A DNA stretch of 64,000 nt from Fulvivirga marina. Its GTDB lineage: Bacteria > Bacteroidota > Bacteroidia > Cytophagales > Cyclobacteriaceae. The stretch spans positions 124,001 to 188,000 of the forward strand of contig NZ_JAEUGD010000053.1 of the NCBI RefSeq assembly GCF_016775155.1, written 5' to 3'. Below are positions 1 through 64,000 of this stretch, in pieces. The notes beneath the pieces are model-generated. The model was not told where the DNA came from and searched no databases. It saw only the letters and a list, made by a program, of their open reading frames with translations. How positions within the stretch are numbered: the stretch's first letter is position 1; each line of letters starts with the position of its first letter. A program made the translations under genes and the position numbers.

Positions 1-2342
1 TTGAGAGGCATACCATGTCGTAGCACACCACTGATAAGCTTAGCATAGTTCCAGTATTCCTTGTCGAATGTTCTGGAAAGTCCCTCGATAGTAATTCTGT
101 AGCCATCACCATCCACATATTGGAAATCATACCTGTTTTTCCCATTTTTGCCCTTGCCTTTGATCACTTTGCCCTTTTTTACCTTAGACAGGATAGAAAA
201 TGAATTATCAGCACGGCCCGTGAATATCTCATAGGGCTTGTTATTATACAAACCAACTACCGCTACCCACTTTTCATGATTGTTTTTAAACTGTAGTACT
301 GCGGCTTCCAATTCTTTTGGTCTTTTGGGTGGATTAGTTTCCACAAAATCCTGTTTGTCTTTGGAGGTATCACTGACCAGAATGCCTGACCGGCTACCCT
401 CGCGGTAAACCGTGATACCTTTGCAGCCTTGTTTCCAGGCTTCAAGGTAAATCTCAGAGATCATAGATTGTGGAGTGCTTTCCGGCAGGTTGACGGTTAC
501 GCTGATAGAGTGATCAACCCACTTTTGTAGTACACTCTGTAGTTTTACTTTTGAAGTCCATGATATCTGATCACTACTGGCACCTGCGTATGGAGATTTG
601 TTAATGAGTTTGTCAAGATCTTTAGGCTTAAGTTCGCTGATCTCTTCAGCATTAAATCCCTGAGTTTTCAGCCATTTTTTAAAACCATGATGGAATACGG
701 CATACTCTTCGTAGTAATCACCATTATCATCTACAAAATATGGGTGATCATCACTGGCTTTGGCTGCGTTAATTTTCTTTCTTCTTGAATAATATAGCCT
801 GAAAGCAGGCTCTACACCCGAGGTAGTTTGAGTCAACAAGCTTGTGGAACCTGTTGGAGCAATGGTAAGCATAGCAATGTTCCTTCTGCCATGTTCTGTC
901 ATTTCCTTGATCAATTCCGGGTCTATCTGTTTTATTCGATTGATAAAGGGATGGTCGAGCTCTTTTTTAGCATTGTAAACAGGAAATGCTCCTCTTTCTT
1001 TAGCCAGTTTTACTGAGCTTCGGTAGGCTTCCTGCACCAAGGTGCTTTGTATTTTTTCAGCCATTACAATAGAGGCATTAGAACCGTATTGTATGCCTAG
1101 TGAAGCCAACATGTCACCAAGACCGGTTATGCCCAGTCCGGTACGGCGGCCGTTTTTACATTTCTCTCTGATTTTCAGCCATAAATTTTTCTCTGTTAGC
1201 TTATACTGTTCTGGTTCGGGGTCATTGTCAATTTTAGCTATAACTCTGTCAATTTTTTCCAGTTCAAGATCTACCAGGTCATCCATCAGGCGTAAGGCAG
1301 CCTGCACATGTTGCCGGAATAATTCAAAATCAAAGTGGGCTTCTTTGTAAAAAGGTTTGTTTACATAGCCAGCCAGGTTAATCGCCATCAGTCGGCAGCT
1401 ATCATACGGGCAAAGAGGAATCTCACCGCAAGGGTTTGTGGAAACGGTTTCAAAGCCTTCGCCAGCGTAACGGTCAGGCAGAGACTCCCGGGTTACTGTA
1501 TCCCAAAAGATTACCCCTGGTTCAGCAGACTGCCAGGCACCTTCTGTTATTTCTTTCCATATGTCCTGAGCCCGGCTTTTATGGGTAACCTGTGGAGATT
1601 TGCTATGGATAGGGAATTGCTGTTTGAAGGAGCCGTCGTGCTCCACAGCCTGCATAAAAGCGTCGTCAAGCTTTAATGATATATTGGCACCTGTAACAGC
1701 GGTGGTCTCTCTTTTCGCTCTGGCAAAAGCTATGGCCTCCGGGTGTTTTACGGAAAGTGTCAGCATCAGTGCCCCTCTTCTGCCCCCTTGAGCTACTTCA
1801 CGAGTGGAGTTAGAAAACCTGTGCATGAAAGCCACAATGCCGGTTGCGGTAAGAGCAGAATTATTTACAGAACTGCCCTCCGGCCGAATGTGTGACAGAT
1901 CCAGGCCAACACCTCCGCGTCTTTTCATAAGCTGTACCAGTTCTTCATCCATCGTCATTACCGATCCATATGAGTCGGCATCTTGTTCGACTCCTATTAC
2001 AAAACAGTTGGATAATGAAGCATGCTGAAACTCATTGCCAATGCCTGCCATAGGGCCACCTTGTGGTACAATATATTTGAAACCCTTGAGGAGTTCATAG
2101 ATTTCTTCTTCCGACAGAGGCTTAGCGTATTTCTCTTCAACTCTGGCAAACTCGCGGGCAAGTCTGCGATGCATGTCATCAGGAGATTTTTCGTAGTAAT
2201 TCCCCTGACCGTCCTTCAGAGCATATTTACTTGCCCATACTTCTGCGGCTAGCACATCGCCATCAAAGTACTTAATACTGGCCTCTTTTACTTCTTCCTC
2301 GGTAAGTGCTTCTAGCGTTTCTGGTGGTTCGGGTGCTATCAT
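1..2342 (-). CDS. nrdJ: Adenosylcobalamin-dependent (class II) ribonucleotide reductase, C-terminus beyond window
   Basis: Reduces ribonucleotides to deoxyribonucleotides using adenosylcobalamin instead of an oxygen-dependent di-iron radical, so it works with or without oxygen. The reading frame is open from an ATG at 2342 to the left edge (about 780 codons visible). Class II hallmarks are seen: SLSNCFVIG with the N-terminal active-site cysteine (about C113), GGVGLDLSHIRPEGS (about residues 138-152), NPCGEIPL (about 302-309), a GLGITGLGDML stretch and APTGSTSLL. The C-terminal Cys-rich tail lies outside the window. It starts 20 bp after the hemerythrin-like gene and is probably the last gene of the NO-responsive operon promoted from about 3200. 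No B12 riboswitch is seen in front of it, which is expected if it is read from the upstream promoter. Family assignment is firm; the operon link is inference from spacing. Confidence 0.93.
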   Translation of the reverse strand, partial: MIAPEPPETLEALTEEEVKEASIKYFDGDVLAAEVWASKYALKDGQGNYYEKSPDDMHRRLAREFARVEEKYAKPLSEEEIYELLKGFKYIVPQGGPMAGIGNEFQHASLSNCFVIGVEQDADSYGSVMTMDEELVQLMKRRGGVGLDLSHIRPEGSSVNNSALTATGIVAFMHRFSNSTREVAQGGRRGALMLTLSVKHPEAIAFARAKRETTAVTGANISLKLDDAFMQAVEHDGSFKQQFPIHSKSPQVTHKSRAQDIWKEITEGAWQSAEPGVIFWDTVTRESLPDRYAGEGFETVSTNPCGEIPLCPYDSCRLMAINLAGYVNKPFYKEAHFDFELFRQHVQAALRLMDDLVDLELEKIDRVIAKIDNDPEPEQYKLTEKNLWLKIREKCKNGRRTGLGITGLGDMLASLGIQYGSNASIVMAEKIQSTLVQEAYRSSVKLAKERGAFPVYNAKKELDHPFINRIKQIDPELIKEMTEHGRRNIAMLTIAPTGSTSLLTQTTSGVEPAFRLYYSRRKKINAAKASDDHPYFVDDNGDYYEEYAVFHHGFKKWLKTQGFNAEEISELKPKDLDKLINKSPYAGASSDQISWTSKVKLQSVLQKWVDHSISVTVNLPESTPQSMISEIYLEAWKQGCKGITVYREGSRSGILVSDTSKDKQDFVETNPPKRPKELEAAVLQFKNNHEKWVAVVGLYNNKPYEIFTGRADNSFSILSKVKKGKVIKGKGKNGKNRYDFQYVDGDGYRITIEGLSRTFDKEYWNYAKLISGVLRHGMPL

Positions 2343-2362
2343 GGTGTTATTTGTTTTAAGAA

Positions 2363-2896
2363 TTACATGGGGTCTAAAGTGGCTTCCATCTCTATGATCT
2401 TGGGGAATAGAATATTATTTTCCAGCAATACCTGCTCGTGCCAATATTTTCTGAATTTCAGTAATTCGATATAAATCTTTTTGAATTGAGCTTCAGCCAG
2501 TTTATCGTTGAAATGCACATGGCTCATGAGTTCGAGTAGCAGGTCGAGCCGTTGTTTTTCAATTTTATGCTCTTTATACATTTCATGTATAGGGTGACAG
2601 GCAGAGTGCAGGCCGGACATTCTAACCCCGCTGCCCTTTTTAAGCTCCAGGCTGTAGCGTGTGACAAAAGGTATAATGACAATAGACTCTTTATGGATAT
2701 GAGCTTCCTGTTTCCAGGCCAAAAACTTAAAGGCTTCATACAGCTCCTGAAGATTGTGCTGGCCTTTATATCTGAACATGAATTGATCAAAGCTGATTTT
2801 GACTTCAGTCAGAATAGCCAATATGGTACAGTAATGTGATTTGATAACAGTTTTGACCAAGAGTTCAGCCGGCCAATCGTAATACTCATCCTTCAT
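2363..2896 (-). CDS. Hemerythrin-like di-iron protein (RIC/YtfE/ScdA C-terminal type)
   Basis: A 177-residue, mainly helical protein with the spaced His/Glu ligands of a hemerythrin-type di-iron four-helix bundle: SHYCT near residue 20, AHIHKES near 71-77, HPIHEMYKEH near 101-110, SHVHFNDKL near 125-133 and WHEQVLLENNILFP near 152-165. Proteins of this type (RIC, YtfE, ScdA) repair Fe-S clusters damaged by nitric oxide or oxidants. The N-terminal ScdA_N (DUF542) domain of full-length RIC proteins is absent, so it is the short form. It lies 39 bp downstream of the DUF2249 gene and 20 bp upstream of the class II ribonucleotide reductase, all on the minus strand, and shares their promoter. Alternative: a simple hemerythrin-domain NO or oxygen sensor. 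Confidence 0.82.
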   Translation of the reverse strand: MKDEYYDWPAELLVKTVIKSHYCTILAILTEVKISFDQFMFRYKGQHNLQELYEAFKFLAWKQEAHIHKESIVIIPFVTRYSLELKKGSGVRMSGLHSACHPIHEMYKEHKIEKQRLDLLLELMSHVHFNDKLAEAQFKKIYIELLKFRKYWHEQVLLENNILFPKIIEMEATLDPM

Positions 2897-2935
2897 AATT
2901 ATATTGACGCGTGATAGTTATCGCGTAAGTTGTTG

Positions 2936-3180
2936 TTAGACCTTTTCCTGTTTTACTTTTGCTACATGTACCTTCTGGGTTTCTGATTCCTTCATACAGT
3001 AATTCCACTCAAACTGTCTGCGGTGCTCTGTCTGAAATTGATAATAAAGAGGGGTGTGGGCATGATCATTCACCCGCTTGAAAATTTCGTCAGGTTTAAT
3101 TTCATCAAAGTGATTGAATATAGCTGGGGACCTTTGTTTGGAGGGGAAAAACAAAAATCAAAAGTATGTTGAGTTTCCAT
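2936..3180 (-). pseudogene. DUF2249 family protein, disrupted by a frameshift
   Basis: The downstream frame encodes PAIFNHFDEIKPDEIF, then NDHAHTPLYYQF and QFEWNYC, the core of DUF2249 (usual pattern: IF..FD.L..GE.., NDHDPxPLYYQ, F.W.Y). That frame has no ATG and is closed by a TGA just upstream. The proper start, ATG at 3180 encoding METQHTFDFCFSPPNK, is in the neighbouring frame. Joining both after the proline pair (about 3133-3141, in the run CCAAACAAAGG, apparently one base short) restores the family N-terminus (F-D-x-R-x-x-P-P). DUF2249 proteins often sit with RIC-type and NO-reductase genes in Bacteroidota. It is the first gene after the palindrome-bearing promoter at 3200-3244. A sequencing error is possible; otherwise the gene is freshly inactivated. 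Confidence 0.7.
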
Positions 3181-3199
3181 ATCTGTCAGAGATTTGAGG

Positions 3200-3244
3200 T
3201 AAATATAGATGCAGACTATGACCAATTTTATGACTATGATCATG
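3200..3244 (-). promoter_or_regulatory. Crp/Fnr-type operator and -7 element for the DUF2249-hemerythrin-nrdJ operon
   Basis: An imperfect palindrome TTATGAC-TATG-ATCATG (3228-3244, centre 3236.5) lies 29.5 bp upstream of TATATTTA (3200-3207, minus strand), one base from the Bacteroidota -7 consensus TAnnTTTG. The same layout with the same spacing recurs at 4849-4894 and 8443-8488. A centre near -41.5 is where Crp/Fnr-family activators contact RNA polymerase (class II). The binding protein is not known from this window. Confidence 0.6.
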
Positions 3245-3413
3245 TTTGAAAAGGTTATTTATTTGGTTTTTTTAGTTGCGTATTTCGCTGATTAACAGTA
3301 TGGAAATCCCAGCCCTTTTTTACGGAGCGGAAATTGTTTCTCAGCTTGTTGCTGTCATTAAGAGAGGGAGTGATTAATTGATTTCGTCTTTGAGAGGAGG
3401 TAGGACAAAGCAA

Positions 3414-4637
3414 TTATCCTGTCACTTCTGACTGCTGACCCATGACCATCAAACACCCAACCGGCATCAACAACGATACCCCAAAAAGCCCTTCAAAGTA
3501 AAATGGCAGCATACCAAAACCAGTCATGAACAGGGTGGGTTGAAGGAAGACTATAGTTTCACTTAAAATAAAACCAGTCAGGAATAGTGCAATACCTGTT
3601 TTAGGTATTCGTGCGTTTATATTTATCAGTTCGGTATGATTAAACCAACCCATGAGAAAGGTGGAGACAAAGCCCAGAAAAACGATGTGTAAATAGCCTA
3701 TGGTAAAATTGCGCACCGAATAGGCCAGATCAGCAACGGCAGGAAAGGCTGATACAAACTGTAAGAAAAGCTTAATAAGTAGAGCTATAAAAGCAAACCA
3801 GAGCAAATACCTTGTCCATGGCTTTAATGAAGTCAATAAATTGTTTTTAGTACCCCTTAGGAGTAATACAAGATAGATTAAAGCTACAACCTGAAGAAAA
3901 GCAGATAAAAAACCGATAATATATACCCATACGCCCGGCTGAGTCCATAGGGTAGAAAGGCTGTACGCAGGTATGCAGGCCATTGCCATAAGCCATAAGA
4001 AACAGCGGGCATGATGCCGGTTGAAAGCAATGTTGTTCACTTCGAGAATTCTGAAAAATAGCCCAAATACTGCGAAACTAAACCATCCATCGTATTGAAA
4101 GTGAAGGTAAAAGTATATGGCTAACTGGTAGAGGTTTGAGCCGCCAAGCCCTTTAGCCATTATGGCACCAAGCGCAAATGGCCCGATGGATGATAGTACC
4201 ATAAACAACAGACCCCATCGAACGAAAAGGAGCGAAAATGGAATACTGGTAAGTGTTTTTGTGTCTCTGAAAAATTTACCGGCAAACCAGTAAGACAGAA
4301 GAATATGAAGCGTGGAGAATGTGATAGAGGCTGCTGCATATCCCTGAAGAGGAAATGTGATCAGCATGCCAATAACAGCAATCTGAAGGAGCCAGAATAA
4401 AACTTTGTACGATTTGGTCTTTTTAGGAATATAGGTAAATATCAAGGCTGCAAAAAGAGCATTGAATATCCACCCGAGAAAGGCCAGATGAGAGTGACCA
4501 TGCAGAAAATACTTAAAATTGATGCCTGTTATTGGAAAGAAGAAAATAAGGCGGAGAAGACACCCAAGAAACCCGACCAGAATAAGGTAAATAAAAGATA
4601 AGCGAGCCCAGTATTTAATCGTTCGGATGTTGTTCAT
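3414..4637 (-). CDS. Polytopic membrane protein resembling heme-copper oxidase subunit I / NnrS-like, NO regulon
   Basis: A 407-residue protein with about twelve hydrophobic segments. Conserved-looking histidines lie in or next to membrane helices: KYFLHGHSHLAFLGW near residue 42-56, YFYLHFQYDGWF near 180-190 and GYLHIVFLGF near 315-325, plus FNHTEL. His pairs in helices are typical of heme-binding respiratory proteins such as heme-copper oxidase subunit I and NnrS. I chose ATG 4637 (MNNIRTIKYW) because it overlaps the TGA of the preceding 58-residue gene as ATGA; an in-frame extension to 4745 would only read through that gene. Both follow the operator at 4877-4894 and sit between the NO reductase and Fe-S repair genes, so a role in NO or low-oxygen metabolism is inferred. 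Substrate and cofactor are unknown. Confidence 0.7.
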   Translation of the reverse strand: MNNIRTIKYWARLSFIYLILVGFLGCLLRLIFFFPITGINFKYFLHGHSHLAFLGWIFNALFAALIFTYIPKKTKSYKVLFWLLQIAVIGMLITFPLQGYAAASITFSTLHILLSYWFAGKFFRDTKTLTSIPFSLLFVRWGLLFMVLSSIGPFALGAIMAKGLGGSNLYQLAIYFYLHFQYDGWFSFAVFGLFFRILEVNNIAFNRHHARCFLWLMAMACIPAYSLSTLWTQPGVWVYIIGFLSAFLQVVALIYLVLLLRGTKNNLLTSLKPWTRYLLWFAFIALLIKLFLQFVSAFPAVADLAYSVRNFTIGYLHIVFLGFVSTFLMGWFNHTELININARIPKTGIALFLTGFILSETIVFLQPTLFMTGFGMLPFYFEGLFGVSLLMPVGCLMVMGQQSEVTG

Positions 4638-4810
4638 ATAGCCAGTTTGCCCTTTCTTTTCCCTAAATAAATCAAAACGGCCATAGAAATGAAAAATGTT
4701 AGCATGGATAGGAAGGCCCACCCTAAGCGTATCCATCCTGCGCATATACCTAAAAGAATGCTCAACAGGATCAGGGGCATGATGACGGGAAGAATTTTTC
4801 GGTTTTGCAT
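4634..4810 (-). CDS. Small two-helix membrane protein (58 aa), partner of the heme-copper-like protein
   Basis: The peptide starts MQNRKILPVIMPLILL and ends GKRKGKLAI. It has two hydrophobic segments (about residues 8-25 and 29-49) and a basic C-terminus, and contains no cysteine pair or histidine. Its stop codon overlaps the start of the next gene (ATGA at 4634-4637), which argues for translational coupling. An AAGAGG Shine-Dalgarno-like sequence lies about 9 bp upstream of the ATG, and the operator/-7 element at 4849-4894 is just upstream. It is probably a small subunit or assembly partner of the polytopic protein encoded next. No family was recognised. Confidence 0.72.
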   Translation of the reverse strand: MQNRKILPVIMPLILLSILLGICAGWIRLGWAFLSMLTFFISMAVLIYLGKRKGKLAI

Positions 4811-4848
4811 ATCTGGTACCTCTTAAATGTTAGTCTGGCTGTACTATG

Positions 4849-4894
4849 CAAAAGTAGGTCAGGCGTGCTAAGACTTTTATGACCTCAGTCATAG
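4849..4894 (-). promoter_or_regulatory. Crp/Fnr-type operator and -7 element for the small-protein/heme-copper-like operon
   Basis: TATGAC-CTCA-GTCATA (4878-4893) is a perfect palindrome with 6-bp arms. TACTTTTG on the minus strand (4849-4856) matches TAnnTTTG exactly. The palindrome centre (4885.5) is 29.5 bp from the upstream end of the -7 element, identical to the two sister promoters. No TTTG -33 element is obvious, as expected for an activator-dependent promoter. Confidence 0.68.
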
Positions 4895-5055
4895 CTGGCG
4901 TTGATTATAGTGAGGTAAGTTCAATTCTAAGAACTAATATTCTTTTAATATTCAATTGGTTTTGAAACATACTACACCACAACTTTTAAATTAAAATGAC
5001 CTATCTTACCAAGCGCTGACCTCAATTTGGATATCGGTGTTTAAAGACATAGCCA

Positions 5056-5793
5056 ATGATTGATCTGGATAAAATATCGACACTTCCGCCCGAAGGTGCG
5101 GTTAAGAAAGAGTACAAACAGCACCTATCCGACCTGCGCAATGAATTGTTTCAATTACAAAATAAGCTTTATGCAGATGGACGCTACAGTGTGCTTATTG
5201 TCTTGCAAGGCCTGGATACTTCCGGTAAGGACGGGACCATCCGCCATGCATTTAGTGGTATGAATCCTCAAGGGGTGCAGGTGACTTCATTTAAAAAGCC
5301 TACTGAAGACGAAATGAAGCATGACTTCCTATGGCGTGTTTATCCCCATTTCCCGGCCAAGGGTATGATACGGGTCTTTAACCGATCATATTATGAAGAT
5401 ATATTGGTACCTACCGTGCATGAGAGTTTGGGAAAGGAGATTTTACAGCATCGTGCTAACCTGATCAATGAGCTGGAGCAACATCTGACGGCCAGCCATA
5501 CTTTGATCCTGAAGTATTATCTGCATATATCCGTAGAAGAGCAAAAAGATCGCTTAGAAGACCGAAAGACTAAGCCCCATAAACGATGGAAATATGCTGA
5601 AGAAGATGAGAAAATACCGCTACAATGGGATGACTATAAGAGTGCCTACCATACTGTACTAAACAAATGCAATGTGATCCCCTGGCATATTATTCCCTCT
5701 GATAAGCGCTGGTTCCGCAACTACACCGCTGCCCAAATTTTGTTGGAAGAACTTCAAAAGCTGGACTTGCGGTATCCCGATATGGAGAAGTGA
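5056..5793 (+). CDS. ppk2: Polyphosphate kinase 2 family protein (polyphosphate:nucleotide phosphotransferase)
   Basis: Transfers phosphate between polyphosphate and nucleotides in the cytoplasm. The 245-residue length equals a single PPK2 domain. Walker A-like GLDTSGKDG spans residues 52-60, followed by the lid/Walker B region with VFNRSYYEDIL (107-117), and the family-typical RWKYAEEDEKIPLQWDDY and ending WFRNYTAAQILLEELQKL. Which PPK2 class it belongs to, and so whether it makes NTP from NDP or NDP from NMP, cannot be settled by eye. It is transcribed away from the NO-regulon gene at 4810 and has an inverted repeat about 40 bp after its stop. No sign of damage. Confidence 0.93.
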   Translation: MIDLDKISTLPPEGAVKKEYKQHLSDLRNELFQLQNKLYADGRYSVLIVLQGLDTSGKDGTIRHAFSGMNPQGVQVTSFKKPTEDEMKHDFLWRVYPHFPAKGMIRVFNRSYYEDILVPTVHESLGKEILQHRANLINELEQHLTASHTLILKYYLHISVEEQKDRLEDRKTKPHKRWKYAEEDEKIPLQWDDYKSAYHTVLNKCNVIPWHIIPSDKRWFRNYTAAQILLEELQKLDLRYPDMEK

Positions 5794-5830
5794 TGTGTGC
5801 TATTGTCATTTAGAGGGACGAATTATATGA

Positions 5831-5851
5831 AGGGTTGAATGCTACAACCCT
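5831..5851 (+). terminator. Possible terminator hairpin after ppk2
   Basis: AGGGTTG (5831-5837) pairs perfectly with CAACCCT (5845-5851) across a 7-nt loop, about 38 bp after the ppk2 stop. The downstream tract is only moderately T-rich, so termination strength is uncertain. Confidence 0.4.
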
Positions 5852-6070
5852 GATTACTCTTTCACTTTCCATCTTCAATCATTAGCTCTTCTTTTAGTGA
5901 ATTACTGCATTCATTTACTGGAATTTCTTTTAAGATACCAAGAAGTCCGTTTTGATAATTATAGAGTTCAGCGATTCCTTTGACAGGTATCTTAATTTCT
6001 AATTCGTTTTTATGATGATTACAGCAATGTTACCGGAAGAGATATTTCAGTAATATGATCATTGTTGAAT

Positions 6071-6105
6071 GAGCAGGTGACCTTGATCATGAGAGTCACC
6101 TGCTC
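6071..6105. repeat. 11-bp inverted repeat downstream of the NO reductase gene
   Basis: GAGCAGGTGAC (6071-6081) and GTCACCTGCTC (6095-6105) are perfect complements around a 13-nt spacer that itself contains TGATCA. It lies 35 bp past the norB stop codon. A terminator or mRNA-stabilising 3' hairpin is most likely, but there is no T-tract on either side, so an operator cannot be excluded. Confidence 0.5.
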
Positions 6106-6139
6106 AGATAATTAATCCTGTAGCACAGGCTCACTTTCT

Positions 6140-8419
6140 TCAACTTTCGGTTGATCTTCCCGGGGAGAGATTTATTACTCCTTTTACAGACCAGCCCATT
6201 TTTAGGCCTATTACAAACCATCCTAGGGCAATAACACCAACTGCGAAAACCGTATCTCCAATTACCCTCAGCCATCTCAGTGTATCCATGCCTGGCTCCT
6301 GCATAAATTCTGCCGAGCGGGCATACCAGAACCCATATTTTACACTAGCCCATGTTTGAGCCAGACCGATAGGTAGCACACTTATCAGTACCATTAGTGC
6401 CAGACCAATATTGATAGACCAAAATGCTAATTTAATGGTGCTGTCTTTCCATATATTTCTGGATGACAGTCCCTTCAGGGCGAAGAGCATCAGCCCTATA
6501 CCGAGCATACCATACACCCCAAACAGCGCGGTATGTCCGTGGACGGGAGTGGTGTTGAGGCCTTGCATGTAATATAAAGCTATAGGTGGGTTGATCACAA
6601 AACCGAAGATGCCTGCGCCTACCAGATTCCAGAAAGCAACGGCTATAAAACAGTAGATCGGCCATTTGTACGCTTTAATCCATTTCGTAGCCCGACTAAT
6701 GGTGAGGTTATGATAAGCTTCAAAACCTATGAGTACCAACGGTACCACTTCCAGAGCACTAAATGTAGCTCCTAAAGCCAACACTGCTGTAGGTGTACCA
6801 CTGAAGTACAAGTGGTGAAAAGTTCCTATGATACCTCCGAAAAGAAAGATGATGGTGGAGAATAAGACGGTGGCAGTGGCTATACCTACCCTCAAGAGTC
6901 CCATACGTACAAACAGGAATGCAATCACTACAGTAGCAAATACTTCAAAGAAACCTTCCACCCAAAGGTGAACCACCCACCAGCGCCAGTATTCCGCAAT
7001 CGCCAGGTTAGTTTGTCTGCCCCACATCAAACCAGCACCATAAAAGAGCGCAATCGCCGCAGAGGAGATCAGGAACATACCCAGTAAATGCCTGCTTTCT
7101 TTCTGTGTTTTGAATGCAGGCCAAATACCTCTCACCATCAGGAATAACCAAATGAAAAGGCCCGCAAATAAGAATATCTGCCAGAACCTTCCTAGATCGA
7201 CATATTCGTAACCCTGATGGCCAAACCAGAAATTGGTTTCGAAACCAAGCTTTTGCATTACACCATACCATTGCCCGATCATGGAACCTGCAACGATGAT
7301 CAGCAGGCAAATAAACAAGATGTTTACACCCAGCTTCTGATACTTAGGCTCTCTTCCTGATACAGCTGGTGCTATGAACAGACCCGTGGCCAGCCATGAA
7401 GTGGCAATCCAGAAGATCCCCATTTGAACGTGGTAGGTTCTGGTCAGGGAGTAAGGCAGAAAGTCCGCCAGTGGGAAGCCATACATAGCCGTCCCTTCTA
7501 CGCCATAATGTGCCGTTGTAGCACCCAGTATTACTTGGATGATAATCAGGAAAGTCACCACCCAAAAGTACTTGAGAGTGGCTTTCATAGAAGGAGTAGG
7601 CCGAAGCCCCAGCAGTGGATCGTTTTTAGGCAGATTGGCCTTATCAATCTCGTCTTCTTTATTGGCTGCATAATACCACGCCAGCAAACTAATGCCTGCA
7701 AGTAAAACAATTATACTGAACCCTGTCCACAAAATAAGAGAGCTTGTTGGTTTGTTGCCTACAAGGTCTTCTGCAGGCCAGTTGTTGGTGTAAGTAATGT
7801 CTGATCCTGGTCTATTGGTAGTACAGGCCCATGAAGTCCAGAAAAAGAATGTGTTTAACTTTCTCATTCTTTCATGGTCTTTGATGGTATTGGCCGGAAT
7901 AGCATAGTTATCTCTCAACACTTCGTATGTTGGATCATCAGTGAAAAGAGAGGTGTAGTGTTTACTGATTTCAGCAAAAGCCTCAGCCCGCACCGAGGAA
8001 ATGACAAGTTCTCCTGTTGCTTTGTTGTAATTATTAGCTCTGATCTGCTTTTGTAGTCTCGTAGTTAACATGGCCTGATGCTCTTCATCAAGCTGGTCAA
8101 ATGGTTTGCTAAAACCCTTCCGAGACCATGCATTTAATATAAAAACAGCCTCACGGTGAAGCCAGTCAGCAGACCAGTCGGGTGCAACATAAGCGCCATG
8201 TCCCCAGATGGAACCAATCTCCTGCCCACCCATAGATTGCCATACGTTTTGACCATCCCTAATGTCGTTCCCTGTAAACAAGAGAGCACCTGAGCTACTT
8301 GTTACCTTTTCAGGAATGGGGGGAGCTTCACGGTATATCTCTATGCCGTAATATCCCAGAACAGCAAATGAGATTACCATTACCAATATAAATCCTATCC
8401 ATAATTTTCCGTATTTCAT
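6140..8419 (-). CDS. norB: Quinol-dependent nitric oxide reductase (qNor, single subunit)
   Basis: Reduces two NO to N2O at a heme/non-heme-iron centre in the cytoplasmic membrane, using quinol. The 759-residue length fits the fused qNor form. An N-terminal helix is followed by a periplasmic domain (about 36-215) that includes QNVWQSMGGQEIGSIWGHG and lacks a CxxCH heme-c motif, which identifies qNor rather than cNor. About twelve more helices follow. Catalytic-core motifs are visible: HLWVEGFFEVFA near residue 480 (iron-ligand His and conserved Glu) and GTFHHLYFSGTP near 534 (His pair). It is monocistronic and preceded by the best of the three shared Crp/Fnr-type operators. No NO-sensing regulator gene is adjacent. 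With no nitrite or N2O reductase in the window, it could serve denitrification or just NO detoxification. Confidence 0.95.
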   Translation of the reverse strand: MKYGKLWIGFILVMVISFAVLGYYGIEIYREAPPIPEKVTSSSGALLFTGNDIRDGQNVWQSMGGQEIGSIWGHGAYVAPDWSADWLHREAVFILNAWSRKGFSKPFDQLDEEHQAMLTTRLQKQIRANNYNKATGELVISSVRAEAFAEISKHYTSLFTDDPTYEVLRDNYAIPANTIKDHERMRKLNTFFFWTSWACTTNRPGSDITYTNNWPAEDLVGNKPTSSLILWTGFSIIVLLAGISLLAWYYAANKEDEIDKANLPKNDPLLGLRPTPSMKATLKYFWVVTFLIIIQVILGATTAHYGVEGTAMYGFPLADFLPYSLTRTYHVQMGIFWIATSWLATGLFIAPAVSGREPKYQKLGVNILFICLLIIVAGSMIGQWYGVMQKLGFETNFWFGHQGYEYVDLGRFWQIFLFAGLFIWLFLMVRGIWPAFKTQKESRHLLGMFLISSAAIALFYGAGLMWGRQTNLAIAEYWRWWVVHLWVEGFFEVFATVVIAFLFVRMGLLRVGIATATVLFSTIIFLFGGIIGTFHHLYFSGTPTAVLALGATFSALEVVPLVLIGFEAYHNLTISRATKWIKAYKWPIYCFIAVAFWNLVGAGIFGFVINPPIALYYMQGLNTTPVHGHTALFGVYGMLGIGLMLFALKGLSSRNIWKDSTIKLAFWSINIGLALMVLISVLPIGLAQTWASVKYGFWYARSAEFMQEPGMDTLRWLRVIGDTVFAVGVIALGWFVIGLKMGWSVKGVINLSPGRSTES

Positions 8420-8442
8420 AGTTAGTTTGATTAAGTCTAGCT

Positions 8443-8488
8443 CAAAATTAGATTATGGGTAGTGCGAGCTTTATGATTCTGATCATAA
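8443..8488 (-). promoter_or_regulatory. Crp/Fnr-type operator and -7 element for norB
   Basis: TTATGAT-TCTG-ATCATAA (8471-8488) is a perfect palindrome with 7-bp arms. TAATTTTG on the minus strand (8443-8450) is a perfect TAnnTTTG. The centre-to-element distance is 29.5 bp, as at the other two promoters. The operator replaces the usual TTTG -33 element. The start codon at 8419 gives a short leader. Confidence 0.72.
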
Positions 8489-8653
8489 TGCGTGAGCTTT
8501 CAATAGGTTTATTGAGGTAGAAGGGAATGAACGATCTGAATATGTCTTTTAGCGAAGTGATTGAAGTTGTGTGAATTACTCTTTTACAGCGAGCAGTTAA
8601 ACTTTGCTTCTTAAATAATTTATTGATGAATTAATTCTTTATATATTCATTAT

Positions 8654-10927
8654 ATGAAAGATAACTTGTCAGGACAGTCAAATGTCGATGGAAACAGACT
8701 CATTCAGAATAAAAACAGCCTTGATAGAGGCGCTCTTAATAAGAATTTTGATAATAGTCTGATTCAGAAGAAGGAGCAATCAGGTAATAGAGGGGGTGGT
8801 ATTCAAAAAACACAAAATAATACCGGTTTGCCAGATACCCTAAAGCAGGGAGTGGAGAGCCTTTCAGGGCTTTCTATGGATGATGTGAAGGTTCATTACA
8901 ATTCCTCCAAACCTGCTGGCCTTGGAGCATTAGCATATGCTCAGGGCACTGATATTCATATCAGTCCTGGACAGGAAAAACACCTGCCTCATGAAGCCTG
9001 GCATGTTGTACAGCAAAAGCAAGGAGAGGTGAAGCCAACCGTGCAGATGAAGGGCGGGGTTGCTGTAAATGATGCCGCTGATCTTGAAAACGAAGCCGAT
9101 ATCATGGGAAGTAAGGCGAATGGTCTGGTGACGCCAACTTCTGTTGGGGTACAGGCTCCTGGTACTCATGGATCCATTGTTGCTAACGATGTGGTTCAGT
9201 TGAACAGGGATGAAAATAAGGAACACTATAGTAAACTTCTATTAAAGTTTGGAGCAATAAAATCGGCCTATGCAGAGAAGCGGGCCGAGGCCGGGTGGCT
9301 ACTAAATAATGAAAGAGTAAAGGAAGGGATTGAGGAAAAGCAAAGGTGGTATTTGCGTAATAGACTGGAGCACCTCTTACCAGAATTAGATAAGGTGCAA
9401 GATCTTACGTTTGATGAAAATTTTAGTAATGGAAAATATAAAAAACTTAAGTATGCCTGTAATAGGTTGGGTGGTGATGATTTGAAACTCCTGACTCAGA
9501 CTATTACAGAGCTGAAAAAGTTACACTATGAATTTTCAGGGAAACATGGGGAAAGAAAAATTATTAATCAGCCAGGATATGCTACCGGTGATGTGTTTGG
9601 TATAGCTGCATCACTCATTGACGATCCTAACCTTGATATTGTAATTAGCAGAGGTGCGGAAAAAGGAACAGCTGGCTATGACCCTACAGACAAGGCCGAT
9701 GCGCTGGTTAAATTTTATACTGATTCAGGTATAGAACCATGGCGTATACATATGGCACAAGTTTCTGACTTGAGAGATGAAGGAGCCAAGGCTATGAAAG
9801 GCAAGACCCGGAGTATCCAAAAAGGGTTTGATCCGAAATTGTCAAATAGGGCAATAGATAATAATATGACTTTTACGGTGAGTGGAGGTACGGATTATGT
9901 AGCAACTCATTGGAGTGATGAAATGCGGAGCAAAGTTAGAAATGCCTGGGATGTTAACGATTCAAAAGACAAAGAGATTCAAGATTGGCTTCGATATAAA
10001 AACGTACCGGTCAGTGGCAAAAACGTAGCAATATTATGGTCACGTTTTAGCGGAAAGAAAGGAGACATCCACCTGGAGCATGATACTAGCTACAAGGGTA
10101 TGGAGCAAATAGTGATAATGGCCAAGGAAAAATATGCAGCTGTTATAATTGCCGGAGACCCTTATGCAACTCCTGATAAGGTAGGTAAGTTTACGCAAAT
10201 TGCCCGCAAAGCGGGGCTTAATGTCTTTGACCTGACGGGTTTTTGGGAGCATAAAAATGATTTACTGAAAGCTTGGGGAGGTGACACGCGCTTTGGGCAA
10301 TTCAAATTATATGATTATCTCGACAGGCACTTCGAAGAATTAAAACATTTGGGATTTAGAAGTGGAAACCTGGAGGCAATGGCGATGCTTGGTCATCAGG
10401 TAAGGTATATGGAAGAACCTGATAGTAAAGGAGGGGAGAGAATGGAAAAGTGGCACGAAAAAGAAGGAGGAAAAACAGCCATGGGAGGGGTGGCAACAGG
10501 TTATGAACGTCTCATGGTCGATAAACCACCAACAAGGTCAGGCCAGTTTTTGAGGGCATTTCAAGGTGAGTTTGGGGATAGACCGGCATGGGCACCCGGT
10601 AGAGATCCGCAAAGAGTAAAGCCAGATCAAATTTATTCATACGAAAGTGGCTTTAACGAAAGAGATCTTACTAAAATAGGAAGCTATCTGGGTGTTGAAA
10701 GGCCTGGCCAAATAATGCGCGAACCAGCGTCCTTTTCACCGTTTGTCAACTTAACCACTTTGGATTTGACAGGAATGGAAATATCTTCTGATTTAGTCCG
10801 TAAACTCATTAGTTATATTGTAGCGGACTTGTTGCCGAGCCTTACCCGTTTGGACATCAGTGAGAGCCATAGCGAAACTGTGGAGGCATTTGGGGATTTG
10901 AAAAAAGTACAGGTTAATTATAGATAA
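8654..10927 (+). CDS. DUF4157-domain protein, putative eCIS-type toxin/effector
   Basis: 757 residues with no signal peptide. Residues 1-55 are low-complexity and Asn/Gln/Lys-rich. Residues about 57-155 are a DUF4157 domain: LPDTLKQGVESLSGLSMDD, then GTDIHISPGQEKHLP, the zinc-protease-like HEAWH (113-117) and LENEADIMG. DUF4157 is the domain shared by cargo of extracellular contractile injection systems and other polymorphic toxins. The remaining about 570 residues are unrecognised. They include hydrophobic strands typical of a Rossmann-like fold (VAILWSRF, YAAVIIAGDP, LNVFDLTGFW) and FRSGNLEAMAMLGHQVRYMEE, which could suit a GT-B-like transferase, though this is a guess. The last 60 residues contain two leucine-rich-repeat-like units (LTTLDLTGMEI, LTRLDISES). 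No injection-system or immunity genes are nearby. Confidence 0.8.
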   Translation: MKDNLSGQSNVDGNRLIQNKNSLDRGALNKNFDNSLIQKKEQSGNRGGGIQKTQNNTGLPDTLKQGVESLSGLSMDDVKVHYNSSKPAGLGALAYAQGTDIHISPGQEKHLPHEAWHVVQQKQGEVKPTVQMKGGVAVNDAADLENEADIMGSKANGLVTPTSVGVQAPGTHGSIVANDVVQLNRDENKEHYSKLLLKFGAIKSAYAEKRAEAGWLLNNERVKEGIEEKQRWYLRNRLEHLLPELDKVQDLTFDENFSNGKYKKLKYACNRLGGDDLKLLTQTITELKKLHYEFSGKHGERKIINQPGYATGDVFGIAASLIDDPNLDIVISRGAEKGTAGYDPTDKADALVKFYTDSGIEPWRIHMAQVSDLRDEGAKAMKGKTRSIQKGFDPKLSNRAIDNNMTFTVSGGTDYVATHWSDEMRSKVRNAWDVNDSKDKEIQDWLRYKNVPVSGKNVAILWSRFSGKKGDIHLEHDTSYKGMEQIVIMAKEKYAAVIIAGDPYATPDKVGKFTQIARKAGLNVFDLTGFWEHKNDLLKAWGGDTRFGQFKLYDYLDRHFEELKHLGFRSGNLEAMAMLGHQVRYMEEPDSKGGERMEKWHEKEGGKTAMGGVATGYERLMVDKPPTRSGQFLRAFQGEFGDRPAWAPGRDPQRVKPDQIYSYESGFNERDLTKIGSYLGVERPGQIMREPASFSPFVNLTTLDLTGMEISSDLVRKLISYIVADLLPSLTRLDISESHSETVEAFGDLKKVQVNYR

Positions 10928-11234
10928 ATGATAAGTATTATGCTGGTCAACCTATTGTGAGCCATAAATGCATGCTGATCAATAATATCAAAATTTAAGA
11001 TTAGGTCTCTTAATGTGCTGGACACAAGAAAGCTGATATAATTCTACTTTTTGCAAATCTCTTCTGACTGTTTTATGCCAAACAGTGGTTACATTTTTTT
11101 TAACTTTGGAATTTATTTGTACAAATCATCTGTTAGCCACTTTGAAAGCATTTTGTAGGGATGATGATTAATTAATACTAAGATAATAGGAGAGGCTTTT
11201 TAAAAAATTATATTTGTGATCTGATCTGAAAAAG
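10928..11234. other. Intergenic, probable promoter region of the Dab operon
   Basis: AT-rich 307-bp gap following the effector gene. No open frame of coding quality, RNA or strong hairpin was seen. It presumably holds the promoter for the inorganic-carbon operon, but I could not identify a convincing TTTG-N19-TAnnTTTG pair. Confidence 0.4.
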
Positions 11235-11645
11235 ATGACGAGAAAAAAAATATATTCCATGTTGGGTGTAGTGCAGGTATCCTTAGCACTATTGCTTGCC
11301 ACTTGTGGGTATAGTCCATCTTTTGTACATGCTCATGATATTGTTAGTGTATCTGGCGATAGTGACACTTCTCAGGAGCTTTGGATCAATCATCCATATT
11401 ATGGTAAAAGTGAGCACAGATCAGGCTTACCTCAATACCCTCCTGCGGAGGAAGACGGTGACGATGATAAAACGGAGGAAGATACCGTTGAGAGTGATGC
11501 ATGTGAGCATTCGTCATTTGAGATACATGTTTTACACATCCGGCTATCCTTAAGGCTTAGTACATTCAGGCTGATATTCATGGAATATCAGGCCTCAGTG
11601 CCACTCTATGTACTCTTCCATTCCTGGAAGAACTTCCTTATCTGA
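11235..11645 (+). CDS. Small exported hypothetical protein preceding dabA
   Basis: 136 residues. A basic start (MTRKKIY) and a hydrophobic stretch (about 9-32, ending SFVHAHD) look like a signal sequence. The middle is very acidic (AEEDGDDDKTEEDTVESD, about 71-88), and the C-terminal third is hydrophobic/basic with LRLSLRLSTFRLIF-like alternation that could be a membrane segment. Histidines are frequent (HAHD, HPYYGKSEH, CEHSSFEIHVLHIR). No family was recognised. It ends 83 bp before dabA on the same strand and may be the first gene of the carbon-uptake operon. A His- and Asp-rich exported leader protein might bind a divalent metal such as zinc, but this is speculation. Confidence 0.5.
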   Translation: MTRKKIYSMLGVVQVSLALLLATCGYSPSFVHAHDIVSVSGDSDTSQELWINHPYYGKSEHRSGLPQYPPAEEDGDDDKTEEDTVESDACEHSSFEIHVLHIRLSLRLSTFRLIFMEYQASVPLYVLFHSWKNFLI

Positions 11646-11728
11646 TATCTCCCAACTGACTTTTTAAGCATTTAAAGAGTCTTCATATCTACGCCCAAAA
11701 TCGGGCATATACTATTTTTTCATATTAG

Positions 11729-14227
11729 ATGTCAGATCAAATGGAATCTATTAAGGATTTATTTGATGAACATGATGTCCTTCATAAACTTAAGCATTAC
11801 CTGCCGGCGCAGGCATCGCTGAAGGATTTCGTTCATCATAATACATTACATGCTTTTCAGCATTTGAAATTTCATGAAGCCCTGCACCAGGCTTCTCAAA
11901 TATTTGGGTATAAAACTTATTTATCTCTGGCTGAATTCAGAGCACTTTTTCAGGAAGGAAAAATCCGGGAGGATGTTCTTGATAACGTGATTCAGGAGAA
12001 AAAGGGAGAAAGCGAACTCTCCGTCTGGAAGGAGAGACTTCTTCAACACAACTACAGCGCAACAGCTACATCAAGAGTAGGTCGGCTGAGAGTTTTTTGG
12101 AAAGAAAAATATAAGATCAATCTTGATAAGATTGTACATCCATTTCTATTCAAATTGCTTTCGGCATACCTTGATCAGGGTATTTCCATATGGGCATTTC
12201 CGGTTGATAACAAGGATTTCCTGAACTCTATCAGAGAAATGGAGCAAAATGAACTGATCAGTATTTTTAAAACCTCCAGGCCAAGAAAACTCCTTATGGA
12301 GGGGCAATGCTCTCTTAAAAGTCTGTTGAAAATACTGGTGGGTGATGAGGAATTGTTTGAGCAATACCTTTTTGACCAACAGTTCTCTCATCCTGGCTGG
12401 GCAGGTATGGTTTCGGTTATAGAGCATCAGCCGGAGACATTGCTAGACCGCAGGACGATAACTTTACATGATCTCATATACCTGGAACTACTGCTTGAAA
12501 TAGATGCTCTGGATCATAAATTTGGTCAGGAGTGGGAACCAATAGGTTCCAAAGTTGCAGCTTTCCCTGATCCATTGTTTCAGGTAGGGGCTATAAATGA
12601 GCTGGAAGAGGTACTGATCCTTTGGCAAGAAGCGTTTGAGTGGAGCTACTACGACGATGTGCTTAAAGGAGTGTCGCCATCTCCTGCCAGCGAGAATGAC
12701 CAAAAGAAAAGTTTTCAGGCTCTTTTTTGCATCGATGACAGAGAGTACTCTCTGAGGAGATATATAGAGAGTGTTGATAATCAGTCCGATACTTTTGGTA
12801 CACCGGGCTTTTTTGGGGTGGAGTTCTTTTTTCAGCCAGAGCATAGTAAATTCTATACTAAGGCATGCCCTGCGCCCGTTACGCCCAAGTATTTGATCAG
12901 GGAAGAGGCCAGGCGAAATAGCAGACAAAAAGATCCTCATTATACGAAGCGATCTCACCTGCCTTTCCAAGGGTGGTTAATTACACAGACGCTTGGTTTT
13001 TGGTCTGCATTAAAGTTGTTTTTGAACATCTTCAAACCGTCTATAAGTCCGGCTACATCTTATTCGTTTCAACATATGGATAAGCACTCTCGCCTTTCTA
13101 TCGAGAATGAAGGGGAGCAGGTGGATGGTATGCAGGTAGGCTTTACGGTAGAGGAGATGGCAGAGCGTGTAGGCAACACTTTGCGTAGCATCGGACTCGT
13201 TAAGGATTTTGCACCACTTATCTATGTAGTAGGTCATGGAGCAAGCTCTGTTAATAACACTCATTATGCGGGATACGACTGTGGTGCGTGCTGTGGCAGG
13301 CCGGGAGCTGTTAATGCCAGGGTGTTCTCCTATATGGCTAATCTAACAGCTGTGAGGGAGCAGCTGAGAAAAGATGGGCTGGATATTCCGGAAGACGTGG
13401 TTTTTGTTGGAGCAATGCATGATACCACCCGAGATGAGATTGAGTTTTATGACGAAGAAGTACTCACTTCCTCTCAGGAGGTCAGCCACCAGCATAACCA
13501 GGTGGTTTTTGAGAAAGCCCTGGCCCTGAATGCCAAAGAGCGTTCTCGAAGATTTGATACGGTCAATACTCAAAAGCAGTTGGCCAAACTACACAAAGAT
13601 GTAAAAAGGAGGTCAGTCTCCTTATTTGAGCCCAGACCTGAGCTTAATCATGCAACAAATTCATTATGCATTGTGGGCAGAGGATCACTGACTAAAAACG
13701 TGTTCCTGGACAGAAGGCCTTTTATGAATTCGTATGACTACCGCATCGACCCTGAAGGTAAATACCTGCTCACAATACTCAACGCAGCAGCGCCTGTATG
13801 TGGGGGTATTAATCTTGAATATTACTTCTCAAGAGTAGATAATGAAAAACTGGGAGCGGGTACCAAGTTACCTCATAATGTTATAGGCTTGTTTGCCGTA
13901 GCCAATGGGGTAGATGGAGACCTTCGGCCCGGTTTGCCCAGCCAAATGATAGAAGTTCATGATCCCATAAGACTGATGTTCGTAGTGGAACATTACCCCG
14001 ATGTAGTATTGAAAACAATACAGGCTAATCCTGCTACTTACGAATGGTTTATCAATGAATGGGTGTATTTGGTCGTGAAAGATCCTGAAACAGGGCAGAT
14101 ATACAAGTTTTTCAATGGTGAATTTAAAGTATATCAGACTCTGAGATCTACTTTACAGAAGGTAAGCGATGTGAATACCTATATCGAAAATTACCTGGAT
14201 AATATACCTGTTTTAATTACCGATTGA
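11729..14227 (+). CDS. dabA: DabA, DUF2309 subunit of the inorganic-carbon transporter
   Basis: The cytoplasmic, carbonic-anhydrase-like half of the DAB carbon-concentrating complex, thought to convert CO2 to bicarbonate vectorially when coupled to the DabB ion channel. The 832-residue length is typical. The zinc-site residues known for DabA are present with the right spacing: C334 and D336 in FCIDDRE (with R338), H503 in VVGHGASS and C518 in YDCGACCGRPG (His-to-Cys spacing 15). These resemble the C-x-D-x-R and His/Cys ligands of beta-carbonic anhydrases. The gene overlaps dabB by 4 bp (ATTGATTA region at 14224), so the two are translationally linked. Confidence 0.93.
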   Translation: MSDQMESIKDLFDEHDVLHKLKHYLPAQASLKDFVHHNTLHAFQHLKFHEALHQASQIFGYKTYLSLAEFRALFQEGKIREDVLDNVIQEKKGESELSVWKERLLQHNYSATATSRVGRLRVFWKEKYKINLDKIVHPFLFKLLSAYLDQGISIWAFPVDNKDFLNSIREMEQNELISIFKTSRPRKLLMEGQCSLKSLLKILVGDEELFEQYLFDQQFSHPGWAGMVSVIEHQPETLLDRRTITLHDLIYLELLLEIDALDHKFGQEWEPIGSKVAAFPDPLFQVGAINELEEVLILWQEAFEWSYYDDVLKGVSPSPASENDQKKSFQALFCIDDREYSLRRYIESVDNQSDTFGTPGFFGVEFFFQPEHSKFYTKACPAPVTPKYLIREEARRNSRQKDPHYTKRSHLPFQGWLITQTLGFWSALKLFLNIFKPSISPATSYSFQHMDKHSRLSIENEGEQVDGMQVGFTVEEMAERVGNTLRSIGLVKDFAPLIYVVGHGASSVNNTHYAGYDCGACCGRPGAVNARVFSYMANLTAVREQLRKDGLDIPEDVVFVGAMHDTTRDEIEFYDEEVLTSSQEVSHQHNQVVFEKALALNAKERSRRFDTVNTQKQLAKLHKDVKRRSVSLFEPRPELNHATNSLCIVGRGSLTKNVFLDRRPFMNSYDYRIDPEGKYLLTILNAAAPVCGGINLEYYFSRVDNEKLGAGTKLPHNVIGLFAVANGVDGDLRPGLPSQMIEVHDPIRLMFVVEHYPDVVLKTIQANPATYEWFINEWVYLVVKDPETGQIYKFFNGEFKVYQTLRSTLQKVSDVNTYIENYLDNIPVLITD

Positions 14228-16104
14228 TTACCACTATGGAGAGTTTTGTTCATTTATTCTTGATGATTCCCCTGGTAGGTTTCATCATCAGTTTGTTTAT
14301 TCCCGGAAAAAGGGAGAGTGTGATATCTAATGTTGCTTTTACTACCGTAGGAGCTACTTTACTGGGGGGGATGATATTTATTTCCATCTGGGTTTTGAGA
14401 TTGATGCCAATGTTGAATGTTCGTGATATTTCCTTGTACACAGCACCTGGCTACGATTTTTTTCTGGATTTTTATTTTGACAAAGTTTCTGCAGTTTACC
14501 TGATGGTTGGTGCTGTCTTAACCTTTTTGGTCACTATTTATAGTCGTTACTATCTGCACCGAGAATCTGGTTACAAGCGCTTTTTTAATACTGTATTGTT
14601 TTTCTATCTCGGCTTCAATGTAACAGTACTGGCTGGCAATTTCGAAACACTTTTTATTGGGTGGGAAATACTCGGCTTATCGTCATTTCTGTTGATTGCC
14701 TTTTATAGAAAACGGTACCTTCCTGTGAAGAATGCACTCAAAGTGTTTGCTATTTACAGAATTGGTGATGTAGGAATCCTACTGGCCATGTGGATGAGCC
14801 ATCACTTGTGGCATGAGAATGTTACCTTCATGAAACTCAATAATTACGAACTGGTGCATGAGGTGCTTCAGTCTCATAGTGCCATTGGGATATTCATTTC
14901 CGTAATGATCGTGATCGCAGCTGCTGCCAAGTCGGCACAGTTTCCATTTTCAGCATGGTTACCGAGGGCCATGGAAGGTCCAACGCCATCGAGTGCTATT
15001 TTCTATGGGTCATTATCGGTCCATATTGGAGCATTTTTATTGCTACGTACTTTCCCTTTTTGGGAGCACCAGCCCGTGGTACACTGGTTTATAGTAGCTA
15101 TCGGAGTAATTACTGCTGTGCTGGGTTCTATTATAGCCAGAGTACAGCCAACAGTGAAGAGTCAGATAGCTTATGCCTCCATGGCTCAGATCGGTATTAT
15201 ATTTATTGAAATTGCTGCAGGGTGGCATACACTGGCACTTATACATTTTGCCGGTAATTCATTTCTTCGCACTTATCAGTTGTTGACTTCCCCATCAGTA
15301 GTTACATACCTGATCAGGGAGCAGTTTTACGACTTTACGCCAAGAAGGAAGTATCATGAAAATGCTTTTATGAAAAGGCTAAAGTATGCTGTTTACCTAC
15401 TCTCCATTAAAGAGTGGCATCTGGATTCAGTGGTTTTTACATTCTTTTTTAAGCCATTGAAGAAAATGCGTACCGCACTGAGTTTTCTGACCGTTAAAAA
15501 TGTCCTTTACTTCTTCGTTCCCATCTGCCTGATCGGTTTTGATCTTGCTTACCTCAATGAGGTTGGTGGGGTATTGAAGCAGTACCTGCCGGTTATACTG
15601 GCAGCTACGGCATTAATTATGGTGATTAAAGCCTATAATGAAAGAAGCAGCTCGCGACTAGCCTGGTTATGTATAGTTACCGCTCATTTCTTTATTGATC
15701 TGGGTATAGCTTTTAACCATCACTTTGATGGACGGGAAACCTTTGTGTATTTGAGCGGGGTGGTAATGTCTGGTATTATTGGGTATATCAGCCTGTATCG
15801 TGTTAAGGCTATGGAACACCATGGTATCGGTCTCAATGAATTTCATGGGTTGGTAAGCCAGTACCCTAGAACAGCTTTTATCTTTTTAATGTCGTGCCTG
15901 GGATTGGCAGGATTCCCTATAACCACAACATTTTTTGGGGAAGATGTGATCCTTACCCATGTGCATGAAGACCAGTTTGCCCTGGCGGTACTGGTGGCAC
16001 TTACTTTTATCATTAACGGCATTGCTTTAATCAGGATTTACGCCCGGGTATTTCTCGGTGCCAATTCCAGAACATACCATGAGCAGGCCGATCTGACATC
16101 TTAA
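14224..16104 (+). CDS. dabB: DabB, NuoL/MrpA-like membrane subunit of the inorganic-carbon transporter
   Basis: 626 residues with about 14 to 16 membrane helices and the proton-translocating antiporter-like core of complex I subunit L. Features include the GWEILGLSSFLLIAFY segment, the Lys-containing helix AAAAKSAQFPFSAWLPRAMEG, PTPSSAIFYGS and a broken-helix HIGAFLLLR region. In the DAB complex it supplies cation flux that drives DabA. It is shorter than NuoL and lacks the other Nuo genes, which together with the overlap to dabA marks it as DabB rather than a respiratory subunit. The start is a non-ATG codon (TTGATTACC region at 14224), with an internal ATG (MESFVHLFLM) at about 14236 as an alternative. 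Confidence 0.9.
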   Translation: MITTMESFVHLFLMIPLVGFIISLFIPGKRESVISNVAFTTVGATLLGGMIFISIWVLRLMPMLNVRDISLYTAPGYDFFLDFYFDKVSAVYLMVGAVLTFLVTIYSRYYLHRESGYKRFFNTVLFFYLGFNVTVLAGNFETLFIGWEILGLSSFLLIAFYRKRYLPVKNALKVFAIYRIGDVGILLAMWMSHHLWHENVTFMKLNNYELVHEVLQSHSAIGIFISVMIVIAAAAKSAQFPFSAWLPRAMEGPTPSSAIFYGSLSVHIGAFLLLRTFPFWEHQPVVHWFIVAIGVITAVLGSIIARVQPTVKSQIAYASMAQIGIIFIEIAAGWHTLALIHFAGNSFLRTYQLLTSPSVVTYLIREQFYDFTPRRKYHENAFMKRLKYAVYLLSIKEWHLDSVVFTFFFKPLKKMRTALSFLTVKNVLYFFVPICLIGFDLAYLNEVGGVLKQYLPVILAATALIMVIKAYNERSSSRLAWLCIVTAHFFIDLGIAFNHHFDGRETFVYLSGVVMSGIIGYISLYRVKAMEHHGIGLNEFHGLVSQYPRTAFIFLMSCLGLAGFPITTTFFGEDVILTHVHEDQFALAVLVALTFIINGIALIRIYARVFLGANSRTYHEQADLTS

Positions 16105-16138
16105 ATAAAATTTCATCTGAGTTTTAAAAATATTAATA

Positions 16139-17734
16139 ATGAAAAATAATCAATTAAAAATAGAAGTTCCGAAAAGCGGATTTACGGGATTAAAAGAGAA
16201 TTGGGGTAGTGATATCCTGGCAGGTTTTCTAGTGTTTTTACTTGCTCTGCCGCTCAGTCTTGGTATAGCCAAAGCTAGCGGTTTCCCTGCAGCCATGGGT
16301 GTACTTACTGCCATGGTTGGGGGTATATTTTCCAGCTTTTTTAAAGTTTCTGAGCTAACTATCAAAGGGCCTGCTGCCGGTTTGATCACCGTTTGCTCGG
16401 GAGCTATTTTGGAGTTTGGTGGAGGAGAAACAGGCTGGAAAATGGCCACGGCAGTCATTGTGGTGATGGCTCTGATTCAGGTTGTATTCGGGTTTTTGAA
16501 GTTTGGTTCTTTGAGCGACTTTTTTCCTCACTCTGCCATACATGGTATGCTTGCAGCTATAGGTATCATTATTATTGCCAAACAAATACCTGTGCTATTA
16601 GGTGATGAACCTTCGCTTTACAAAGGTGAAGGGCCAATTGAACTCTTGCTGGATATACCCAAATTTGTTACTCATGCACATTTCAATATTGCTATTGTTG
16701 GGCTGATAGCGTTGGTGATACTATTTACACTTCCTAAGCTGAAAGTTAATTTTTTGAAAAAAGTGCCAGGGCCAATGGTAGTATTACTCATTGCTGTTCC
16801 GCTTTCACTTTACTGGAGCTTTAAAAGCACTGAGCCAGCCTACTCATTAGTTCAAATCGGTGATTTTTGGGGCAGCTTGAGTATTAGTCCTGATTTTTCA
16901 GGGATCGGTACTTTTACTTTTTGGAAGTATGTATTTATGTTCCTGTTTGTAAACAGTTTGGAATCTTTGCTTACTGTTAAAGCGGTAGACAATCTTGACC
17001 CTTATAAGAGAGCATCAGATTATGATGGAGATTTGAAAGCCCTTGGCGCAAGTAATGTGGTTTCAGGTTTGTTGGGTGGATTACCCATGATTTCAGAAGT
17101 AGTAAGGAGCTCTGCTAATATTGGTTTTGGAGCAAAGACCAAATGGTCAAATTTTTTCCATGGTACATTTTTGTTGCTTTCCATGATATTACTCATACCT
17201 GTTATTGAAATGATACCTAATGCGGCTCTAGCTGCTATGCTTATTTTTGCAGGTTACAGATTGGCTTCACCTAAAGAGTTTGTACACACTTATAAAGTAG
17301 GCCGAGAGCAACTCGTAATATTCCTGACTACCATTGTGGTTACCCTCGCTGAAGACCTTTTATTAGGTATAGCAGCCGGTATTTTGGTTAAGTTTGTGTT
17401 CCACATGATAAATGGAGCCTCATTTAAAAGTTTATTTAAGGCGCACTATGAAGTAATTAAGACAAACCAAGGTACTTTAATTAAGGTTACAGAGTCTGCT
17501 GTTTTCTCCAATTTACTTGGATTCAAAAAAATGCTCACCAGCCTTCCTGAAAAGGAAGAAGTGAAGTTTGATGTAAGTGAAGCCAGACTGATAGACCATT
17601 CATTTATGTCTTTTATTGACCATTTTGGAAGAGAGTATAACTTCACTGGTGGGAATTTTCAGGTCGTAGGCCTCGGAAATCACATTTCTCTTTCAGAGCA
17701 TCCTCTATCAACCAAAAAGTTAGCAAGAGCATGA
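16139..17734 (+). CDS. SulP-family anion transporter with STAS domain, probable bicarbonate transporter
   Basis: 531 residues: ten to twelve helices followed by a C-terminal STAS domain (about 440-525). The SulP signature region is visible near the start (LAGFLVFLLALPLSLGIAKA, GVLTAMVGGIFSSFF, KGPAAGLITV). Later, ESLLTVKAVDNLDP and the NVVSGLLGGLPMISEVVRSS motif are typical of bacterial SulP/BicA-like carriers. The neighbouring dabAB genes and the overlapping carbonic-anhydrase-like gene (ATGA at 17731) suggest bicarbonate rather than sulfate as substrate; substrate is inference. Bacterial SulP-carbonic anhydrase pairs and fusions are well known. Confidence 0.88.
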   Translation: MKNNQLKIEVPKSGFTGLKENWGSDILAGFLVFLLALPLSLGIAKASGFPAAMGVLTAMVGGIFSSFFKVSELTIKGPAAGLITVCSGAILEFGGGETGWKMATAVIVVMALIQVVFGFLKFGSLSDFFPHSAIHGMLAAIGIIIIAKQIPVLLGDEPSLYKGEGPIELLLDIPKFVTHAHFNIAIVGLIALVILFTLPKLKVNFLKKVPGPMVVLLIAVPLSLYWSFKSTEPAYSLVQIGDFWGSLSISPDFSGIGTFTFWKYVFMFLFVNSLESLLTVKAVDNLDPYKRASDYDGDLKALGASNVVSGLLGGLPMISEVVRSSANIGFGAKTKWSNFFHGTFLLLSMILLIPVIEMIPNAALAAMLIFAGYRLASPKEFVHTYKVGREQLVIFLTTIVVTLAEDLLLGIAAGILVKFVFHMINGASFKSLFKAHYEVIKTNQGTLIKVTESAVFSNLLGFKKMLTSLPEKEEVKFDVSEARLIDHSFMSFIDHFGREYNFTGGNFQVVGLGNHISLSEHPLSTKKLARA

Positions 17735-18267
17735 GCAGCTTAACATCCTACTGTGACAAGATAGAAGAAAAAACCGTCATGATTTTTTGCAATGACTGTC
17801 ATAGCATAGCTGAAGTTATGGGCAATGAAAACTTGATCATTCATAACCTGTTGGGAGGGTTAGTGTTGGAGAGTAATGCTCATGACATCAATTACCTCAG
17901 GCACTGCATTGACGAAGAAGGAGCAAGTCAGATAGTTATTGTAGGGCACCTGAATTGTCAGGTGCTCAAACATTTGCTAGATGATGTTTCCGGTATAACA
18001 TTATGGGAAGAGGCTCGTAGCTATGTGGAGGCTCTTTCGCAAGAGATGGTTAGCTTAAATTTAGGGTTATATGACAGAGGGTGGCACCTAATGCATCGTC
18101 ATGTAGCTTTACAGGTCAAAAAACTTTCAGGGATACCTTATATCAGCGAAAAGGTAGAAGCTGATAAGCTAATAGTGACCGGAATAGTTATCGATGACAG
18201 GGAACCCAATCTTCTGGAAGAGACCAACCTTGAAATATTTGAAACTTTAAATTTTAAACTGAATTAA
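17731..18267 (+). CDS. Beta-carbonic-anhydrase-like protein with altered active-site dyad
   Basis: 178 residues, short for a beta-carbonic anhydrase. The zinc ligands are recognisable: C20 in MIFCNDCH, and H73 and C76 in IVIVGHLNCQV, along with the family-like LGGLVLESNAHDINYL. In normal enzymes the first motif is C-x-D-x-R with an Asp-Arg dyad; here it reads C-N-D-C-H, keeping D22 but replacing Arg by H24. This could mean an inactive, sensory or differently tuned enzyme. It overlaps the SulP gene by 4 bp and precedes the porin by 14 bp, so it is part of the carbon-uptake operon and probably works with the SulP carrier. Confidence 0.75.
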   Translation: MSSLTSYCDKIEEKTVMIFCNDCHSIAEVMGNENLIIHNLLGGLVLESNAHDINYLRHCIDEEGASQIVIVGHLNCQVLKHLLDDVSGITLWEEARSYVEALSQEMVSLNLGLYDRGWHLMHRHVALQVKKLSGIPYISEKVEADKLIVTGIVIDDREPNLLEETNLEIFETLNFKLN

Positions 18268-18281
18268 AGAGATCCAATAAA

Positions 18282-19604
18282 ATGGAGAAAAGACTTTTTA
18301 TAGCAAGTATATGCTTGTTGCTTCTTTCTGTGTATTCAAATGCACAGGATACTTCTCAAAAAGGAAAGCCCAAAAATAGTGGAGTAGTGTTTAACCTTAA
18401 TGAGGATGGTAGCCATTATGTAAAGCTTTCAGGGCTTGGACAAATATGGTTAAGAAATACTCAAATGAATCCTGGAACTACAATCAATGGCTATGAAACA
18501 GATAGCTATAGCGATATCAGTATCCGACGACTCAGGTTCCAGATATTTGGACAGATCACAGATAAGGTGTTTTTCTATTCTCAGTTCGGACAGAATAACT
18601 TCAATTTCCACTCACCTAAATATGACGGAGCTTTCTTTCATGATGCTTTGATTGAATATGCGGTTGATAAGGAAAAACTCTCCTTTGGAGCAGGGCTTAC
18701 AGGCTGGAATGGTCTAACCAGGTATGCTTCACCTAGTACGGGAAGCATTATGTCGCTTGATGCACCCCTTTATCAACAGGCTACAAATGGTGTAAATGAT
18801 CAGTTTTTGAGGAAATTAAGCGTTTATGCTAAGGGACAGTTGGGTAAGCTCGATTATCGTATAGCACTGACTCAGCCCATGACGGTTTCCGGCGCTCCTG
18901 AAGCTCCGACCGGAACTGATTTTTCATTTAGTAATGAGCCCCCTAAAAAACAGGTTCAGGGATATTTTAAGTACATGCTTATGGGTAAAGAATCAAACCT
19001 GACACCCTATGAGGCAGGATCTTACCTGGGAAAAAAGAGTGTGTTCAATATTGGTGGTGGGTTTATCTACCAGCAGGATGCCATGTGGGCACTCGATAAT
19101 AATGCAGAGATAGTGAATAAAGACATGGTGTTATTTGGACTGGATATATTTTACGACAAACCTCTTACTGATGAAACAGCGTTGACAGCATATGCAGCCT
19201 ATACCAACTATGATTTTGGTAATGGTTATGTCAGGAATGTTGGAGTGAATAATGCTGCTACCGGATCAGGCGGAGCTACGGTAGGTGGCTACGGTGGAGC
19301 TTTTCCTATGGTAGGTACTGGTAATACTATGTACGCACAGGCCGGTTATCTTTTTGGTGAAAACATAATCTCAGAAGGAGGGAAGTTACAGCCTTTCGCT
19401 GCATTGCAGTATTCTGATTATGACTACCTTGATGATAGTATGGTCATGTATGAGCTGGGAGCTAATTATCTGATTCAAGGAGGGCATAATAGCAAGTTGA
19501 GTTTTGTATACCAAAGTAGACCAACTTATAAAAATGAGGCTGGTGAAAATGTATTAGATACCCGAAAAGGGATGGCAGTTTTACAATATCAGGTAAGTTT
19601 TTAA
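18282..19604 (+). CDS. Outer-membrane porin (OprO/OprP-like), carbon-uptake operon
   Basis: 440 residues with a signal peptide (about 1-21, ending SNAQ). The rest alternates aromatic and polar residues as in a beta-barrel and ends in F (LQYQVSF), the usual terminal residue of outer-membrane barrels. Phosphate-selective-porin-like features are present, such as DISIRRLRFQIFGQITDKVFFYSQFG split across strands. It follows the carbonic-anhydrase-like gene by 14 bp, which suggests that it lets bicarbonate or another anion cross the outer membrane. The anion preference is inference from context. Confidence 0.8.
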   Translation: MEKRLFIASICLLLLSVYSNAQDTSQKGKPKNSGVVFNLNEDGSHYVKLSGLGQIWLRNTQMNPGTTINGYETDSYSDISIRRLRFQIFGQITDKVFFYSQFGQNNFNFHSPKYDGAFFHDALIEYAVDKEKLSFGAGLTGWNGLTRYASPSTGSIMSLDAPLYQQATNGVNDQFLRKLSVYAKGQLGKLDYRIALTQPMTVSGAPEAPTGTDFSFSNEPPKKQVQGYFKYMLMGKESNLTPYEAGSYLGKKSVFNIGGGFIYQQDAMWALDNNAEIVNKDMVLFGLDIFYDKPLTDETALTAYAAYTNYDFGNGYVRNVGVNNAATGSGGATVGGYGGAFPMVGTGNTMYAQAGYLFGENIISEGGKLQPFAALQYSDYDYLDDSMVMYELGANYLIQGGHNSKLSFVYQSRPTYKNEAGENVLDTRKGMAVLQYQVSF

Positions 19605-19674
19605 AAAGTTAAAACTTGCGTTAACAAATCATTGATTTGTGGGTTAATACAGCATAACACGCGTTATAACTATA

Positions 19675-19757
19675 GAGAGGTTGTTTGTAGGTTCTTTTGG
19701 TTTTTTCCTATTCACCTATCAGGGATAATAACCAAGCTTATAGGCAACCTCTTTTAT
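19675..19757 (+). terminator. Possible terminator after the Dab operon
   Basis: AGAGGTTG (19676-19683) is complementary to CAACCTCT (19745-19752), which is followed by TTTATT. The loop is long (about 61 nt) and could fold further. It lies between the porin and the convergent glycosyltransferase operon. Weak support. Confidence 0.3.
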
Positions 19758-19848
19758 TGTAATAATTGTCCCGCCTGAAATAGCGTTACACAAAAGTGAC
19801 CTTATGAAAAAGAAGAAAGGCCTGCATGGTTTACCAGGTATGATTCTT

Positions 19849-21411
19849 TTATTGAATTAAATTAAAATAGAGCACTTCCTGTTCGTTACCCGGATTTGGA
19901 TAGAATTCAAATACTTCTTTTGCATCATTTAGAGGTTTGCCAGTAACTATTACCGTGTTATTCCTAAAGTTTTGTCCATAGGGAGCTACATTTACTTTTC
20001 TGCCGATCTCCCAAATCCGTACAGGGTTAAGCTTTACGGTACTGTAGATTGGTTTTGAACGGATAGCCTGTATATGCCTTACTTCTCTGAGATCACTATA
20101 CTTCGGGTTATCCTGTTTGATTGTAGGAATTAAAGGCCATATCGCTACATCAAAAAATAATACAGCAGCAATAGATGCGGAATAGACCAACTCTTTTTTT
20201 CTCCATAAACTCATCCCGGCTGCAATAACTAAACCAAAGCCAGATACAGTAATGAGTAGGAAAGAAGTCGCATCCATTCTTTCTGTTTTGACGCCAAATT
20301 GCCAAGCGACTATGGTAGTAGCCGCTATAACCAGTATAGTTAATATCCCTTGAACAAGCATAAATAATCGTGTTGCTTTGTCAGAGCTACCTTTTTGATA
20401 ATTTTCTATGTGATGCGAAACCATTGCCCCAATGAGTACAGCCAGTGGAGGCAGAGCTGGCAAAAAGTACCTTTCCTTTTTTTCGGGAATCACGGAAAGT
20501 AAAAATAAAGTCATTAAAAACCAGAAGAGGACAAGCTTCATGCTTTTGGCGGGAAATTTCAATTGTAATTTTTTGAAGCTATAGAAGGCAAATACGGTAG
20601 TTAGAGCCCAAATACCGGTAAATAATGGAAAATGCAGATAAAACCAGAATGGTCTGTTATGTCGGTTGATCCAGGCACTGCTTTCCTCATGGGCAATCTG
20701 AGTAGCAATATCAGGAATCTTGATATATAAGTAAAGGGGCCATGCTGCGCTAACCAGCAGCATGATCAGGATAGAAAGACCTGCACCTGTTAGAGTGGGT
20801 TGGCTAAATTTATTTTTACTTACAAAAAAGGCAATAAGAAAGGGTAGTAAAAGCGCATAAAATGAAACAGGGCCTTTGCTCAAAAATGAGAACCCCATGA
20901 GTACACCAGATAAAATCCAGTATTTTAAAAGGTTGTGTTTTGATGCACGATAAAGCATCCATATGGCACCAAGCATAAAGGCATTGCAATAAATATCCCA
21001 GGCACCGGTTTTGGCTTCTTCTATAAGCATATAGCATGAAGCTAATATCGCAGCCGAGTAAAAGGCGGCATTACTGTTTAAGAAAAGATCTTTCACTAGT
21101 CCGTAGAGAAAGAAGATCATAATGGTGGCGATCATTGCTGAGGGGAAGCGTAGCGCCATCAGGCTATTGGGGTCGCCGTTAAGGGCTATCGATGCCGCTG
21201 TGATCCATGTGGGAAGGGGAGGCTTCCTTATTCGGGTATTTCCATTGAGGGTAGGAATTGCCCAATTACCGCTCTCCAGCATTTCCCGTGCTGAGATGAA
21301 ATTACGGGCCTCCATAATAGTGGGAGGTGAAACATCAGCCAGATGAGTAAAAAATAAGATGATACAGATTCCTAACAACAAAGGTTTTTGATAAGGTATA
21401 CTGGGAATCAT
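19849..21411 (-). CDS. ArnT-like membrane glycosyltransferase (PMT/GT83 superfamily)
   Basis: 520 residues with about ten to twelve membrane helices. The first periplasmic loop carries the acidic catalytic-type motif (MEARNFISAREMLES) and the GNTRIRKPPLPTWI segment, matching the D/E-E and KPPL motifs of ArnT and related transferases that move a sugar from a polyprenyl-phosphate carrier onto lipid A or protein in the periplasm. FLSKGPVSFYALLLPF and PEKKERYFLPALPP are further family features. It overlaps the LAB_N gene by 4 bp. With the upstream GT2 and LAB_N genes it forms a complete carrier-charging, flipping and transfer set. The acceptor is unknown. Confidence 0.85.
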   Translation of the reverse strand: MIPSIPYQKPLLLGICIILFFTHLADVSPPTIMEARNFISAREMLESGNWAIPTLNGNTRIRKPPLPTWITAASIALNGDPNSLMALRFPSAMIATIMIFFLYGLVKDLFLNSNAAFYSAAILASCYMLIEEAKTGAWDIYCNAFMLGAIWMLYRASKHNLLKYWILSGVLMGFSFLSKGPVSFYALLLPFLIAFFVSKNKFSQPTLTGAGLSILIMLLVSAAWPLYLYIKIPDIATQIAHEESSAWINRHNRPFWFYLHFPLFTGIWALTTVFAFYSFKKLQLKFPAKSMKLVLFWFLMTLFLLSVIPEKKERYFLPALPPLAVLIGAMVSHHIENYQKGSSDKATRLFMLVQGILTILVIAATTIVAWQFGVKTERMDATSFLLITVSGFGLVIAAGMSLWRKKELVYSASIAAVLFFDVAIWPLIPTIKQDNPKYSDLREVRHIQAIRSKPIYSTVKLNPVRIWEIGRKVNVAPYGQNFRNNTVIVTGKPLNDAKEVFEFYPNPGNEQEVLYFNLIQ

Positions 21412-22064
21412 GAATAAGCCTGCTTTTTTTGTGGTGCTGTTTTATAATGAATAAAAAGGTTTCTGGAATATATGATCACGCCAAAAAACTGCCCGACAAT
21501 GAGTACCGGATCGAGCCGGAATATAGCGTAAGAAATGATCATCAGGGAACCAACGAGGCTGATTATCCAGAAACCAGGTGGAAGTACTGATTTCTTTAAT
21601 TTTTCTGAGTGTAACCACTGATAGACAAACCGGAAGGTAAATATGATCTGTCCGGCAGACCCCCAAACCATTAATGGAAAAGAAATTTCCGGATTATGGA
21701 GCAGCGAATGGAAGTGAAACTGCTTGTTGAGTAGCAGGTAGCATAAGGCAATAACAGGGCTGGCCAGCGTACTTACTCTGAACCAAACGGGCAAGTATCT
21801 CCATGCCTTTTTAAAGCGCAGGTTTCGAATATAAATGAAATAGGAGATAAGTTGCCCACCGATAATGACAATGTCATTTCTTAGTACTCCATACACTATT
21901 AATAAAAAAGAGGCAAACAGGCTTAATTGCCAGAATATAGTGGGGGAAAGTACTTTGCCTGCTTTTTCGGATTTAACCCATTGTACAATCAGGCGTGCTG
22001 AAAACAAGCCCTGAGCTATAAAACCAATGGTGTAAATCCAGATATCACTTATGTGCCAACTCAA
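21408..22064 (-). CDS. Lipid-A-biosynthesis N-terminal (LAB_N) domain membrane protein
   Basis: 218 residues made of two similar three-helix units, each containing a Q/F-x-x-R-x-x-x-Q-W-x-x-S-E pattern: FSARLIVQWVKSEKAGK near residue 22-37 and FTFRFVYQWLHSEKLKK near 140-155. Each unit is followed by a W-x-x-S/L segment and a helix. LAB_N proteins accompany polyprenyl-phosphate glycosyltransferases and lipid A modification genes and are thought to help move or present lipid-linked sugars. It overlaps the GT2 gene by 20 bp and the ArnT-like gene by 4 bp, indicating strict co-expression. Confidence 0.85.
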   Translation of the reverse strand: MSWHISDIWIYTIGFIAQGLFSARLIVQWVKSEKAGKVLSPTIFWQLSLFASFLLIVYGVLRNDIVIIGGQLISYFIYIRNLRFKKAWRYLPVWFRVSTLASPVIALCYLLLNKQFHFHSLLHNPEISFPLMVWGSAGQIIFTFRFVYQWLHSEKLKKSVLPPGFWIISLVGSLMIISYAIFRLDPVLIVGQFFGVIIYSRNLFIHYKTAPQKKQAYS

Positions 22065-22782
22065 GTTCAGATATTTTGTATTTAATACTCTTTTTCCTCA
22101 TCCATACAAATACCAAGGTATCTATGAATGGTCCGGCAAGCCTGTTGAATAAATGATACTTGGCTGTGCCTGCATATCGCTCAAAGTGTTGTACTTCAAG
22201 CTGTTTAACGGCTCCTCCCTGAAGCTGTATAAGTGCTGGTATGAAACGGTGCATGCCTTTAAAAAAGGGAAGCTTTTTGGCTGCGTCAGTTTGCATCAGT
22301 TTTAACGGACAGCAGGTGTCGGCAATGCCATCATTGATCACCATACGTCTGAACCCGTTAGCTATTTTGGAAGAGATTTTTTTTATAATAGTGTCTTTTC
22401 TTTGGGCACGAATGCCGTTGACCAGTGTAAAATTATTAAGATGTTCAAAATATTTGAGGAAATCGCTGGGAGATGTTTGCAAGTCCGCATCAATATACCC
22501 CATGTACTGAGTATCACAAAGGTCAATTCCTGCCTTGATGGCTGCGCTTAACCCACAATTGCTCTCTAAGGAAGCGTAGTAATAATGGTTAGCGCCTTTG
22601 CCGCGACATATATCCTTGATTAATTCCAAACTACCGTCATTAGAGCCGTCGTTAACAAAAAGTACCTTGGAAGACAATGGAGTTTGTGCCATGTACTTAT
22701 CCATTTCTTCTTTAAACCTAGGCAGGCTTTCTACTTCATTATATACCGGAACTACAATGGTGAGCAGGTATTCAGACTCCAT
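22045..22782 (-). CDS. GT2 family glycosyltransferase, dolichyl/polyprenyl-phosphate mannosyltransferase-like
   Basis: 245 residues with the GT-A fold start LTIVVPVYNEVESLP (residues 7-21), the nucleotide-binding VLFVNDGSNDGSLELI and the metal-binding YIDADLQTSP near residue 96-105. No large C-terminal membrane region, so it resembles DPM1 rather than ArnC with two helices. It probably charges a polyprenyl phosphate with a sugar for the ArnT-like transferase encoded downstream. It overlaps the HD-protein gene by 11 bp and the LAB_N gene by 20 bp. Confidence 0.87.
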   Translation of the reverse strand: MESEYLLTIVVPVYNEVESLPRFKEEMDKYMAQTPLSSKVLFVNDGSNDGSLELIKDICRGKGANHYYYASLESNCGLSAAIKAGIDLCDTQYMGYIDADLQTSPSDFLKYFEHLNNFTLVNGIRAQRKDTIIKKISSKIANGFRRMVINDGIADTCCPLKLMQTDAAKKLPFFKGMHRFIPALIQLQGGAVKQLEVQHFERYAGTAKYHLFNRLAGPFIDTLVFVWMRKKSIKYKISELELAHK

Positions 22783-23407
22783 GTCGCAGGTCCTCCAAAG
22801 TTTTGATGTTTTTCTTGATGTTCATTTGTTTGCCCTTTTCAAGGTTATTTTTTGCATAGGCAGTACAATAGTTATGCTGATGCAGAAAGTCCAGGTTTTG
22901 TCGGTGCCATTGGTCATCACTTACCTTCGTTTCGAAGATGAGCTCCCATTCTTTCCTGAGTTGTTTCGACAACTGAAAGTAATTTCTACAGGAGAGATGG
23001 TACAGGTCTGCATCACAGATAACTTTTTCAATTATATCATGAGGCTCAATGTCTAATTGCGTTACGCTAATGCAATTCATTACTTTATGAATCTTTGATG
23101 TTGGGTAGCCATTATTTAACAAAAAATCCCGGGCAATGTTCTTGCCCTCTTCTTCATGGCTATTATAAGTGTAAAGGTAACCAGTATCGTGAAACCAGGC
23201 AGCAACCAGCAATATCTCTCTGTCATTTTTGTTGAGTTGCATGCCGCGGCTTATTTCATCACAAGCATTTACCACCATTTCTGTATGATCCAGGTTGTGG
23301 AAAATCAACTTACTGGTTCTCAGCTCTTTAAAGAGTGAACGGACATGAGCTTCTACTTTTGTTAGTATCTCAGACTTTAGCACTTTTTCAACCTTTACAG
23401 ACACCAC
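22772..23407 (-). CDS. HD-domain phosphohydrolase-like protein
   Basis: 211 residues. HD-superfamily metal ligands are seen in order: FHNLDHT (about 36-42), AAWFHDTGY (about 69-77), SHEEEGK and CDADLYHL (about 131-138). The C-terminus (from about 150) is Lys-rich and helical with no membrane segment. HD proteins of this size hydrolyse phosphates or cyclic nucleotides, but the substrate cannot be read from the sequence. It is the first gene of the minus-strand operon with the GT2, LAB_N and ArnT-like genes, divergent from the ECF sigma gene at 23547. Confidence 0.8.
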   Translation of the reverse strand: MVSVKVEKVLKSEILTKVEAHVRSLFKELRTSKLIFHNLDHTEMVVNACDEISRGMQLNKNDREILLVAAWFHDTGYLYTYNSHEEEGKNIARDFLLNNGYPTSKIHKVMNCISVTQLDIEPHDIIEKVICDADLYHLSCRNYFQLSKQLRKEWELIFETKVSDDQWHRQNLDFLHQHNYCTAYAKNNLEKGKQMNIKKNIKTLEDLRHGV

Positions 23408-23546
23408 GTATAATATTTGAAAGTGGTTGGTACTAAGGTGTTAAAAAAAAATCAATGTGACAACAATCATAAATTTTAGGTGATGTACGTTCTATTTCAA
23501 CCAACCTTTATTCCATACCTTACGTGTTGACCTTATCGAATAAATA

Positions 23547-24107
23547 GTGGAAGAGAATAAGAGCTTTTATGAGTTGATAAAACAGTGCAGTAGAGGGATC
23601 CAATCTGCACAGGATAAACTCTATATGGAGTTTTACAGCTATGCTATGAGTATAGGTTTGAGGTATTCCAGAGATAGAGAAGAGGCAATAGAAATAGTCA
23701 ATGATGCTTTTTTTAAAGTCTTTACCAATCTCGACAAATATACACCCGGGTTATCCTTCAAAGGGTGGCTCAGACGGATTGTTATAAATGCCTCTATAGA
23801 TTACTATAGAAGAAATGAAAAACATTACCATGGTGTGGATATCTCTTATGCAAACCTTGAGCATACAAGCGAAGATGTATTGGACGATATTTCAGAAAGG
23901 GAGATTATTGAGCTTATTCAAGAACTGCCACCTTCTTACCGAATGGTTTTTAACCTTCATGTAATCGAAGGTTATAAGCACGAAGAGATAGCGAAAAAAC
24001 TCAATATCAGTGTGGGAACTTCTAAATCTAACTTATCGGTAGCACGTACAAAACTACAGTTGGCGATCAGCAAAATGAGAGGGATTAAAGGTCAGAAACA
24101 TGGATGA
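23547..24107 (+). CDS. RNA polymerase ECF-type sigma factor
   Basis: 186 residues. Region 2 is recognisable (LYMEFYSYAMSIGLRYSRDREEAIEIVNDAFFKVF near 25-60, with the GWLRRIVINASIDYYRRN stretch of regions 2.3/2.4). Region 4 is at about 125-180 (ELPPSYRMVFNLHVIEGYKHEEIAKKL, then a helix-turn-helix with SVGTSKSNLSVARTKL). The start is GTG at 23547, immediately after an in-frame TAG, so no earlier start exists. It overlaps the next gene by 8 bp, the usual arrangement for a sigma factor and its membrane-bound regulator. Confidence 0.92.
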   Translation: MEENKSFYELIKQCSRGIQSAQDKLYMEFYSYAMSIGLRYSRDREEAIEIVNDAFFKVFTNLDKYTPGLSFKGWLRRIVINASIDYYRRNEKHYHGVDISYANLEHTSEDVLDDISEREIIELIQELPPSYRMVFNLHVIEGYKHEEIAKKLNISVGTSKSNLSVARTKLQLAISKMRGIKGQKHG

Positions 24108-25494
24108 CAATAAATTTGACAAAAAATTAAAGGAGAAGGTTGAGAACTTCCGCGATGAGCAATTTGATGAACATGCTTTGACAGGTTTACGTGAGCGAAT
24201 GGCGGGAATATCTTATCAACCTTGGTACGCTCCCTACAAAAAAGCTGCGGGCTATGCTGCTGCGGTAATATTGATCAGCCTGCTCAACTTCGGGTTGTTT
24301 GCTTATTTTAATGGTAATCGCGACCGAGAACTTCTTGCAAGTATAGAGGAATTGAAGCAGGACATGAGTAATTATGAAAAGCTGAAAAGAGATTACGAAA
24401 CACTTCAGCTGACCAAGACCAAAGCTGAAATTGATACTGATACCATATATATATATAAAGGGTTAGTTAGCAATAATGGCTATGGTCATACTTCATACAG
24501 TGGACGGCAGGCCATGAAGACAACATACCATGAACCCAGACAGGGGAAGCAAGGACGGGCCAATGCTCAAGCAGAAGACATACCTTTAGGAAGGGTAGAC
24601 GAGCTTTCAGAGGAAGTTAAAGACTTTTTGGCTCAATATCAATTGGCTTATATTGGTGAAAATGAGCAGGTTTATCTGCAATATCACAATCGGGACGATG
24701 CCCGGTTTGTTAATAGAAAAGGTTATGACAGTCCCTGGTCTCCGAACTTTTCGGATATAGCTCTGGCTTCGGTAGATGTCTCTGAGCCGGAAGGAAAAGC
24801 TCTGGATAAGCATAGAAAACAGGCTCTTCCTGCTAAAGTGCTTCGGGATATTGAAAAACAGCGAATGAAGGGTATAGGCTTTCAGTATGGCCCTGAAGTA
24901 GATATAATGAAACTTGCCTCAGATCGTGGTTCGGGCCATCCCGGGATAGCTGCCGGTATCAAAGCCGAATTTATTCTGTCGCCTTCCTTCAGGGTTGAGA
25001 CCGGGGCGAAATATTCCTACACAAGCTATAGAGTAAACGATCCGGCGAAGCTGGGGGATAAACTTGCAACTTACCCAGGCTTGAACGAGGATATTGGTAA
25101 ACTCCAGCAAATTGAGCAGCGGACATATGCAGTAACTGTACCGGTGCAATTGAAATACTATCACCCTGTAGCCCGAGACCGTTATATTTTTGCCTCGGTA
25201 GGACTTTCTCCGCAGATGCAGGTGCTTCAGCGGTTTGAGTACGAGTATGAGTATAAGTATACTTCCGATGAAAATGATTTTTCTGTAGATATTGAGGCGT
25301 CCAAGCATTTTGATGATGGTAAAATATATACCGGAATGTTGGATGCAAGCCTGGGTATTGAGAAGAAACTTAAGAACCACTCCATATTACAACTCTCAGC
25401 TTTTTATGGCAGAGGCATAGGAAAGTTGGGCATGGAGGAGAGTGAACTTGCTATGATAGGATTGAGGTCTGCACTTAAATTTAGGGTCAACTAG
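24100..25494 (+). CDS. Membrane-anchored protein with C-terminal outer-membrane-barrel-like domain, ECF partner
   Basis: 464 residues. A charged N-terminal cytosolic part (1-45) is followed by one membrane helix (about 50-72, YAAAVILISLLNFGLFAYF), a coiled-coil-like stretch (about 78-112), a low-complexity linker and a C-terminal domain (about 255-464) rich in alternating strands with RVETGAKYSYTSY and IFASVGLSPQMQV, typical of PorT/OmpA-type beta-barrels in Bacteroidota. The overlap with the ECF sigma gene suggests that it senses an envelope state and controls the sigma factor, although no canonical anti-sigma zinc-finger (HxxxCxxC) is seen. One protein cannot easily span both membranes, so the C-terminal domain may be a soluble relative of the barrel fold. 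Confidence 0.6.
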   Translation: MDDNKFDKKLKEKVENFRDEQFDEHALTGLRERMAGISYQPWYAPYKKAAGYAAAVILISLLNFGLFAYFNGNRDRELLASIEELKQDMSNYEKLKRDYETLQLTKTKAEIDTDTIYIYKGLVSNNGYGHTSYSGRQAMKTTYHEPRQGKQGRANAQAEDIPLGRVDELSEEVKDFLAQYQLAYIGENEQVYLQYHNRDDARFVNRKGYDSPWSPNFSDIALASVDVSEPEGKALDKHRKQALPAKVLRDIEKQRMKGIGFQYGPEVDIMKLASDRGSGHPGIAAGIKAEFILSPSFRVETGAKYSYTSYRVNDPAKLGDKLATYPGLNEDIGKLQQIEQRTYAVTVPVQLKYYHPVARDRYIFASVGLSPQMQVLQRFEYEYEYKYTSDENDFSVDIEASKHFDDGKIYTGMLDASLGIEKKLKNHSILQLSAFYGRGIGKLGMEESELAMIGLRSALKFRVN

Positions 25495-25510
25495 TCTTTC
25501 TTTCATGTAG

Positions 25511-27151
25511 ATGAAGCCAATATATAAGCTGTCGGGTGTTAGAGTCTCTGATCTTGCGTTGAGTATTTTAATGATCTTTGCAGCTATAATATTGTTCTCA
25601 AATCTGGCTACATGGGGAGTCACCGAGACTAGTGAGGCTCGTTATGCTGAGATTAGCAGGGAAATGTACTTGTCAGGGGACTACATGCACCCCAGGCTAT
25701 TAAAAATCGGGCATTATCACAAGCCGCCGTTAACTTATTGGATAACGGCTTTTGCCTATAGCATATTTGGAGTAACAGCTTTCGCTGCACGCTTTTTCTT
25801 GCAGGTTGCTTTGCTCATTCAAATTTACTTGGTCTATCGGCTGGGGCAGTTATTGTTTAAAAATTCTGAAGCGGCTTTTCATTCGGCATGTATTTACTTT
25901 GCGTTTCCTCTGGTAATTATAAGCTCCAGGGCATTAACTACTGATGCTTACCTGACTACAACGGTACTGGCATCTATTTTTGCGTGGATAAAATATAAAA
26001 AGGGAAGGGGTATCATAAACCTTTACTTCTTTTATACCTGTATGGGCTTGGGCATGCTAATCAAAGGTCCTGTTGCTTTCATAGCCCCGGTTACTGTAGC
26101 TGTAGCCTCCCATTGGCTGATTAAAAAGGACGGGCGCAATATGATCAAACACCATTTGGCCGGAGTCTTGATTTTGTTGACTGTTGGCTCTTCATGGTAC
26201 ATTATGCTATGGAAAGAGAATCATGACTTCTTTAACTATTTTGTTGTTGACCACATATTTAACAGGTTTATGACAAATAACTTTGGTAGAAGACAGCCCT
26301 TTTGGTTTTTTATTGTAGTGGCAATCATCACAACCTTTCCATGGTTTGTGATGATTGTAAATGTCCTTTTTGCGAAAAAAAAAACGGCTATACTCAAGCT
26401 GTTGCTGATTTGGGTTTTTGTCCCCCTTTGTTTTTTTTCCCTTTCCTCTTCAAAGCTCATACTTTATATTTTGCCTATATATGCGGGAATGGCTCTTGCC
26501 GCAGCTTATATGTGGCATAATATGATATTGATGCACAAACAATGGTTAACCGCCTACAGTGTTTTTACCGTTTTAATATTATTAGGACTGATGCTGGCGC
26601 CCCTGCTTGATAAATCTCTATTGTTCAATACCGAAGTATATTTTTTAGTTTGTGGGGTAGGATTGGTTATTTTGATTGCGGTGCTCCTGAAATGGCACAG
26701 GCATAAACTTTCACTTATTTACTATCAGGTGCTTGTCACATCTACCCTTACCTTATTTTCTTCCCTCCTCTTCTCTTCTAATCCTGAAAAACTGCATGAT
26801 CAGAAAAATCTTGCTGCATTTATTAGTTCCATACCTGGAGTAGATCAGGTTTATGTATATAATGAATTACTACCTTCACTGGCCTTTGAACTAAATAAAG
26901 ATATTATTTCTGTTAATGCAGGTAGTAGTCACCTATTCAGAGAGACACGTTTTGAAGAAGAATGTTCTTGGGAAGATTATTTTATTGGAGAAGAAAAACT
27001 AAATAAGGTAAACACAAAAGAATCAGCATTTGTAATGGACGAGAAAGATGGCATATCTGAAGAAGTGCAGGGGTTACTATGCAAATATTCAAAGAAACGA
27101 CATATTGAGGGGTGGGTGGTTTTTTATAATGGCCGATCCATTTATTTATGA
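25511..27151 (+). CDS. Second ArnT-like membrane glycosyltransferase (PMT/GT83 superfamily)
   Basis: 546 residues, about twelve membrane helices. The catalytic first loop is clear: VTETSEARYAEISREMYLS (about 37-55), followed by the KIGHYHKPPLTYWI motif (about 65-78) and LGMLIKGPVAFIAP. These match polyprenyl-phosphate-sugar transferases such as ArnT more closely than the minus-strand paralogue at 19849. A short periplasmic C-terminal domain follows from about 440. It lies 16 bp after the ECF-partner gene and may be co-transcribed, which would place envelope glycosylation under the sigma factor. Confidence 0.86.
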   Translation: MKPIYKLSGVRVSDLALSILMIFAAIILFSNLATWGVTETSEARYAEISREMYLSGDYMHPRLLKIGHYHKPPLTYWITAFAYSIFGVTAFAARFFLQVALLIQIYLVYRLGQLLFKNSEAAFHSACIYFAFPLVIISSRALTTDAYLTTTVLASIFAWIKYKKGRGIINLYFFYTCMGLGMLIKGPVAFIAPVTVAVASHWLIKKDGRNMIKHHLAGVLILLTVGSSWYIMLWKENHDFFNYFVVDHIFNRFMTNNFGRRQPFWFFIVVAIITTFPWFVMIVNVLFAKKKTAILKLLLIWVFVPLCFFSLSSSKLILYILPIYAGMALAAAYMWHNMILMHKQWLTAYSVFTVLILLGLMLAPLLDKSLLFNTEVYFLVCGVGLVILIAVLLKWHRHKLSLIYYQVLVTSTLTLFSSLLFSSNPEKLHDQKNLAAFISSIPGVDQVYVYNELLPSLAFELNKDIISVNAGSSHLFRETRFEEECSWEDYFIGEEKLNKVNTKESAFVMDEKDGISEEVQGLLCKYSKKRHIEGWVVFYNGRSIYL

Positions 27152-27253
27152 ACGGAGGTTTTGAGACTCACTTTAAATTAAAAAGATCATAATAATGTCA
27201 TTTTCCAACCAACTAAACCCAGGGGATTTGCGTTATGGCTGAAAACTTTAAAA

Positions 27254-27694
27254 ATGAGAAAAATACTAATCGTAACCACTATTATTTTGTTTGCAGTGAT
27301 TTCTGCTAACGCTCAGGAATGGCAAACAGACTTTGAAGGAGCAAAAGCTGCTGCCGAGAAAGAAGATCGTAATATCGTTCTGGTTTTTCAAGGGTCTGAT
27401 TGGTGTGCGCCATGCATAAAACTCGATAAGGAAGTATGGAGCACCGAAGAGTTTCAGGCTTATGCAAAAGATCATTATGTGATGTTGCAAGCAGATTTTC
27501 CTAGGAAAAAGCAAAATGCACTGCCTGAGGAGCAGCAGCAGCATAACAGGAAACTTGCTGAAAAATATAACAAAAACGGCTATTTCCCTTTTGTTGTGGT
27601 GTTGGATGAGAACGGTGCAGTCCTTGGAGAAACCGGATACAAAAAAATGACTCCTAAAGAATACATCAGTTTATTGGACTCTTTTGCAAAGTAG
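27254..27694 (+). CDS. Exported thioredoxin-like protein
   Basis: 146 residues. Signal peptide about 1-20 (cut after SANA). The thioredoxin fold contains GSDWCAPC with the active-site pair C51-x-x-C54, and a cis-Pro region near FPFVVVLD. This is the Thioredoxin_7-like type, smaller than DsbA. It is followed after 3 bp by apbE, then DUF4266 and DUF3570 genes, which makes it the first member of a four-gene envelope cassette. Its likely role is keeping cysteines of a partner, perhaps the Cys-rich tail of the DUF4266 lipoprotein, in the right redox state; that is inference. Confidence 0.85.
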   Translation: MRKILIVTTIILFAVISANAQEWQTDFEGAKAAAEKEDRNIVLVFQGSDWCAPCIKLDKEVWSTEEFQAYAKDHYVMLQADFPRKKQNALPEEQQQHNRKLAEKYNKNGYFPFVVVLDENGAVLGETGYKKMTPKEYISLLDSFAK

Positions 27695-27697
27695 ATT

Positions 27698-28678
27698 TTG
27701 AAAACCTCCCTGTTTTTAGGCTTTTTACTTCTTACATCAATTACTGCCCACTCACAGCAGGCTTGGCAGCGTACCCTCAAACTTATGGGGAGTCGCTTTG
27801 ATATTACTGTTGTAGCGGAAGACTCCATTGAGGGGAATGCCTATATCGATATGGCGGTAAATGAGATCGAGAGGATTGAAAAACTGATCTCCTCCTGGGA
27901 TCCGACCAGCCAGACTTCCGAGGTGAACAGGAATGCAGGTATTAAGCCTGTTAAAGTGGGTCGTGAACTTTTTAATCTTATCGAACGAGCACAAGGGCTG
28001 TCCCGGCTAACTGATGGGGCATTCGATATCAGTTACGCATCCATGGATAAAATTTGGAAGTTTGACGGTAGCATGACGTCCATGCCAGATGAAAAGGCCA
28101 TTGAATCTTCAGTGGATAAGGTAGGGTATGGTAACATTGTGTTGGATAAGGAGAATAGTTCGGTTTTTCTAAAACTGAGCGGTATGAAGATAGGGTTTGG
28201 AGCAATAGGCAAAGGCTATGCGGCAGATAAAGCTAAGGAACTGCTAATTGCAAAAGGAGTTGAAGCAGGCATAATTAATGCCTCAGGCGATATGTCTGTA
28301 TGGGGAAGCCAGCCTGGTGGTATGGACTGGAAAGTGGCTTTGGTTAACCCACTGAATAAAAATAAGGTATTTGCTCTGCTGCCAGTCAAAAATGGGGCAG
28401 TGGTTACCTCAGGAGATTATGAAAAATATGTGACTTTTAATGGTGTGCGCTACGCCCATATTATTGACCCACGTACCGGCTATCCGGCAACCGGCATTAT
28501 CAGTGCTACGGTGTTTGCTCCGAAAGCAGAGCTTGCCGACGCACTGGCTACCTCAATATTTGTTATGGGAATTAAAACAGGGGTAGATCGGGTAAATCAG
28601 TTACCTGGTGTGGAATGCATACTGATTGACGATAAAGGAAGTATACATACATCTGAAAATGTTGAATTAGAAAAATGA
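27698..28678 (+). CDS. apbE: FAD:protein FMN transferase (ApbE family)
   Basis: Transfers FMN from FAD onto a Ser/Thr of exported proteins. 326 residues with a signal peptide (about 1-19). Family motifs: MGSRFDITVVAED, RIEKLISSWDPTSQTSEVN, LTDGAFDISYA, the glycine-rich FGAIGKGYAADKAKE, and YAHIIDPRTGYPA with the Mg-binding DALATSIFVMG. The start is TTG at 27698, 3 bp after the thioredoxin stop. The gene overlaps DUF4266 by 4 bp (ATGA). No clear flavinylation target motif (S/T-G-A-T) was found in the cassette proteins, so its substrate is either atypical or encoded elsewhere. Confidence 0.93.
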   Translation: MKTSLFLGFLLLTSITAHSQQAWQRTLKLMGSRFDITVVAEDSIEGNAYIDMAVNEIERIEKLISSWDPTSQTSEVNRNAGIKPVKVGRELFNLIERAQGLSRLTDGAFDISYASMDKIWKFDGSMTSMPDEKAIESSVDKVGYGNIVLDKENSSVFLKLSGMKIGFGAIGKGYAADKAKELLIAKGVEAGIINASGDMSVWGSQPGGMDWKVALVNPLNKNKVFALLPVKNGAVVTSGDYEKYVTFNGVRYAHIIDPRTGYPATGIISATVFAPKAELADALATSIFVMGIKTGVDRVNQLPGVECILIDDKGSIHTSENVELEK

Positions 28679-28893
28679 ACGCAAAAAAAATAATAATAGC
28701 AGCGGTGATAGGAGCATTCTCAATGAGTTCCTGCGTAGCCGTAAAAGAATATGATAAGATCAATATTAATGATCCGGATATGGCCTTGTCTACCAAAAAA
28801 GTAGATCGGTTTGAAACTAACTTTCAGTCCTACCGTGAGGCTGCAGCTGGTGCCAATGGAGGAAAGACAGGTGGAGGATGTGGATGTAATTAA
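28675..28893 (+). CDS. DUF4266 small lipoprotein with C-terminal GGGCGCN motif
   Basis: 72 residues. The signal ends in a lipobox (MSSC, lipidated C20). The middle contains NDPDMAL and the YREAAAGANGG stretch typical of DUF4266, and the protein ends in GGGCGCN with two cysteines, a strongly conserved tail in this family. It overlaps apbE and is followed after 3 bp by DUF3570. The terminal Cys-Gly-Cys could bind metal, form a disulfide handled by the neighbouring thioredoxin, or be modified. Function is unknown. Confidence 0.88.
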   Translation: MNAKKIIIAAVIGAFSMSSCVAVKEYDKININDPDMALSTKKVDRFETNFQSYREAAAGANGGKTGGGCGCN

Positions 28894-28896
28894 AAA

Positions 28897-30216
28897 ATGA
28901 CTATGAAGAGCTTTTTAATATTACCCCTTTTGTTTATTGCTGTTGCAACACTAGCCCAGGAGCAGGATTCTACAACAGTTTATAAAAAACGTGTTCTTGA
29001 AAGCACGGAAGTCGATTTTTTAACAAGCTATTATGCTCAGGACGGAGATAATGCTGCTGTGAGTGGTGGTAGAGGTACAGAGAAACTGACTGATTTTACG
29101 CCAACCATAGTCGTGTCATTACCTTTAAATGATGATGATGTATTGACTGTTGATGCCGGTATTTCTGCATATACTTCAGCTTCTTCCAGTAACATCAACC
29201 CTTTTGACGATTCAAGCGATGCAGATGAATTTCAGGCTTCCTCGGGAGCATCATCAGGAGATACCTGGGTGAACCTTAATGTCAGCTATAGCCATAGCTC
29301 CGATGACAGAAACAAAATATGGACGGCCAAAACTTCTGTAGCTTCAGAATTTGACTACCTCTCTTTTGGAGTTGGTGGTAGCTATGCCATGTTGTTTAAT
29401 GAGAAAAATACCGAAGTGAGTGTTACTGCTAATATTTATCTGGATACTTGGAATGCACTCTACCCAATCGAACTCAGGTCTTTTGAAGATGGCCGGGCAG
29501 GTTTGAATGATGGCCTTTTTAAACAATATACCATAACAGGTAACCCTGATTATGCCCCATCATTTACCAAACATGACAGTGAAACAAGGAATTCATATGC
29601 CATTGGTTTTGGTTTCTCTCAGATACTAAGTAGAAACCTTCAGGGATCACTTGCACTTGATCTGGTAAGACAGCAGGGACTGTTATCTACGCCGTTTCAG
29701 CGCGTTTACTTCAGTGATGTAGAGGATTCTTTTATACAAGATTTTCAACTGGCTGATGATGTGGAGCGTCTGCCCGATAACCGATTTAAAGTGGCGGTAG
29801 GAGGACGGTTGAACTACTATATCAATCAGATGTTTGTTCTGCGAACTTACTACCGCTACTATACTGACGATTGGGGTATAACGTCTAATACCATGAGTGT
29901 TGAGCTGCCAGTAAAGATTACAGATAAGTTTACGCTTTATCCATCATATCGCTATTATAACCAGACGGCGGCAGACTACTTTGCAGGTTATGAACAGCAC
30001 TTGTCCACTGAGGAGTTTTATACTTCAGATTACGACCTTTCTAAGTTCAATGCCAACGCCTATGGTTTTGGTATAAGCTATACAGATATTTTTACTTCAT
30101 TCCATCTAGGTAAGTTCGGCCTGAAGAGTATTGACCTGAAATACCTCTATTATGAAAGAAACACAGGCCTGACCTCAGGTATGATCAGTGGAGGTTTCAA
30201 GTTTGTAGTGGATTGA
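28897..30216 (+). CDS. DUF3570 outer-membrane beta-barrel protein
   Basis: 439 residues with a signal peptide (about 1-20, ending LAQ). The rest alternates polar and aromatic residues as in a barrel, with the DUF3570-typical ESTEVDFLTSYYAQDG near the N-terminus, DTWVNLNVSYSHSSDDR, and a long C-terminal run of YRYY-type strands. It closes the thioredoxin-ApbE-DUF4266-DUF3570 cassette and probably forms its outer-membrane component. What it transports or binds is unknown. The second Met at 28903 is an equally good start. Confidence 0.85.
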   Translation: MTMKSFLILPLLFIAVATLAQEQDSTTVYKKRVLESTEVDFLTSYYAQDGDNAAVSGGRGTEKLTDFTPTIVVSLPLNDDDVLTVDAGISAYTSASSSNINPFDDSSDADEFQASSGASSGDTWVNLNVSYSHSSDDRNKIWTAKTSVASEFDYLSFGVGGSYAMLFNEKNTEVSVTANIYLDTWNALYPIELRSFEDGRAGLNDGLFKQYTITGNPDYAPSFTKHDSETRNSYAIGFGFSQILSRNLQGSLALDLVRQQGLLSTPFQRVYFSDVEDSFIQDFQLADDVERLPDNRFKVAVGGRLNYYINQMFVLRTYYRYYTDDWGITSNTMSVELPVKITDKFTLYPSYRYYNQTAADYFAGYEQHLSTEEFYTSDYDLSKFNANAYGFGISYTDIFTSFHLGKFGLKSIDLKYLYYERNTGLTSGMISGGFKFVVD

Positions 30217-30458
30217 AAATAAAACCAAAGGTTGTGTAAAAGTCGACCTGGTATAAGAAAGTCAGGAGTCCTTTGTTTGGTGTTTTACCAAGTGAAGGGC
30301 TTTTTATTTTGGAAAGTTTTTGTTTTCAGTATGACGGGTGGGTATTTAATTGTGATCATGTCCATTGGAGGAATTACCAACCCATTAAGCATTATTAAAA
30401 GGCTAATCAATAGTAGACTTTTTATCTTAAAGGGAGTAAGCATAATAAAAATAAAAGT

Positions 30459-30635
30459 ATGATGAAAAGAAGAACCCTGACCTTACTAGTTGTTGGACTT
30501 TTTGTTTTTGCTATGGCCCAGGTGATTGGTCACTATGCAGGTCTAGCTGATTTTGAGTATGGAATCTTGATGGGGGTAGGAATTGGTTTAATGACCTTAT
30601 CTCTAATTAAAGGGAGGCTGATGACCAACAGGTAA
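30459..30635 (+). CDS. Small membrane protein (58 aa), unrecognised
   Basis: Starts MMKRRTLTLLVVG and ends SLIKGRLMTNR. Two hydrophobic helices (about 5-24 and 34-51) are joined by a short loop (HYAGLADFEYG). Basic residues flank both helices, giving an N-in/C-in hairpin. The leader is A-rich rather than Shine-Dalgarno-like, as is common in Bacteroidota. It stands alone, 242 bp after the DUF3570 gene. No family was recognised; coding potential is judged from the clean hydrophobic pattern and terminal charges. Confidence 0.5.
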   Translation: MMKRRTLTLLVVGLFVFAMAQVIGHYAGLADFEYGILMGVGIGLMTLSLIKGRLMTNR

Positions 30636-30734
30636 ACCTGATATACTTAAAAGTAGTTGGTAAAAGCTTCACGCTAATAATATATTATGTAGGGTTTTAT
30701 GACACTGTCACGATCTGGATGGTGGTTTTAATAA

Positions 30735-30762
30735 TTTTTATTGGATTCATTCCCAATAAAAA
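30735..30762 (+). terminator. AT-rich hairpin between the small membrane protein and moxR
   Basis: TTTTTATTGG (30735-30744) pairs with CCAATAAAAA (30753-30762) across an 8-nt loop. The arms carry U- and A-tracts on opposite sides, so it could end transcription in either direction. Confidence 0.45.
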
Positions 30763-30885
30763 GATTGCTTTATTTCTGTTCAATCGTAACTATGCAACTC
30801 CTAAATATCTTGCACTTCTCATAAACAATCGGATATTTGCTATGTAAAAATGAACTAAAAACTCAGCAAGCAGTTTAACATAACT

Positions 30886-31791
30886 ATGGCAGAAACATCT
30901 TACTGGACAGGATCAGACAAATATTTATGCGACTCGGCACTGGCACAGGCCTTCCATATGGCGCGGGTACTGGGTATGCCACTATTGATAGAAGGGGAAC
31001 CTGGTACAGGTAAAACGGACCTTCCGATTCACTATGCAAAAGACCGCGGACTGGATCTGGAGGTATATCCCGTAGGGTCAAAAAGTAACATAGAGCAATT
31101 TGTGGCTCGCTTTGATCATGTGAAGTATCTGCGAGATTCGCAAATAGAAATTCTTAATGCTCAACGGGAAGAAAAGGGGTTAGCCAGTAAACTGACCACT
31201 GGTGACCGGAACCCTGAGTCTCTTGGTGACTATGTGGCAAAAGGGCCGGCTGCGATTGCTTATAGTAAGCCTAATTCCGTATTGCTAATTGACGAGATAG
31301 ACAAGGCGCCTAGAGAATTTCCTAATGACTTGCTTTATGCGCTGAGTCACCGTAAGTTTATTATGCCTGAGTCGGGTGAAGTGATTGAGATTTCTGAAAA
31401 AGAAATGCCAGCTATTATAATCACTTCCAATAGGGAACAAGAGTTACCCACTGCATTTAAAGGAAGATGTATTTACCATTACATCGACTTTCCTGATAAG
31501 GATGTGATGGCTAAAATTATAGAGAAGCACCATCCCACCATTGATGAAAAAGTGGTGAGCGTAGCACTAGATGTGTTTTATCATCTTAGAAGGCTAGGTT
31601 TGGAGCGAGCCCCTACCACGCGTGAAATACTCAACTGGCTGAAATATATGGGTGACATTGCTCCTAAGGAAGCTGTAAAGAAAATAGAAGGACTTGAGGG
31701 AATAGGAGCCTTGATCAAGACGCAAACCGATATGGAGAGGGTCAGCCGCATGCTAGGAGCTGATAATGCTACTTTTGGAGGATTAAACTAA
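30886..31791 (+). CDS. MoxR-family AAA+ ATPase
   Basis: 301 residues. Walker A GEPGTGKT at 37-44, Walker B LLIDEID at 133-139, sensor-1-like IIITSNRE and an arginine-finger region FKGRCIYHYIDFP follow. MoxR ATPases act as chaperones that insert metals or assemble complexes together with a VWA-domain partner. The VWA gene follows after 7 bp, so this is a CoxD/CoxE- or CbbQ/CbbO-like pair. No client enzyme is adjacent. Confidence 0.9.
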   Translation: MAETSYWTGSDKYLCDSALAQAFHMARVLGMPLLIEGEPGTGKTDLPIHYAKDRGLDLEVYPVGSKSNIEQFVARFDHVKYLRDSQIEILNAQREEKGLASKLTTGDRNPESLGDYVAKGPAAIAYSKPNSVLLIDEIDKAPREFPNDLLYALSHRKFIMPESGEVIEISEKEMPAIIITSNREQELPTAFKGRCIYHYIDFPDKDVMAKIIEKHHPTIDEKVVSVALDVFYHLRRLGLERAPTTREILNWLKYMGDIAPKEAVKKIEGLEGIGALIKTQTDMERVSRMLGADNATFGGLN

Positions 31792-31798
31792 AGAAGAT

Positions 31799-33124
31799 AT
31801 GCTAAGTTCCCTACCTGAAAAATTCCGATCCCATGGCCTGAAAGCTGATGTGCGAACATTGCTTTTGCTTCGCAAAGCCATGCAGAAAGGGTTGATCAAG
31901 ACTTTGGGTGACATTTACAATGTCTTAAAGGGAATTGTAGTTAAAGAACCGGCAGATATTGGTCCATTTACCAAAGCCTACTACGAGTATTTTCTTTATA
32001 TACCCATTAAACCGGGGCAAACACTGGAAGACGCCATTCTAAGGTCAGAAACTTTTGCTAAGTGGAGGACGCAGTTTCTGGATGAGGCTGACCGTGACCT
32101 GACTGATCAGGAACTGGTCAATACATTTTTGGATCAGGTACACCTTACAAGCTACGATATCAAAGAAGTAATATCCGGTAAGGAGATTTGGGATAAGGAC
32201 AACCCTGATCAGGCGGATAGTGATCCTCTGGATGATGATACTGAACCAGCAGAACGTGTATTGGATAAAATGGCTGATTATTCTGATCTATCGCTGGAGG
32301 AATTACTGGAAAGGATGGAAAAAGTAAGGGAACAACAAAGGACCCGCCATCAGGGAGGTAGCCATTGGATCGGCACAGGTGGTATTTCGCCTTATGGTCA
32401 CGGTGGAGCAGCTAAAAATGGAATACGAGTTGGCGGGCAAGGTGGAGGCAGAATGGCTAGAAAGGTAATGGGTGATAAAAACTATTTCCCGATCGACCGA
32501 GATACTCTACTCAATGATGACAACGTGGATGCTGCACTAGCTTCTATCAAAGGAGTGATCGAAGAAAGTGCCATTGAAAAGCTTGATATTCCTCAAACCA
32601 TTAAGTCAGGGTTAAAGCGGGGGGGCTTATTTATTCCGGAGCTATCCAGTGAGAAAAATGAAGAACTGAAAGTCATTGTACTTATAGATAATGGAGGCTA
32701 CTCCATGGCACCCTATGTCAGAAGTGTACAAAACCTTTTCAGGAAGATGAAAACTCGTTTTGCCCATGATCTGGAGGTTTACTATTTCCATAACACCATT
32801 TACGATCGGGTGTACACCGATGAGCGAAGGTCCAAATCCATAACCGTTGATAGGCTTTTGATGCACGATAAATCATACAGAGTCTTTTTTATTGGTGATG
32901 CCGCCATGGCACCTTACGAGTTGAACTCCGTTAGCATACACAGTTTAAAGGCTATCGCTCATAAATTTAAGAAAAGTGTTTGGCTCAACCCCGAACCCCT
33001 GAAATACTGGCCACACACCTATACCATTCAGGTGATGAAGCAGTTAGTGCCGATGTTTCCGTTGACACCCGCAGGAATAGAGCGTGCGGTAAGAGCTATG
33101 AACTCTAAAAGTGTTGAGGGGTGA
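31799..33124 (+). CDS. VWA-domain (CoxE-like) partner of the MoxR ATPase
   Basis: 441 residues. The N-terminal helical half is followed by an acidic stretch (about 135-155), a Gly/His-rich linker (GGSHWIGTGGISPYGHGG, about 182-199) and a C-terminal VWA-like domain from about 285. Its MIDAS start reads VLIDNGGYSM where the canonical form is D-x-S-x-S, so the first Ser is replaced by Gly. The later HDLEVYYFHNTIYDRVY and RVFFIGDAAMAPYEL follow the VWA pattern. It forms an operon with the MoxR gene and ends before a bidirectional hairpin. Confidence 0.82.
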   Translation: MLSSLPEKFRSHGLKADVRTLLLLRKAMQKGLIKTLGDIYNVLKGIVVKEPADIGPFTKAYYEYFLYIPIKPGQTLEDAILRSETFAKWRTQFLDEADRDLTDQELVNTFLDQVHLTSYDIKEVISGKEIWDKDNPDQADSDPLDDDTEPAERVLDKMADYSDLSLEELLERMEKVREQQRTRHQGGSHWIGTGGISPYGHGGAAKNGIRVGGQGGGRMARKVMGDKNYFPIDRDTLLNDDNVDAALASIKGVIEESAIEKLDIPQTIKSGLKRGGLFIPELSSEKNEELKVIVLIDNGGYSMAPYVRSVQNLFRKMKTRFAHDLEVYYFHNTIYDRVYTDERRSKSITVDRLLMHDKSYRVFFIGDAAMAPYELNSVSIHSLKAIAHKFKKSVWLNPEPLKYWPHTYTIQVMKQLVPMFPLTPAGIERAVRAMNSKSVEG

Positions 33125-33145
33125 TATTATAACTAATTACAATAA

Positions 33146-33177
33146 TTCAAGTGTCGTAAAGCGCTACAACACTTGAA
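33146..33177. terminator. Bidirectional terminator hairpin between convergent genes
   Basis: TTCAAGTGT (33146-33154) and ACACTTGAA (33169-33177) are perfect complements, and inner GTA/TAC bases can extend the stem. It lies between the converging VWA and lipoprotein genes, where a shared terminator is expected. No long T-tract. Confidence 0.5.
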
Positions 33178-33183
33178 ATGTTA

Positions 33184-34332
33184 TCAATGCCATTCATAAT
33201 AGGTTATTTCTCCTCCGCTTGAGGAAGTTGTTGTCCTTTCCGTTACATACCCATCAGGGTGAAATTTATAACTCATAGAATATGAAATGTCCACTCCACC
33301 TTCTTCGATCCTGTAAATGGTTGGTAAGTTAGGCTGCATTTTCACACCAGGGATAACCTCTGTCATAGGGAAAGGGTTGTCATGGGTCATGATGTAGCTG
33401 TCGTAAGTCTTGGTGGAAAGCAGTATGTAATCCTCGGAATGAGCATCTTTAGTGTATACCTGATGTTTATAGAGGTTTTTGTTATCATAAAAAAGGTAGA
33501 TATGAGTTAGCCCTTCAGAATACTTGCCGTTTTCCTGTAGGTGGTAGGTCACCATACCTCCTAAATGACCGGCAGGGTCATAATCGTATAAGCTATATGC
33601 TTCTATCATCTGATTTTCCACTTTCTCAGACCGCGTAACCCTATCGTTTTCGTAGTAGAAATAAGTGTCAAAACCCAGGGTGCTGCTTACCCTTACAATT
33701 TGATTATTGGTATTGTAATAGTAGGTTTCAGTTCCTGAGCGCAAAGCCGGAGTTTCTGTCTCCCAATACACCTTACTAACCTGGCCTGCGGAGCTATATT
33801 CGTAAGTTTTCTTCGACCGCCAACTCCCTGCAAAGGTCTCATAAGATTTTGGTAACCCCACTAACTCAGCAGGATCGGAAGGCTCGGAATCATTATCATT
33901 GATACTAATTGTGATTTGATTTTTATCACCAATTACAAACCCTTCCGTAGCTTCTACAATTTGAAAAGTATGTGATAAGTTGCCGGAGTGAACATTGTCA
34001 TCAACTATTGTCATGCTGAACTGAGAAACCAGCTGACCTTTCGTCAGAAGGAGCAATATCTTACCATCTACTGTTTTGGTTTGCAAATATTTTTCTATTC
34101 CAGCAGGAACTGATAGGTAGATAGTACCTGATCTTGTGGCTTCCTTATCCAGCAATACTTTAATATCAACAGTGCCAGATCCTTCATCAGCGGTTATATC
34201 TTTCGAAAATTTTACTGTTACGGCAGTCTCAGGACTACCCTGAGGCGTATCCACCAATGAGTCATCTTCATTGCATGCGAACATACCAGCCAAAACTAAC
34301 AGGCCGGTATGAATTTTAAATATGGTCTTCAT
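33184..34332 (-). CDS. Lipoprotein with Calx-beta-like domain and YD-like C-terminal region
   Basis: 382 residues from ATG 34332 (MKTIFKIH), chosen because it starts a proper lipoprotein signal with lipobox LAGMFAC; an in-frame extension upstream adds non-signal sequence. Residues about 35-150 resemble a Calx-beta or cadherin-like sandwich (VTVKFSKDITADEGSGTVDI ... ISINDND). The C-terminal half carries repeated Tyr-rich strand pairs (YYYNTNNQIVRVSS, YFYYENDRVTRSE, LYDYDPAGHLGG), similar to YD/RHS-like repeats often seen in secreted Bacteroidota proteins. Surface-exposed or periplasmic; function unknown. Confidence 0.7.
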   Translation of the reverse strand: MKTIFKIHTGLLVLAGMFACNEDDSLVDTPQGSPETAVTVKFSKDITADEGSGTVDIKVLLDKEATRSGTIYLSVPAGIEKYLQTKTVDGKILLLLTKGQLVSQFSMTIVDDNVHSGNLSHTFQIVEATEGFVIGDKNQITISINDNDSEPSDPAELVGLPKSYETFAGSWRSKKTYEYSSAGQVSKVYWETETPALRSGTETYYYNTNNQIVRVSSTLGFDTYFYYENDRVTRSEKVENQMIEAYSLYDYDPAGHLGGMVTYHLQENGKYSEGLTHIYLFYDNKNLYKHQVYTKDAHSEDYILLSTKTYDSYIMTHDNPFPMTEVIPGVKMQPNLPTIYRIEEGGVDISYSMSYKFHPDGYVTERTTTSSSGGEITYYEWH

Positions 34333-34879
34333 AGGATTTATTTCTGCCGACTTGGGTTTTATTATGTTTTGCTGTCGGTGGACAGAGCAAATGAACGCTA
34401 ACGGTAGAGAGAAGTTTCCTGTACTTCTCACAATTTATTTGAGTGGCAATTTTTTAGGACATATTTGGCGAAATTTTAATTTGAAAGACAAAAAAGATTA
34501 AGAAGTTATAGGGACTTTTATTATTGAAAGTGTTGAGATTGATACACTGAAATAGCCGGATAAATTAGATCGTGAGTTTTATGAATTTCTAACGGCTGTT
34601 TCGAGCATTTGCCCTTGTTTCTTGTATGTCGCAATGTCCCCTGCTTATTGTCGCTATTGCACCGCGCCTTTTTAGCATATCGGTGGTAATGTTGTAAACG
34701 TATTCAAAAAGGTAAATAATAATGGTAGTGGAACACTACCCAAAAGTTTATTTATATTGGAATGTGTGTTTTCGAGATGGGTTTGACTGCCTGACTTCTT
34801 AAGTGGACTCTGGGGAAGAAAACTTGATATTTTGAATGAAGAAGCCCTTCAGAGAAAATTGTAACAAAAAATAATACCC
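34333..34879. other. 547-bp intergenic region, no gene recognised
   Basis: AT-rich between 34440 and 34560 and again from 34690. The middle (about 34590-34680) is less AT-rich and open on the minus strand for some 30 codons (ending ETRANARNSR-like before a stop), possibly the residue of a decayed or mobile sequence. It should contain the divergent promoters of the lipoprotein and DUF1801 genes. Confidence 0.35.
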
Positions 34880-35266
34880 ATGAGTGATATTCAATTATAT
34901 AACAATTCACAATCAGAAGAGGACATTGAGGTCTGTCAGGTTTTATTTGAAGAGATCAACCGAAGTTTGCCAGAGGCAGAAAGTAAGATATGGCACGCCC
35001 ATCCTGTTTGGTTTTTAGAGGGAAATCCAATTGTTGGATACAGCAAATTGAAAGGCTGCATTCGGCTATTATTCTGGAGCGGACAATCCTTTGGAGAAGA
35101 TGATTTGCAAAACGAGGGCAAATTCAAAGCGGCTGCGGTCCGTTATACTTCGGTATCAGAAATTAACAAAGAAGACCTGAGCCGATGGATTGGCAAGGCA
35201 AGGGACGTTCAGTGGGACTACAAAAATATTGTTAATAGAAAAGGTGTTTTGGAAAGGTTGAAGTGA
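34880..35266 (+). CDS. DUF1801 domain protein
   Basis: 128 residues. The pattern of a DUF1801 (YdhG/frataxin-like fold) protein is visible: an N-terminal helix, IWHAHPVWFLEGNPIVGYSKLKG with a His/Trp cluster, then LLFWSGQSF, and a C-terminal helix with W-x-x-KARD. The founding members are described as iron-chaperone-like, but the biochemical role is not established. Single-gene locus. Confidence 0.78.
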   Translation: MSDIQLYNNSQSEEDIEVCQVLFEEINRSLPEAESKIWHAHPVWFLEGNPIVGYSKLKGCIRLLFWSGQSFGEDDLQNEGKFKAAAVRYTSVSEINKEDLSRWIGKARDVQWDYKNIVNRKGVLERLK

Positions 35267-35452
35267 ACGATTGTTTAACAACTTGAGGGATAAACATATT
35301 AAGTTCCTTCTTCAGATAGTGCAGAGAGCCCTCTTCGAATGGCATAGACAATTGACTATATTAAAAAAACAATGAGCCTCTGACACTGAAGCTTAAGGTA
35401 AAATTTCAACCAGCATCAGGGACCATTGTTACATCAAAAAAAGCGGATCATA

Positions 35453-36052
35453 TTAAAGTTCTACAACCACCTCTTCCAGTGCTAACCTTGATTTAGGCTT
35501 TTTAGAAGGCTGGTTGGCATCTTCAGTATCTCTATAACCAATGGAGACGGAGAAGAGGGGTTTGTAATTTTCAAGTCCTAAAATCGAAGCATACCCTTCA
35601 CTCTTTATACCTTCCATAGGTGTTGAGTCAATGCCCATAGAAGCACAAGCGCTCAAAAAGAACCCTAGTGCCAGATATACCTGGTGAGACATCCATGCTT
35701 TTATTTCATCATCGGATTTTGGTTTGAGGAACTGATTGTAATAGCTTATTGGCCCCTCAGGTAAGTTTTTGTGAATTTGCTCTTCAAATAGCTTAACACT
35801 GTCGAGCACACTAAAAACAACCACATGACTGGCCTCTTTTACCTTTGCGTCATTAAAGTAGGAAACATCAGCAAGTTGGTTTTTTACCTCCTGGCTGGAT
35901 ACAAAGGTAAATTTCCAGGGCTGGCTGTTTATTGAAGAAGGACTAAGATTCAGAATTTCCTTTAGTTGGTTTACTTCAGCTTCAGGAATCTTTTTTGTAG
36001 CATCATATTTCTTAGTTGTGTAGCGGTTTTTTGCTAAATCTTTGAAGTTCAT
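35453..36052 (-). CDS. NAD(P)H nitroreductase family protein (NfsB/NfnB-like)
   Basis: 199 residues. An FMN-dependent flavoprotein with the family start RYTTKKYD (phosphate-binding Arg/Lys), LNLSPSSINSQPWKF (FMN contact, about 33-48), and the dimer-interface region AWMSHQVYLALGFFLSACASMGIDSTPMEG. It reduces nitro or quinone compounds in the cytoplasm. It is divergent from an HxlR regulator, with two palindromes between them, an arrangement that usually means induction by electrophiles. Confidence 0.9.
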   Translation of the reverse strand: MNFKDLAKNRYTTKKYDATKKIPEAEVNQLKEILNLSPSSINSQPWKFTFVSSQEVKNQLADVSYFNDAKVKEASHVVVFSVLDSVKLFEEQIHKNLPEGPISYYNQFLKPKSDDEIKAWMSHQVYLALGFFLSACASMGIDSTPMEGIKSEGYASILGLENYKPLFSVSIGYRDTEDANQPSKKPKSRLALEEVVVEL

Positions 36053-36068
36053 TTGTATTTTGATTTAA

Positions 36069-36154
36069 ACTATACTTTTTATAGTAGCAAAACTAAATAT
36101 AGCATTGTATATTTGCAATAACGGTCAAAATGGATAGTAACTGACATGTTAGTT
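36069..36154. promoter_or_regulatory. Divergent promoter region with two candidate HxlR operators
   Basis: ACTATA-CTTTT-TATAGT (36069-36085) is a perfect 6-bp inverted repeat 17 bp from the nitroreductase start. AACTGACATGTTAGTT (36139-36154) is palindromic except for one pair and lies 17 bp before the regulator start. Either could bind the HxlR dimer. The two sequences differ from each other, so only one may be the true operator. Confidence 0.45.
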
Positions 36155-36171
36155 CAAATAACTGATTATCA

Positions 36172-36528
36172 ATGTATAAGATTGAAGATAAAATTTACCC
36201 TTGTAGTACAAGTCTTACAATGAAGTTTATCGGAGGCAAATGGAAATCCGTAATTCTTATTCACCTAAAATGTCGTTCCAAAAGGTATAATGAACTGAGG
36301 AAAGACATTCCAACCATAACAGAAAGAACCCTGAGTCTACAGCTTAAGCAGCTTGAAGATGATGGACTGATCTCCAGGAGAGTGTACACTAAGAAACCTC
36401 CGTTAAAGGTTGAATATGAACTTACCGATTTTGGTAAAACATTGATTCCGGTTCTTGATGCTATATCAGCATGGGGTCACCAGGTTGCTGGTGAAAGCAA
36501 AGATGTGGAGCGTGTGGCTAGTTGTTAA
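36172..36528 (+). CDS. HxlR-family winged-helix transcriptional regulator
   Basis: 118 residues. HxlR hallmarks: KIYPCSTSLTMKFIGGKWKSVILIHL with the conserved Cys at position 10, TERTLSLQLKQLEDDGLISRRVY (recognition helix and wing), and ELTDFGKTLIPVLDAISAWG. The N-terminal Cys is the residue that senses aldehydes or quinones in HypR/QorR/YodB-type members. It is divergent from the nitroreductase gene, which it likely controls. Confidence 0.92.
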   Translation: MYKIEDKIYPCSTSLTMKFIGGKWKSVILIHLKCRSKRYNELRKDIPTITERTLSLQLKQLEDDGLISRRVYTKKPPLKVEYELTDFGKTLIPVLDAISAWGHQVAGESKDVERVASC

Positions 36529-36532
36529 TTCA

Positions 36533-36976
36533 CTAGGTCAACTGTTGATCCATTTTCAATCCCGCTGAGTTACTGCACTGTACCGTCTTTGCGAGGAGGT
36601 ACGATACAGTAACATCCTTATGGCGAAGAGGAGGAGGGTAATGTGATTTGCCTCTTAAGTAGGGCATTTCAAGAGGGTGGGCATAAACAGGCACATCCCA
36701 GTAACTGAGCAGTTTAGGTAAAGCGCCTACATGATCAAAATGTCCATGCGTGCGTACAATAGCTCGGGGTTTGTTATTGGACCCAAATACCTTTTCTGCT
36801 TCTTTTCTGATACGGTCGGCCGATCCCGGTAGTCCGGCATCAATTAGTATCCAGTCACCCCCATTTATTGGCTCGCCAATCATATAAACATTGACAAAAA
36901 ATATTTTGAAGCCTATTACATCAAAAGCCACTGAGTAGGGAGAATTATGCTTTGATATGCATTGCTCTGCTGACAT
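36533..36976 (-). pseudogene. MBL-fold hydrolase, truncated after the first metal motif
   Basis: 147 residues remain of a family usually about 230-280 residues long. The N-terminal half is normal: VNVYMIGEP, WILIDAGLPGSA, and the metal motif THGHFDHVG (H77-x-H79-x-D81-H82). Homology stops after SHYPPP (about residue 116, position 36628); the following 30 residues are unrelated, and the second and third metal ligands (His and Asp, GHTPGH-type) are missing. The reading frame ends 4 bp from the HxlR stop. It was probably cut by a deletion when the neighbouring locus arrived. An active enzyme is unlikely. Confidence 0.72.
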
Positions 36977-37139
36977 TGATTTTAGTTGTTTTATTTGATA
37001 GTAAAACAGCAGATCAAATGGGTTGTTTGCTTTGAATTCTGAACCTGTTTGGCCATTTTGATCAGCAAAATATCAAATTGCAACAATAGTCTAACTTAAT
37101 TGCCGAGGAGCCGTTAATTTAATTTTTAAGCCCAATTTT

Positions 37140-37685
37140 ATGAGAAAACTGACCCTCTATATAGCCACCAGCTTAAATGGTAAAATAGCAAAAAACGATG
37201 GTGCCGTTGACTGGCTGGATGCTGTTCCAAACCCTGAAAAGAGCGATTACGGATACTATGATTTTTATAAGGGCATAGATACTACGATCATGGGATATAA
37301 AACTTATGATCAGATTATCAACTGGGGTATTGACTTTCCTTATGCTGGTAAGAAAAATTATGTATTCACTAGAAAAAAAGAGCTTTCTAATACAGAACAT
37401 GTAGAGTTCGTGTCAGAAGACCATACGGAGTTTGTTAAAAATCTAAAGCAGCAAAATGGAAGTGATATTTGGCTGATAGGAGGAGGGCAGATCAATACGC
37501 TGCTTTTTGATGCTGATCTTATTGATGAAATTCGATTATTTGTTATGCCCATTGTTATTTCTGGTGGTATAGAACTTTTTGAAGGGAAGCCTGCGGAGCG
37601 ACACCTTCTTCTTAAAGAGCACAAAGCATACTCCTCAGGGGTCACAGAACTTATTTATGAGGTGAATAAAAATACTGACAAATGA
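37140..37685 (+). CDS. Dihydrofolate-reductase-like (RibD C-terminal domain) protein
   Basis: 181 residues with the RibD_C fold: LTLYIATSLNGKIAKNDGAVDWL (start), TTIMGYKTYDQII, KKNYVFTRKK, the NADPH-binding SDIWLIGGGQINTLLF, and IDEIRLFVMPIVISGG. Such stand-alone proteins reduce pterin- or pyrimidine-like substrates; the exact substrate is unknown. It overlaps the GNAT gene by 4 bp. Confidence 0.9.
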   Translation: MRKLTLYIATSLNGKIAKNDGAVDWLDAVPNPEKSDYGYYDFYKGIDTTIMGYKTYDQIINWGIDFPYAGKKNYVFTRKKELSNTEHVEFVSEDHTEFVKNLKQQNGSDIWLIGGGQINTLLFDADLIDEIRLFVMPIVISGGIELFEGKPAERHLLLKEHKAYSSGVTELIYEVNKNTDK

Positions 37686-38131
37686 TACTTAGAAGAACAG
37701 ACTCTGATAATGTCGATTTTGTAACTCTGGTCAAATTGCTGGATGCCGATCTTAAAGTAAGAGACGGGGAGGATCATGCCTTCTACGACCAATTCAATAA
37801 GATTGATAATATAAAAAACGTAGTGGTGGCTTATGAAAATGATGTTCCGGTAGGCTGCGGAGCCATCAAACCCTATGGGGATGATGGCGTGGAGGTAAAA
37901 AGAATGTTTGTGGCACCTAAAATGCGGGGTAGGGGTATAGCAGTACAAGTATTGGCTGAACTCGAACAGTGGGCAAAGGAGCTTGGGTGCATGCGTTGTG
38001 TTTTGGAAACGGGCAAGAAGCAGCCCGAGGCAATCGGTCTGTATAAAAAGAACGGATACCAGGTTACTCCTAACTACGGGCAATATGCAGGTGTAGAGAA
38101 CAGCATTTGCTTTGAGAAAAAGATCGTCTAG
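37682..38131 (+). CDS. GNAT-family N-acetyltransferase
   Basis: 149 residues. Acetyl-CoA-binding motif A is clear: VKRMFVAPKMRGRGIAVQVL (R/Q-x-x-G-x-G/A region), followed by ELEQWAKELGCMRCVLETG and YKKNGYQVTPNYG. It overlaps the preceding RibD-like gene by 4 bp, so the two are co-translated. Substrate unknown. Confidence 0.9.
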   Translation: MILRRTDSDNVDFVTLVKLLDADLKVRDGEDHAFYDQFNKIDNIKNVVVAYENDVPVGCGAIKPYGDDGVEVKRMFVAPKMRGRGIAVQVLAELEQWAKELGCMRCVLETGKKQPEAIGLYKKNGYQVTPNYGQYAGVENSICFEKKIV

Positions 38132-38199
38132 CAGGAAGATTGAAGGAACTGATGGATTCCTAACTTTAAGGTAGTCTTGTCACTTAAATGGAGTCCGGT

Positions 38200-38572
38200 T
38201 ATATGTACGATCCGTTGATCCATAGTTTTTTAATTACTGGCCTTTACAAGAGACAGCAGCCGAGGCACTTAATATACAGGCCATGAAATCTTTGAAAATT
38301 TTTACAGGTAGGGAAAACTGACCTGTTTGAGCTTTATGACAGTTTCCCTGTTTTTGACAGAAATTTCAGGATTATTATGGAAGACGCCTTTGTAGAACAG
38401 CAAAAATGCCTTTTTACACGCCATAAGCTCTACGGTCGAGGATCGCTATCTGTACTTTCTTCAAAAATATTCCTACTTATATCAACGCATCTCTAATGTA
38501 CAGATTGCCTCATATATTGGTGTTACCCCCGAATTTTTGAGTGTCATCAGAAAGAAAATAGCACAAGGTTGA
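38200..38572 (+). pseudogene. Decayed Crp/Fnr-family regulator
   Basis: Three frames carry successive pieces of a Bacteroidota Crp/Fnr-type protein: AEALNIQAMKSLKIF (about 38260-38310), then TDLFELYDSFPVFDRNFR and IIMEDAFVEQQKCLF (38320-38412), then, in a third frame, STVEDRYLYFLQKYS, RISNVQIASYIGVTPEFLSV and IRKKIAQG ending at TGA 38570-38572. The last piece is the C-terminal helix-turn-helix. At least two frameshifts plus the missing N-terminal cyclic-nucleotide-binding beta-roll show a pseudogene, not a single sequencing error. Confidence 0.8.
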
Positions 38573-38672
38573 TCATCGCGATCATTTTCTTAAACTATCT
38601 TATAGGTAGAAGAGCTTATATTGTGACATTTTTGTGTCAGAGCTTATTTATTCACCATAAAAACAAGAAGAT

Positions 38673-39046
38673 ATGTTACACCCATTTTTAGGTCTGCGGA
38701 CCTGTTTTATCGTGTAAGTGATTTGAAAGCAGCTACAGCATGGTATACCAAAGCTTTTCAGGTTACTCCTTACTTCAATGAGTCTTTTTATGTGGGGTTC
38801 AATATTGCCGGTTATGAACTGGGACTGATCCCGGAGGAAAAAGCGCCGGAGACCAAAGCGGAAAGTGTAATGACCTATTGGGGAGTAAGCGATGTAGAGA
38901 AGGAATATCAGCGGTTTATTGACCTTGGCGCTAAGCATTGTGAAAAACCGCACAATGTTGGAGGTGAGATCGTTGTGGGAGCTGTAAAGGATCCCTGGGA
39001 TAACGTTGTAGGGATTATTTATAACCCTGAATTTAAGCTGCCCTGA
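38673..39046 (+). pseudogene. VOC (glyoxalase/bleomycin-resistance) family protein, frameshifted near the start
   Basis: ATG at 38673 encodes MLHPFLGLRTC, the usual start of this VOC subfamily, then runs into a stop after 14 codons. The neighbouring frame continues exactly where expected: FYRVSDLKAATAWYTKAF, YFNESFYVGFNIAGYELGL, and GGEIVVGAVKDPWDNVVGII with the C-terminal NPEF. One extra T in the TTTT run at 38704-38707 would restore a 125-residue protein. Without it, only a TTG-initiated 107-residue fragment lacking the first strand could be made. Sequencing error is possible. Confidence 0.75.
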
Positions 39047-39096
39047 CATTAATATTATTGGCTTTCCCCTAAATTTAATGTCCAATTCAGGCATAA

Positions 39097-39252
39097 ATGA
39101 ATAGACTGGACAGAATAACAGCCAACTTGATTCACTTACAGTCCAAGCGGCTGGTAATTGCCAAAGAGATGGCTGAGCGGAACTTGGTTTTAGCTATTCT
39201 AAAGCTGTTGCCAGTCTTTAATGGTTACAATCAAAGCGACCGATTGATGTAA
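39097..39252 (+). pseudogene. Remnant of a YafY/WYL-type transcriptional regulator
   Basis: 51 codons. The first 29 residues, MNRLDRITANLIHLQSKRLV and IAKEMAERN, match the N-terminal helix-turn-helix of YafY-type regulators (usual MNRxDRxTAxLIxLQSKRxVxAxEIAxRF). The recognition helix (xISLRTVYRD) and everything beyond are gone, replaced by 22 unrelated residues and a stop. It follows the broken VOC gene; such regulators often adjoin VOC genes, so both may be relics of one locus. Confidence 0.72.
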
Positions 39253-39371
39253 AGAATAATTATTTTTTATTTCATTTATGCGGCTAATAGCAGTAAGTAT
39301 TTTGCACAAAGAAATTTTAATGTTAAATTTATCGTGTGCGATATAATCTTAAGAGACTAAAATAAGTGCTT

Positions 39372-39851
39372 ATGAAATTTTATGATTTGAGTGTAAAGAC
39401 TCCACAAGGGAAAAACATTGAAATGGGTGATTTGAAAGGTAAAGCCGTACTGGTCGTCAATACTGCCACTAAATGTGGTCTGGCCCCTCAGTTTGATGGT
39501 CTGGAAGCCTTGCATCAGAAATATAAAGATCAGGGGCTGGTGGTATTGGGCTTTCCTTGTAACCAGTTCATGGATCAGGAGCCCGAAACCAATGATACAA
39601 TAGAAGAGAGTTGCAGGATCAATTTTGGTGTTACTTTTCAGCTCACTGAAAAGGTGGATGTTAATGGCAATAATACCCATCCGGTTTTTTCGTACCTTAA
39701 AGATGAGCTTGGAGGATTGTTAGGAAGCAGGATCAAGTGGAATTTCACCAAATTTTTGGTAACCCCCGAGGGTAAACCTTTTAAAAGATATGCTCCAACC
39801 ACTAAACCAGAAAAAATCGAAAAGGATATCAAAAAACTATTGAAGGTTTAA
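39372..39851 (+). CDS. Glutathione peroxidase-family thiol peroxidase
   Basis: 159 residues from ATG 39372 (a GTG two codons earlier is possible). Peroxidatic Cys C35 is in NTATKCGLAPQ, with the family motifs LGFPCNQFMDQEP and KWNFTKFLV (Trp/Asn of the catalytic tetrad). It is a Cys form, not Sec, and such bacterial enzymes mostly use thioredoxin. The stop overlaps the ATG of a MarR/OhrR-like regulator by 1 bp, so peroxide control of the pair is likely. Confidence 0.94.
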   Translation: MKFYDLSVKTPQGKNIEMGDLKGKAVLVVNTATKCGLAPQFDGLEALHQKYKDQGLVVLGFPCNQFMDQEPETNDTIEESCRINFGVTFQLTEKVDVNGNNTHPVFSYLKDELGGLLGSRIKWNFTKFLVTPEGKPFKRYAPTTKPEKIEKDIKKLLKV

Positions 39852-40285
39852 TGAAAGAAAAAAGTCATTTGCTTTTAAAAGAGCAATTGTGTTTCCCTAT
39901 ATATGCAACATCACGGATGGTGACACGTCTGTATCAACCTTGGTTAGATAAACTGGGGCTGACCTACCCACAGTATCTTGTAATGCTGGTGCTGTGGGAG
40001 GAGCAAAGGCTCACGGTTAGTCAATTAGGGAAACGGCTCTACCTTAACACTAACACCCTTACACCGTTACTGAAAAAACTAAGAGATAAGGGTATGGTGG
40101 CTAAGGAGCGCTCGAAGGACGATGAAAGAACCGTTCACATCGAACTTACAGAAAAAGGTCAGGAGCTAAAGGCTCAGGCTGAAGATATTCCTGCCAATTT
40201 GCTTGAAGCTATTGATATGCCGGTAGAGGAACTAAGACAGATGCGTGAGTGGATGTGGAAGCTTTTAGGGAAGTTTGATGACTGA
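39851..40285 (+). CDS. MarR/OhrR-family regulator
   Basis: 144 residues. The OhrR-like N-terminus EQLCFPIYATSRMV contains a single conserved Cys (C14), the residue oxidised by organic peroxides in OhrR. The winged helix is at about 55-95 (LTVSQLGKRLYLNTNTLTPLLKKL, then DERTVHIELTEKG). It is co-transcribed with the glutathione peroxidase gene and probably represses it until Cys oxidation. Confidence 0.88.
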   Translation: MKEKSHLLLKEQLCFPIYATSRMVTRLYQPWLDKLGLTYPQYLVMLVLWEEQRLTVSQLGKRLYLNTNTLTPLLKKLRDKGMVAKERSKDDERTVHIELTEKGQELKAQAEDIPANLLEAIDMPVEELRQMREWMWKLLGKFDD

Positions 40286-40423
40286 CCTACGTTAAATATT
40301 ATTCGCCTGGTGGTTGGATCAGGCGAATCAGCGAACCGGCTGATAGATAATAATTTTGCCTCTCTAAGGCAGATGGTTGGTGTTTTTCTAAACTTCGGCC
40401 ATCTCCTGACGTTTAACACTGTC

Positions 40424-40879
40424 ATGACAATTCATGAAAGCAAAAAAGGTGAATTCACCATCTCCACTGATAAAGATAGGTTAGATATAGACGTTATTCA
40501 CAATTTCCTTTCCCGCGAGTCGGGTTGGTGTCTGGGTATCTCCATGGAAAGAGTAAAACTTTCCATAGAAAACTCCCTTGCGATTGGTATCTACGAACAC
40601 CATAAGCTGATAGGTTTTGCACGTGTCATTTCTGATTTTTCAACAATCGCATATCTGGGTGATGTATTTGTGCTGAAGGAATATCGTGGGCTGGGACTCA
40701 GTAAATGGCTAATGCAATTCATAATGGAATGCCCTGATCTACAAGGATTAAGACGTTGGATACTGCTTACAGATACAGCACCCTGGCTTTATAAAAAATA
40801 TGGATTCGAACCATTGAACCGGCCAGAAGTGTACATGGAAAAATTTAATCCCAATGTCTACAAGGATGGTGTGGTGTGA
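40424..40879 (+). CDS. GNAT-family N-acetyltransferase
   Basis: 151 residues from ATG 40424 (MTIHESKKG); an in-frame extension to 40310 is possible but lacks family similarity. Motifs: LIGFARVISDFSTIAYLGDVFVLKEYRGLGLSKWL split by strand breaks, with acetyl-CoA-binding R-G-L-G-L, and APWLYKKYGFEPL. Same subfamily as many stress-locus GNATs. Substrate unknown. Confidence 0.87.
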   Translation: MTIHESKKGEFTISTDKDRLDIDVIHNFLSRESGWCLGISMERVKLSIENSLAIGIYEHHKLIGFARVISDFSTIAYLGDVFVLKEYRGLGLSKWLMQFIMECPDLQGLRRWILLTDTAPWLYKKYGFEPLNRPEVYMEKFNPNVYKDGVV

Positions 40880-40949
40880 TAAATAAACAGAAGTGAACTA
40901 ATTGCAGGTACTCTCGTAAACTTGAGTAATTGTTTACCTTCTTATTGCA

Positions 40950-41729
40950 ATGATGAATAAAGACTTATACCTGAGCAGAATCGGCTACAAAGCAGAGTTA
41001 ATACTCACCTTTGAAGTGCTGAAAGACTTGCAAAAAGCTCACCTGTTAAACATACCCTTCGAAAATCTTGATATACACTTTGGTAATTATATCCGGTTGG
41101 ATATTGAGCGGATTTACCAAAAGGTGGTAGTCAATAAACGCGGAGGTTTTTGCTATGAGCTTAACGGGCTTTTTTATGAACTACTAGAGGCATTGGGGTA
41201 TCAGACCAAACGTATTTCAGCTCGAGTGTTTGACAGCAAAAAGGGCTACTCTAAAGAATATGATCATTTGGTCATCATTGTTGAAATTGATGCGCAGGAA
41301 TATTTGGTAGACGTTGGTTTTGGAGAGTTTACTTTTGGGCCACTAAAGGTTGAGCTTGATACGATCCAGCAGGATGAAAGAGGTGATTTCGTGATCGATA
41401 TGCTGGATGAGAATTGGTTCCGTGTCGGTAAGGTCATTGATAAGGCAGTTACTCCGCAGTATATTTTCAAAAACCAGCAAAGAGAGTTTGACGAGTTTGC
41501 AGAAATGTGCCAATATCATCAAACCAGCCCGGAGTCACATTTTACACAAAAGAGATTGATTTCCAAGCCTACAGAAAATGGAAGAATAACCTTAACGGGA
41601 GACCTGTTGAAAATCAAAGAGGGAGAGGAAGTGACTGAGGCTGTGCTGAAGGGGGAGGAGGCGTTTCATCGTGAATTGTGGAACCATTTCAATATCAGAA
41701 TTGAAAGAGGAACCGCTAAAGATGGCTGA
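40950..41729 (+). CDS. nat: Arylamine N-acetyltransferase
   Basis: 259 residues. Transfers acetyl (or another acyl group) from CoA to aromatic amines or hydrazines. The catalytic triad is intact: C68 in RGGFCYELN, H106 in YDHLVIIVE and D121 in LVDVGFGEF. PFENLDIHFG at 36-45 is the family N-terminal motif. Single-gene locus. Confidence 0.94.
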   Translation: MMNKDLYLSRIGYKAELILTFEVLKDLQKAHLLNIPFENLDIHFGNYIRLDIERIYQKVVVNKRGGFCYELNGLFYELLEALGYQTKRISARVFDSKKGYSKEYDHLVIIVEIDAQEYLVDVGFGEFTFGPLKVELDTIQQDERGDFVIDMLDENWFRVGKVIDKAVTPQYIFKNQQREFDEFAEMCQYHQTSPESHFTQKRLISKPTENGRITLTGDLLKIKEGEEVTEAVLKGEEAFHRELWNHFNIRIERGTAKDG

Positions 41730-41807
41730 TAGCGGGTAGCTATGCGATGAAACGTTCGAATATGTGTTATTTTAGGTATATTGTATTTAAATCAAACCTC
41801 CAATACC

Positions 41808-42167
41808 ATGGCATACAATGAGCATTTAGCTGAGCGCATTCAGCGCGTATTCCGTGAAAAACATATTGTTGTTGAAGAAAAGAAGATGATGGGAGGGTGT
41901 TGTTTTCTCATGAATGACAAGATGTGTTTAGGGCTGGATACCGATAAGCAGTCGGGCAAGGATCGATTGATGGCACGTATAGGGCCGGCAGCTGAAGCAG
42001 AAGCTCTTAAAAGGAATGGGTGCAGACCCATGGATTTTACCGGGCGTCCTATGAAAGGATATGTGTTTGTAGATCAGGAAGGCTTTGACATGGAAGAGGA
42101 TTTGGAATATTGGGTCCAAAAGTCTATTGACTTTAATCCATTTGCCAAGAGCAGCAAAAAGAAATGA
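41808..42167 (+). CDS. TfoX N-terminal-domain protein
   Basis: 119 residues from ATG 41808 (MAYNEHLAERIQ); a 9-residue upstream extension looks non-coding. KKMMGGCCFLMNDKMCLGL and LMARIGP, then PMDFTGRPMKGYVFV and a final helix match TfoX_N proteins of about 110 residues. In this small form the link to competence shown for Gammaproteobacterial TfoX/Sxy does not apply directly; role unknown. Confidence 0.85.
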   Translation: MAYNEHLAERIQRVFREKHIVVEEKKMMGGCCFLMNDKMCLGLDTDKQSGKDRLMARIGPAAEAEALKRNGCRPMDFTGRPMKGYVFVDQEGFDMEEDLEYWVQKSIDFNPFAKSSKKK

Positions 42168-42323
42168 CTTAAGCATGTCGCCCGCAAGTATTTTAAATGT
42201 ACATCAAAAGTTTTGATCGCATCATCTTTCTTGAATTAAGTTAAGAAGTAGCCATTTATTTGTATACTATATTTACCCTCATGTTTAAGACATGTGTGAC
42301 TTACACAATACTGAAAAGCTAAT

Positions 42324-42560
42324 ATGAAGAAATACATGGTGGTTGAAAGGTTCAAGCCCGGATGCTTCGATAAAGTTTATGAAAGGTTTAATAGAAAGGG
42401 AAGAATGCTTCCTGAAGGTTTGCACTACCTCAACTCGTGGGTAAATGAAAAAGAAAGCATATGCTTTCAGTTGATGGAAACCAATGATGAGTCGCTTTTT
42501 AAATTATGGATTGATCAATGGACTGATTATACCGAGTTTGAAGTATTTCCTATTGATTAG
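42324..42560 (+). CDS. DUF3303-like small protein
   Basis: 78 residues: MVVERFKPGCFDKVYERF, GRMLPEGLHYLNSWV, ICFQLMETNDESLFKLWIDQWTD and FEVFPI match the ferredoxin-like fold of DUF3303. Such proteins resemble small dimeric alpha/beta-barrel enzymes or regulators; no catalytic assignment. Single-gene locus. Confidence 0.75.
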   Translation: MKKYMVVERFKPGCFDKVYERFNRKGRMLPEGLHYLNSWVNEKESICFQLMETNDESLFKLWIDQWTDYTEFEVFPID

Positions 42561-42861
42561 CTCGTAACAACCAAGTTCATGCGGTGAGATTTGATAATTG
42601 CAAAAGAGCCACTGATAAACAGCTATTAGGGTGACTTATCTCGGGCTATTCATACATTTTTGTAGTCCACGGTATTCAATTCTTCCATCTAAATCAAGGT
42701 TTGTGAGAGTTTATCTCACCTTTTCTGGCCAATAAAAAGGATAGTGTAGTACCTGAGATATTTTACACCTCTTATCTGCAATTTGCTCCCCAGAATATTG
42801 TTAAACTGATCAGTAGTTTAAAAAAATCAAATGAAAAAAACATTAATCTTATTTATTACTA
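42561..42861. other. 301-bp gap with the leftover signal-peptide start of the alpha/beta-hydrolase gene
   Basis: ATG at 42831 encodes MKKTLILFIT, a typical signal-peptide start, but then reads out of frame with the hydrolase that begins 31 bp later. Upstream, about 42735-42830 is open on the plus strand (PEIFYTSYLQFAPQNIVKLI) without a start codon, which looks like the remnant of a protein C-terminus. Confidence 0.4.
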
Positions 42862-43635
42862 ATGACAAATTACGGTTTTACCCAAACCCCTGCCAAATCA
42901 GAGGCAGTTAGGGTTAATGGAAAGAATATCTATTATGAGGTTTATGGAGAGGGAGAACCCCTGATTTTACTTCATGGCTATACATCGTCTTCCAAGGCAT
43001 GGAAATCGTATATTTCCGACTTTGAAAGCAATTTTAAGGTCTATTTGGTAGATCTTACCGGTCATGGAAAGTCAGATGCTTTTAAAAGTGAGCTGTCCAT
43101 CCCCTCAGTGGGAGAAGACCTTAATGCCTTGTTTGCCCATTTAGAGTTGGAGCGGGTTAAAGCTATAGGTTTTAGCTATGGAGGTGATGTACTCTACCAA
43201 TTGGCGTTGATCAATCCCCAGGCTATTGAGTCTATGATTGTTATAGGTTCTTTAGGTTCATGGGATGTTAATAACCACCCTGAATGGCAGGAATACTTTG
43301 CTTATGAAAATATAGCCCAATTTGAATGGATAAGGTTTCATCATAATAGTGAAGAGCAGATTCGTGCTATATTGGAGCAGTTTAATAACTACACAGTGAG
43401 GTTGAGTGATGAGCAATTACAAAATATATCTATCAGAACTTTGATCATGCTGGGTGATGATGATGCAGGGATGCCACTGGAGGAAGTTTTAAGAGTGAGG
43501 AAGCATCTTCCGGAGTCAGACCTTTGGATATTACCTAATGTTTCTCATGGGGTGCATGAGGGAGAATATAAAGAAGAGTTTGTGAAAAGAGCTAAGAAAT
43601 TTTTCGCTGAGAAAACATCAACTGAAGAGCATTAG
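42862..43635 (+). CDS. Alpha/beta-hydrolase, export signal apparently lost
   Basis: 257 residues. Oxyanion-hole region EPLILLHGYTSS, nucleophile elbow GFSYGGD (Ser is S107 by eye), and a late His in PNVSHGVHEG give a full catalytic triad. Relatives begin with a signal peptide immediately before a T-N-Y-G-F-T-Q-T-type sequence; here that peptide starts at 42831 but is out of frame by one base and lacks its hydrophobic core end and cleavage site. The product may therefore stay in the cytoplasm. Substrate unknown. Its last 18 bp overlap the ECF remnant on the other strand. Confidence 0.85.
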   Translation: MTNYGFTQTPAKSEAVRVNGKNIYYEVYGEGEPLILLHGYTSSSKAWKSYISDFESNFKVYLVDLTGHGKSDAFKSELSIPSVGEDLNALFAHLELERVKAIGFSYGGDVLYQLALINPQAIESMIVIGSLGSWDVNNHPEWQEYFAYENIAQFEWIRFHHNSEEQIRAILEQFNNYTVRLSDEQLQNISIRTLIMLGDDDAGMPLEEVLRVRKHLPESDLWILPNVSHGVHEGEYKEEFVKRAKKFFAEKTSTEEH

Positions 43636-43929
43636 TGGATTAAATTCCCTGCCGGTATTCCTACCGATTTTTGCCCTTTTCGGATCATTTCTAGCGGTTT
43701 TGTTAAAAAGATAAGCCTTGTGGTCTTTCTTTATATCCGGATGTTTGCAGTCACGCCAGAGTATAAAAAAAATGTCTGCAACGAGTTCTTCGACGAGATC
43801 TGTATTTTTTACAATGGGATGGGAAAAGTTGCAGAGGGAGGAATAATAGCTTCTAAAGAGCATGTCAAGTGCTCTTTTGACACCAATAAGAATCCTTTTA
43901 AAAAGTATTAGTTCGTCTTCTCTGGTCAT
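43618..43929 (-). pseudogene. Truncated ECF sigma factor (region 2 only)
   Basis: 103 residues from ATG 43929 (MTREDELIL). Region 2 is recognisable: DMLFRSYYSSLCNFSHPIV, NTDLVEELVADIFFILW and HKAYLFNKTARN, as in the Bacteroidota FecI/SusD-locus sigma factors. After TARN the sequence degenerates (about 25 residues) and stops; the linker and region 4 (promoter -35 recognition), normally another about 90 residues, are missing. No FecR-like or TonB-receptor genes remain beside it. Inactive remnant. Confidence 0.72.
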
Positions 43930-44155
43930 GACCTTGTACTTCGAAGCAAAATTTGCAGTTAGTCTTAACTTTTTCAAAGGATGATGATTATGAAATTTTT
44001 AAGTTTAGATAAAGTTGGTGATAAAGTGGTTTTGCTTAAAAAGTGCTAAACTTATAGCTCAGGTTTTTAGTTGTAACGGAAGAGATGAAAAACCGTTTTA
44101 GAATTTATATTCTGAGGAGTTAATGGCTAACGCTGGAGGAGCCGGATAAATTTAA

Positions 44156-45271
44156 ATGAAGAAAATACTTAAAATGACATTGCTGATTATTGTATCTATT
44201 ATTGGTGTTATACTGATTGTAGGTGTGTTGTTCATAAACTTATCTCCGCAATTCGGAGCTAAAAGTACAGGTACTAATGCGGGGAGGCTTAAAAGTTCAC
44301 CTAACTATAAAGATGGGAGGTTTCATAATGTTGAAGAAACGGTGGTGATGAAGAGCATGAGCTATAGCACCATACCTTCCTATTTTACCAATGAAGGTAA
44401 GTCGCCCGATTGGTCCATACCGGTAGTAAAGATAACTTCACAATATTTTGATGATCACTCTGACTCTCTGACCAGGTTGACCTGGTTTGGACATTCTGCA
44501 GTGCTTCTGGAGATGGACGGGAAAAAGATATTTCTTGACCCTATGCTTGGAAGCGTGCCTTCACCGCACCCCTGGTTGGGTGCCAGCAGGTTTAACGATA
44601 CGCTACCGATGCCTATAGAGCAGTTGCCACACCTTGATGCGGTTTTGATCTCTCATGACCATTATGACCACCTTGACTATGGGTCTATCGTAGCGCTAAA
44701 AGACAAGGTGGACAAGTTTTACGTTCCCCTGGGTATAGCCGCTCATTTGAAGCTTTGGGGAGTTGATGAAGAAAAAATAACAGAGTTCGATTGGTGGCAG
44801 GAGGCTGATCTTGACGGTATTAAGTTGGTGTCTACGCCGGCACGTCACTTTTCGGGAAGAGGCCTTTTTGATCGTTTCAGTACGTTGTGGTGCTCATGGG
44901 TAGTACAAGGGAAACAGAACAGTATATTCTTTGGGGGTGACTCCGGATATGATGACAGCTTTAAGCTCATTGGTGAAAAATACGGGCCATTTGATTTTAC
45001 CATGTTGGAATGTGGGCAATACAATGAACAATGGCCAGAAATACACATGATGCCTGAAGAAACTGTGCAGGCCAATATCGATTTAGGGGGTAAAGTGATG
45101 ATGCCGATTCACTGGGGAGCTTTTAAATTATCGCTGCACCCCTGGGATGAACCGGTTGAAAGGGCATTGAAGAAAGCCGTGGAACTAAAGGTAAAAGTGG
45201 CAACACCTAAAATAGGGCAGGCTATTGTGCTGGATTCGGAAATTCCGGCTCCTGTATGGTGGAAAAGATAG
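44156..45271 (+). CDS. Membrane-anchored metallo-beta-lactamase-fold hydrolase (NAPE-PLD/UlaG-like)
   Basis: 371 residues with an N-terminal membrane helix (about 7-29). The hydrolase domain starts at LTWFGHSAVLLEMDGKKI; the dinuclear metal motif is LISHDHYDHLDY (H-x-H-x-D-H), followed by PARHFSGRGLF, the ligand Asp in FFGGDSGYD and the final His in MPIHWGAF. This matches the NAPE-PLD-like branch of MBL proteins, which includes phospholipase-D-like enzymes. Probably faces the periplasm. Monocistronic. Confidence 0.88.
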   Translation: MKKILKMTLLIIVSIIGVILIVGVLFINLSPQFGAKSTGTNAGRLKSSPNYKDGRFHNVEETVVMKSMSYSTIPSYFTNEGKSPDWSIPVVKITSQYFDDHSDSLTRLTWFGHSAVLLEMDGKKIFLDPMLGSVPSPHPWLGASRFNDTLPMPIEQLPHLDAVLISHDHYDHLDYGSIVALKDKVDKFYVPLGIAAHLKLWGVDEEKITEFDWWQEADLDGIKLVSTPARHFSGRGLFDRFSTLWCSWVVQGKQNSIFFGGDSGYDDSFKLIGEKYGPFDFTMLECGQYNEQWPEIHMMPEETVQANIDLGGKVMMPIHWGAFKLSLHPWDEPVERALKKAVELKVKVATPKIGQAIVLDSEIPAPVWWKR

Positions 45272-45328
45272 GGGCCCTTTTTCTAAGACTAACGTATATT
45301 CAACTATAGTCATCAGACTAAATCGTCC

Positions 45329-45904
45329 ATGAAAAGGTATGTGCTTATAGGAGTATCTCTGTTTATAGCCTGGTATCTTTTTAATACTTTCCGTATTCAT
45401 CAATACTCAAAAAAATATTTTGAGGAAGCATCTGATGTCGCGATAGTGTTGGGTGCCGGTACCCATGAAGGTACATTATCTCCGGTTTTTAGAGAACGGG
45501 CCAATCATGCAATCCGTCTGTACGAAGCTGGCAAAGTGCAATGTATAATTTTTACAGGTGGTTATGGAAGGGGACAGAGCATGTCGGATAGCAAAGCAGC
45601 AAAGCTATATGCTATAGAGCACGGTGTGCCCTCTTCGCGTGTATATATCGAAGAGAAATCAGAGATTACATTTGAGAACCTGAAAAATGCAAAGGAATTA
45701 ATGGATAGCCATCACTTAGAGACTGCCCTGATCGTGTCTGACCCCTTGCATATGAAAAGAGCCATGAGGATATGTGAAGGTCACGGGATCAATGGCAAGC
45801 CTTCTCCAACACTGACCTCTATGTATCGCTCTTGGGATTCCAAGTTTGAAGCTCTGGCGTACGAGTCTTTTTATTACAACCTGAATCTTATCTTTAGGCA
45901 TTGA
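45329..45904 (+). CDS. YdcF/SanA family (DUF218) membrane protein
   Basis: 191 residues. One N-terminal helix (about 5-20) anchors a DUF218 domain: AIVLGAGTHEGTLSPVFRERANHAI, IIFTGGYGRG, and EITFENLKNAKELMDSHHLETALIVSDPLHMKRA split by loops. Relatives influence envelope permeability (SanA) or bind S-adenosylmethionine (YdcF). Role in this organism unknown. Confidence 0.88.
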   Translation: MKRYVLIGVSLFIAWYLFNTFRIHQYSKKYFEEASDVAIVLGAGTHEGTLSPVFRERANHAIRLYEAGKVQCIIFTGGYGRGQSMSDSKAAKLYAIEHGVPSSRVYIEEKSEITFENLKNAKELMDSHHLETALIVSDPLHMKRAMRICEGHGINGKPSPTLTSMYRSWDSKFEALAYESFYYNLNLIFRH

Positions 45905-45931
45905 TTCATCATTGTTAAAGGAGATTGCCTT

Positions 45932-46468
45932 ATGAACCTGATCAGCCATTTGCATGACAAGATTGACACCGCAGGCCTTTGGGAAGACTACCCTGAACTT
46001 AGCCGTAATGAACACCTGAAAGTTCGCGGAAGCACAGATACCAGACTGTATTATGTAGTATCCGGTACATTAAGGGTTTATGTAATAGATGAGTTTGAAG
46101 AGCACACCATACGCTTTGGCTACCAGGGATCGATCATTGCTGCATTAGATTCTTTTATTACCGGAAAACCTTCCGACTTTTATATTCAGGCCCTCAAGAA
46201 GACTGAGCTTAAAATGATCCCCAAAACTACGTATATGGAGTTTGTGCAAAGCAACGCAGAAAATCTTCAGTTGTGGCATGACATACTTGAACAAATGGTA
46301 TATCAGCAGATGGAAAGAGAACGGGACCTGCTTACCTCTTCGCCGCTGGAGCGGTATGAAAGAGTTTTAAAGCGTAGCCCGCAGTTATTTCAGGAAGTTC
46401 CTCACAAGTACATCGCATCTTATTTGAGAATGACACCCGAGACACTCTCAAGAATTAAAAAGTCTTGA
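45932..46468 (+). CDS. Crp/Fnr-family transcriptional regulator (Bacteroidota type)
   Basis: 178 residues. An N-terminal cyclic-nucleotide-binding-like beta-roll (LYYVVSGTLRVYVIDEFEEHTIRFGY), a dimer helix (MVYQQMERERDLLT) and a C-terminal helix-turn-helix (QEVPHKYIASYLRMTPETLSRIKK). No Fe-S-binding Cys set at the N-terminus, so it is not a classical FNR. It is one of two intact Crp-type genes in the window and so a formal candidate for the NO-regulon operators at 3.2-8.5 kb, but it is 37 kb away and lacks any NO-sensor signature. Confidence 0.88.
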   Translation: MNLISHLHDKIDTAGLWEDYPELSRNEHLKVRGSTDTRLYYVVSGTLRVYVIDEFEEHTIRFGYQGSIIAALDSFITGKPSDFYIQALKKTELKMIPKTTYMEFVQSNAENLQLWHDILEQMVYQQMERERDLLTSSPLERYERVLKRSPQLFQEVPHKYIASYLRMTPETLSRIKKS

Positions 46469-46522
46469 TTTCAATCAATGTTTTTCAATCGGCAGATTTA
46501 GAACTTTATCAAAAAAAACACC

Positions 46523-47095
46523 ATGAAGATAGCATCAGAGGAATTGATAGCCGATTTGATTGAAAGAACAAGGCATAACCTTAATGAAGCAGAAAGGTTT
46601 AAAGGGCTTACTTTAAGGGAACTGAACTGGCGAAGTTGGGCTGACAGTTGGAGTGTACTGGAGTGCATAGAGCACCTGAACTTATATGGAGACTTTTATC
46701 TGCCTGAAATTGCACAGCGGATGTCTGCAAGTAATTATGGGCCTTCCGGGACTTTTAAAAGCGGAATGATAGGCAACTACTTTGCAGAAGGAATGCTTCC
46801 GAAGGAGAAGTTAAACAAAATGAAAACCTTTAAAGATAAAAATCCGATAGGTAGCAAGCTGGATATCACCACGCTTGATCGGTTTATTGGCCAGCAAAAG
46901 AAAACACTTGAGCTTCTCGATAAAGCAAGGCAAAAGGACCTGACCAAAACAAAGACAGCGATAAGTATTACTAAACTGCTGAAACTGAGGCTTGGAGATA
47001 CATTTCGTGTAGTGATATATCATAACCAGCGGCATATAGTGCAGGCAGGCAAGGTGCTTGCGGAGCAAAAGAAAACCAATTTGGTCATGGTATGA
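46523..47095 (+). CDS. DinB-family four-helix protein
   Basis: 190 residues. DinB-like pattern with potential metal-ligand histidines: WSVLECIEHLNLYGDFY (first His) and VVIYHNQRHIVQAGKV (two His near the C-terminus). Such proteins bind a divalent metal and include thiol S-transferases (bacillithiol/mycothiol enzymes), but the substrate cannot be told. Follows the Crp-type gene by 54 bp. Confidence 0.86.
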   Translation: MKIASEELIADLIERTRHNLNEAERFKGLTLRELNWRSWADSWSVLECIEHLNLYGDFYLPEIAQRMSASNYGPSGTFKSGMIGNYFAEGMLPKEKLNKMKTFKDKNPIGSKLDITTLDRFIGQQKKTLELLDKARQKDLTKTKTAISITKLLKLRLGDTFRVVIYHNQRHIVQAGKVLAEQKKTNLVMV

Positions 47096-47448
47096 CTTTC
47101 CTCCACCTAAAACTTTATGACCTTCTACAAACAAACCAAGAGCTTTTCTAGAAGCTCTTGGCCTCAACCTTGAGTTTCCCTTTGAGTTCCTGATCCGTTT
47201 GATTTCGTCTTGTTTGTATCTAACCTTCTTTTTTAGGTCTTCAACAGGGAAAACATTCCTTTTATCGTGAAAATCAGCGTTGCAAGGACTTAGAAAGTGA
47301 TTCTATCTGGAAATCAGTGTAAAAACAGGTTTTATTTCTTAAATTACATAATGGGCATGGAATGTGTTTTTGCAATAATTTGTCCGAAATGCTGCTTTTA
47401 CATTCTCTCACCCTGAAATAATTTTTCATACTCTGTTTTCTGATTTTT
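47096..47448. other. 353-bp gap with a hairpin; no gene recognised
   Basis: Contains the hairpin at 47136-47161 and, towards 47400, the presumed promoter of the PAP2 gene. A minus-strand open frame across 47100-47260 has some coding-like composition but overlaps the DinB gene antisense, so I do not call it. Confidence 0.4.
47136..47161 (+). terminator. Hairpin after the DinB gene
   Basis: CCAAGAGCTT (47136-47145) and AAGCTCTTGG (47152-47161) are perfect complements with a 6-nt loop, 40 bp after the DinB stop. There is no T-tract, so it may stabilise the 3' end rather than terminate by itself. Confidence 0.5.
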
Positions 47449-48225
47449 ATGCTATCAACTATCAAAAAGGAGCAGCTTTTTTTTATTCTGCTTCTCATCT
47501 CATCTGCCGTCTACGGGCAAAAAGACACTTTGAAAACCACGCTTAAATGGCATCAACGAAAATCCTTTAAAGTCGCTGCTGTTCCCATGTTTCTCACAGC
47601 TGCGGCAATTACCACCATGTCTGTAGACCAACATACTGATATTAGTAAATACAGTATTCAAAGTGAGTTTCTTGAACAGCCACAAATGATCCGTACCAAC
47701 ATAGAAGATAAATTCCGGTATGCCCCAGTGGCTATGGTCTATGGGCTTAACCTTGTAGGGATAAAGGGGGAAAATAATTTTGGAGAGCGTACGATCATAC
47801 TCTCCAAAGCTATATTACTACAGCATGCCATTACTACTGTCATGAAGAGAGGGTTTCATATGGCGCGACCGGGAGGGGGAGGCTATTCTTTTCCATCGGC
47901 TCATACTGCCAGAGCCTTTGCAACCGCCACTTTCATGCACTACGAATACAAAGAGGTAAGTCCCTGGTATAGTGTGGCAGGCTATTCTTTTGCCGTGGCT
48001 ACAGGTGCGCTCAGGGTTGTGAACAATCATCATTGGCTTCCTGATGTGCTGGTAGGAGCAGGGATAGGTATTTTAAGCACTAAGCTGGTTTACCTTACTC
48101 ATAAACATAAGCTGACCAAATGGCTCGACAGATGGGGAGAAAAAAAGGAAAAAGAAAGCAAGTTGACCTTGTTGCCCTCCTACACAGGTGAAGGCCCGGG
48201 AGTTTACTTGAACTTGCAGTTGTAG
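47449..48225 (+). CDS. PAP2-family phosphatase
   Basis: 258 residues with a signal-like N-terminus (about 1-23, ending VYGQ). The three phosphatase motifs are present: a K-R-x(5)-R-P-type MKRGFHMARP, YSFPSAHTARA, and ALRVVNNHHWLPDVLVGAG (R-x(5)-H-x(3)-D). It dephosphorylates membrane lipid phosphates such as undecaprenyl diphosphate or phosphatidate in the periplasm. Ends in a convergent gap facing the DUF389 gene. Confidence 0.9.
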   Translation: MLSTIKKEQLFFILLLISSAVYGQKDTLKTTLKWHQRKSFKVAAVPMFLTAAAITTMSVDQHTDISKYSIQSEFLEQPQMIRTNIEDKFRYAPVAMVYGLNLVGIKGENNFGERTIILSKAILLQHAITTVMKRGFHMARPGGGGYSFPSAHTARAFATATFMHYEYKEVSPWYSVAGYSFAVATGALRVVNNHHWLPDVLVGAGIGILSTKLVYLTHKHKLTKWLDRWGEKKEKESKLTLLPSYTGEGPGVYLNLQL

Positions 48226-48338
48226 TAAATACATGCACGCGTTTGGTTCGTTCTGTCTCTTAGTTTTTTGATTTTCAGTATGATACAGAGTCCTTTTCAA
48301 GACTCGAAGAGCACTCTGCGTCTGCTAATCGACACCTG

Positions 48339-49340
48339 TCACTCCCACATATAATAAATTATAGCAATCAATATAATTAATAGAACTGCCCAAAGCGTAA
48401 TAGCTGTACGCGTGGCTCTGTTGGCTCTCTCAGCTTCCCAATAAGTTCTCGGCCTGATCCCCTGGGCCAGAAAAGTAATAATCCCGGCGAGGTTGAGGCA
48501 TATGACGTTCGTTAACAAGAGCAACCAGGCGCCAAGCGCCAGGGAGTAGTTCCCCGAGCCAAGGAATAATCCCATGGTTACCAGTGGAGGCATGAGTGCC
48601 ACAGCTACCATTACGCCGATCAGGGCACTGGAAGCTCCACTTGTAAAAGCCAGAACACCGGCAACTCCGGAAGCTAACGCCAAGGCCACATCAGAGATTG
48701 ATATCTCGGTTCTGGCCACTAACTCAGCGCTGTTTTGATTGAAATTGATAAAATAGCCAAAGACAATAGATAATGCCAGGGCAATGAGCAAACCACTGAT
48801 ATTGGTTTTTAGTGCATCCCGTGCCATTTGTAGGTCCCCGAGGGTAGTTGCAAAGGCAAAGGCTACATTAGGTCCCAGCAAGGGAGCGATAACCATGGCA
48901 CCTATTACTATAGTAACATTATCCCGCATCAAACCATTAGCGGCCACGATAGTAGATAAAATGACCATAGCTATGTAAACCCAGCTAAACTTCATGCTGT
49001 CTTTAATGTCTGAAAACAACTCCTCGCGGCTCACCCTTAAAACAGCCTTCTTTTTTTCTTCAGGAGAGGTGTACTTGTCTTCTTTTTTTGTTTCATAGCG
49101 AGGTACGGTAGCTTCTACCGGTAGAATTACTGCTTGAAATCCCTCAGCATGTCCGCATGCTTTTTCAAGGTCATCAAGGAATGCTTCCGTTTCTCCAACC
49201 GGCAAGAGTACTTTGATGAGACTTCCTGATTCACCAGATGTATCCTTCCAAAAGCCTATGACCGCATCGTTCTCAAGGATCTTTTTAAAGCTCTCTTTTT
49301 CCGATTCGGGAAGTATGATTTCAACCAGCCGTAAAGCCAT
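48339..49340 (-). CDS. DUF389 (TIGR00341-type) membrane protein
   Basis: 333 residues. A soluble N-terminal ferredoxin-like domain (1-80) and a charged linker precede seven or so helices with DUF389 motifs: VIGAMVIAPLLGPNVAFAFA, ALASGVAGVLAFTSGASSALIGVMVAVALMPPLV split by short loops. These proteins resemble transporters but no substrate is established. Single gene, divergent from the methyltransferase gene. Confidence 0.9.
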   Translation of the reverse strand: MALRLVEIILPESEKESFKKILENDAVIGFWKDTSGESGSLIKVLLPVGETEAFLDDLEKACGHAEGFQAVILPVEATVPRYETKKEDKYTSPEEKKKAVLRVSREELFSDIKDSMKFSWVYIAMVILSTIVAANGLMRDNVTIVIGAMVIAPLLGPNVAFAFATTLGDLQMARDALKTNISGLLIALALSIVFGYFINFNQNSAELVARTEISISDVALALASGVAGVLAFTSGASSALIGVMVAVALMPPLVTMGLFLGSGNYSLALGAWLLLLTNVICLNLAGIITFLAQGIRPRTYWEAERANRATRTAITLWAVLLIILIAIIYYMWE

Positions 49341-49434
49341 TTTTATATTGTTTAACTTCCTCTAGTTAGAGGAAAATTGTAAATTAAAGATAACAAAAAA
49401 CTCTTTTACTCTTTCAGAAAACCAACCTGCTTGA

Positions 49435-50223
49435 ATGTCAGTAAAATATGATTCCATAGGAATAGGGTATAATCGTACACGAAGGGCCGACACATATCTA
49501 TTGAAAAGAATTTACGAAAATTTGAGTCCTGACAGCTCAGGTTTGTACCTCGATATAGGATGTGGTACAGGAAACTATACTCACGGATTGCATCAGGCGG
49601 GATTGCGTATGGTCGGTATCGATCCTTCGGAAACGATGTTGAAAATAGCCAGTGTAGCGAATAATGATATCAGCTGGTTGTGGGGTGAGGCAGAAAATAC
49701 TGGGCTGGAAAATGCCAGTGTTCATGGAGCGGTAGCAACCCTTACCATACATCACTGGCCCAACCTTGAGAGAGGTTTTTCTGAAATAAACAGGGTACTC
49801 AGGAAATCTGGCAGAATAGTAATATTTACCTCAACACCTGAGCAAATGGAAGGATATTGGTTAAACCATTATTTCCCTGTTATGATGAAAAGCTCTATAG
49901 ATCAAATGCCAACCTTGTCCAAGGTTACATCTGCTCTGGAAAGTGCAGGTATCTCTTGGGTAAGTTGTGAGAAGTACAGCGTTAAGCCTGACCTGCAAGA
50001 CCTGTTTTTGTATTGTGGTAAAGATAACCCTGACCTTTATTTTGATCCGGCTATCAGGCAGGGCATTTCTTCATTTTCTTCATTGGCCAATGCGGTAGAA
50101 GTAGAAGCAGGATTGAGACAGTTAAAAGATGATGTGATTTCGGGAAAAGTGAAAGAGGTTATAGAATCATTTGAGAATGATTTAGGAGACTACCTGTTTA
50201 TTATGGGGCAAAAAAAAGATTAA
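49435..50223 (+). CDS. Class I SAM-dependent methyltransferase
   Basis: 262 residues. SAM-binding motif I YLDIGCGTGNYT (about 38-49), motif II around IDPSETML, and the GAVATLTIHHW post-region of Methyltransf_11 proteins. The C-terminal part (MEGYWLNHYFPVMMK ...) determines an unknown acceptor. It begins a run of four plus-strand genes (methyltransferase, SRPBCC, FMN reductase, DUF998). Confidence 0.9.
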   Translation: MSVKYDSIGIGYNRTRRADTYLLKRIYENLSPDSSGLYLDIGCGTGNYTHGLHQAGLRMVGIDPSETMLKIASVANNDISWLWGEAENTGLENASVHGAVATLTIHHWPNLERGFSEINRVLRKSGRIVIFTSTPEQMEGYWLNHYFPVMMKSSIDQMPTLSKVTSALESAGISWVSCEKYSVKPDLQDLFLYCGKDNPDLYFDPAIRQGISSFSSLANAVEVEAGLRQLKDDVISGKVKEVIESFENDLGDYLFIMGQKKD

Positions 50224-50240
50224 AACCAAAAAATGAATTT

Positions 50241-50651
50241 ATGGAAAGTGTAAAAGATATAGGTTTAACTAAGGATGTAGGTTATCAATTTGGAAAGAGG
50301 AGGACATTCGACTTATCGGTTGAAGATGTGTGGGAGTTTATGTTTTCCAAGGAAGGGTTGAGACTTTGGCTAGGCACTTTATTTGGAGATTTGGAATTAA
50401 AACAACCTTTTGAGACCCAAGAAGGTATAAGAGGAGAGTTGCGGGTTATGAAACCCTTTTCTCACATTCGTATGTCGTGGGCTAAAGAAGAATGGGAGAA
50501 TACCTCAACACTTCAGGTTCGTGTATTAAAAGCTAAATATGGTGCTACTATAGTCTTTCATCAGGAAAAGCTGCAAGATAAAACTCAGAGAAAGGAAATG
50601 AAAAACTATTGGGACGAGGTAATGGAAAATATAACAGAAGCATTGAGTTGA
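50241..50651 (+). CDS. SRPBCC (AHSA1/START-like) protein
   Basis: 136 residues. SRPBCC fold features: SVEDVWEFMFSKEGLRLWLG, RGELRVMKPFSHIRMSWAKEEW, TIVFHQEKLQDKTQRKEMKNYWDEVMENI. It binds small hydrophobic molecules or assists Hsp90 in other systems; here unknown. Starts 17 bp after the methyltransferase. Confidence 0.85.
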   Translation: MESVKDIGLTKDVGYQFGKRRTFDLSVEDVWEFMFSKEGLRLWLGTLFGDLELKQPFETQEGIRGELRVMKPFSHIRMSWAKEEWENTSTLQVRVLKAKYGATIVFHQEKLQDKTQRKEMKNYWDEVMENITEALS

Positions 50652-50663
50652 AAATTAAGATTA

Positions 50664-51221
50664 ATGATGAAAAAGAAGATTTTAGCCATATCAGGGAGTA
50701 CCAGAAAGCAGTCTTCAAACGAAGTAATACTGAATATTATTGCTGATTGGTACGCAGATACGCTGGATATTGAGATATATGATGGAATCGGCAAGCTGCC
50801 TCATTTTAATCCCGATCAGGCAGGGGAGCATTGTCCTGACGTGGTAAAACAGTTTCAGGATAAGATCCAAAACTCTGATGGAGTGTTAATATGTACGCCG
50901 GAGTATGTATTTAGTCTTCCCGGAAGCTTGAAGAATGCTATCGAGTGGAATGTAGCTACTACCGTTTTCTCTGGTAAACCCGTGGCTACTATAGTGGCTT
51001 CGGCTTCAGGGGAAAAAGCTTTTGAAGCTTTGAATTTAATCATGACAACCCTTGAGTCTAACCTTCCTGATAGTTGCCGGCTTTTGATCAGAGGAGCCAG
51101 AGGGAAAGTAAAAGATGGACAGATCGCAGATAAAGATACAGAAGACCAGATCAAGGCGCTGATGGATTCGCTGGCAGATGTTATGGAAGCTAATGAACCG
51201 GTGTCGGTGGAGAAAGTCTAG
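50664..51221 (+). CDS. NADPH-dependent FMN reductase family flavodoxin-fold protein
   Basis: 185 residues. Flavodoxin-fold FMN site: ILAISGSTRKQSSNEVIL (phosphate loop), CTPEYVFSLPGSLKNAIEW (isoalloxazine contact, typical T-P-E-Y), and VATIVASASGEKA. Likely reduces quinones, chromate or azo compounds with NADPH. Twelve bp after the SRPBCC gene. Confidence 0.92.
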   Translation: MMKKKILAISGSTRKQSSNEVILNIIADWYADTLDIEIYDGIGKLPHFNPDQAGEHCPDVVKQFQDKIQNSDGVLICTPEYVFSLPGSLKNAIEWNVATTVFSGKPVATIVASASGEKAFEALNLIMTTLESNLPDSCRLLIRGARGKVKDGQIADKDTEDQIKALMDSLADVMEANEPVSVEKV

Positions 51222-51250
51222 CAGATATACGGTTTTCAAAACTATAATGA

Positions 51251-51832
51251 ATGAAGAGCAGGACCAGGACCTTATCCTTTGTGTTGGCCTATGTACTGCT
51301 GGTAATGGTGATGTTTCTGTTGCCGGCTTTCAGTGCCAGTGATTATAGCTTAGTGCAAAACACAACCAGCCAACTGGGTGCTCAGGCCACGCCCAATGCC
51401 TGGATCATGAACATTACCTTTGTGGCGCTGGGGCTGTCTTCCATAGTGGCAGGCTGGAAATTTTTAAAAAACTACTGGATTCAACAGATAATACTCGTGG
51501 TTTTTGGATTTTCATTGGTGATGGTAGCTATTTACAGGCATGCACCAATTGATATTACGGTCGGTTATGATAATCATCAGCATAGAATACACTCTTTATT
51601 TGCATCCATTACAGGTTTTTCATTCACGGTCTTTGCCTTTTCCATGGCATTTGTGTTTAAGCATATGTACGACCGGTGGATAGCTATGTTAGTGGGTATT
51701 TTTGCAGTCTTACTTTCCATTTTAATGTTTAGCATTGCTGACTTTGCAGGCATATGGCAGCGAATGATCTTCGTTATGTCATTTGGCTGGCTTATTTATA
51801 TTTTCAGTTCCAAGAGAAAGAAGAAACTGTGA
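51251..51832 (+). CDS. DUF998 membrane protein
   Basis: 193 residues, six helices. DUF998-like SDYSLVQNTTSQLGAQATPNAW after the first helix and the HRIHSLFASITGFSF segment. Integral membrane protein of unknown function. Last of the four-gene run. Confidence 0.85.
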   Translation: MKSRTRTLSFVLAYVLLVMVMFLLPAFSASDYSLVQNTTSQLGAQATPNAWIMNITFVALGLSSIVAGWKFLKNYWIQQIILVVFGFSLVMVAIYRHAPIDITVGYDNHQHRIHSLFASITGFSFTVFAFSMAFVFKHMYDRWIAMLVGIFAVLLSILMFSIADFAGIWQRMIFVMSFGWLIYIFSSKRKKKL

Positions 51833-51921
51833 CGGAGGCTGACTCTTCAGTTACACCCAGGTTACGGATGTGCCAGTAAAAAGAATCTCTACAATTATCC
51901 TGTTTTTCATAAAATATGTTG

Positions 51922-52074
51922 TTACCTGCTGTTCAATGAAGATTCAAACTCATGATCGATAGGAGTGTAGTTGTTTAGCCGTAATGTAATGTTAGCAAAT
52001 ATTGAATTTAACATATCTATCCATTGTGATTCTTGCAATGTTTTACTTCTCTTCTTACACCATCCGTGCAACAT
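51922..52074 (-). CDS. Possible small protein or gene remnant (50 aa)
   Basis: ATG at 52074 encodes MLHGWCKKRSKTLQ, then WIDMLNSIFANITLRLNNY and a stop at 51922. Composition is protein-like (amphipathic helix, few rare residues), but no family, ribosome-binding site or neighbour supports it. It may be the surviving end of a larger gene. Confidence 0.25.
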   Translation of the reverse strand: MLHGWCKKRSKTLQESQWIDMLNSIFANITLRLNNYTPIDHEFESSLNSR

Positions 52075-52318
52075 GCTGATAATAACAAAATAAAACTTAT
52101 TAATCTTGCTATGTGATTTGGAGTTAATTTAATGGCTCTCATGTTTTTTTGCTTTTTATTTCTTAGTACAAAAAGAATGGAGACAGTTGTTAATATGTCT
52201 TAATTATTATTTGATTATTAATAAAAATATGAGTTTAAACATCTTGTTTGGATGCGTTTAGAAGGGGGATTCGGAACTTAATTTTGCTAAATGGGCCAGT
52301 TGTGGTGGTTAATTTTAT

Positions 52319-52349
52319 TTTGTGCCGGAATTTTAAATTTTTATATTGC
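52319..52349 (+). promoter_or_regulatory. Bacteroidota-type promoter of the M43 protease gene
   Basis: TTTG (52319-52322), a 19-nt spacer, then TATATTGC (52342-52349), close to the TTTG-N19-TAnnTTTG consensus of the phylum's primary sigma factor. The start codon follows 29 bp later. Confidence 0.5.
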
Positions 52350-52377
52350 ACGAATGTTTAATTTATAACCTAAACCT

Positions 52378-53457
52378 ATGAAAAGATTCTTATTAGCTCT
52401 GGCGGCAGGGCTTGTTTTATTCACATCGTGCGAAGACGAAAGCCGCGAAATCAGTCAGAAAGACATTCAGGATCAGCAAGTAAATGTTGATATGAGTGAT
52501 TTTTACACTTACACTTTTGATGAAACAGATGGAAGGTCCGCATTGGGAGGCAAGTCCTGCCATACCATGAAAGTTTTGAATCAGAAGTTGGAAAATGACC
52601 CTGGTCTTCACCAAAGAATGTACAACATTGAAAGAAATGTACGTCAGTTTATAGCTGCTAAAAAGCCTGATGGAGCTGGCGGTGGTAATGGCGGCGGCTC
52701 TGGCGACGGCGGGTCAGACCCCGTTAATGACGGTCTGGGTACCATCAATATTCCAGTGTATGTACACGTTATTTACAACAGTTCTATCGAGAATATCAGC
52801 GATGCGCAGATCAATTCTCAAATGAATGTATTGAATGCTGATTTTAACAAAAGTAATAGCGACCAGAATCTGGTACCTGCTGAGTTTGCAGGTTTAATTG
52901 CTAATGTTGATATCAACTTTACTTTAGCTGGTGTTACCAGAAAATCTTCATCAAAAACTTCTTGGGGAACAAGAGATGATATGAAATATGCTTCAAGAGG
53001 TGGTGTTGATGCTGTAACTCCTGAAAGCGCTCTTAATATTTGGGTTTGCAATATCGGTGGTGGAATACTAGGATACGCTCAGTTCCCTGGCGGTGATCCT
53101 GCTACTGATGGTGTTGTTATCTCTCCTCAGTACTTCGGTACAACTGGTTATGTTTCAGTTCCTTTCGATAAAGGTAGAACCGCTACTCACGAAGTAGGAC
53201 ACTACTTGAACTTACGTCACATCTGGGGAGACGGAAGATGCCGTCAGGATGACTTCGTAGCAGATACTCCAAGCTCTGATGGACCTAACTACGGATGTCC
53301 TGCTTACCCTACTGTAAACTGTCAGTCTAATGACATGACAATGAACTACATGGATTATACAAATGATGCATGTATGCAAATGTTCTCAGAAGGCCAAAAG
53401 GCTCGTATGAGAGCTATTTTTGCAGCTGGTGGAGCAAGAGAAAGCTTTATACTATAA
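52378..53457 (+). CDS. Secreted M43-family (pappalysin/cytophagalysin-like) zinc metalloprotease lipoprotein
   Basis: 359 residues. Lipoprotein signal with lipobox LFTSC (C18). A pro-region with a Cys (SCHTM, about 61) could act as a cysteine switch. A Gly-rich linker lies at about 99-112, and the catalytic domain is at about 120-355 with the metzincin zinc motif HEVGHYLNLRH (271-281) and Met-turn MNYMDY (322-327). Four or more cysteines near CRQDDF, GCPAYPTVNC and ACMQMF suggest disulfides. It degrades extracellular proteins or peptides. It has a strong promoter and a strong terminator and stands alone. No type IX secretion C-terminal domain. Confidence 0.92.
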   Translation: MKRFLLALAAGLVLFTSCEDESREISQKDIQDQQVNVDMSDFYTYTFDETDGRSALGGKSCHTMKVLNQKLENDPGLHQRMYNIERNVRQFIAAKKPDGAGGGNGGGSGDGGSDPVNDGLGTINIPVYVHVIYNSSIENISDAQINSQMNVLNADFNKSNSDQNLVPAEFAGLIANVDINFTLAGVTRKSSSKTSWGTRDDMKYASRGGVDAVTPESALNIWVCNIGGGILGYAQFPGGDPATDGVVISPQYFGTTGYVSVPFDKGRTATHEVGHYLNLRHIWGDGRCRQDDFVADTPSSDGPNYGCPAYPTVNCQSNDMTMNYMDYTNDACMQMFSEGQKARMRAIFAAGGARESFIL

Positions 53458-53478
53458 GCTAACCTATAATGTATTACA

Positions 53479-53509
53479 AGCCGGTTCAGTACTCTGAACC
53501 GGCTTTTTT
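53479..53509 (+). terminator. Strong rho-independent terminator
   Basis: AGCCGGTTCAG (53479-53489) pairs perfectly with CTGAACCGGCT (53494-53504) around TACT, followed by six T. It ends the protease transcript and touches the stop codon of the convergent DUF4136 gene, for which it probably also serves. Confidence 0.9.
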
Positions 53510-54041
53510 ATTTATCCTCCGTTTTGGGAGGGAATTTTTTTAACGCTTTTTTTATACCCGATCTTATTTCTGCCTGGCTAAGGTCAGGGGTTAGAGCCAT
53601 CAGGCGCTCCGCATTGGATCTCCATATCATCCGGCCTTTACTTCTGTCAGCAATATCAATAATGAGCGATCCGCGCAAAAAGTAATAATAATTCTCGCCC
53701 TCATTGTAAGGGTCCCAAAAGGGAAGGTCTTCCTCATGCACCCAGGCAGCCATCGACGAGTCTTCTTTTAAGATAATATGAAAATCGAGCATTAAATCAG
53801 GCCTGTCATCCACCTGCTTAAACCCTTTGTTGGCCATTTCTATGGCTATGGTATTGGCTATGGTTTCTATAGCGGCACTATCAAATAAAAAGTGGGGCCC
53901 ATCGTACGATGGGCTACAGTCGTTGAGCCAACACCAGGTTTTGTACTGTTCAAAGTCAACCCGGTGGTCATAGCTTGTATGGACTTTTACCTCGGCGCAG
54001 GCCAGCATTAACAGGCAGAGGGAAGCAGTTAAGAAGCGCAT
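53508..54041 (-). CDS. DUF4136 lipoprotein
   Basis: 177 residues. Short signal ending in a lipobox (LMLAC, C15). DUF4136 pattern: VDFEQYKTWCWL near 27-38, IETIANTIAIEMANKGFKQVDDRPDLML, GSLIIDIADRSKGRMIWRSNAE and a final ALKKFPPK. Envelope lipoprotein of unknown function. Confidence 0.87.
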   Translation of the reverse strand: MRFLTASLCLLMLACAEVKVHTSYDHRVDFEQYKTWCWLNDCSPSYDGPHFLFDSAAIETIANTIAIEMANKGFKQVDDRPDLMLDFHIILKEDSSMAAWVHEEDLPFWDPYNEGENYYYFLRGSLIIDIADRSKGRMIWRSNAERLMALTPDLSQAEIRSGIKKALKKFPPKTEDK

Positions 54042-54196
54042 TTTTATTTTAAAGTTAGGACTTTCTTCTAATACCAGTGTATGATGGTATTTAATTTAGT
54101 TTGTGACGATTGTCTGCATTCAGGTCATATCATGGCACCATCAATATATTCGTGTATTTTTAGATATGATTTATTTGACTTAATCCCATAGAATTT

Positions 54197-54904
54197 ATGA
54201 AAACTGTATTTCTTTTCATGGCCCTCGTATTTTATTCTCACATATCTGAAGCTCAGCAGCTTCTGGGGCTTTGGGAGATAACCCAAGTAGAAGTGGCCGA
54301 TAAGGTAATGACGCCTGTTGCCAAATGGACTAACATTAAAGAGGATGGTACATATGAGTCTGGCAACGGATGGCTGCGAAATTCTGAAGGTACATGGTCA
54401 TACGATGAAAAATCAGCACAGTTGTCGAACACAGAAAATATTGGAGTCCGGGAAAGGTACGATCCGTTTGTGGTGAGTTTTGAGGGAGAAGTAATGGTTT
54501 GGAAGCGTAAAGAAGATGGAATGGAGGTAGTGGTAAAACTCAGAAGAATCAGTGAGCTACCCATGTCTACAGCAGATAAGTTGCATGGTTTGTGGGACCT
54601 TCAGGAGGCAACTCAGGGAGATGAGGTCATCACCTCAACACTTGATAAGGATAATAAATATTACTTTTTCTTTAGGTGGGACAGGATTTTTGAGCAAAGA
54701 ACCGAAGAGGGAAACGTGTTGACTGGTTATTGGCATATTAACGGACATAGACCTGAGATAACCTTGCTCAGTCACCAGCCTGACATACAACCAGAAAGCT
54801 GGAAGGTAGAGTTTGATCAGGGGCAGATGAAGTTGTCGGGGTTGTCTGAAAGCAATCAGGGGTTGGTTTTGGCATTTAAGAGGCTTCATGAGTTTCCTGA
54901 TTGA
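54197..54904 (+). CDS. Exported protein with two lipocalin-like halves
   Basis: 235 residues, signal peptide about 1-19. Two copies of a lipocalin-like start are seen: LLGLWEITQVEVADKVM (about 22-38) and LHGLWDLQEATQGDEVI (about 129-145). Each is followed by a K-W/F, G-x-W and E-x-T strand pattern, the second with TGYWHINGHRPEITLLS. An internal duplication of a small ligand-binding barrel is likely. No exact family recognised. Confidence 0.6.
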   Translation: MKTVFLFMALVFYSHISEAQQLLGLWEITQVEVADKVMTPVAKWTNIKEDGTYESGNGWLRNSEGTWSYDEKSAQLSNTENIGVRERYDPFVVSFEGEVMVWKRKEDGMEVVVKLRRISELPMSTADKLHGLWDLQEATQGDEVITSTLDKDNKYYFFFRWDRIFEQRTEEGNVLTGYWHINGHRPEITLLSHQPDIQPESWKVEFDQGQMKLSGLSESNQGLVLAFKRLHEFPD

Positions 54905-54970
54905 CGGGTGATTTAAAAAAAGTTGAGTTGCTTGTAATATAATCGTCAGGGCATGGTACTAACGGGGTAA

Positions 54971-55480
54971 ATGACACAACAACAGCAAAATAATATTTTT
55001 GAAGATTGGTTAGCCCGCTACAAAGGGATGTTCTTCAAAGTAGTTCGTGTGTATGCTTTTACACCTGCGGATCAAGATGATCTTTTTCAGGAAATTGCCG
55101 TGCAAATTTGGCGATCAGTTCCCAGCTTCAGGGAAGAGTCCAGTGCCGGTACGTGGATCTATCGCATAGCGCTTAACACAGCAATGAAATGGATAAGGAA
55201 AGAGCAGAAGCACAGAGAGGGACAGCCATATGAGCACCTGGAGCACCTTTTGACTACTAATGAAAGTCTCGTTGACGATAGACTGGAGTGGTTATATGAG
55301 GAGATTGCCCATATGAATGAAGCTGACCGGGCCATAACACTGCTGTTGCTGGATGGGTTCAGCTATAAGGAAATGTCCGATATCCTGGGTATTTCGGAAA
55401 ACCATATAGGTGTTAAGATCCATCGGATTAAAAAACATCTTATTACTAAATCAAAAAATTATGATCATCATGGAGTTTGA
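54971..55480 (+). CDS. RNA polymerase ECF-type sigma factor
   Basis: 169 residues. Region 2 at about 10-85 (YAFTPADQDDLFQEIAVQIWRSV, GTWIYRIALNTAMKWIRKE) and region 4 at about 115-165 (LLLLDGFSYKEMSDILGISENHIGVKIHRIKKHL). The downstream membrane-protein gene starts at 55470, inside its last codons, as is usual for a sigma factor and a dedicated membrane regulator. Confidence 0.92.
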   Translation: MTQQQQNNIFEDWLARYKGMFFKVVRVYAFTPADQDDLFQEIAVQIWRSVPSFREESSAGTWIYRIALNTAMKWIRKEQKHREGQPYEHLEHLLTTNESLVDDRLEWLYEEIAHMNEADRAITLLLLDGFSYKEMSDILGISENHIGVKIHRIKKHLITKSKNYDHHGV

Positions 55481-56042
55481 AGAAATGAAACGTATATGGG
55501 ATACTCAAAATAATGAGCATGTTTATGCTATCAATGAAACTGCACTGCACAAAAAGATTATTGGCAGAAAGAAATACACCAGTGTCTCTGCAGGGCGAGC
55601 AGAATTGATCGTTATCTTTTCAAATATTCTGGCCATCGGAATAATGACCGTATCTGGTATTATGAAAGGGGAGGTCAGTGTGTTCACCTACGCATTGGGT
55701 GCGGTACTGCTGTTCATAGCTATCTTTATGACTATGAGTAGAATACGCAGAATGAGGTCGCAAGACAAGTTTGAAGCATCTATGCTGGGAGACCTCGAGC
55801 ATGCCATAGCCAATGCCCGGTATCAGGTGTGGTTTTCACGAATAGCCCGGTTAGGTCTGCTCCCTATCGCTGTTATTACTTTAGTGGCTGTTTGGGATGG
55901 GGATACTTCCTGGTGGAAATGGCTTCTCATATTGGCTTTCTTTGCGGTTATGTATTTCTTATCCGGAAAAGAACGTAATTGTACCGTTCGGCAAATGAAG
56001 AAACTGGAAGCCCTTAGAGATAATCTGCAAAAGGAGAACTGA
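55470..56042 (+). CDS. Membrane protein, probable regulator of the overlapping ECF sigma factor
   Basis: 190 residues from ATG 55470 (MEFEEMKRIWDTQNN), chosen because it overlaps the sigma gene stop by 11 bp. A cytosolic N-terminus (about 1-40) contains the MKRIW-x-x-Q signature seen in many sigma-linked proteins of Bacteroidota; it is followed by two helices, a cytosolic loop (RIRRMRSQDKFEASMLGDLE), two more helices and a basic tail. No zinc-finger anti-sigma motif. Role inferred from the overlap. Confidence 0.7.
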   Translation: MEFEEMKRIWDTQNNEHVYAINETALHKKIIGRKKYTSVSAGRAELIVIFSNILAIGIMTVSGIMKGEVSVFTYALGAVLLFIAIFMTMSRIRRMRSQDKFEASMLGDLEHAIANARYQVWFSRIARLGLLPIAVITLVAVWDGDTSWWKWLLILAFFAVMYFLSGKERNCTVRQMKKLEALRDNLQKEN

Positions 56043-56055
56043 TTGTAGTCTTGAA

Positions 56056-56087
56056 AACCTCCGTTAATTAACCTTCGGGGGTTTTTT
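56056..56087 (+). terminator. Rho-independent terminator of the ECF sigma operon
   Basis: AACCTCCG (56056-56063) pairs with CGGGGGTT (56076-56083, one G-T pair) across a 12-nt loop and runs into a T-tract. It lies 14 bp after the operon's last stop. Confidence 0.75.
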
Positions 56088-56105
56088 ATTATCTTTGATA
56101 TATTT

Positions 56106-56495
56106 ATGGTGCAATTACACACTTACATACTGTCAAAAGTAAACTGGTTGCTGTCATTAACCTTGATGGTTACTGCGCTCACCGGAGTTGTGAGTCTTAC
56201 GGAGCGTTATGATGCACCACAACCTAAAGCCACCTCAGGCTGGGTGGCTGCCAATCATGACCAGTACAGTGCGGGTGTTTCCATATTTAAAGCCAGTCAG
56301 CTTTACACTACTGTTTGCTCTGCACCTGTTTTAATAAGCTGTTTTAAAAGCTTCCTGGCTACATACAACCGGGAAATTCTTACAAAAAAGCACTTATATA
56401 GTATACCCCCAGCCTTCTTAAAGTTGGCGTATATATTGCCTTTTAAAGCTATTCCTCAAAGCTCCGACGAGGAAGCCCCTTCACTTCGCGGATAA
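56106..56495 (+). CDS. Hypothetical membrane-associated protein (129 aa)
   Basis: One clear hydrophobic segment (about 12-30, VNWLLSLTLMVTALTGVVSL) and a second possible one near 66-82 (VCSAPVLISCF). The C-terminus (from KHLYSIPPAFLKLAYILPF) is mixed. Starts 19 bp after the sigma-operon terminator. No family recognised; the frame could be real or fortuitous. Confidence 0.4.
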   Translation: MVQLHTYILSKVNWLLSLTLMVTALTGVVSLTERYDAPQPKATSGWVAANHDQYSAGVSIFKASQLYTTVCSAPVLISCFKSFLATYNREILTKKHLYSIPPAFLKLAYILPFKAIPQSSDEEAPSLRG

Positions 56496-56698
56496 TATCC
56501 GCCCATTCTCCTTTTTAAAATTTACTTTATACGCGAACGGATGCTGCTGGAAATTTCCACTTCCCAGCTGAGCCTTTCGCAGAGGACTCTGTGTTGTACA
56601 AGGCACCCGGTTCATAGCTGTATAGAGTAAGCCCTTTTAAAACGGAGACTACAATTCCTTTTTACGAATTGCCGTTACTGCGGCTTAATTATCATATC

Positions 56699-56893
56699 AT
56701 GAAAAAGATCAAGCGAACTTTGAGGCTTATAGCCTTTATACTCTTTGTATTGCTGGCTGCTTTTGGTGCTGGCATAGGCGGTGCCATATTTCCCACTTAC
56801 CAAAGAAGGGAAGAGCAGCCTGACATCAACATAGAAATGGTTGATAAAAAGAAAAATGAAAATGCTGAGGAGGATTCATTGTACAAGCTTTAG
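56699..56893 (+). CDS. Small membrane-anchored protein (64 aa)
   Basis: ATG 56699 encodes MKKIKRTLRLIAFILFVLLA, then a glycine-rich helix end (GAGIGGAIFP) and a charged tail finishing AEEDSLYKL. It has a basic start, one helix (about 9-32) and an exposed C-terminus. Its tail resembles short open tails before (AEDSVLYK, near 56579) and after it (AEDSAL, near 56910); see findings. No family recognised. Confidence 0.6.
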   Translation: MKKIKRTLRLIAFILFVLLAAFGAGIGGAIFPTYQRREEQPDINIEMVDKKKNENAEEDSLYKL

Positions 56894-57069
56894 CCAGGCT
56901 TACTTTCTCGCAGAGGACTCGGCGTTATGAATAGTAGGTACCTATGGCGCTTAGTGAGAGGTGTAAGTAAAATCGTCCATCTGATAGCCAAAATAATCCA
57001 TGTTACAGGGGTGGAGATAGCTGCACATTTGCATAGTAAATTTTTAATAACAACTAAAAGAATAAAACA

Positions 57070-57627
57070 ATGCAAAGAATTCCAGCACTTAACCCGGAAA
57101 CAACAACAGGAAAAACAAAAGAATTATTTAATGCAGTACAAGGTAAGTTGGGAGCAGTCCCCAACCTGATGCGTACTCTAGGCAACTCGGCCGCTGTACT
57201 CAATGGCTACCTGTCATTCAGTGGGGCTTTGGGAGAAAGCTCGATTGGAGCTAAACTTGGCGAGCAGATAGCCCTTACCGTTGCCAATGCCAATGGATGT
57301 GAGTATTGTAATGCTGCACACAGCTACATTGGAGAGAAGCTTGTAAAGCTTGATGCAGAGACCATAGCTGCTGCTCGTGAAGGAAGGGCCACAGATGCAA
57401 AGTCTGAAGCAGCCCTGACATTTGCCCGTACTATTTTGGAGAAGAAAGGCAATGTAAGCGATGAGGATATAGATGAGCTTAAAGATGCAGGTTATAACGA
57501 TGCTGCAATAGCAGAAATCATTGCACACACGGCATTGAACATCTTCACCAACTATTTCAATAACGCAACCAAAGTAGTGGTAGACTTCCCTGAAGCTGAA
57601 TTGGTTGAAACTGCCGCAGTGGTTTAA
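57070..57627 (+). CDS. Carboxymuconolactone decarboxylase / AhpD-like peroxidase
   Basis: 185 residues. AhpD-type active site CEYCNAAH with C77-x-x-C80 and H84. The fold-typical KLGEQIALTVANANG precedes it and NIFTNYFNNATKVVVDFP follows. Reduces alkyl hydroperoxides or relays electrons to peroxiredoxin. It is followed by a hairpin and, 182 bp on, an AraC regulator in the same direction that may control it. Confidence 0.92.
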   Translation: MQRIPALNPETTTGKTKELFNAVQGKLGAVPNLMRTLGNSAAVLNGYLSFSGALGESSIGAKLGEQIALTVANANGCEYCNAAHSYIGEKLVKLDAETIAAAREGRATDAKSEAALTFARTILEKKGNVSDEDIDELKDAGYNDAAIAEIIAHTALNIFTNYFNNATKVVVDFPEAELVETAAVV

Positions 57628-57653
57628 ATCTCTTGTCGCAGGTTGAGCATGAG

Positions 57654-57696
57654 AAAACATCTCCGGAGATCATACTGCTGGTCTTCGGGGTGTTTT
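57654..57696 (+). terminator. Probable terminator after the AhpD-like gene
   Basis: AAAACATCTCCGGAGA (57654-57669) can pair imperfectly with TCTTCGGGGTGTTTT (57682-57696) and ends in a T-tract. It contains the perfect 12-bp palindrome ATCTCCGGAGAT. Confidence 0.5.
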
Positions 57697-57809
57697 TATG
57701 TTCCTCCGAAAGATGTCGGTAAAATGACTTTTTAGTAAAAACAGTTTATCATTGAAGACCATTACGGCCGGAAGTACCGTATAATAGCCTATTGATTTAA
57801 ATACATTTT

Positions 57810-58694
57810 ATGGCTGCAAAATCTGCCTATACCTTAGTTAACCCGCAAAACGGAGACCTGGCATTCAAGATATTTACTTTTGAAGATGCCAGCCACTTTG
57901 ACCACGTTCAAAGACTGAATTATCTGTCCATGCTATTGATCACTGAAGGCGAAGCCACCTTGAAAGCTGATTTCACCGATTATCGCGTGGAGAAAGATAA
58001 CCTGCTTTGCTTCTCACCTTATCAGCCATTTATGCTGACTGAAGCCGAAGGGGTCAAGGGAGTTGCCATCAATTTTCACCCTGATTTCTTTTGTATCCAT
58101 AAACACCATAAAGAAATATCGTGTAGTGGTGTCCTTTTTGGTAATATCTATGAGCCGCCGTATGTGAGCCTGCAATCTGGTGAGCGACAAAGCTTGCTTA
58201 GCCTGGTGGACCAGATGAAGGTAGAAATGAAGAATCCTGAGCTGGCTCAATATGACTTGCTGATCTCTTACCTGAAGATATTCCTGATCAATGCCTCTCG
58301 TATTAAAGTGGCCCAGCAACCCGAGGAAAAGCGCAGCCTCGAAGAAGGTACTGCACCATACATTATTCAAAGCCTTAAAGATGCTATTGAGGAGCATTTC
58401 AGAACCAGACACTCTGCCGGCGACTATGCCGAGTTGCTCAATATCTCAGGTAACGCCCTCGCAAAAGTGGTTAAATCGTACTTCAACAAAACACTCACCG
58501 GCCTGATAGCCGAAAGGATTATTATTGAAGCTAAAAGGGAGCTTTACCTCACCTCAAAGGCCATCAAGCAAATAGCCTATGAGCTGGGTTTTAATGATGA
58601 GTATTACTTCAGCCGCTTCTTTAAAAATAACGCCAACGTCTCTCCCCAGATATATCGTGATACCGTAGGCTTTGCCAAGGAAGAAGAATACTAA
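57810..58694 (+). CDS. AraC-family transcriptional regulator
   Basis: 294 residues. N-terminal cupin-like sensing domain (about 15-150) and C-terminal double helix-turn-helix (about 190-285): HSAGDYAELLNISGNALAKVVK, LTSKAIKQIAYELGFNDEYYFSRFFK. It probably answers a small-molecule or oxidative signal. The AhpD-like gene directly upstream is a plausible target. Confidence 0.92.
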   Translation: MAAKSAYTLVNPQNGDLAFKIFTFEDASHFDHVQRLNYLSMLLITEGEATLKADFTDYRVEKDNLLCFSPYQPFMLTEAEGVKGVAINFHPDFFCIHKHHKEISCSGVLFGNIYEPPYVSLQSGERQSLLSLVDQMKVEMKNPELAQYDLLISYLKIFLINASRIKVAQQPEEKRSLEEGTAPYIIQSLKDAIEEHFRTRHSAGDYAELLNISGNALAKVVKSYFNKTLTGLIAERIIIEAKRELYLTSKAIKQIAYELGFNDEYYFSRFFKNNANVSPQIYRDTVGFAKEEEY

Positions 58695-58720
58695 CAGGAG
58701 TGAATGGGCAATGCCGGGTT

Positions 58721-59620
58721 TTATTTACGTACACCGAAAAGCGTCCCTTTTCTAAATGAATCAGACAAGGCCGCAGGGATTTCCGCTTCAGCCTGTATTA
58801 CCTTGGCCTTGGCTTCCTGCACCCGGGCTGTCATTTCCTGCTCCTGAGCCACGGCCATAGCACGCTTTTCTTCAGCTTTGGCTTTAGCAATATTGAGGTC
58901 AGCCGCAGCCCTGTCAATTTGCAGCGCAGCACCAATATTCTCACCGATGTCAATATCGGCAATATCTATAGAAAGGATCTCAAAAGCAGTACCACTGTCC
59001 AGGCCATTGGCCAATACAGATTTAGAAATGCTTTCCGGGTTTTCCAGTACTTCCAGGTAGTTTTTTGCAGTACCAATGCATGAAATTATACCCTGACCTA
59101 CCCGGGCTTTAATAGTTTCTTCACCGGCACCACCTACCAGTCGTTGCAGGTTGGTGCGTACCGTAACCCTGGCAATGGCAATCATCTGAATACCATCAAT
59201 AGAAACACCCGTGATGGCGGGTACTATCACTACATAAGGTGTAACCGATACCTGAACAGCGTGTAATACATCGCGTCCGGCGAGGTCAATGGCAGTAGCC
59301 TGTTTAAAAGTGAGGTTTAAGTTTGCCTTGTCAGCTACAATTAGAGCCTTTATAACCGAAGGTAAATTGCCATGAGCCAAATAATGTGTTTCCAGTTGAC
59401 TGGTAGTGATATTTTGTAAGCCTGCCTTGTTGGCAATAATCATTGAATTAACAATAAGCTTAGGCGGAACCTTCCTGAACCGCATAAAAACGAGATCAAC
59501 CAGATTGATCCGAACTCCTGAGAAAAGGGCCGTGATCCATAAGTTGATTGGGAAAATGAAAAAGAAGAGCCACAGGCCAAATACAATGGCGGCGACTAAG
59601 AGAATGGTGGAAACTGCCAT
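58721..59620 (-). CDS. floA: Flotillin-like protein FloA (UPF0365)
   Basis: 299 residues. N-terminal membrane hairpin (about 3-37) followed by a SPFH-like domain: [68 protein letters not shown] (in pieces), [19 protein letters not shown], and a coiled-coil Ala/Glu-rich end. It organises functional membrane microdomains. Slightly shorter than the usual about 330 residues, at the C-terminus. Single gene here, without its common NfeD partner. Confidence 0.93.
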
Positions 59621-59785
59621 TGCGAAATCTTTGATTTAGAATATCTACGAATGTAAAGGAAGTTTTCCGGCTTTTTTAAAGTTTTGTGGTTTATTATATA
59701 CCCATGACGGACTCTCTTATGCTGGCAAAATACAGTAGAGGATCAGGCCTGCCAATGCTTTTGTTCATCAGCAGGTCCGCCCTGT

Positions 59786-60910
59786 TTAATGCCATCCGCT
59801 GATGTCCAGTACATTGATGTGGTCAAGAAAATCTCCGCCCAGGTATAAGCTATCACCCCGTTCGTAGACTGATGAAATTTCCCCAATTACTTCCCCGAAA
59901 GGATCATGGTGGCTTTTGAGGATGGTTCCGTTTTCATCTACCTGGAGTAAAAGACCAAAAGGCAGCGGTTGCGGCTTTAAAGCCTCGGGTAAGCCCAATA
60001 CAATCTTTTTAATAAAAGGGTGGGGATGGATGTTGTCCACATCATCGATCCTGCTTGAAGAAAAGGCTAACCAGAAAGTACCATTCTCCCTACGCACAAT
60101 GTTATTGGCAAACCCGGGAAGGTTACTGGCAATAATCTCCCGTTTCCCTTTCTTACTTCCCTTCAGCCATACTTTGGTCAGGCGGTAAGCGCCCATCTCT
60201 ACGGCAATAATTGCGCTTTCATCCTGGGTAAGCGAAATGCCATTGATGCCGAGAAAGCCTTTGGATATAGTTTCAACCGTCTTTGTTTCAGGGTCATAAC
60301 AATAAATGCCACCAACCGGGCGTGCTTCAGCCATAATTTTGACCATAGCCGGTATGGAGAAAGTGTATTCGTGAGAGGTTACGGAAAAGTAGATCTTGCC
60401 GTTTTTACTGATGTCAATATCATTAGGAATTTTGAAAGGATTATTTTCTACATCATGAGAGGCAAGCAACGCTGTATTTCCCAAAGAGTCTACCGACATG
60501 ATGCCTTTGCCTATAGCCGCAACGATGAGCTGGCCATCGGGTGCGAAGTGAATGGCCCCGACCCATGCAGGTAGCTTGGCAAACAGCTCCACCTGCCCGG
60601 TTTTTACATTGGTTTTTAAGATGGCTCCATCCTTATGAAATTCGCCCTTGCCAGATCGTGCACCACTGTATAAATACCCTGCTTTCCAGGCAAAGTCTTC
60701 AGGGCCGAAATATCCGCCAAGCGGAATGGTGGAGGCCGCCATTAAACTGGAATCCCTCATTAGCTTACCTGTAAATGTCGGTTTGGGAGGAGGGTTAAAT
60801 GACAACGGAGCCGAGTGGCTGTTAAACAACGCACTGGCTATCAAAATAGCTAATACACCCGTTATTATAGCTGTTATTTTTAGTGTGATGATCAAATACT
60901 TGTTTCTCAT
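59786..60910 (-). CDS. SMP-30/strictosidine-synthase-like beta-propeller protein
   Basis: 374 residues from ATG 60910 (MRNKYLIITLK), chosen because it begins a signal-anchor helix (about 6-30). The six-bladed-propeller pattern is visible: PLGGYFGPEDFAWKAGYLYSG, IHFAPDGQLIVAA, IPNDIDISKNGKIYFSVTSHEY, the strictosidine-synthase-type GINGISLTQDESAIIAVE, and FANNIVRRENGTFWLAF. Likely a periplasmic lactonase or esterase; substrate unknown. Confidence 0.82.
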   Translation of the reverse strand: MRNKYLIITLKITAIITGVLAILIASALFNSHSAPLSFNPPPKPTFTGKLMRDSSLMAASTIPLGGYFGPEDFAWKAGYLYSGARSGKGEFHKDGAILKTNVKTGQVELFAKLPAWVGAIHFAPDGQLIVAAIGKGIMSVDSLGNTALLASHDVENNPFKIPNDIDISKNGKIYFSVTSHEYTFSIPAMVKIMAEARPVGGIYCYDPETKTVETISKGFLGINGISLTQDESAIIAVEMGAYRLTKVWLKGSKKGKREIIASNLPGFANNIVRRENGTFWLAFSSSRIDDVDNIHPHPFIKKIVLGLPEALKPQPLPFGLLLQVDENGTILKSHHDPFGEVIGEISSVYERGDSLYLGGDFLDHINVLDISGWH

Positions 60911-61010
60911 TGCAGTCTGCTCGTTTATTGAAAAATGATTCAGCCACAAATGTGAGGAACACGTATAGGGTAAAAATTACCAAATGATAGGAAAACAAAA
61001 GATGTTTTGT

Positions 61011-61604
61011 CTATGCTTCCGCAGCCAGCTCCCTTCTTATCCGGCTGAGTGACTCCGGGGTTATCCCAAGAAAAGAGGCAATATGCTGAATGGGCGTGCG
61101 CTGTACAATACGGGCAGGGTTTGTACTTATAAACTTCAGGTACTTATCCCGGGCTTTGACATTGTGCTGTTTGAGGAACCTCTCCGAAAGACAAAGCAGG
61201 TTTTGCTCCATAAACTGTCTGGTTACTGCATTCCACACGGGTATCTGTTCGTACAACTCCTGCATTTTGTCATAACTGACAGAAGCCACAACAGTATCTT
61301 CCAGACACTGGATGTAATCGTCTGATCTCACCTGCCTGATAAAACTTACCGGAGAAGTGACAAAGCAGTTGTTTGTAGCCAAAAACGTAGTTACCTCCTT
61401 GTCATCCTGCAAATAATACACCCTGACCAGACCATCGATAATAAAGTAAAAACGCTTACTGATTTGCCCGCCTGTAAGCAAATGACCATGCTTAGCGATC
61501 TCCTGAAATTTAAATTGCTCCACTATGGTATCCAGTTCCTCTTTTTTTAAAGGGAGCATGGAAGAGATACCTTGCTTTAATGCGTTTTTGTACTGCGTTA
61601 TCAT
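61011..61604 (-). CDS. Crp/Fnr-family transcriptional regulator (Bacteroidota type)
   Basis: 197 residues from ATG 61604 (MITQYKNAL). Beta-roll with HGHLLTGGQISKRFYFIIDGLVRVYYLQ in pieces, dimer helix, and C-terminal helix-turn-helix QRTPIQHIASFLGITPESLSRIRRE. A cyclic-nucleotide-binding residue set is not conserved. It lies downstream of the propeller gene on the same strand. A candidate, among genes elsewhere, for the palindromic sites at 3.2-8.5 kb; no direct support. Confidence 0.9.
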   Translation of the reverse strand: MITQYKNALKQGISSMLPLKKEELDTIVEQFKFQEIAKHGHLLTGGQISKRFYFIIDGLVRVYYLQDDKEVTTFLATNNCFVTSPVSFIRQVRSDDYIQCLEDTVVASVSYDKMQELYEQIPVWNAVTRQFMEQNLLCLSERFLKQHNVKARDKYLKFISTNPARIVQRTPIQHIASFLGITPESLSRIRRELAAEA

Positions 61605-61696
61605 GACTATTGCTTTAGGGCGGTTCAAATTTAAGGGAAGAGGCCGGGATTAAAAGCAGTACGTTTTTTTGTGCCAGCAAGTCTGTACAGTATGGT

Positions 61697-61890
61697 TCCC
61701 CAGATCGAGGGGATTCCTGATATTTTCAATGAATTCAGCAATAAGATGTCTTTTGGTAAAGAAAATTCAGGAATGACGAGGTTGGGTCAGGTCGGATGGC
61801 GCTGTTTTAGAAACTACTTACCTGAGAATAACCCACGTCATTCCAAAATTTTCGCAGAGCAGCGGAGAAAATATTTGGAATCCCCAACTG
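61697..61890. repeat. Pair of REP-like hairpin units in inverted orientation
   Basis: Unit A (about 61712-61778): GATTCCTGATATTTTC pairs with GAAAATTCAGGAATGAC. Unit B (about 61836-61882): GTCATTCCAAAATTTTC pairs with GAGAAAATATTTGGAATC. Both follow GTCATTCC-nn-AATTTTC / GAAAATAT-nn-GGAATC but point in opposite directions, and the flanks GGAATGACG and CGTCATTCC pair with each other. A small palindrome CCCC-AGATCGA-GGGG (61700-61714) adjoins unit A. This is the look of a REP/BIME-like or small palindromic mobile element. Confidence 0.6.
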
Positions 61891-61949
61891 AAGGGCACCT
61901 CCTGAGCTTACCATGATTTACCTCAAAATTTCATGACTTTTTACTGAAA

Positions 61950-61998
61950 AATACCCAAGGTTGGGTATTGACTCGAATGTGGGGGTAAGCTAGATTTG
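61950..61998 (+). promoter_or_regulatory. ietAS promoter with palindromic operator
   Basis: AATACCCAA-GG-TTGGGTATT (61950-61969) is a perfect 9-bp-arm palindrome. TAGATTTG (61991-61998) is an exact TAnnTTTG -7 element about 21 bp downstream, so the palindrome occupies the -33 position. Regulator unknown. Confidence 0.5.
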
Positions 61999-62208
61999 GA
62001 AGGTTACAGATGTTGGGAATTAGCTTGAAAGTATTATTAATTGCGTGCATTCAAAGTAGTATTAGAAGGTATAAAAGAAATGATAATGATACTGTTGTGA
62101 TAACTTTATCCAAAATAATTGAGATCGTCAAAAATATTAATTCAAATGGATTTGGAAATTCATAGTCGTATATTTGGAAATCACTAAAGAGCAATAAATT
62201 TCTTAATA

Positions 62209-63186
62209 ATGGCTGCGGCAGATCAAATAAAAAGTTTAATTAAATCATTTGGAGATGGTGATGAAGACCGCTTTTTTGCTTCTGCTATGCAAATTGCTGC
62301 TTCTGAAGCACGAAAAGGTCATACAACATTTGCTCAGGAATTGAAGTCACTGATTGAAAAGGCGCGAAAAAATCGTTCTCTTTCTTTTCTTGATCGAAGC
62401 AAGACAATTCCAATCAATCAATCAAAACGAGATCTTCATGAATTGATTGAAATCTTTCAGCCGAAAATCAAGCTAAAGGATATGGTTCTTGCTTCATCAG
62501 TAAAAGAAGCTTTGTTGAAATTGGTTAATGAGCAGCAGAAATTGGAGATACTTCGGCAACATAATCTTATGCCAAGAAGGAAACTTTTACTGCAAGGTCC
62601 TCCTGGGTGTGGAAAAACAATGACTGCACAAGCAATTGCAGGAGAATTGGGGATTCCTGTTTTTATTGTTCGGTTGGATGGTTTAATTTCCAAATTTATG
62701 GGTGAATCAATTGCGAAGTTACGATTGATATTTGATGCAATGCCTGATCATAGAGGTGTATATTTGTTTGATGAATTTGATTCAATTGGTTCGCATAGAA
62801 ACCAGGGACAAGATGTTGGCGAAATTAAACGTGTCTTAAATAGCTTCTTGATTAACATTGAAAAAGATCAAAGTAATAGCATCATTATTGCTGCCACAAA
62901 TATGGTGGAGGCTTTGGATCAGGCTTTATTCAGAAGATTTGATGATATCATTAACTATCCCTTACCAAGCAAAAGTGAAATCATTGACACCATAAAGAAG
63001 AATCTTTTCGGATTCAAATTTGATGAGCGAATTAATTACCAAGTGCTAGCTAAAGAAGCGGAGGGTCTGAATTATTCTGATATTGTTAGAGCCTGTGAGG
63101 AAACTATTAAGGAGATGATTCTTCAAGGAGATAATAAGCTTAAAAAATCAGAATTAGTTTATGCCATTAAAAAACGTAATTCATAA
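62209..63186 (+). CDS. ietA: IetA-like AAA ATPase of the IetAS module
   Basis: 325 residues. Helical N-terminus (1-90), then a AAA core: Walker A GPPGCGKT (130-137), Walker B VYLFDEFD (184-191), sensor 1 AATN (228-231) and arginine finger FRRFD (241-245). Fused in phase (TAATG, 1-bp overlap) to a subtilase gene. AAA ATPase plus S8 peptidase pairs are known as IetAS, first described as a plasmid stability (toxin-antitoxin-like) pair and later as an anti-phage system. Base composition is clearly more AT-rich than in the preceding genes, which suggests transfer. The ATPase is thought to control the protease. Confidence 0.82.
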   Translation: MAAADQIKSLIKSFGDGDEDRFFASAMQIAASEARKGHTTFAQELKSLIEKARKNRSLSFLDRSKTIPINQSKRDLHELIEIFQPKIKLKDMVLASSVKEALLKLVNEQQKLEILRQHNLMPRRKLLLQGPPGCGKTMTAQAIAGELGIPVFIVRLDGLISKFMGESIAKLRLIFDAMPDHRGVYLFDEFDSIGSHRNQGQDVGEIKRVLNSFLINIEKDQSNSIIIAATNMVEALDQALFRRFDDIINYPLPSKSEIIDTIKKNLFGFKFDERINYQVLAKEAEGLNYSDIVRACEETIKEMILQGDNKLKKSELVYAIKKRNS

Positions 63187-64000
63187 TGGCAGATAATTTC
63201 GATAAGCCTCACATAGGGAGAATCGAAGAATATGCTTCCGGTCAACAATATAAGTATCCTACTAAAATACAAGTAGATTTCCCGATTAGTCAGCGTAATC
63301 GTGCAGAACATGGGAATAGAATACTAAGAAGGCTTCAAGCGGTGCGTCGGCGTTTACAATTAGTCAAGCATACCGAACTTCCGGGAAATATTATTCGAGA
63401 TGATGCGATTTATGTGACTTTTATCTCAGAATGGGGTTATCCATTGAAATTTGACCAGCTACATCAAAATACAGATCGACCGTCTTATCAAATAATTAAT
63501 ATTAAACAGGAAGAACATCCTGATCAGGAGAATCAATATCGCTATAGTGTTGCTCTAATGTTAACAAAGGGGGGTGTCAGTCATTTTATCAAGAAAGCTG
63601 AACAGTACTTGACTGAAAACACTAAAGACCGTGAGGGGAATATAACCGACACTCCAAAATCTAATCCTCTTATTGCAAACATTGCAAATATCAAATTAGC
63701 AACACTTGAAGCTTTTTGGTCTGATGATCCTGAGATCCCTTTTCCTAATGAAAGTGAAATAGTCTGGTGGGAAGTTTGGTTTAGGAAGACTAATAATGAC
63801 AATGAAAGAATTACTAAAGTTGTAAACAATCTCGAGCAGCTAGATGCACTGATTGGTCGGTCGCAATTAGATTTTCCTGAACATTTTGTGCGATTGGTAA
63901 AGGCTTCTGCTAGTCAGCTTTCAGAATCTTTGATGCTGCTTGATAACCTTGCCGAGTTACGACATCCTCAGGAATTATCTGATTTTATTACTCAAGATGG
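63186..64000 (+). CDS. ietS: IetS-like subtilisin-family (S8) peptidase, N-terminal part; truncated by window edge
   Basis: The frame is open from ATG 63186 to the right edge (271 codons seen). The N-terminus has the pattern of IetS-like S8 peptidases: KPHIGRIEEYASGQQYKYP, then a positively charged ISQRNRAEHGNRILRRL stretch. The visible part is the long N-terminal region; the catalytic Asp, His and Ser motifs should lie beyond 64000. Identification rests on this N-terminus and the 1-bp overlap with the AAA ATPase gene. The protease would be the effector of the defence module. Confidence 0.7.
   Translation, partial: MADNFDKPHIGRIEEYASGQQYKYPTKIQVDFPISQRNRAEHGNRILRRLQAVRRRLQLVKHTELPGNIIRDDAIYVTFISEWGYPLKFDQLHQNTDRPSYQIINIKQEEHPDQENQYRYSVALMLTKGGVSHFIKKAEQYLTENTKDREGNITDTPKSNPLIANIANIKLATLEAFWSDDPEIPFPNESEIVWWEVWFRKTNNDNERITKVVNNLEQLDALIGRSQLDFPEHFVRLVKASASQLSESLMLLDNLAELRHPQELSDFITQD

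Follow-up and report, generated by a model that had tools for sequence, protein, structure and literature searches.

Three promoters of the window, the whole analysed stretch of 64,000 nucleotides of Fulvivirga marina DNA, carry palindromic sites that are quite likely to be operators of a DNR-like, NO-responsive class II activator of the Crp/Fnr family, encoded in the same gene cluster. This assignment draws on the operator, its spacing and conservation, its linkage to the regulator gene and the gene content, as they appear in the DNA; a Crp/Fnr protein encoded nearby probably turns on the genes for handling NO and N2O in many Bacteroidota.

Operators and genes in the window

All three sites are oriented towards their genes on the minus strand. 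Operator 1 (3245-3228, ACATGATCATAGTCATAA; -7 element at 3207-3200, TATATTTA) is situated upstream of the DUF2249-hemerythrin-NrdJ operon (class II ribonucleotide reductase, RNR), operator 2 (4894-4877, CTATGACTGAGGTCATAA; -7 element at 4856-4849, TACTTTTG) upstream of a remnant ORF and a heme-copper-like gene, and operator 3 (8488-8471, TTATGATCAGAATCATAA; -7 element at 8450-8443, TAATTTTG) upstream of qNor. The palindrome of 18 bp and the -7 element are exactly 20 bases apart in each promoter, which places the operator centre 29.5 bp upstream from the initial T of this element, the same fixed spacing that a sequence-only reading of this DNA had claimed. The usual Bacteroidota -7 geometry would put the centre near -41.5. 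The class II-like place proposed in that reading appears to stand as a fixed position, the figure of -41.5 itself being dependent on this general geometry.

Relative to the full pattern (TTATGAY-N4-RTCATAA, N20 and TAnnTTTG), operators 1, 2 and 3 have 3, 1 and 0 mismatches, respectively; those of operator 1 are due to one imperfect outer arm and a -7 element ending in A. As a putative operator, this site is not outstanding by score and rests on its conservation upstream of the same operon in two relatives (G001 and G002).

The first operon encodes, on the minus strand, a DUF2249 protein (72 aa as called, 2936..3154; PF10006, 4.9e-13, above the cut-off), a hemerythrin-like protein (177 aa, 2363..2896; PF01814, 1.3e-4, below the gathering score; RIC model, 2.5e-12, below the cut-off) and the adenosylcobalamin-dependent RNR NrdJ (849 aa, 1..2342 and on leftwards to C49:123793; TIGR02504, above the cut-off). 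The qNor-type nitric oxide reductase (759 aa, 6140..8419, minus strand) matches PF22085 (7.2e-74) and PF00115 (8.2e-60), both above the cut-off. Behind operator 2, also on the minus strand, there are a 58-aa ORF (4634..4810) and a gene for a 407-aa membrane protein (3414..4637), earlier described as a heme-copper-like protein with a small partner. The partner turned out to be a deletion remnant: comparison by eye with G001, G002 and a third relative (G039), where the membrane protein is intact, identified the ORF as fused ends of this protein. The heme-copper-like label finds no backing in Pfam or NCBIfam, as there was no Pfam match for the 407-aa protein from this start or for the intact protein of G001, and no NCBIfam match for the 443-aa frame. 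The 407-aa protein is found again close to the regulator in 19 of the 80 loci considered below.

Site counts and spacing

There are two exact copies of the palindrome TTATGAY-N4-RTCATAA in the 6.78 Mb genome, one upstream of qNor and the other, outside the window, upstream of RIC; its reversed control has none. With N20 and TAnnTTTG added, we observed 1, 4, 8 and 21 matches genome-wide at up to 0, 1, 2 and 3 mismatches (the 21 include the qNor palindrome a second time, from its other strand), vs 0, 0.067, 0.47 and 8.8 expected under an order-3 Markov model built on 461 kb of this genome (0, 1, 7 and 130 matches in 201 million simulated positions); the reversed full pattern yielded 8 matches at up to 3 mismatches. 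Thus, with 8 observed vs 0.47 expected at up to 2 mismatches, sites 2 and 3 are far above chance. Seven of these eight matches precede genes (qNor, RIC, globin, hemN, the heme-copper-like operon, an acetyl-CoA-hydrolase-like and an OsmC-like gene), and the eighth, C36:11386, was treated as chance, being inside an ORF. The core ATGAY-N4-RTCAT has 73 matches at up to 2 mismatches (reversed control, 29). The scan for operator and -7 element, which the sequence-only reading had proposed, recovered NO/low-oxygen genes outside the window (RIC, truncated globin, hemN), and the NO/low-oxygen regulon put forward there would extend to them and, in relatives, to nosZ; that NO is the signal and that the genes are activated is what we infer.

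Over 58 genomes, own included, the core with a -7 element has 148 matches (reversed control, n = 49). The spacing of the window, one of 31 gaps tested, accounts for 49 of the 148, the neighbouring gaps for 14 and 8, and the other 28 gaps (outside 21-23) for a mean of 2.75 each. The strict gapped pattern in 291 genomes of the host order (n = 8; N20, 5; N19, 2; N34, 1) would be in line with a fixed spacing, but the matches are few. Between paired promoters, chosen with the pattern itself at up to 5 mismatches, identity is 93% in the box, 93% in the -7 element and 44% in the linker.

The regulator is encoded in 14 of the 58 genomes, and these contain 42 of the 75 near-exact sites, an average of 3.0 per genome vs 0.75 in those without it (Mann-Whitney P = 3e-5); the reversed control has 6 sites altogether. 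Where no regulator match was obtained at E <= 1e-20 (44 genomes), there are still 33 of the 75 near-exact matches and 22 of the 49 at the exact spacing, hence other proteins also use the core.

The regulator and its relatives

The activator had been thought not to be next to the regulon. A Crp/Fnr gene (203 aa; C49:120816-121427, minus strand) is in fact present in the same gene cluster as the sites, flanked by RIC and the nrdJ operon; it is 5.8 kb away from site 1 and 2.6 kb beyond the left edge of the window. Its product has a cNMP-type sensor (PF00027, 1.2e-17) and a Crp-type HTH domain (PF13545, 2.2e-7), both above the cut-off. The nearest solved chain is DNR (3dkw, 2.1e-23), the best of 101 profile matches, followed by 9ya0, a large multidomain protein (3.1e-22); the best CRP has 3.9e-20. 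Judging from the profiles, on which the family assignment rests, the protein is a member of the Crp/Fnr family; among the NCBIfam Crp/Fnr models (FixK, CRP, Fnr, FnrL, PRK13918, PtrA) the best score was 42.5 bits, vs a cut-off of 300.

The regulator family is spread through Bacteroidota. Its recognition helix, GLRVETVIR, is invariant in the 13 proteins of set A1, found by a whole-protein search; a 14th ortholog (L069), whose called frame loses the helix, was omitted. H107 is conserved in 73 and H135 in 79 of 81 family proteins. An FNR-type [4Fe-4S] sensor was rejected, since the four cluster cysteines are absent in the family: at least four Cys occur in 2 of the 81 proteins, and only one Cys column exceeds 10%. 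In CRP, an Arg-Ser pair (R82, S83) holds the cAMP phosphate; the aligned residues here are Tyr-Pro, invariant in A1, and a cAMP-type sensor was hence rejected too.

Around relatives of the regulator (the best 80 of 576 loci), we ranked all 5-mer palindromes with spacers of 0-11 in intergenic DNA. TATGA-N6-TCATA is the first, in 65 of 80 loci vs 1.0 in shuffles; these loci include many related species, so the counts are inflated by kinship, and, as the search for the loci used the peptides GLRVETVI[RK] and SFGEP[PA]L[FI][GA], the conservation of the helix is in part a product of the selection. Exact intergenic boxes (n = 98) were found in 69 loci, the remaining 11 having none, and 55 boxes are at most 400 bp from the regulator gene. 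TAnnTTTG follows a box in 51 cases, 46 of them at gaps of 21-22, corresponding to two spacings that are both common, 29.5 (n = 17) and 30.5 (n = 29). The boxes are upstream of gene runs with RIC (n = 18), NosZ (n = 17) and qNor (n = 4), and of globin genes as well. At least one of NosZ, RIC, qNor, the heme-copper-like protein and globin is present in 70 of the 80 loci, and none of the five in 10. In a Flavobacterium johnsoniae strain (L202), the gene for the regulator's ortholog has downstream of it an exact box, then an ORF of 95 aa and a globin-like gene.

Proposed regulation

We infer binding, activation, an NO signal, heme and autoregulation as follows. A dimer of the 203-aa regulator would bind TTATGAY-N4-RTCATAA, its centre being 29.5-30.5 bp upstream of TAnnTTTG, at about -41.5. 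There a class II Crp/Fnr protein can reach both sigma and the C-terminal domain of alpha, and the regulator would stand in for a missing -33 element. The most likely signal would be NO; the sensor would need neither an Fe-S cluster nor cAMP and would probably rely on heme, like DNR. This would switch on NO removal (qNor, globin, the membrane protein) and Fe-S repair (RIC, the hemerythrin-like protein), as well as NrdJ and HemN as oxygen-independent replacements; in relatives, N2O reductase would be added. The regulator's own gene, behind the gene for a 601-aa protein (no match in Pfam or NCBIfam), would be switched on too.

Alternative explanations

That the three sites are chance palindromes of AT-rich promoters is hardly credible. 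Site 1 by itself would allow it, having 3 mismatches where 8.8 matches are expected at up to 3, but the excess at up to 2 mismatches, the accumulation of 49 of 148 matches at a single spacing and the palindrome ranking at the regulator loci speak against it, and for sites 2 and 3 a chance origin is refuted by the genome, spacing and palindrome counts. Alternatively, a single REC-Crp response regulator (C63, C62 or C54), phosphorylated by PAS kinases, could be the main protein at the sites; the regulon would then answer low oxygen or stress via a two-component system, and the 203-aa protein would have another target. Indeed, the core at the same spacing is also observed around REC-Crp genes of stress-protein islands, including that of C62, thus the core alone does not define an NO regulon. 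REC-Crp63 (REC, cNMP and HTH domains) has the helix ESVIR where the 203-aa protein has ETVIR, ATGAT-N4 is the top palindrome at 27 other REC-Crp loci (10/27 vs 0.4), and two genomes with no regulator match (G006, G007) have the box at this spacing upstream of the acetyl-CoA-hydrolase-like gene. On the other hand, no such box heads the palindrome list of 16 REC-Crp63-type loci, and TATGA-N6-TCATA, far first at loci of the 203-aa family, occurs at 5 of the 27 other REC-Crp loci. Both outer T..A bases are present in 40 of 41 core promoters with a -7 element at regulator loci vs 2 of 5 in 45 REC-Crp stretches, a weak comparison as the promoters are few; one of these two is the RIC promoter adjoining a 203-aa family gene in G029. 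We therefore rejected REC-Crp proteins as the main regulator on the box ranking and outer bases, and retain them as an unlikely alternative.

The same regulator and box could also act in repression relieved by NO or low oxygen. The operator borders on the -33 region, and a protein sitting there could block RNA polymerase, but the fixed helical phasing to the -7 element fits an activator. So does the -33 zone, in which none of 35 box promoters has TTG, compared with 28 of 211 other promoters (P = 0.019, a modest difference), and DNR, the nearest solved relative, is described as an activator (PMC1274295). Repression is even less probable than control by REC-Crp proteins.

Implications

In our reading, the system is a regulon of the DNR kind that has an operator code of its own and, putatively, a class II activator. 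A wider reading, to which we give tentative and rather doubtful status, is that a Bacteroidota-wide NO-sensing Crp/Fnr family with its own ATGAY code, determined by an isoleucine at the helix position occupied by serine in DNR, controls N2O reductase and NO defence, and that REC-Crp proteins share the core and the -41.5 geometry, so that a single promoter architecture would receive both NO and oxygen/stress signals. N2O is consumed by Bacteroidota that carry N2O reductase clusters of this type. Once regulator, box and spacing are defined, species that turn on the reduction of NO and N2O could be predicted, and class II activation would become testable on Bacteroidota promoters in a laboratory strain. 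The comparison also supports, without recourse to transcript data, TAnnTTTG as the -7 element of many Bacteroidota, and would tie B12-dependent RNR and HemN to the NO response.

Comparison with known systems

In the open literature we found no operator or regulator for NO and N2O genes of Bacteroidota, except for HcpR2 and hcp in Bacteroides and Porphyromonas, as described in PMC1274295. DNR of Pseudomonas (nir/nor/nos regulon) shares with the regulator the Crp/Fnr fold, being its nearest solved chain, the lack of FNR-type cysteines and, putatively, control over genes for NO reductase and, among relatives, for N2O reductase; the activator position would be common to both. However, the operator here is ATGAY-N4-RTCAT, extended to TTATGAY-N4-RTCATAA, whereas that given for DNR is TTGAT-N4-ATCAA (PMC1274295); the helix is VETVIR rather than PETFSR, isoleucine replacing the DNR serine; and the regulator here would work on TAnnTTTG promoters.

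HcpR1 and HcpR2, the latter in Bacteroides, are likewise Crp/Fnr proteins with N-oxide related genes and an N4-spaced palindrome. The motifs reported for them, TTGAC-N4-GTCAA and GTAAC-N4-GTTAC, both differ from the box here, and the HcpR2 regulons of most Bacteroides are given as hcp only (PMC1274295); GTAAC-N4-GTTAC is absent among the 25 palindromes listed for the 80 regulator loci. NssA, NssB and NssC of Wolinella, Crp/Fnr proteins linked to clade II nosZ, are set apart by their description, with the consensus TTGA-N6-TCAA and in another phylum (PMC11539149). With class II Crp/Fnr promoters, those considered here share an operator centre that would be near -41.5 and the lack of TTG in the -33 zone, but here the operator is tied to the Bacteroidota -7 element, at two spacings.

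Operator and its position

The sequence-only reading had proposed three operators, each linked to a -7 element (TAnnTTTG), and all of them were borne out when read off the window sequence: at 3228..3245 (before the nrdJ operon), 4877..4894 (before the heme-copper-like operon) and 8471..8488 (before qNor) the minus strand carries an 18-bp palindrome, then exactly 20 bases, then the -7 element (3/3 sites). The genome comprises 6.78 Mb in 69 contigs, the window corresponding to C49:124001-188000 (G000). Genome-wide, the exact palindrome TTATGAY-N4-RTCATAA occurs twice, once upstream of RIC, at a locus beyond the window, and once upstream of qNor, and its reversed control, that is, the pattern read backwards, has no matches. 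Allowing for up to three mismatches, the palindrome with N20-TAnnTTTG gave 21 matches, compared to 8 for the reversed control. The cumulative counts at no more than 0, 1, 2 and 3 mismatches were 1, 4, 8 and 21, the expectation from an order-3 Markov simulation being 0, 0.067, 0.47 and 8.8, the first three of these values being derived from 0, 1 and 7 matches in the simulation. The genome-wide scan for the motif that had been suggested yielded further NO or low-oxygen genes, e.g. RIC, a truncated globin and hemN. We conclude that the operator is real and positioned, and that the regulon is wider than initially seen.

We also searched 58 genomes (own and 57 relatives) for the core box ATGAY-N4-RTCAT followed, after 8 to 38 bases, by TAnnTTTG, with regard to the possibility that the motif has no link to -7 elements. 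Contrary to that possibility, one spacing dominates: the gap of 22 bases (the box center 29.5 bp from the first T) accounts for 49 of the 148 matches, gaps 23 and 21 for 14 and 8, and the remaining 28 gaps for 2.75 on average, these counts not being independent in genomes that share ancestry. The reversed control gave 49 matches for all gaps summed.

In seven promoters compared with those in the relatives G001, G002 or G014, the identity was 93% in the box, 90% in the outer bases and 93% in the -7 element, with 44% in the linker and 48% in the 4-base spacer; the pairs were picked by pattern, hence the identity is biased upwards. TTG in the -33 zone was observed in none of 35 box promoters vs. 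28 of 211 others (P = 0.019). The conserved footprint and the absence of TTG are consistent with an activator that would replace the -33 element. Given the usual placing of TAnnTTTG relative to the transcription start, the operator center is predicted to lie at -41.5.

Genes behind the boxes

The eight own-genome matches of the box with the -7 element (at most two mismatches) are situated before qNor (PF22085 and PF00115), the truncated globin (PF01152), RIC (TIGR03652, above the cut-off), the heme-copper-like operon, hemN (TIGR00538, above the cut-off), an acetyl-CoA-hydrolase-like gene near FixH/ccoG-like genes and a gene for a Crp-type regulator with a REC domain (REC-Crp), an OsmC-like gene in a stress-protein island (the latter two named by eye), and, on contig C36, inside an ORF. 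Recurrence upstream of the same genes in G001 and G002 makes two sites with three mismatches credible as well, one before the nrdJ operon (3228..3245) and one before a gene encoding a 601-aa protein (C49:123355). The conserved 601-aa protein (C49:121528-123333, minus strand; L028:14529-16334) has no match in Pfam and NCBIfam; its gene sits behind the box in the own genome and in G001, G002, G013 and G029, making it a candidate member of the NO regulon.

The ORF at 4634-4810 (minus strand, 58 aa), previously taken for a small partner of the heme-copper-like protein, proved not to be a partner subunit. By eye, it comprises approximately the first 33 and the last 25 residues of a membrane protein, the intact counterparts of which, as called, have 382 aa in G001, 383 aa in G002 and 366 aa in G039; judging by its sequence, it is a deletion remnant with fused membrane-protein ends. 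The plus strand of the window also encodes a 757-aa protein (8654-10927) with an apparent DUF4157 domain, a domain associated with eCIS, and an 832-aa protein (11729-14227) presumably resembling DabA/UPF0753 (inorganic carbon uptake).

Candidate regulator

The activator had been thought not to be next to the regulon; a candidate Crp/Fnr gene is, in fact, present in the same cluster, 2.6 kb beyond the left window edge. HTH_Crp has eight matches in the own genome, six over the cut-off, and one of them, a 203-aa protein (C49:120816-121427, minus strand), is encoded within this cluster behind the box-promoter 601-aa gene, between RIC and the nrdJ operon. This protein is likely the regulator of the box regulon. 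Fourteen of the 58 genomes, own included, encode an ortholog of it (E<=1e-20), and these genomes contain 42 of 75 near-exact sites (box and -7 element), that is, 3.0 sites per genome with the regulator vs. 0.75 without it (Mann-Whitney P = 3e-5). The 75 sites are spread over 34 of the 58 genomes, the reversed control giving 6. In one close relative (L102, G014:C1:3575000-3594900) the regulator is kept (91% identical) and the adjoining 601-aa gene is shrunk to a 63-aa ORF; RIC and nrdJ have no match in this stretch.

A scan of public genomes yielded at least 576 relatives of the regulator. The analysis used the best 80 loci, which by record labels include Flavobacterium, Aquimarina, Pedobacter, Salinimicrobium, Chryseolinea, Spirosoma and others, one locus being labelled Chlorobi. 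We counted every exact 5-mer palindrome with spacers of 0-11 in the intergenic DNA of these best 80 loci. TATGA-N6-TCATA ranked first (65/80 loci vs. 1.0 in five Markov shuffles), and ranks 2-4 were the same box shifted. Intergenic boxes of this kind number 98 and are spread over 69 of the best 80 loci, 55 of the boxes being at most 400 bp from the regulator gene, and TAnnTTTG follows the box at gap 21 in 17 cases, at gap 22 in 29, and at all other gaps in 5.

The co-directional runs downstream of the boxes in the best 80 loci include globin-like genes for 36 boxes, the regulator's own gene for 23, RIC for 18, NosZ and cytochrome c for 17 each, the heme-copper-like protein for 9, qNor for 4 and NrdJ for 2, as named by BLAST to genes of the own genome and relatives, mainly G001; NosZ was identified by eye and through a Pfam match to nos_propeller. 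Of the best 80 loci, 70 encode one or more of five proteins (NosZ, RIC, qNor, the heme-copper-like protein and globin), and 10 encode none of them. A single cluster of G001 unites RIC, cytochrome c and the nos operon with the regulator, the 601-aa protein gene and the nrdJ operon, and in G039 the stretch from the regulator to nosZ contains a box. Many loci labelled Flavobacteriia have the box before a small protein of about 90-105 aa and a globin-like gene (L202:10682-10969 and similar). In L109:5200-7050 (G029), L170, L179, L192 and L210, RIC and the regulator gene flank a gene for a protein of about 616 aa; the gene in this place gave a BLAST match to an RNR-like reference in L176 and L192.

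Further occurrences of the core box

Among the 49 exact-spacing matches in the 58 genomes, 22 come from genomes in which the regulator has no match, and these sites need another binder. Three REC-Crp genes of the own genome, on contigs C63, C62 and C54, flank or belong to series of genes for universal stress proteins and chaperones, as identified by eye. Such series, with REC-Crp and many ATGAY-N4-RTCAT cores at the spacing found for the operators, are seen in L041, L026 and L042 (C62) and L043-L045 (C54), and are candidates for a low-oxygen or stress island of their own. Around 27 such REC-Crp loci the top palindrome is ATGAT-N4 (10/27 vs. 0.4), followed by GATGA-N6 (7), with TATGA-N6 in 5; at 16 loci of the REC-Crp63 type, the core-type box does not lead the palindrome list. 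Both outer T..A bases are present in 40 of 41 promoters with the core and the -7 element at the best 80 of at least 576 regulator loci. In 45 REC-Crp stretches, by comparison, they are present in 2 of 5 such promoters, among them the RIC promoter of G029. This difference suggests that the flanks may mark the NO regulon, the numbers being small (41 and 5 promoters).

Comparison with known regulators

Among solved proteins, the profile of A1, the alignment of 13 orthologs, had its best match in DNR (3dkw, 2e-23), followed by a large multidomain protein (3e-22), the best CRP being at 4e-20. Two sensor types were rejected. The cluster cysteines of an FNR-type sensor are lacking, four or more Cys occurring in just 2 of 81 proteins, and the position of the Arg-Ser that serves cAMP in CRP is occupied by Tyr-Pro, invariant in A1. 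In searches of the open literature, no description of the box or the regulator was recognised, as judged from titles and abstract openings.

All A1 orthologs, which were gathered by whole-protein search, share the helix GLRVETVI without variation, whereas the corresponding helix is PETFSR in DNR and RETVGR in CRP. One position of this helix is serine in DNR (TTGAT), glycine in CRP and isoleucine in the 203-aa family (ATGAY). It is plausible that the isoleucine would set the ATGAY preference, since a different residue of this helix is tied to box changes in PMC1274295. Predicted from sequence, the regulator would work like DNR; by its operator it is not a DNR member.
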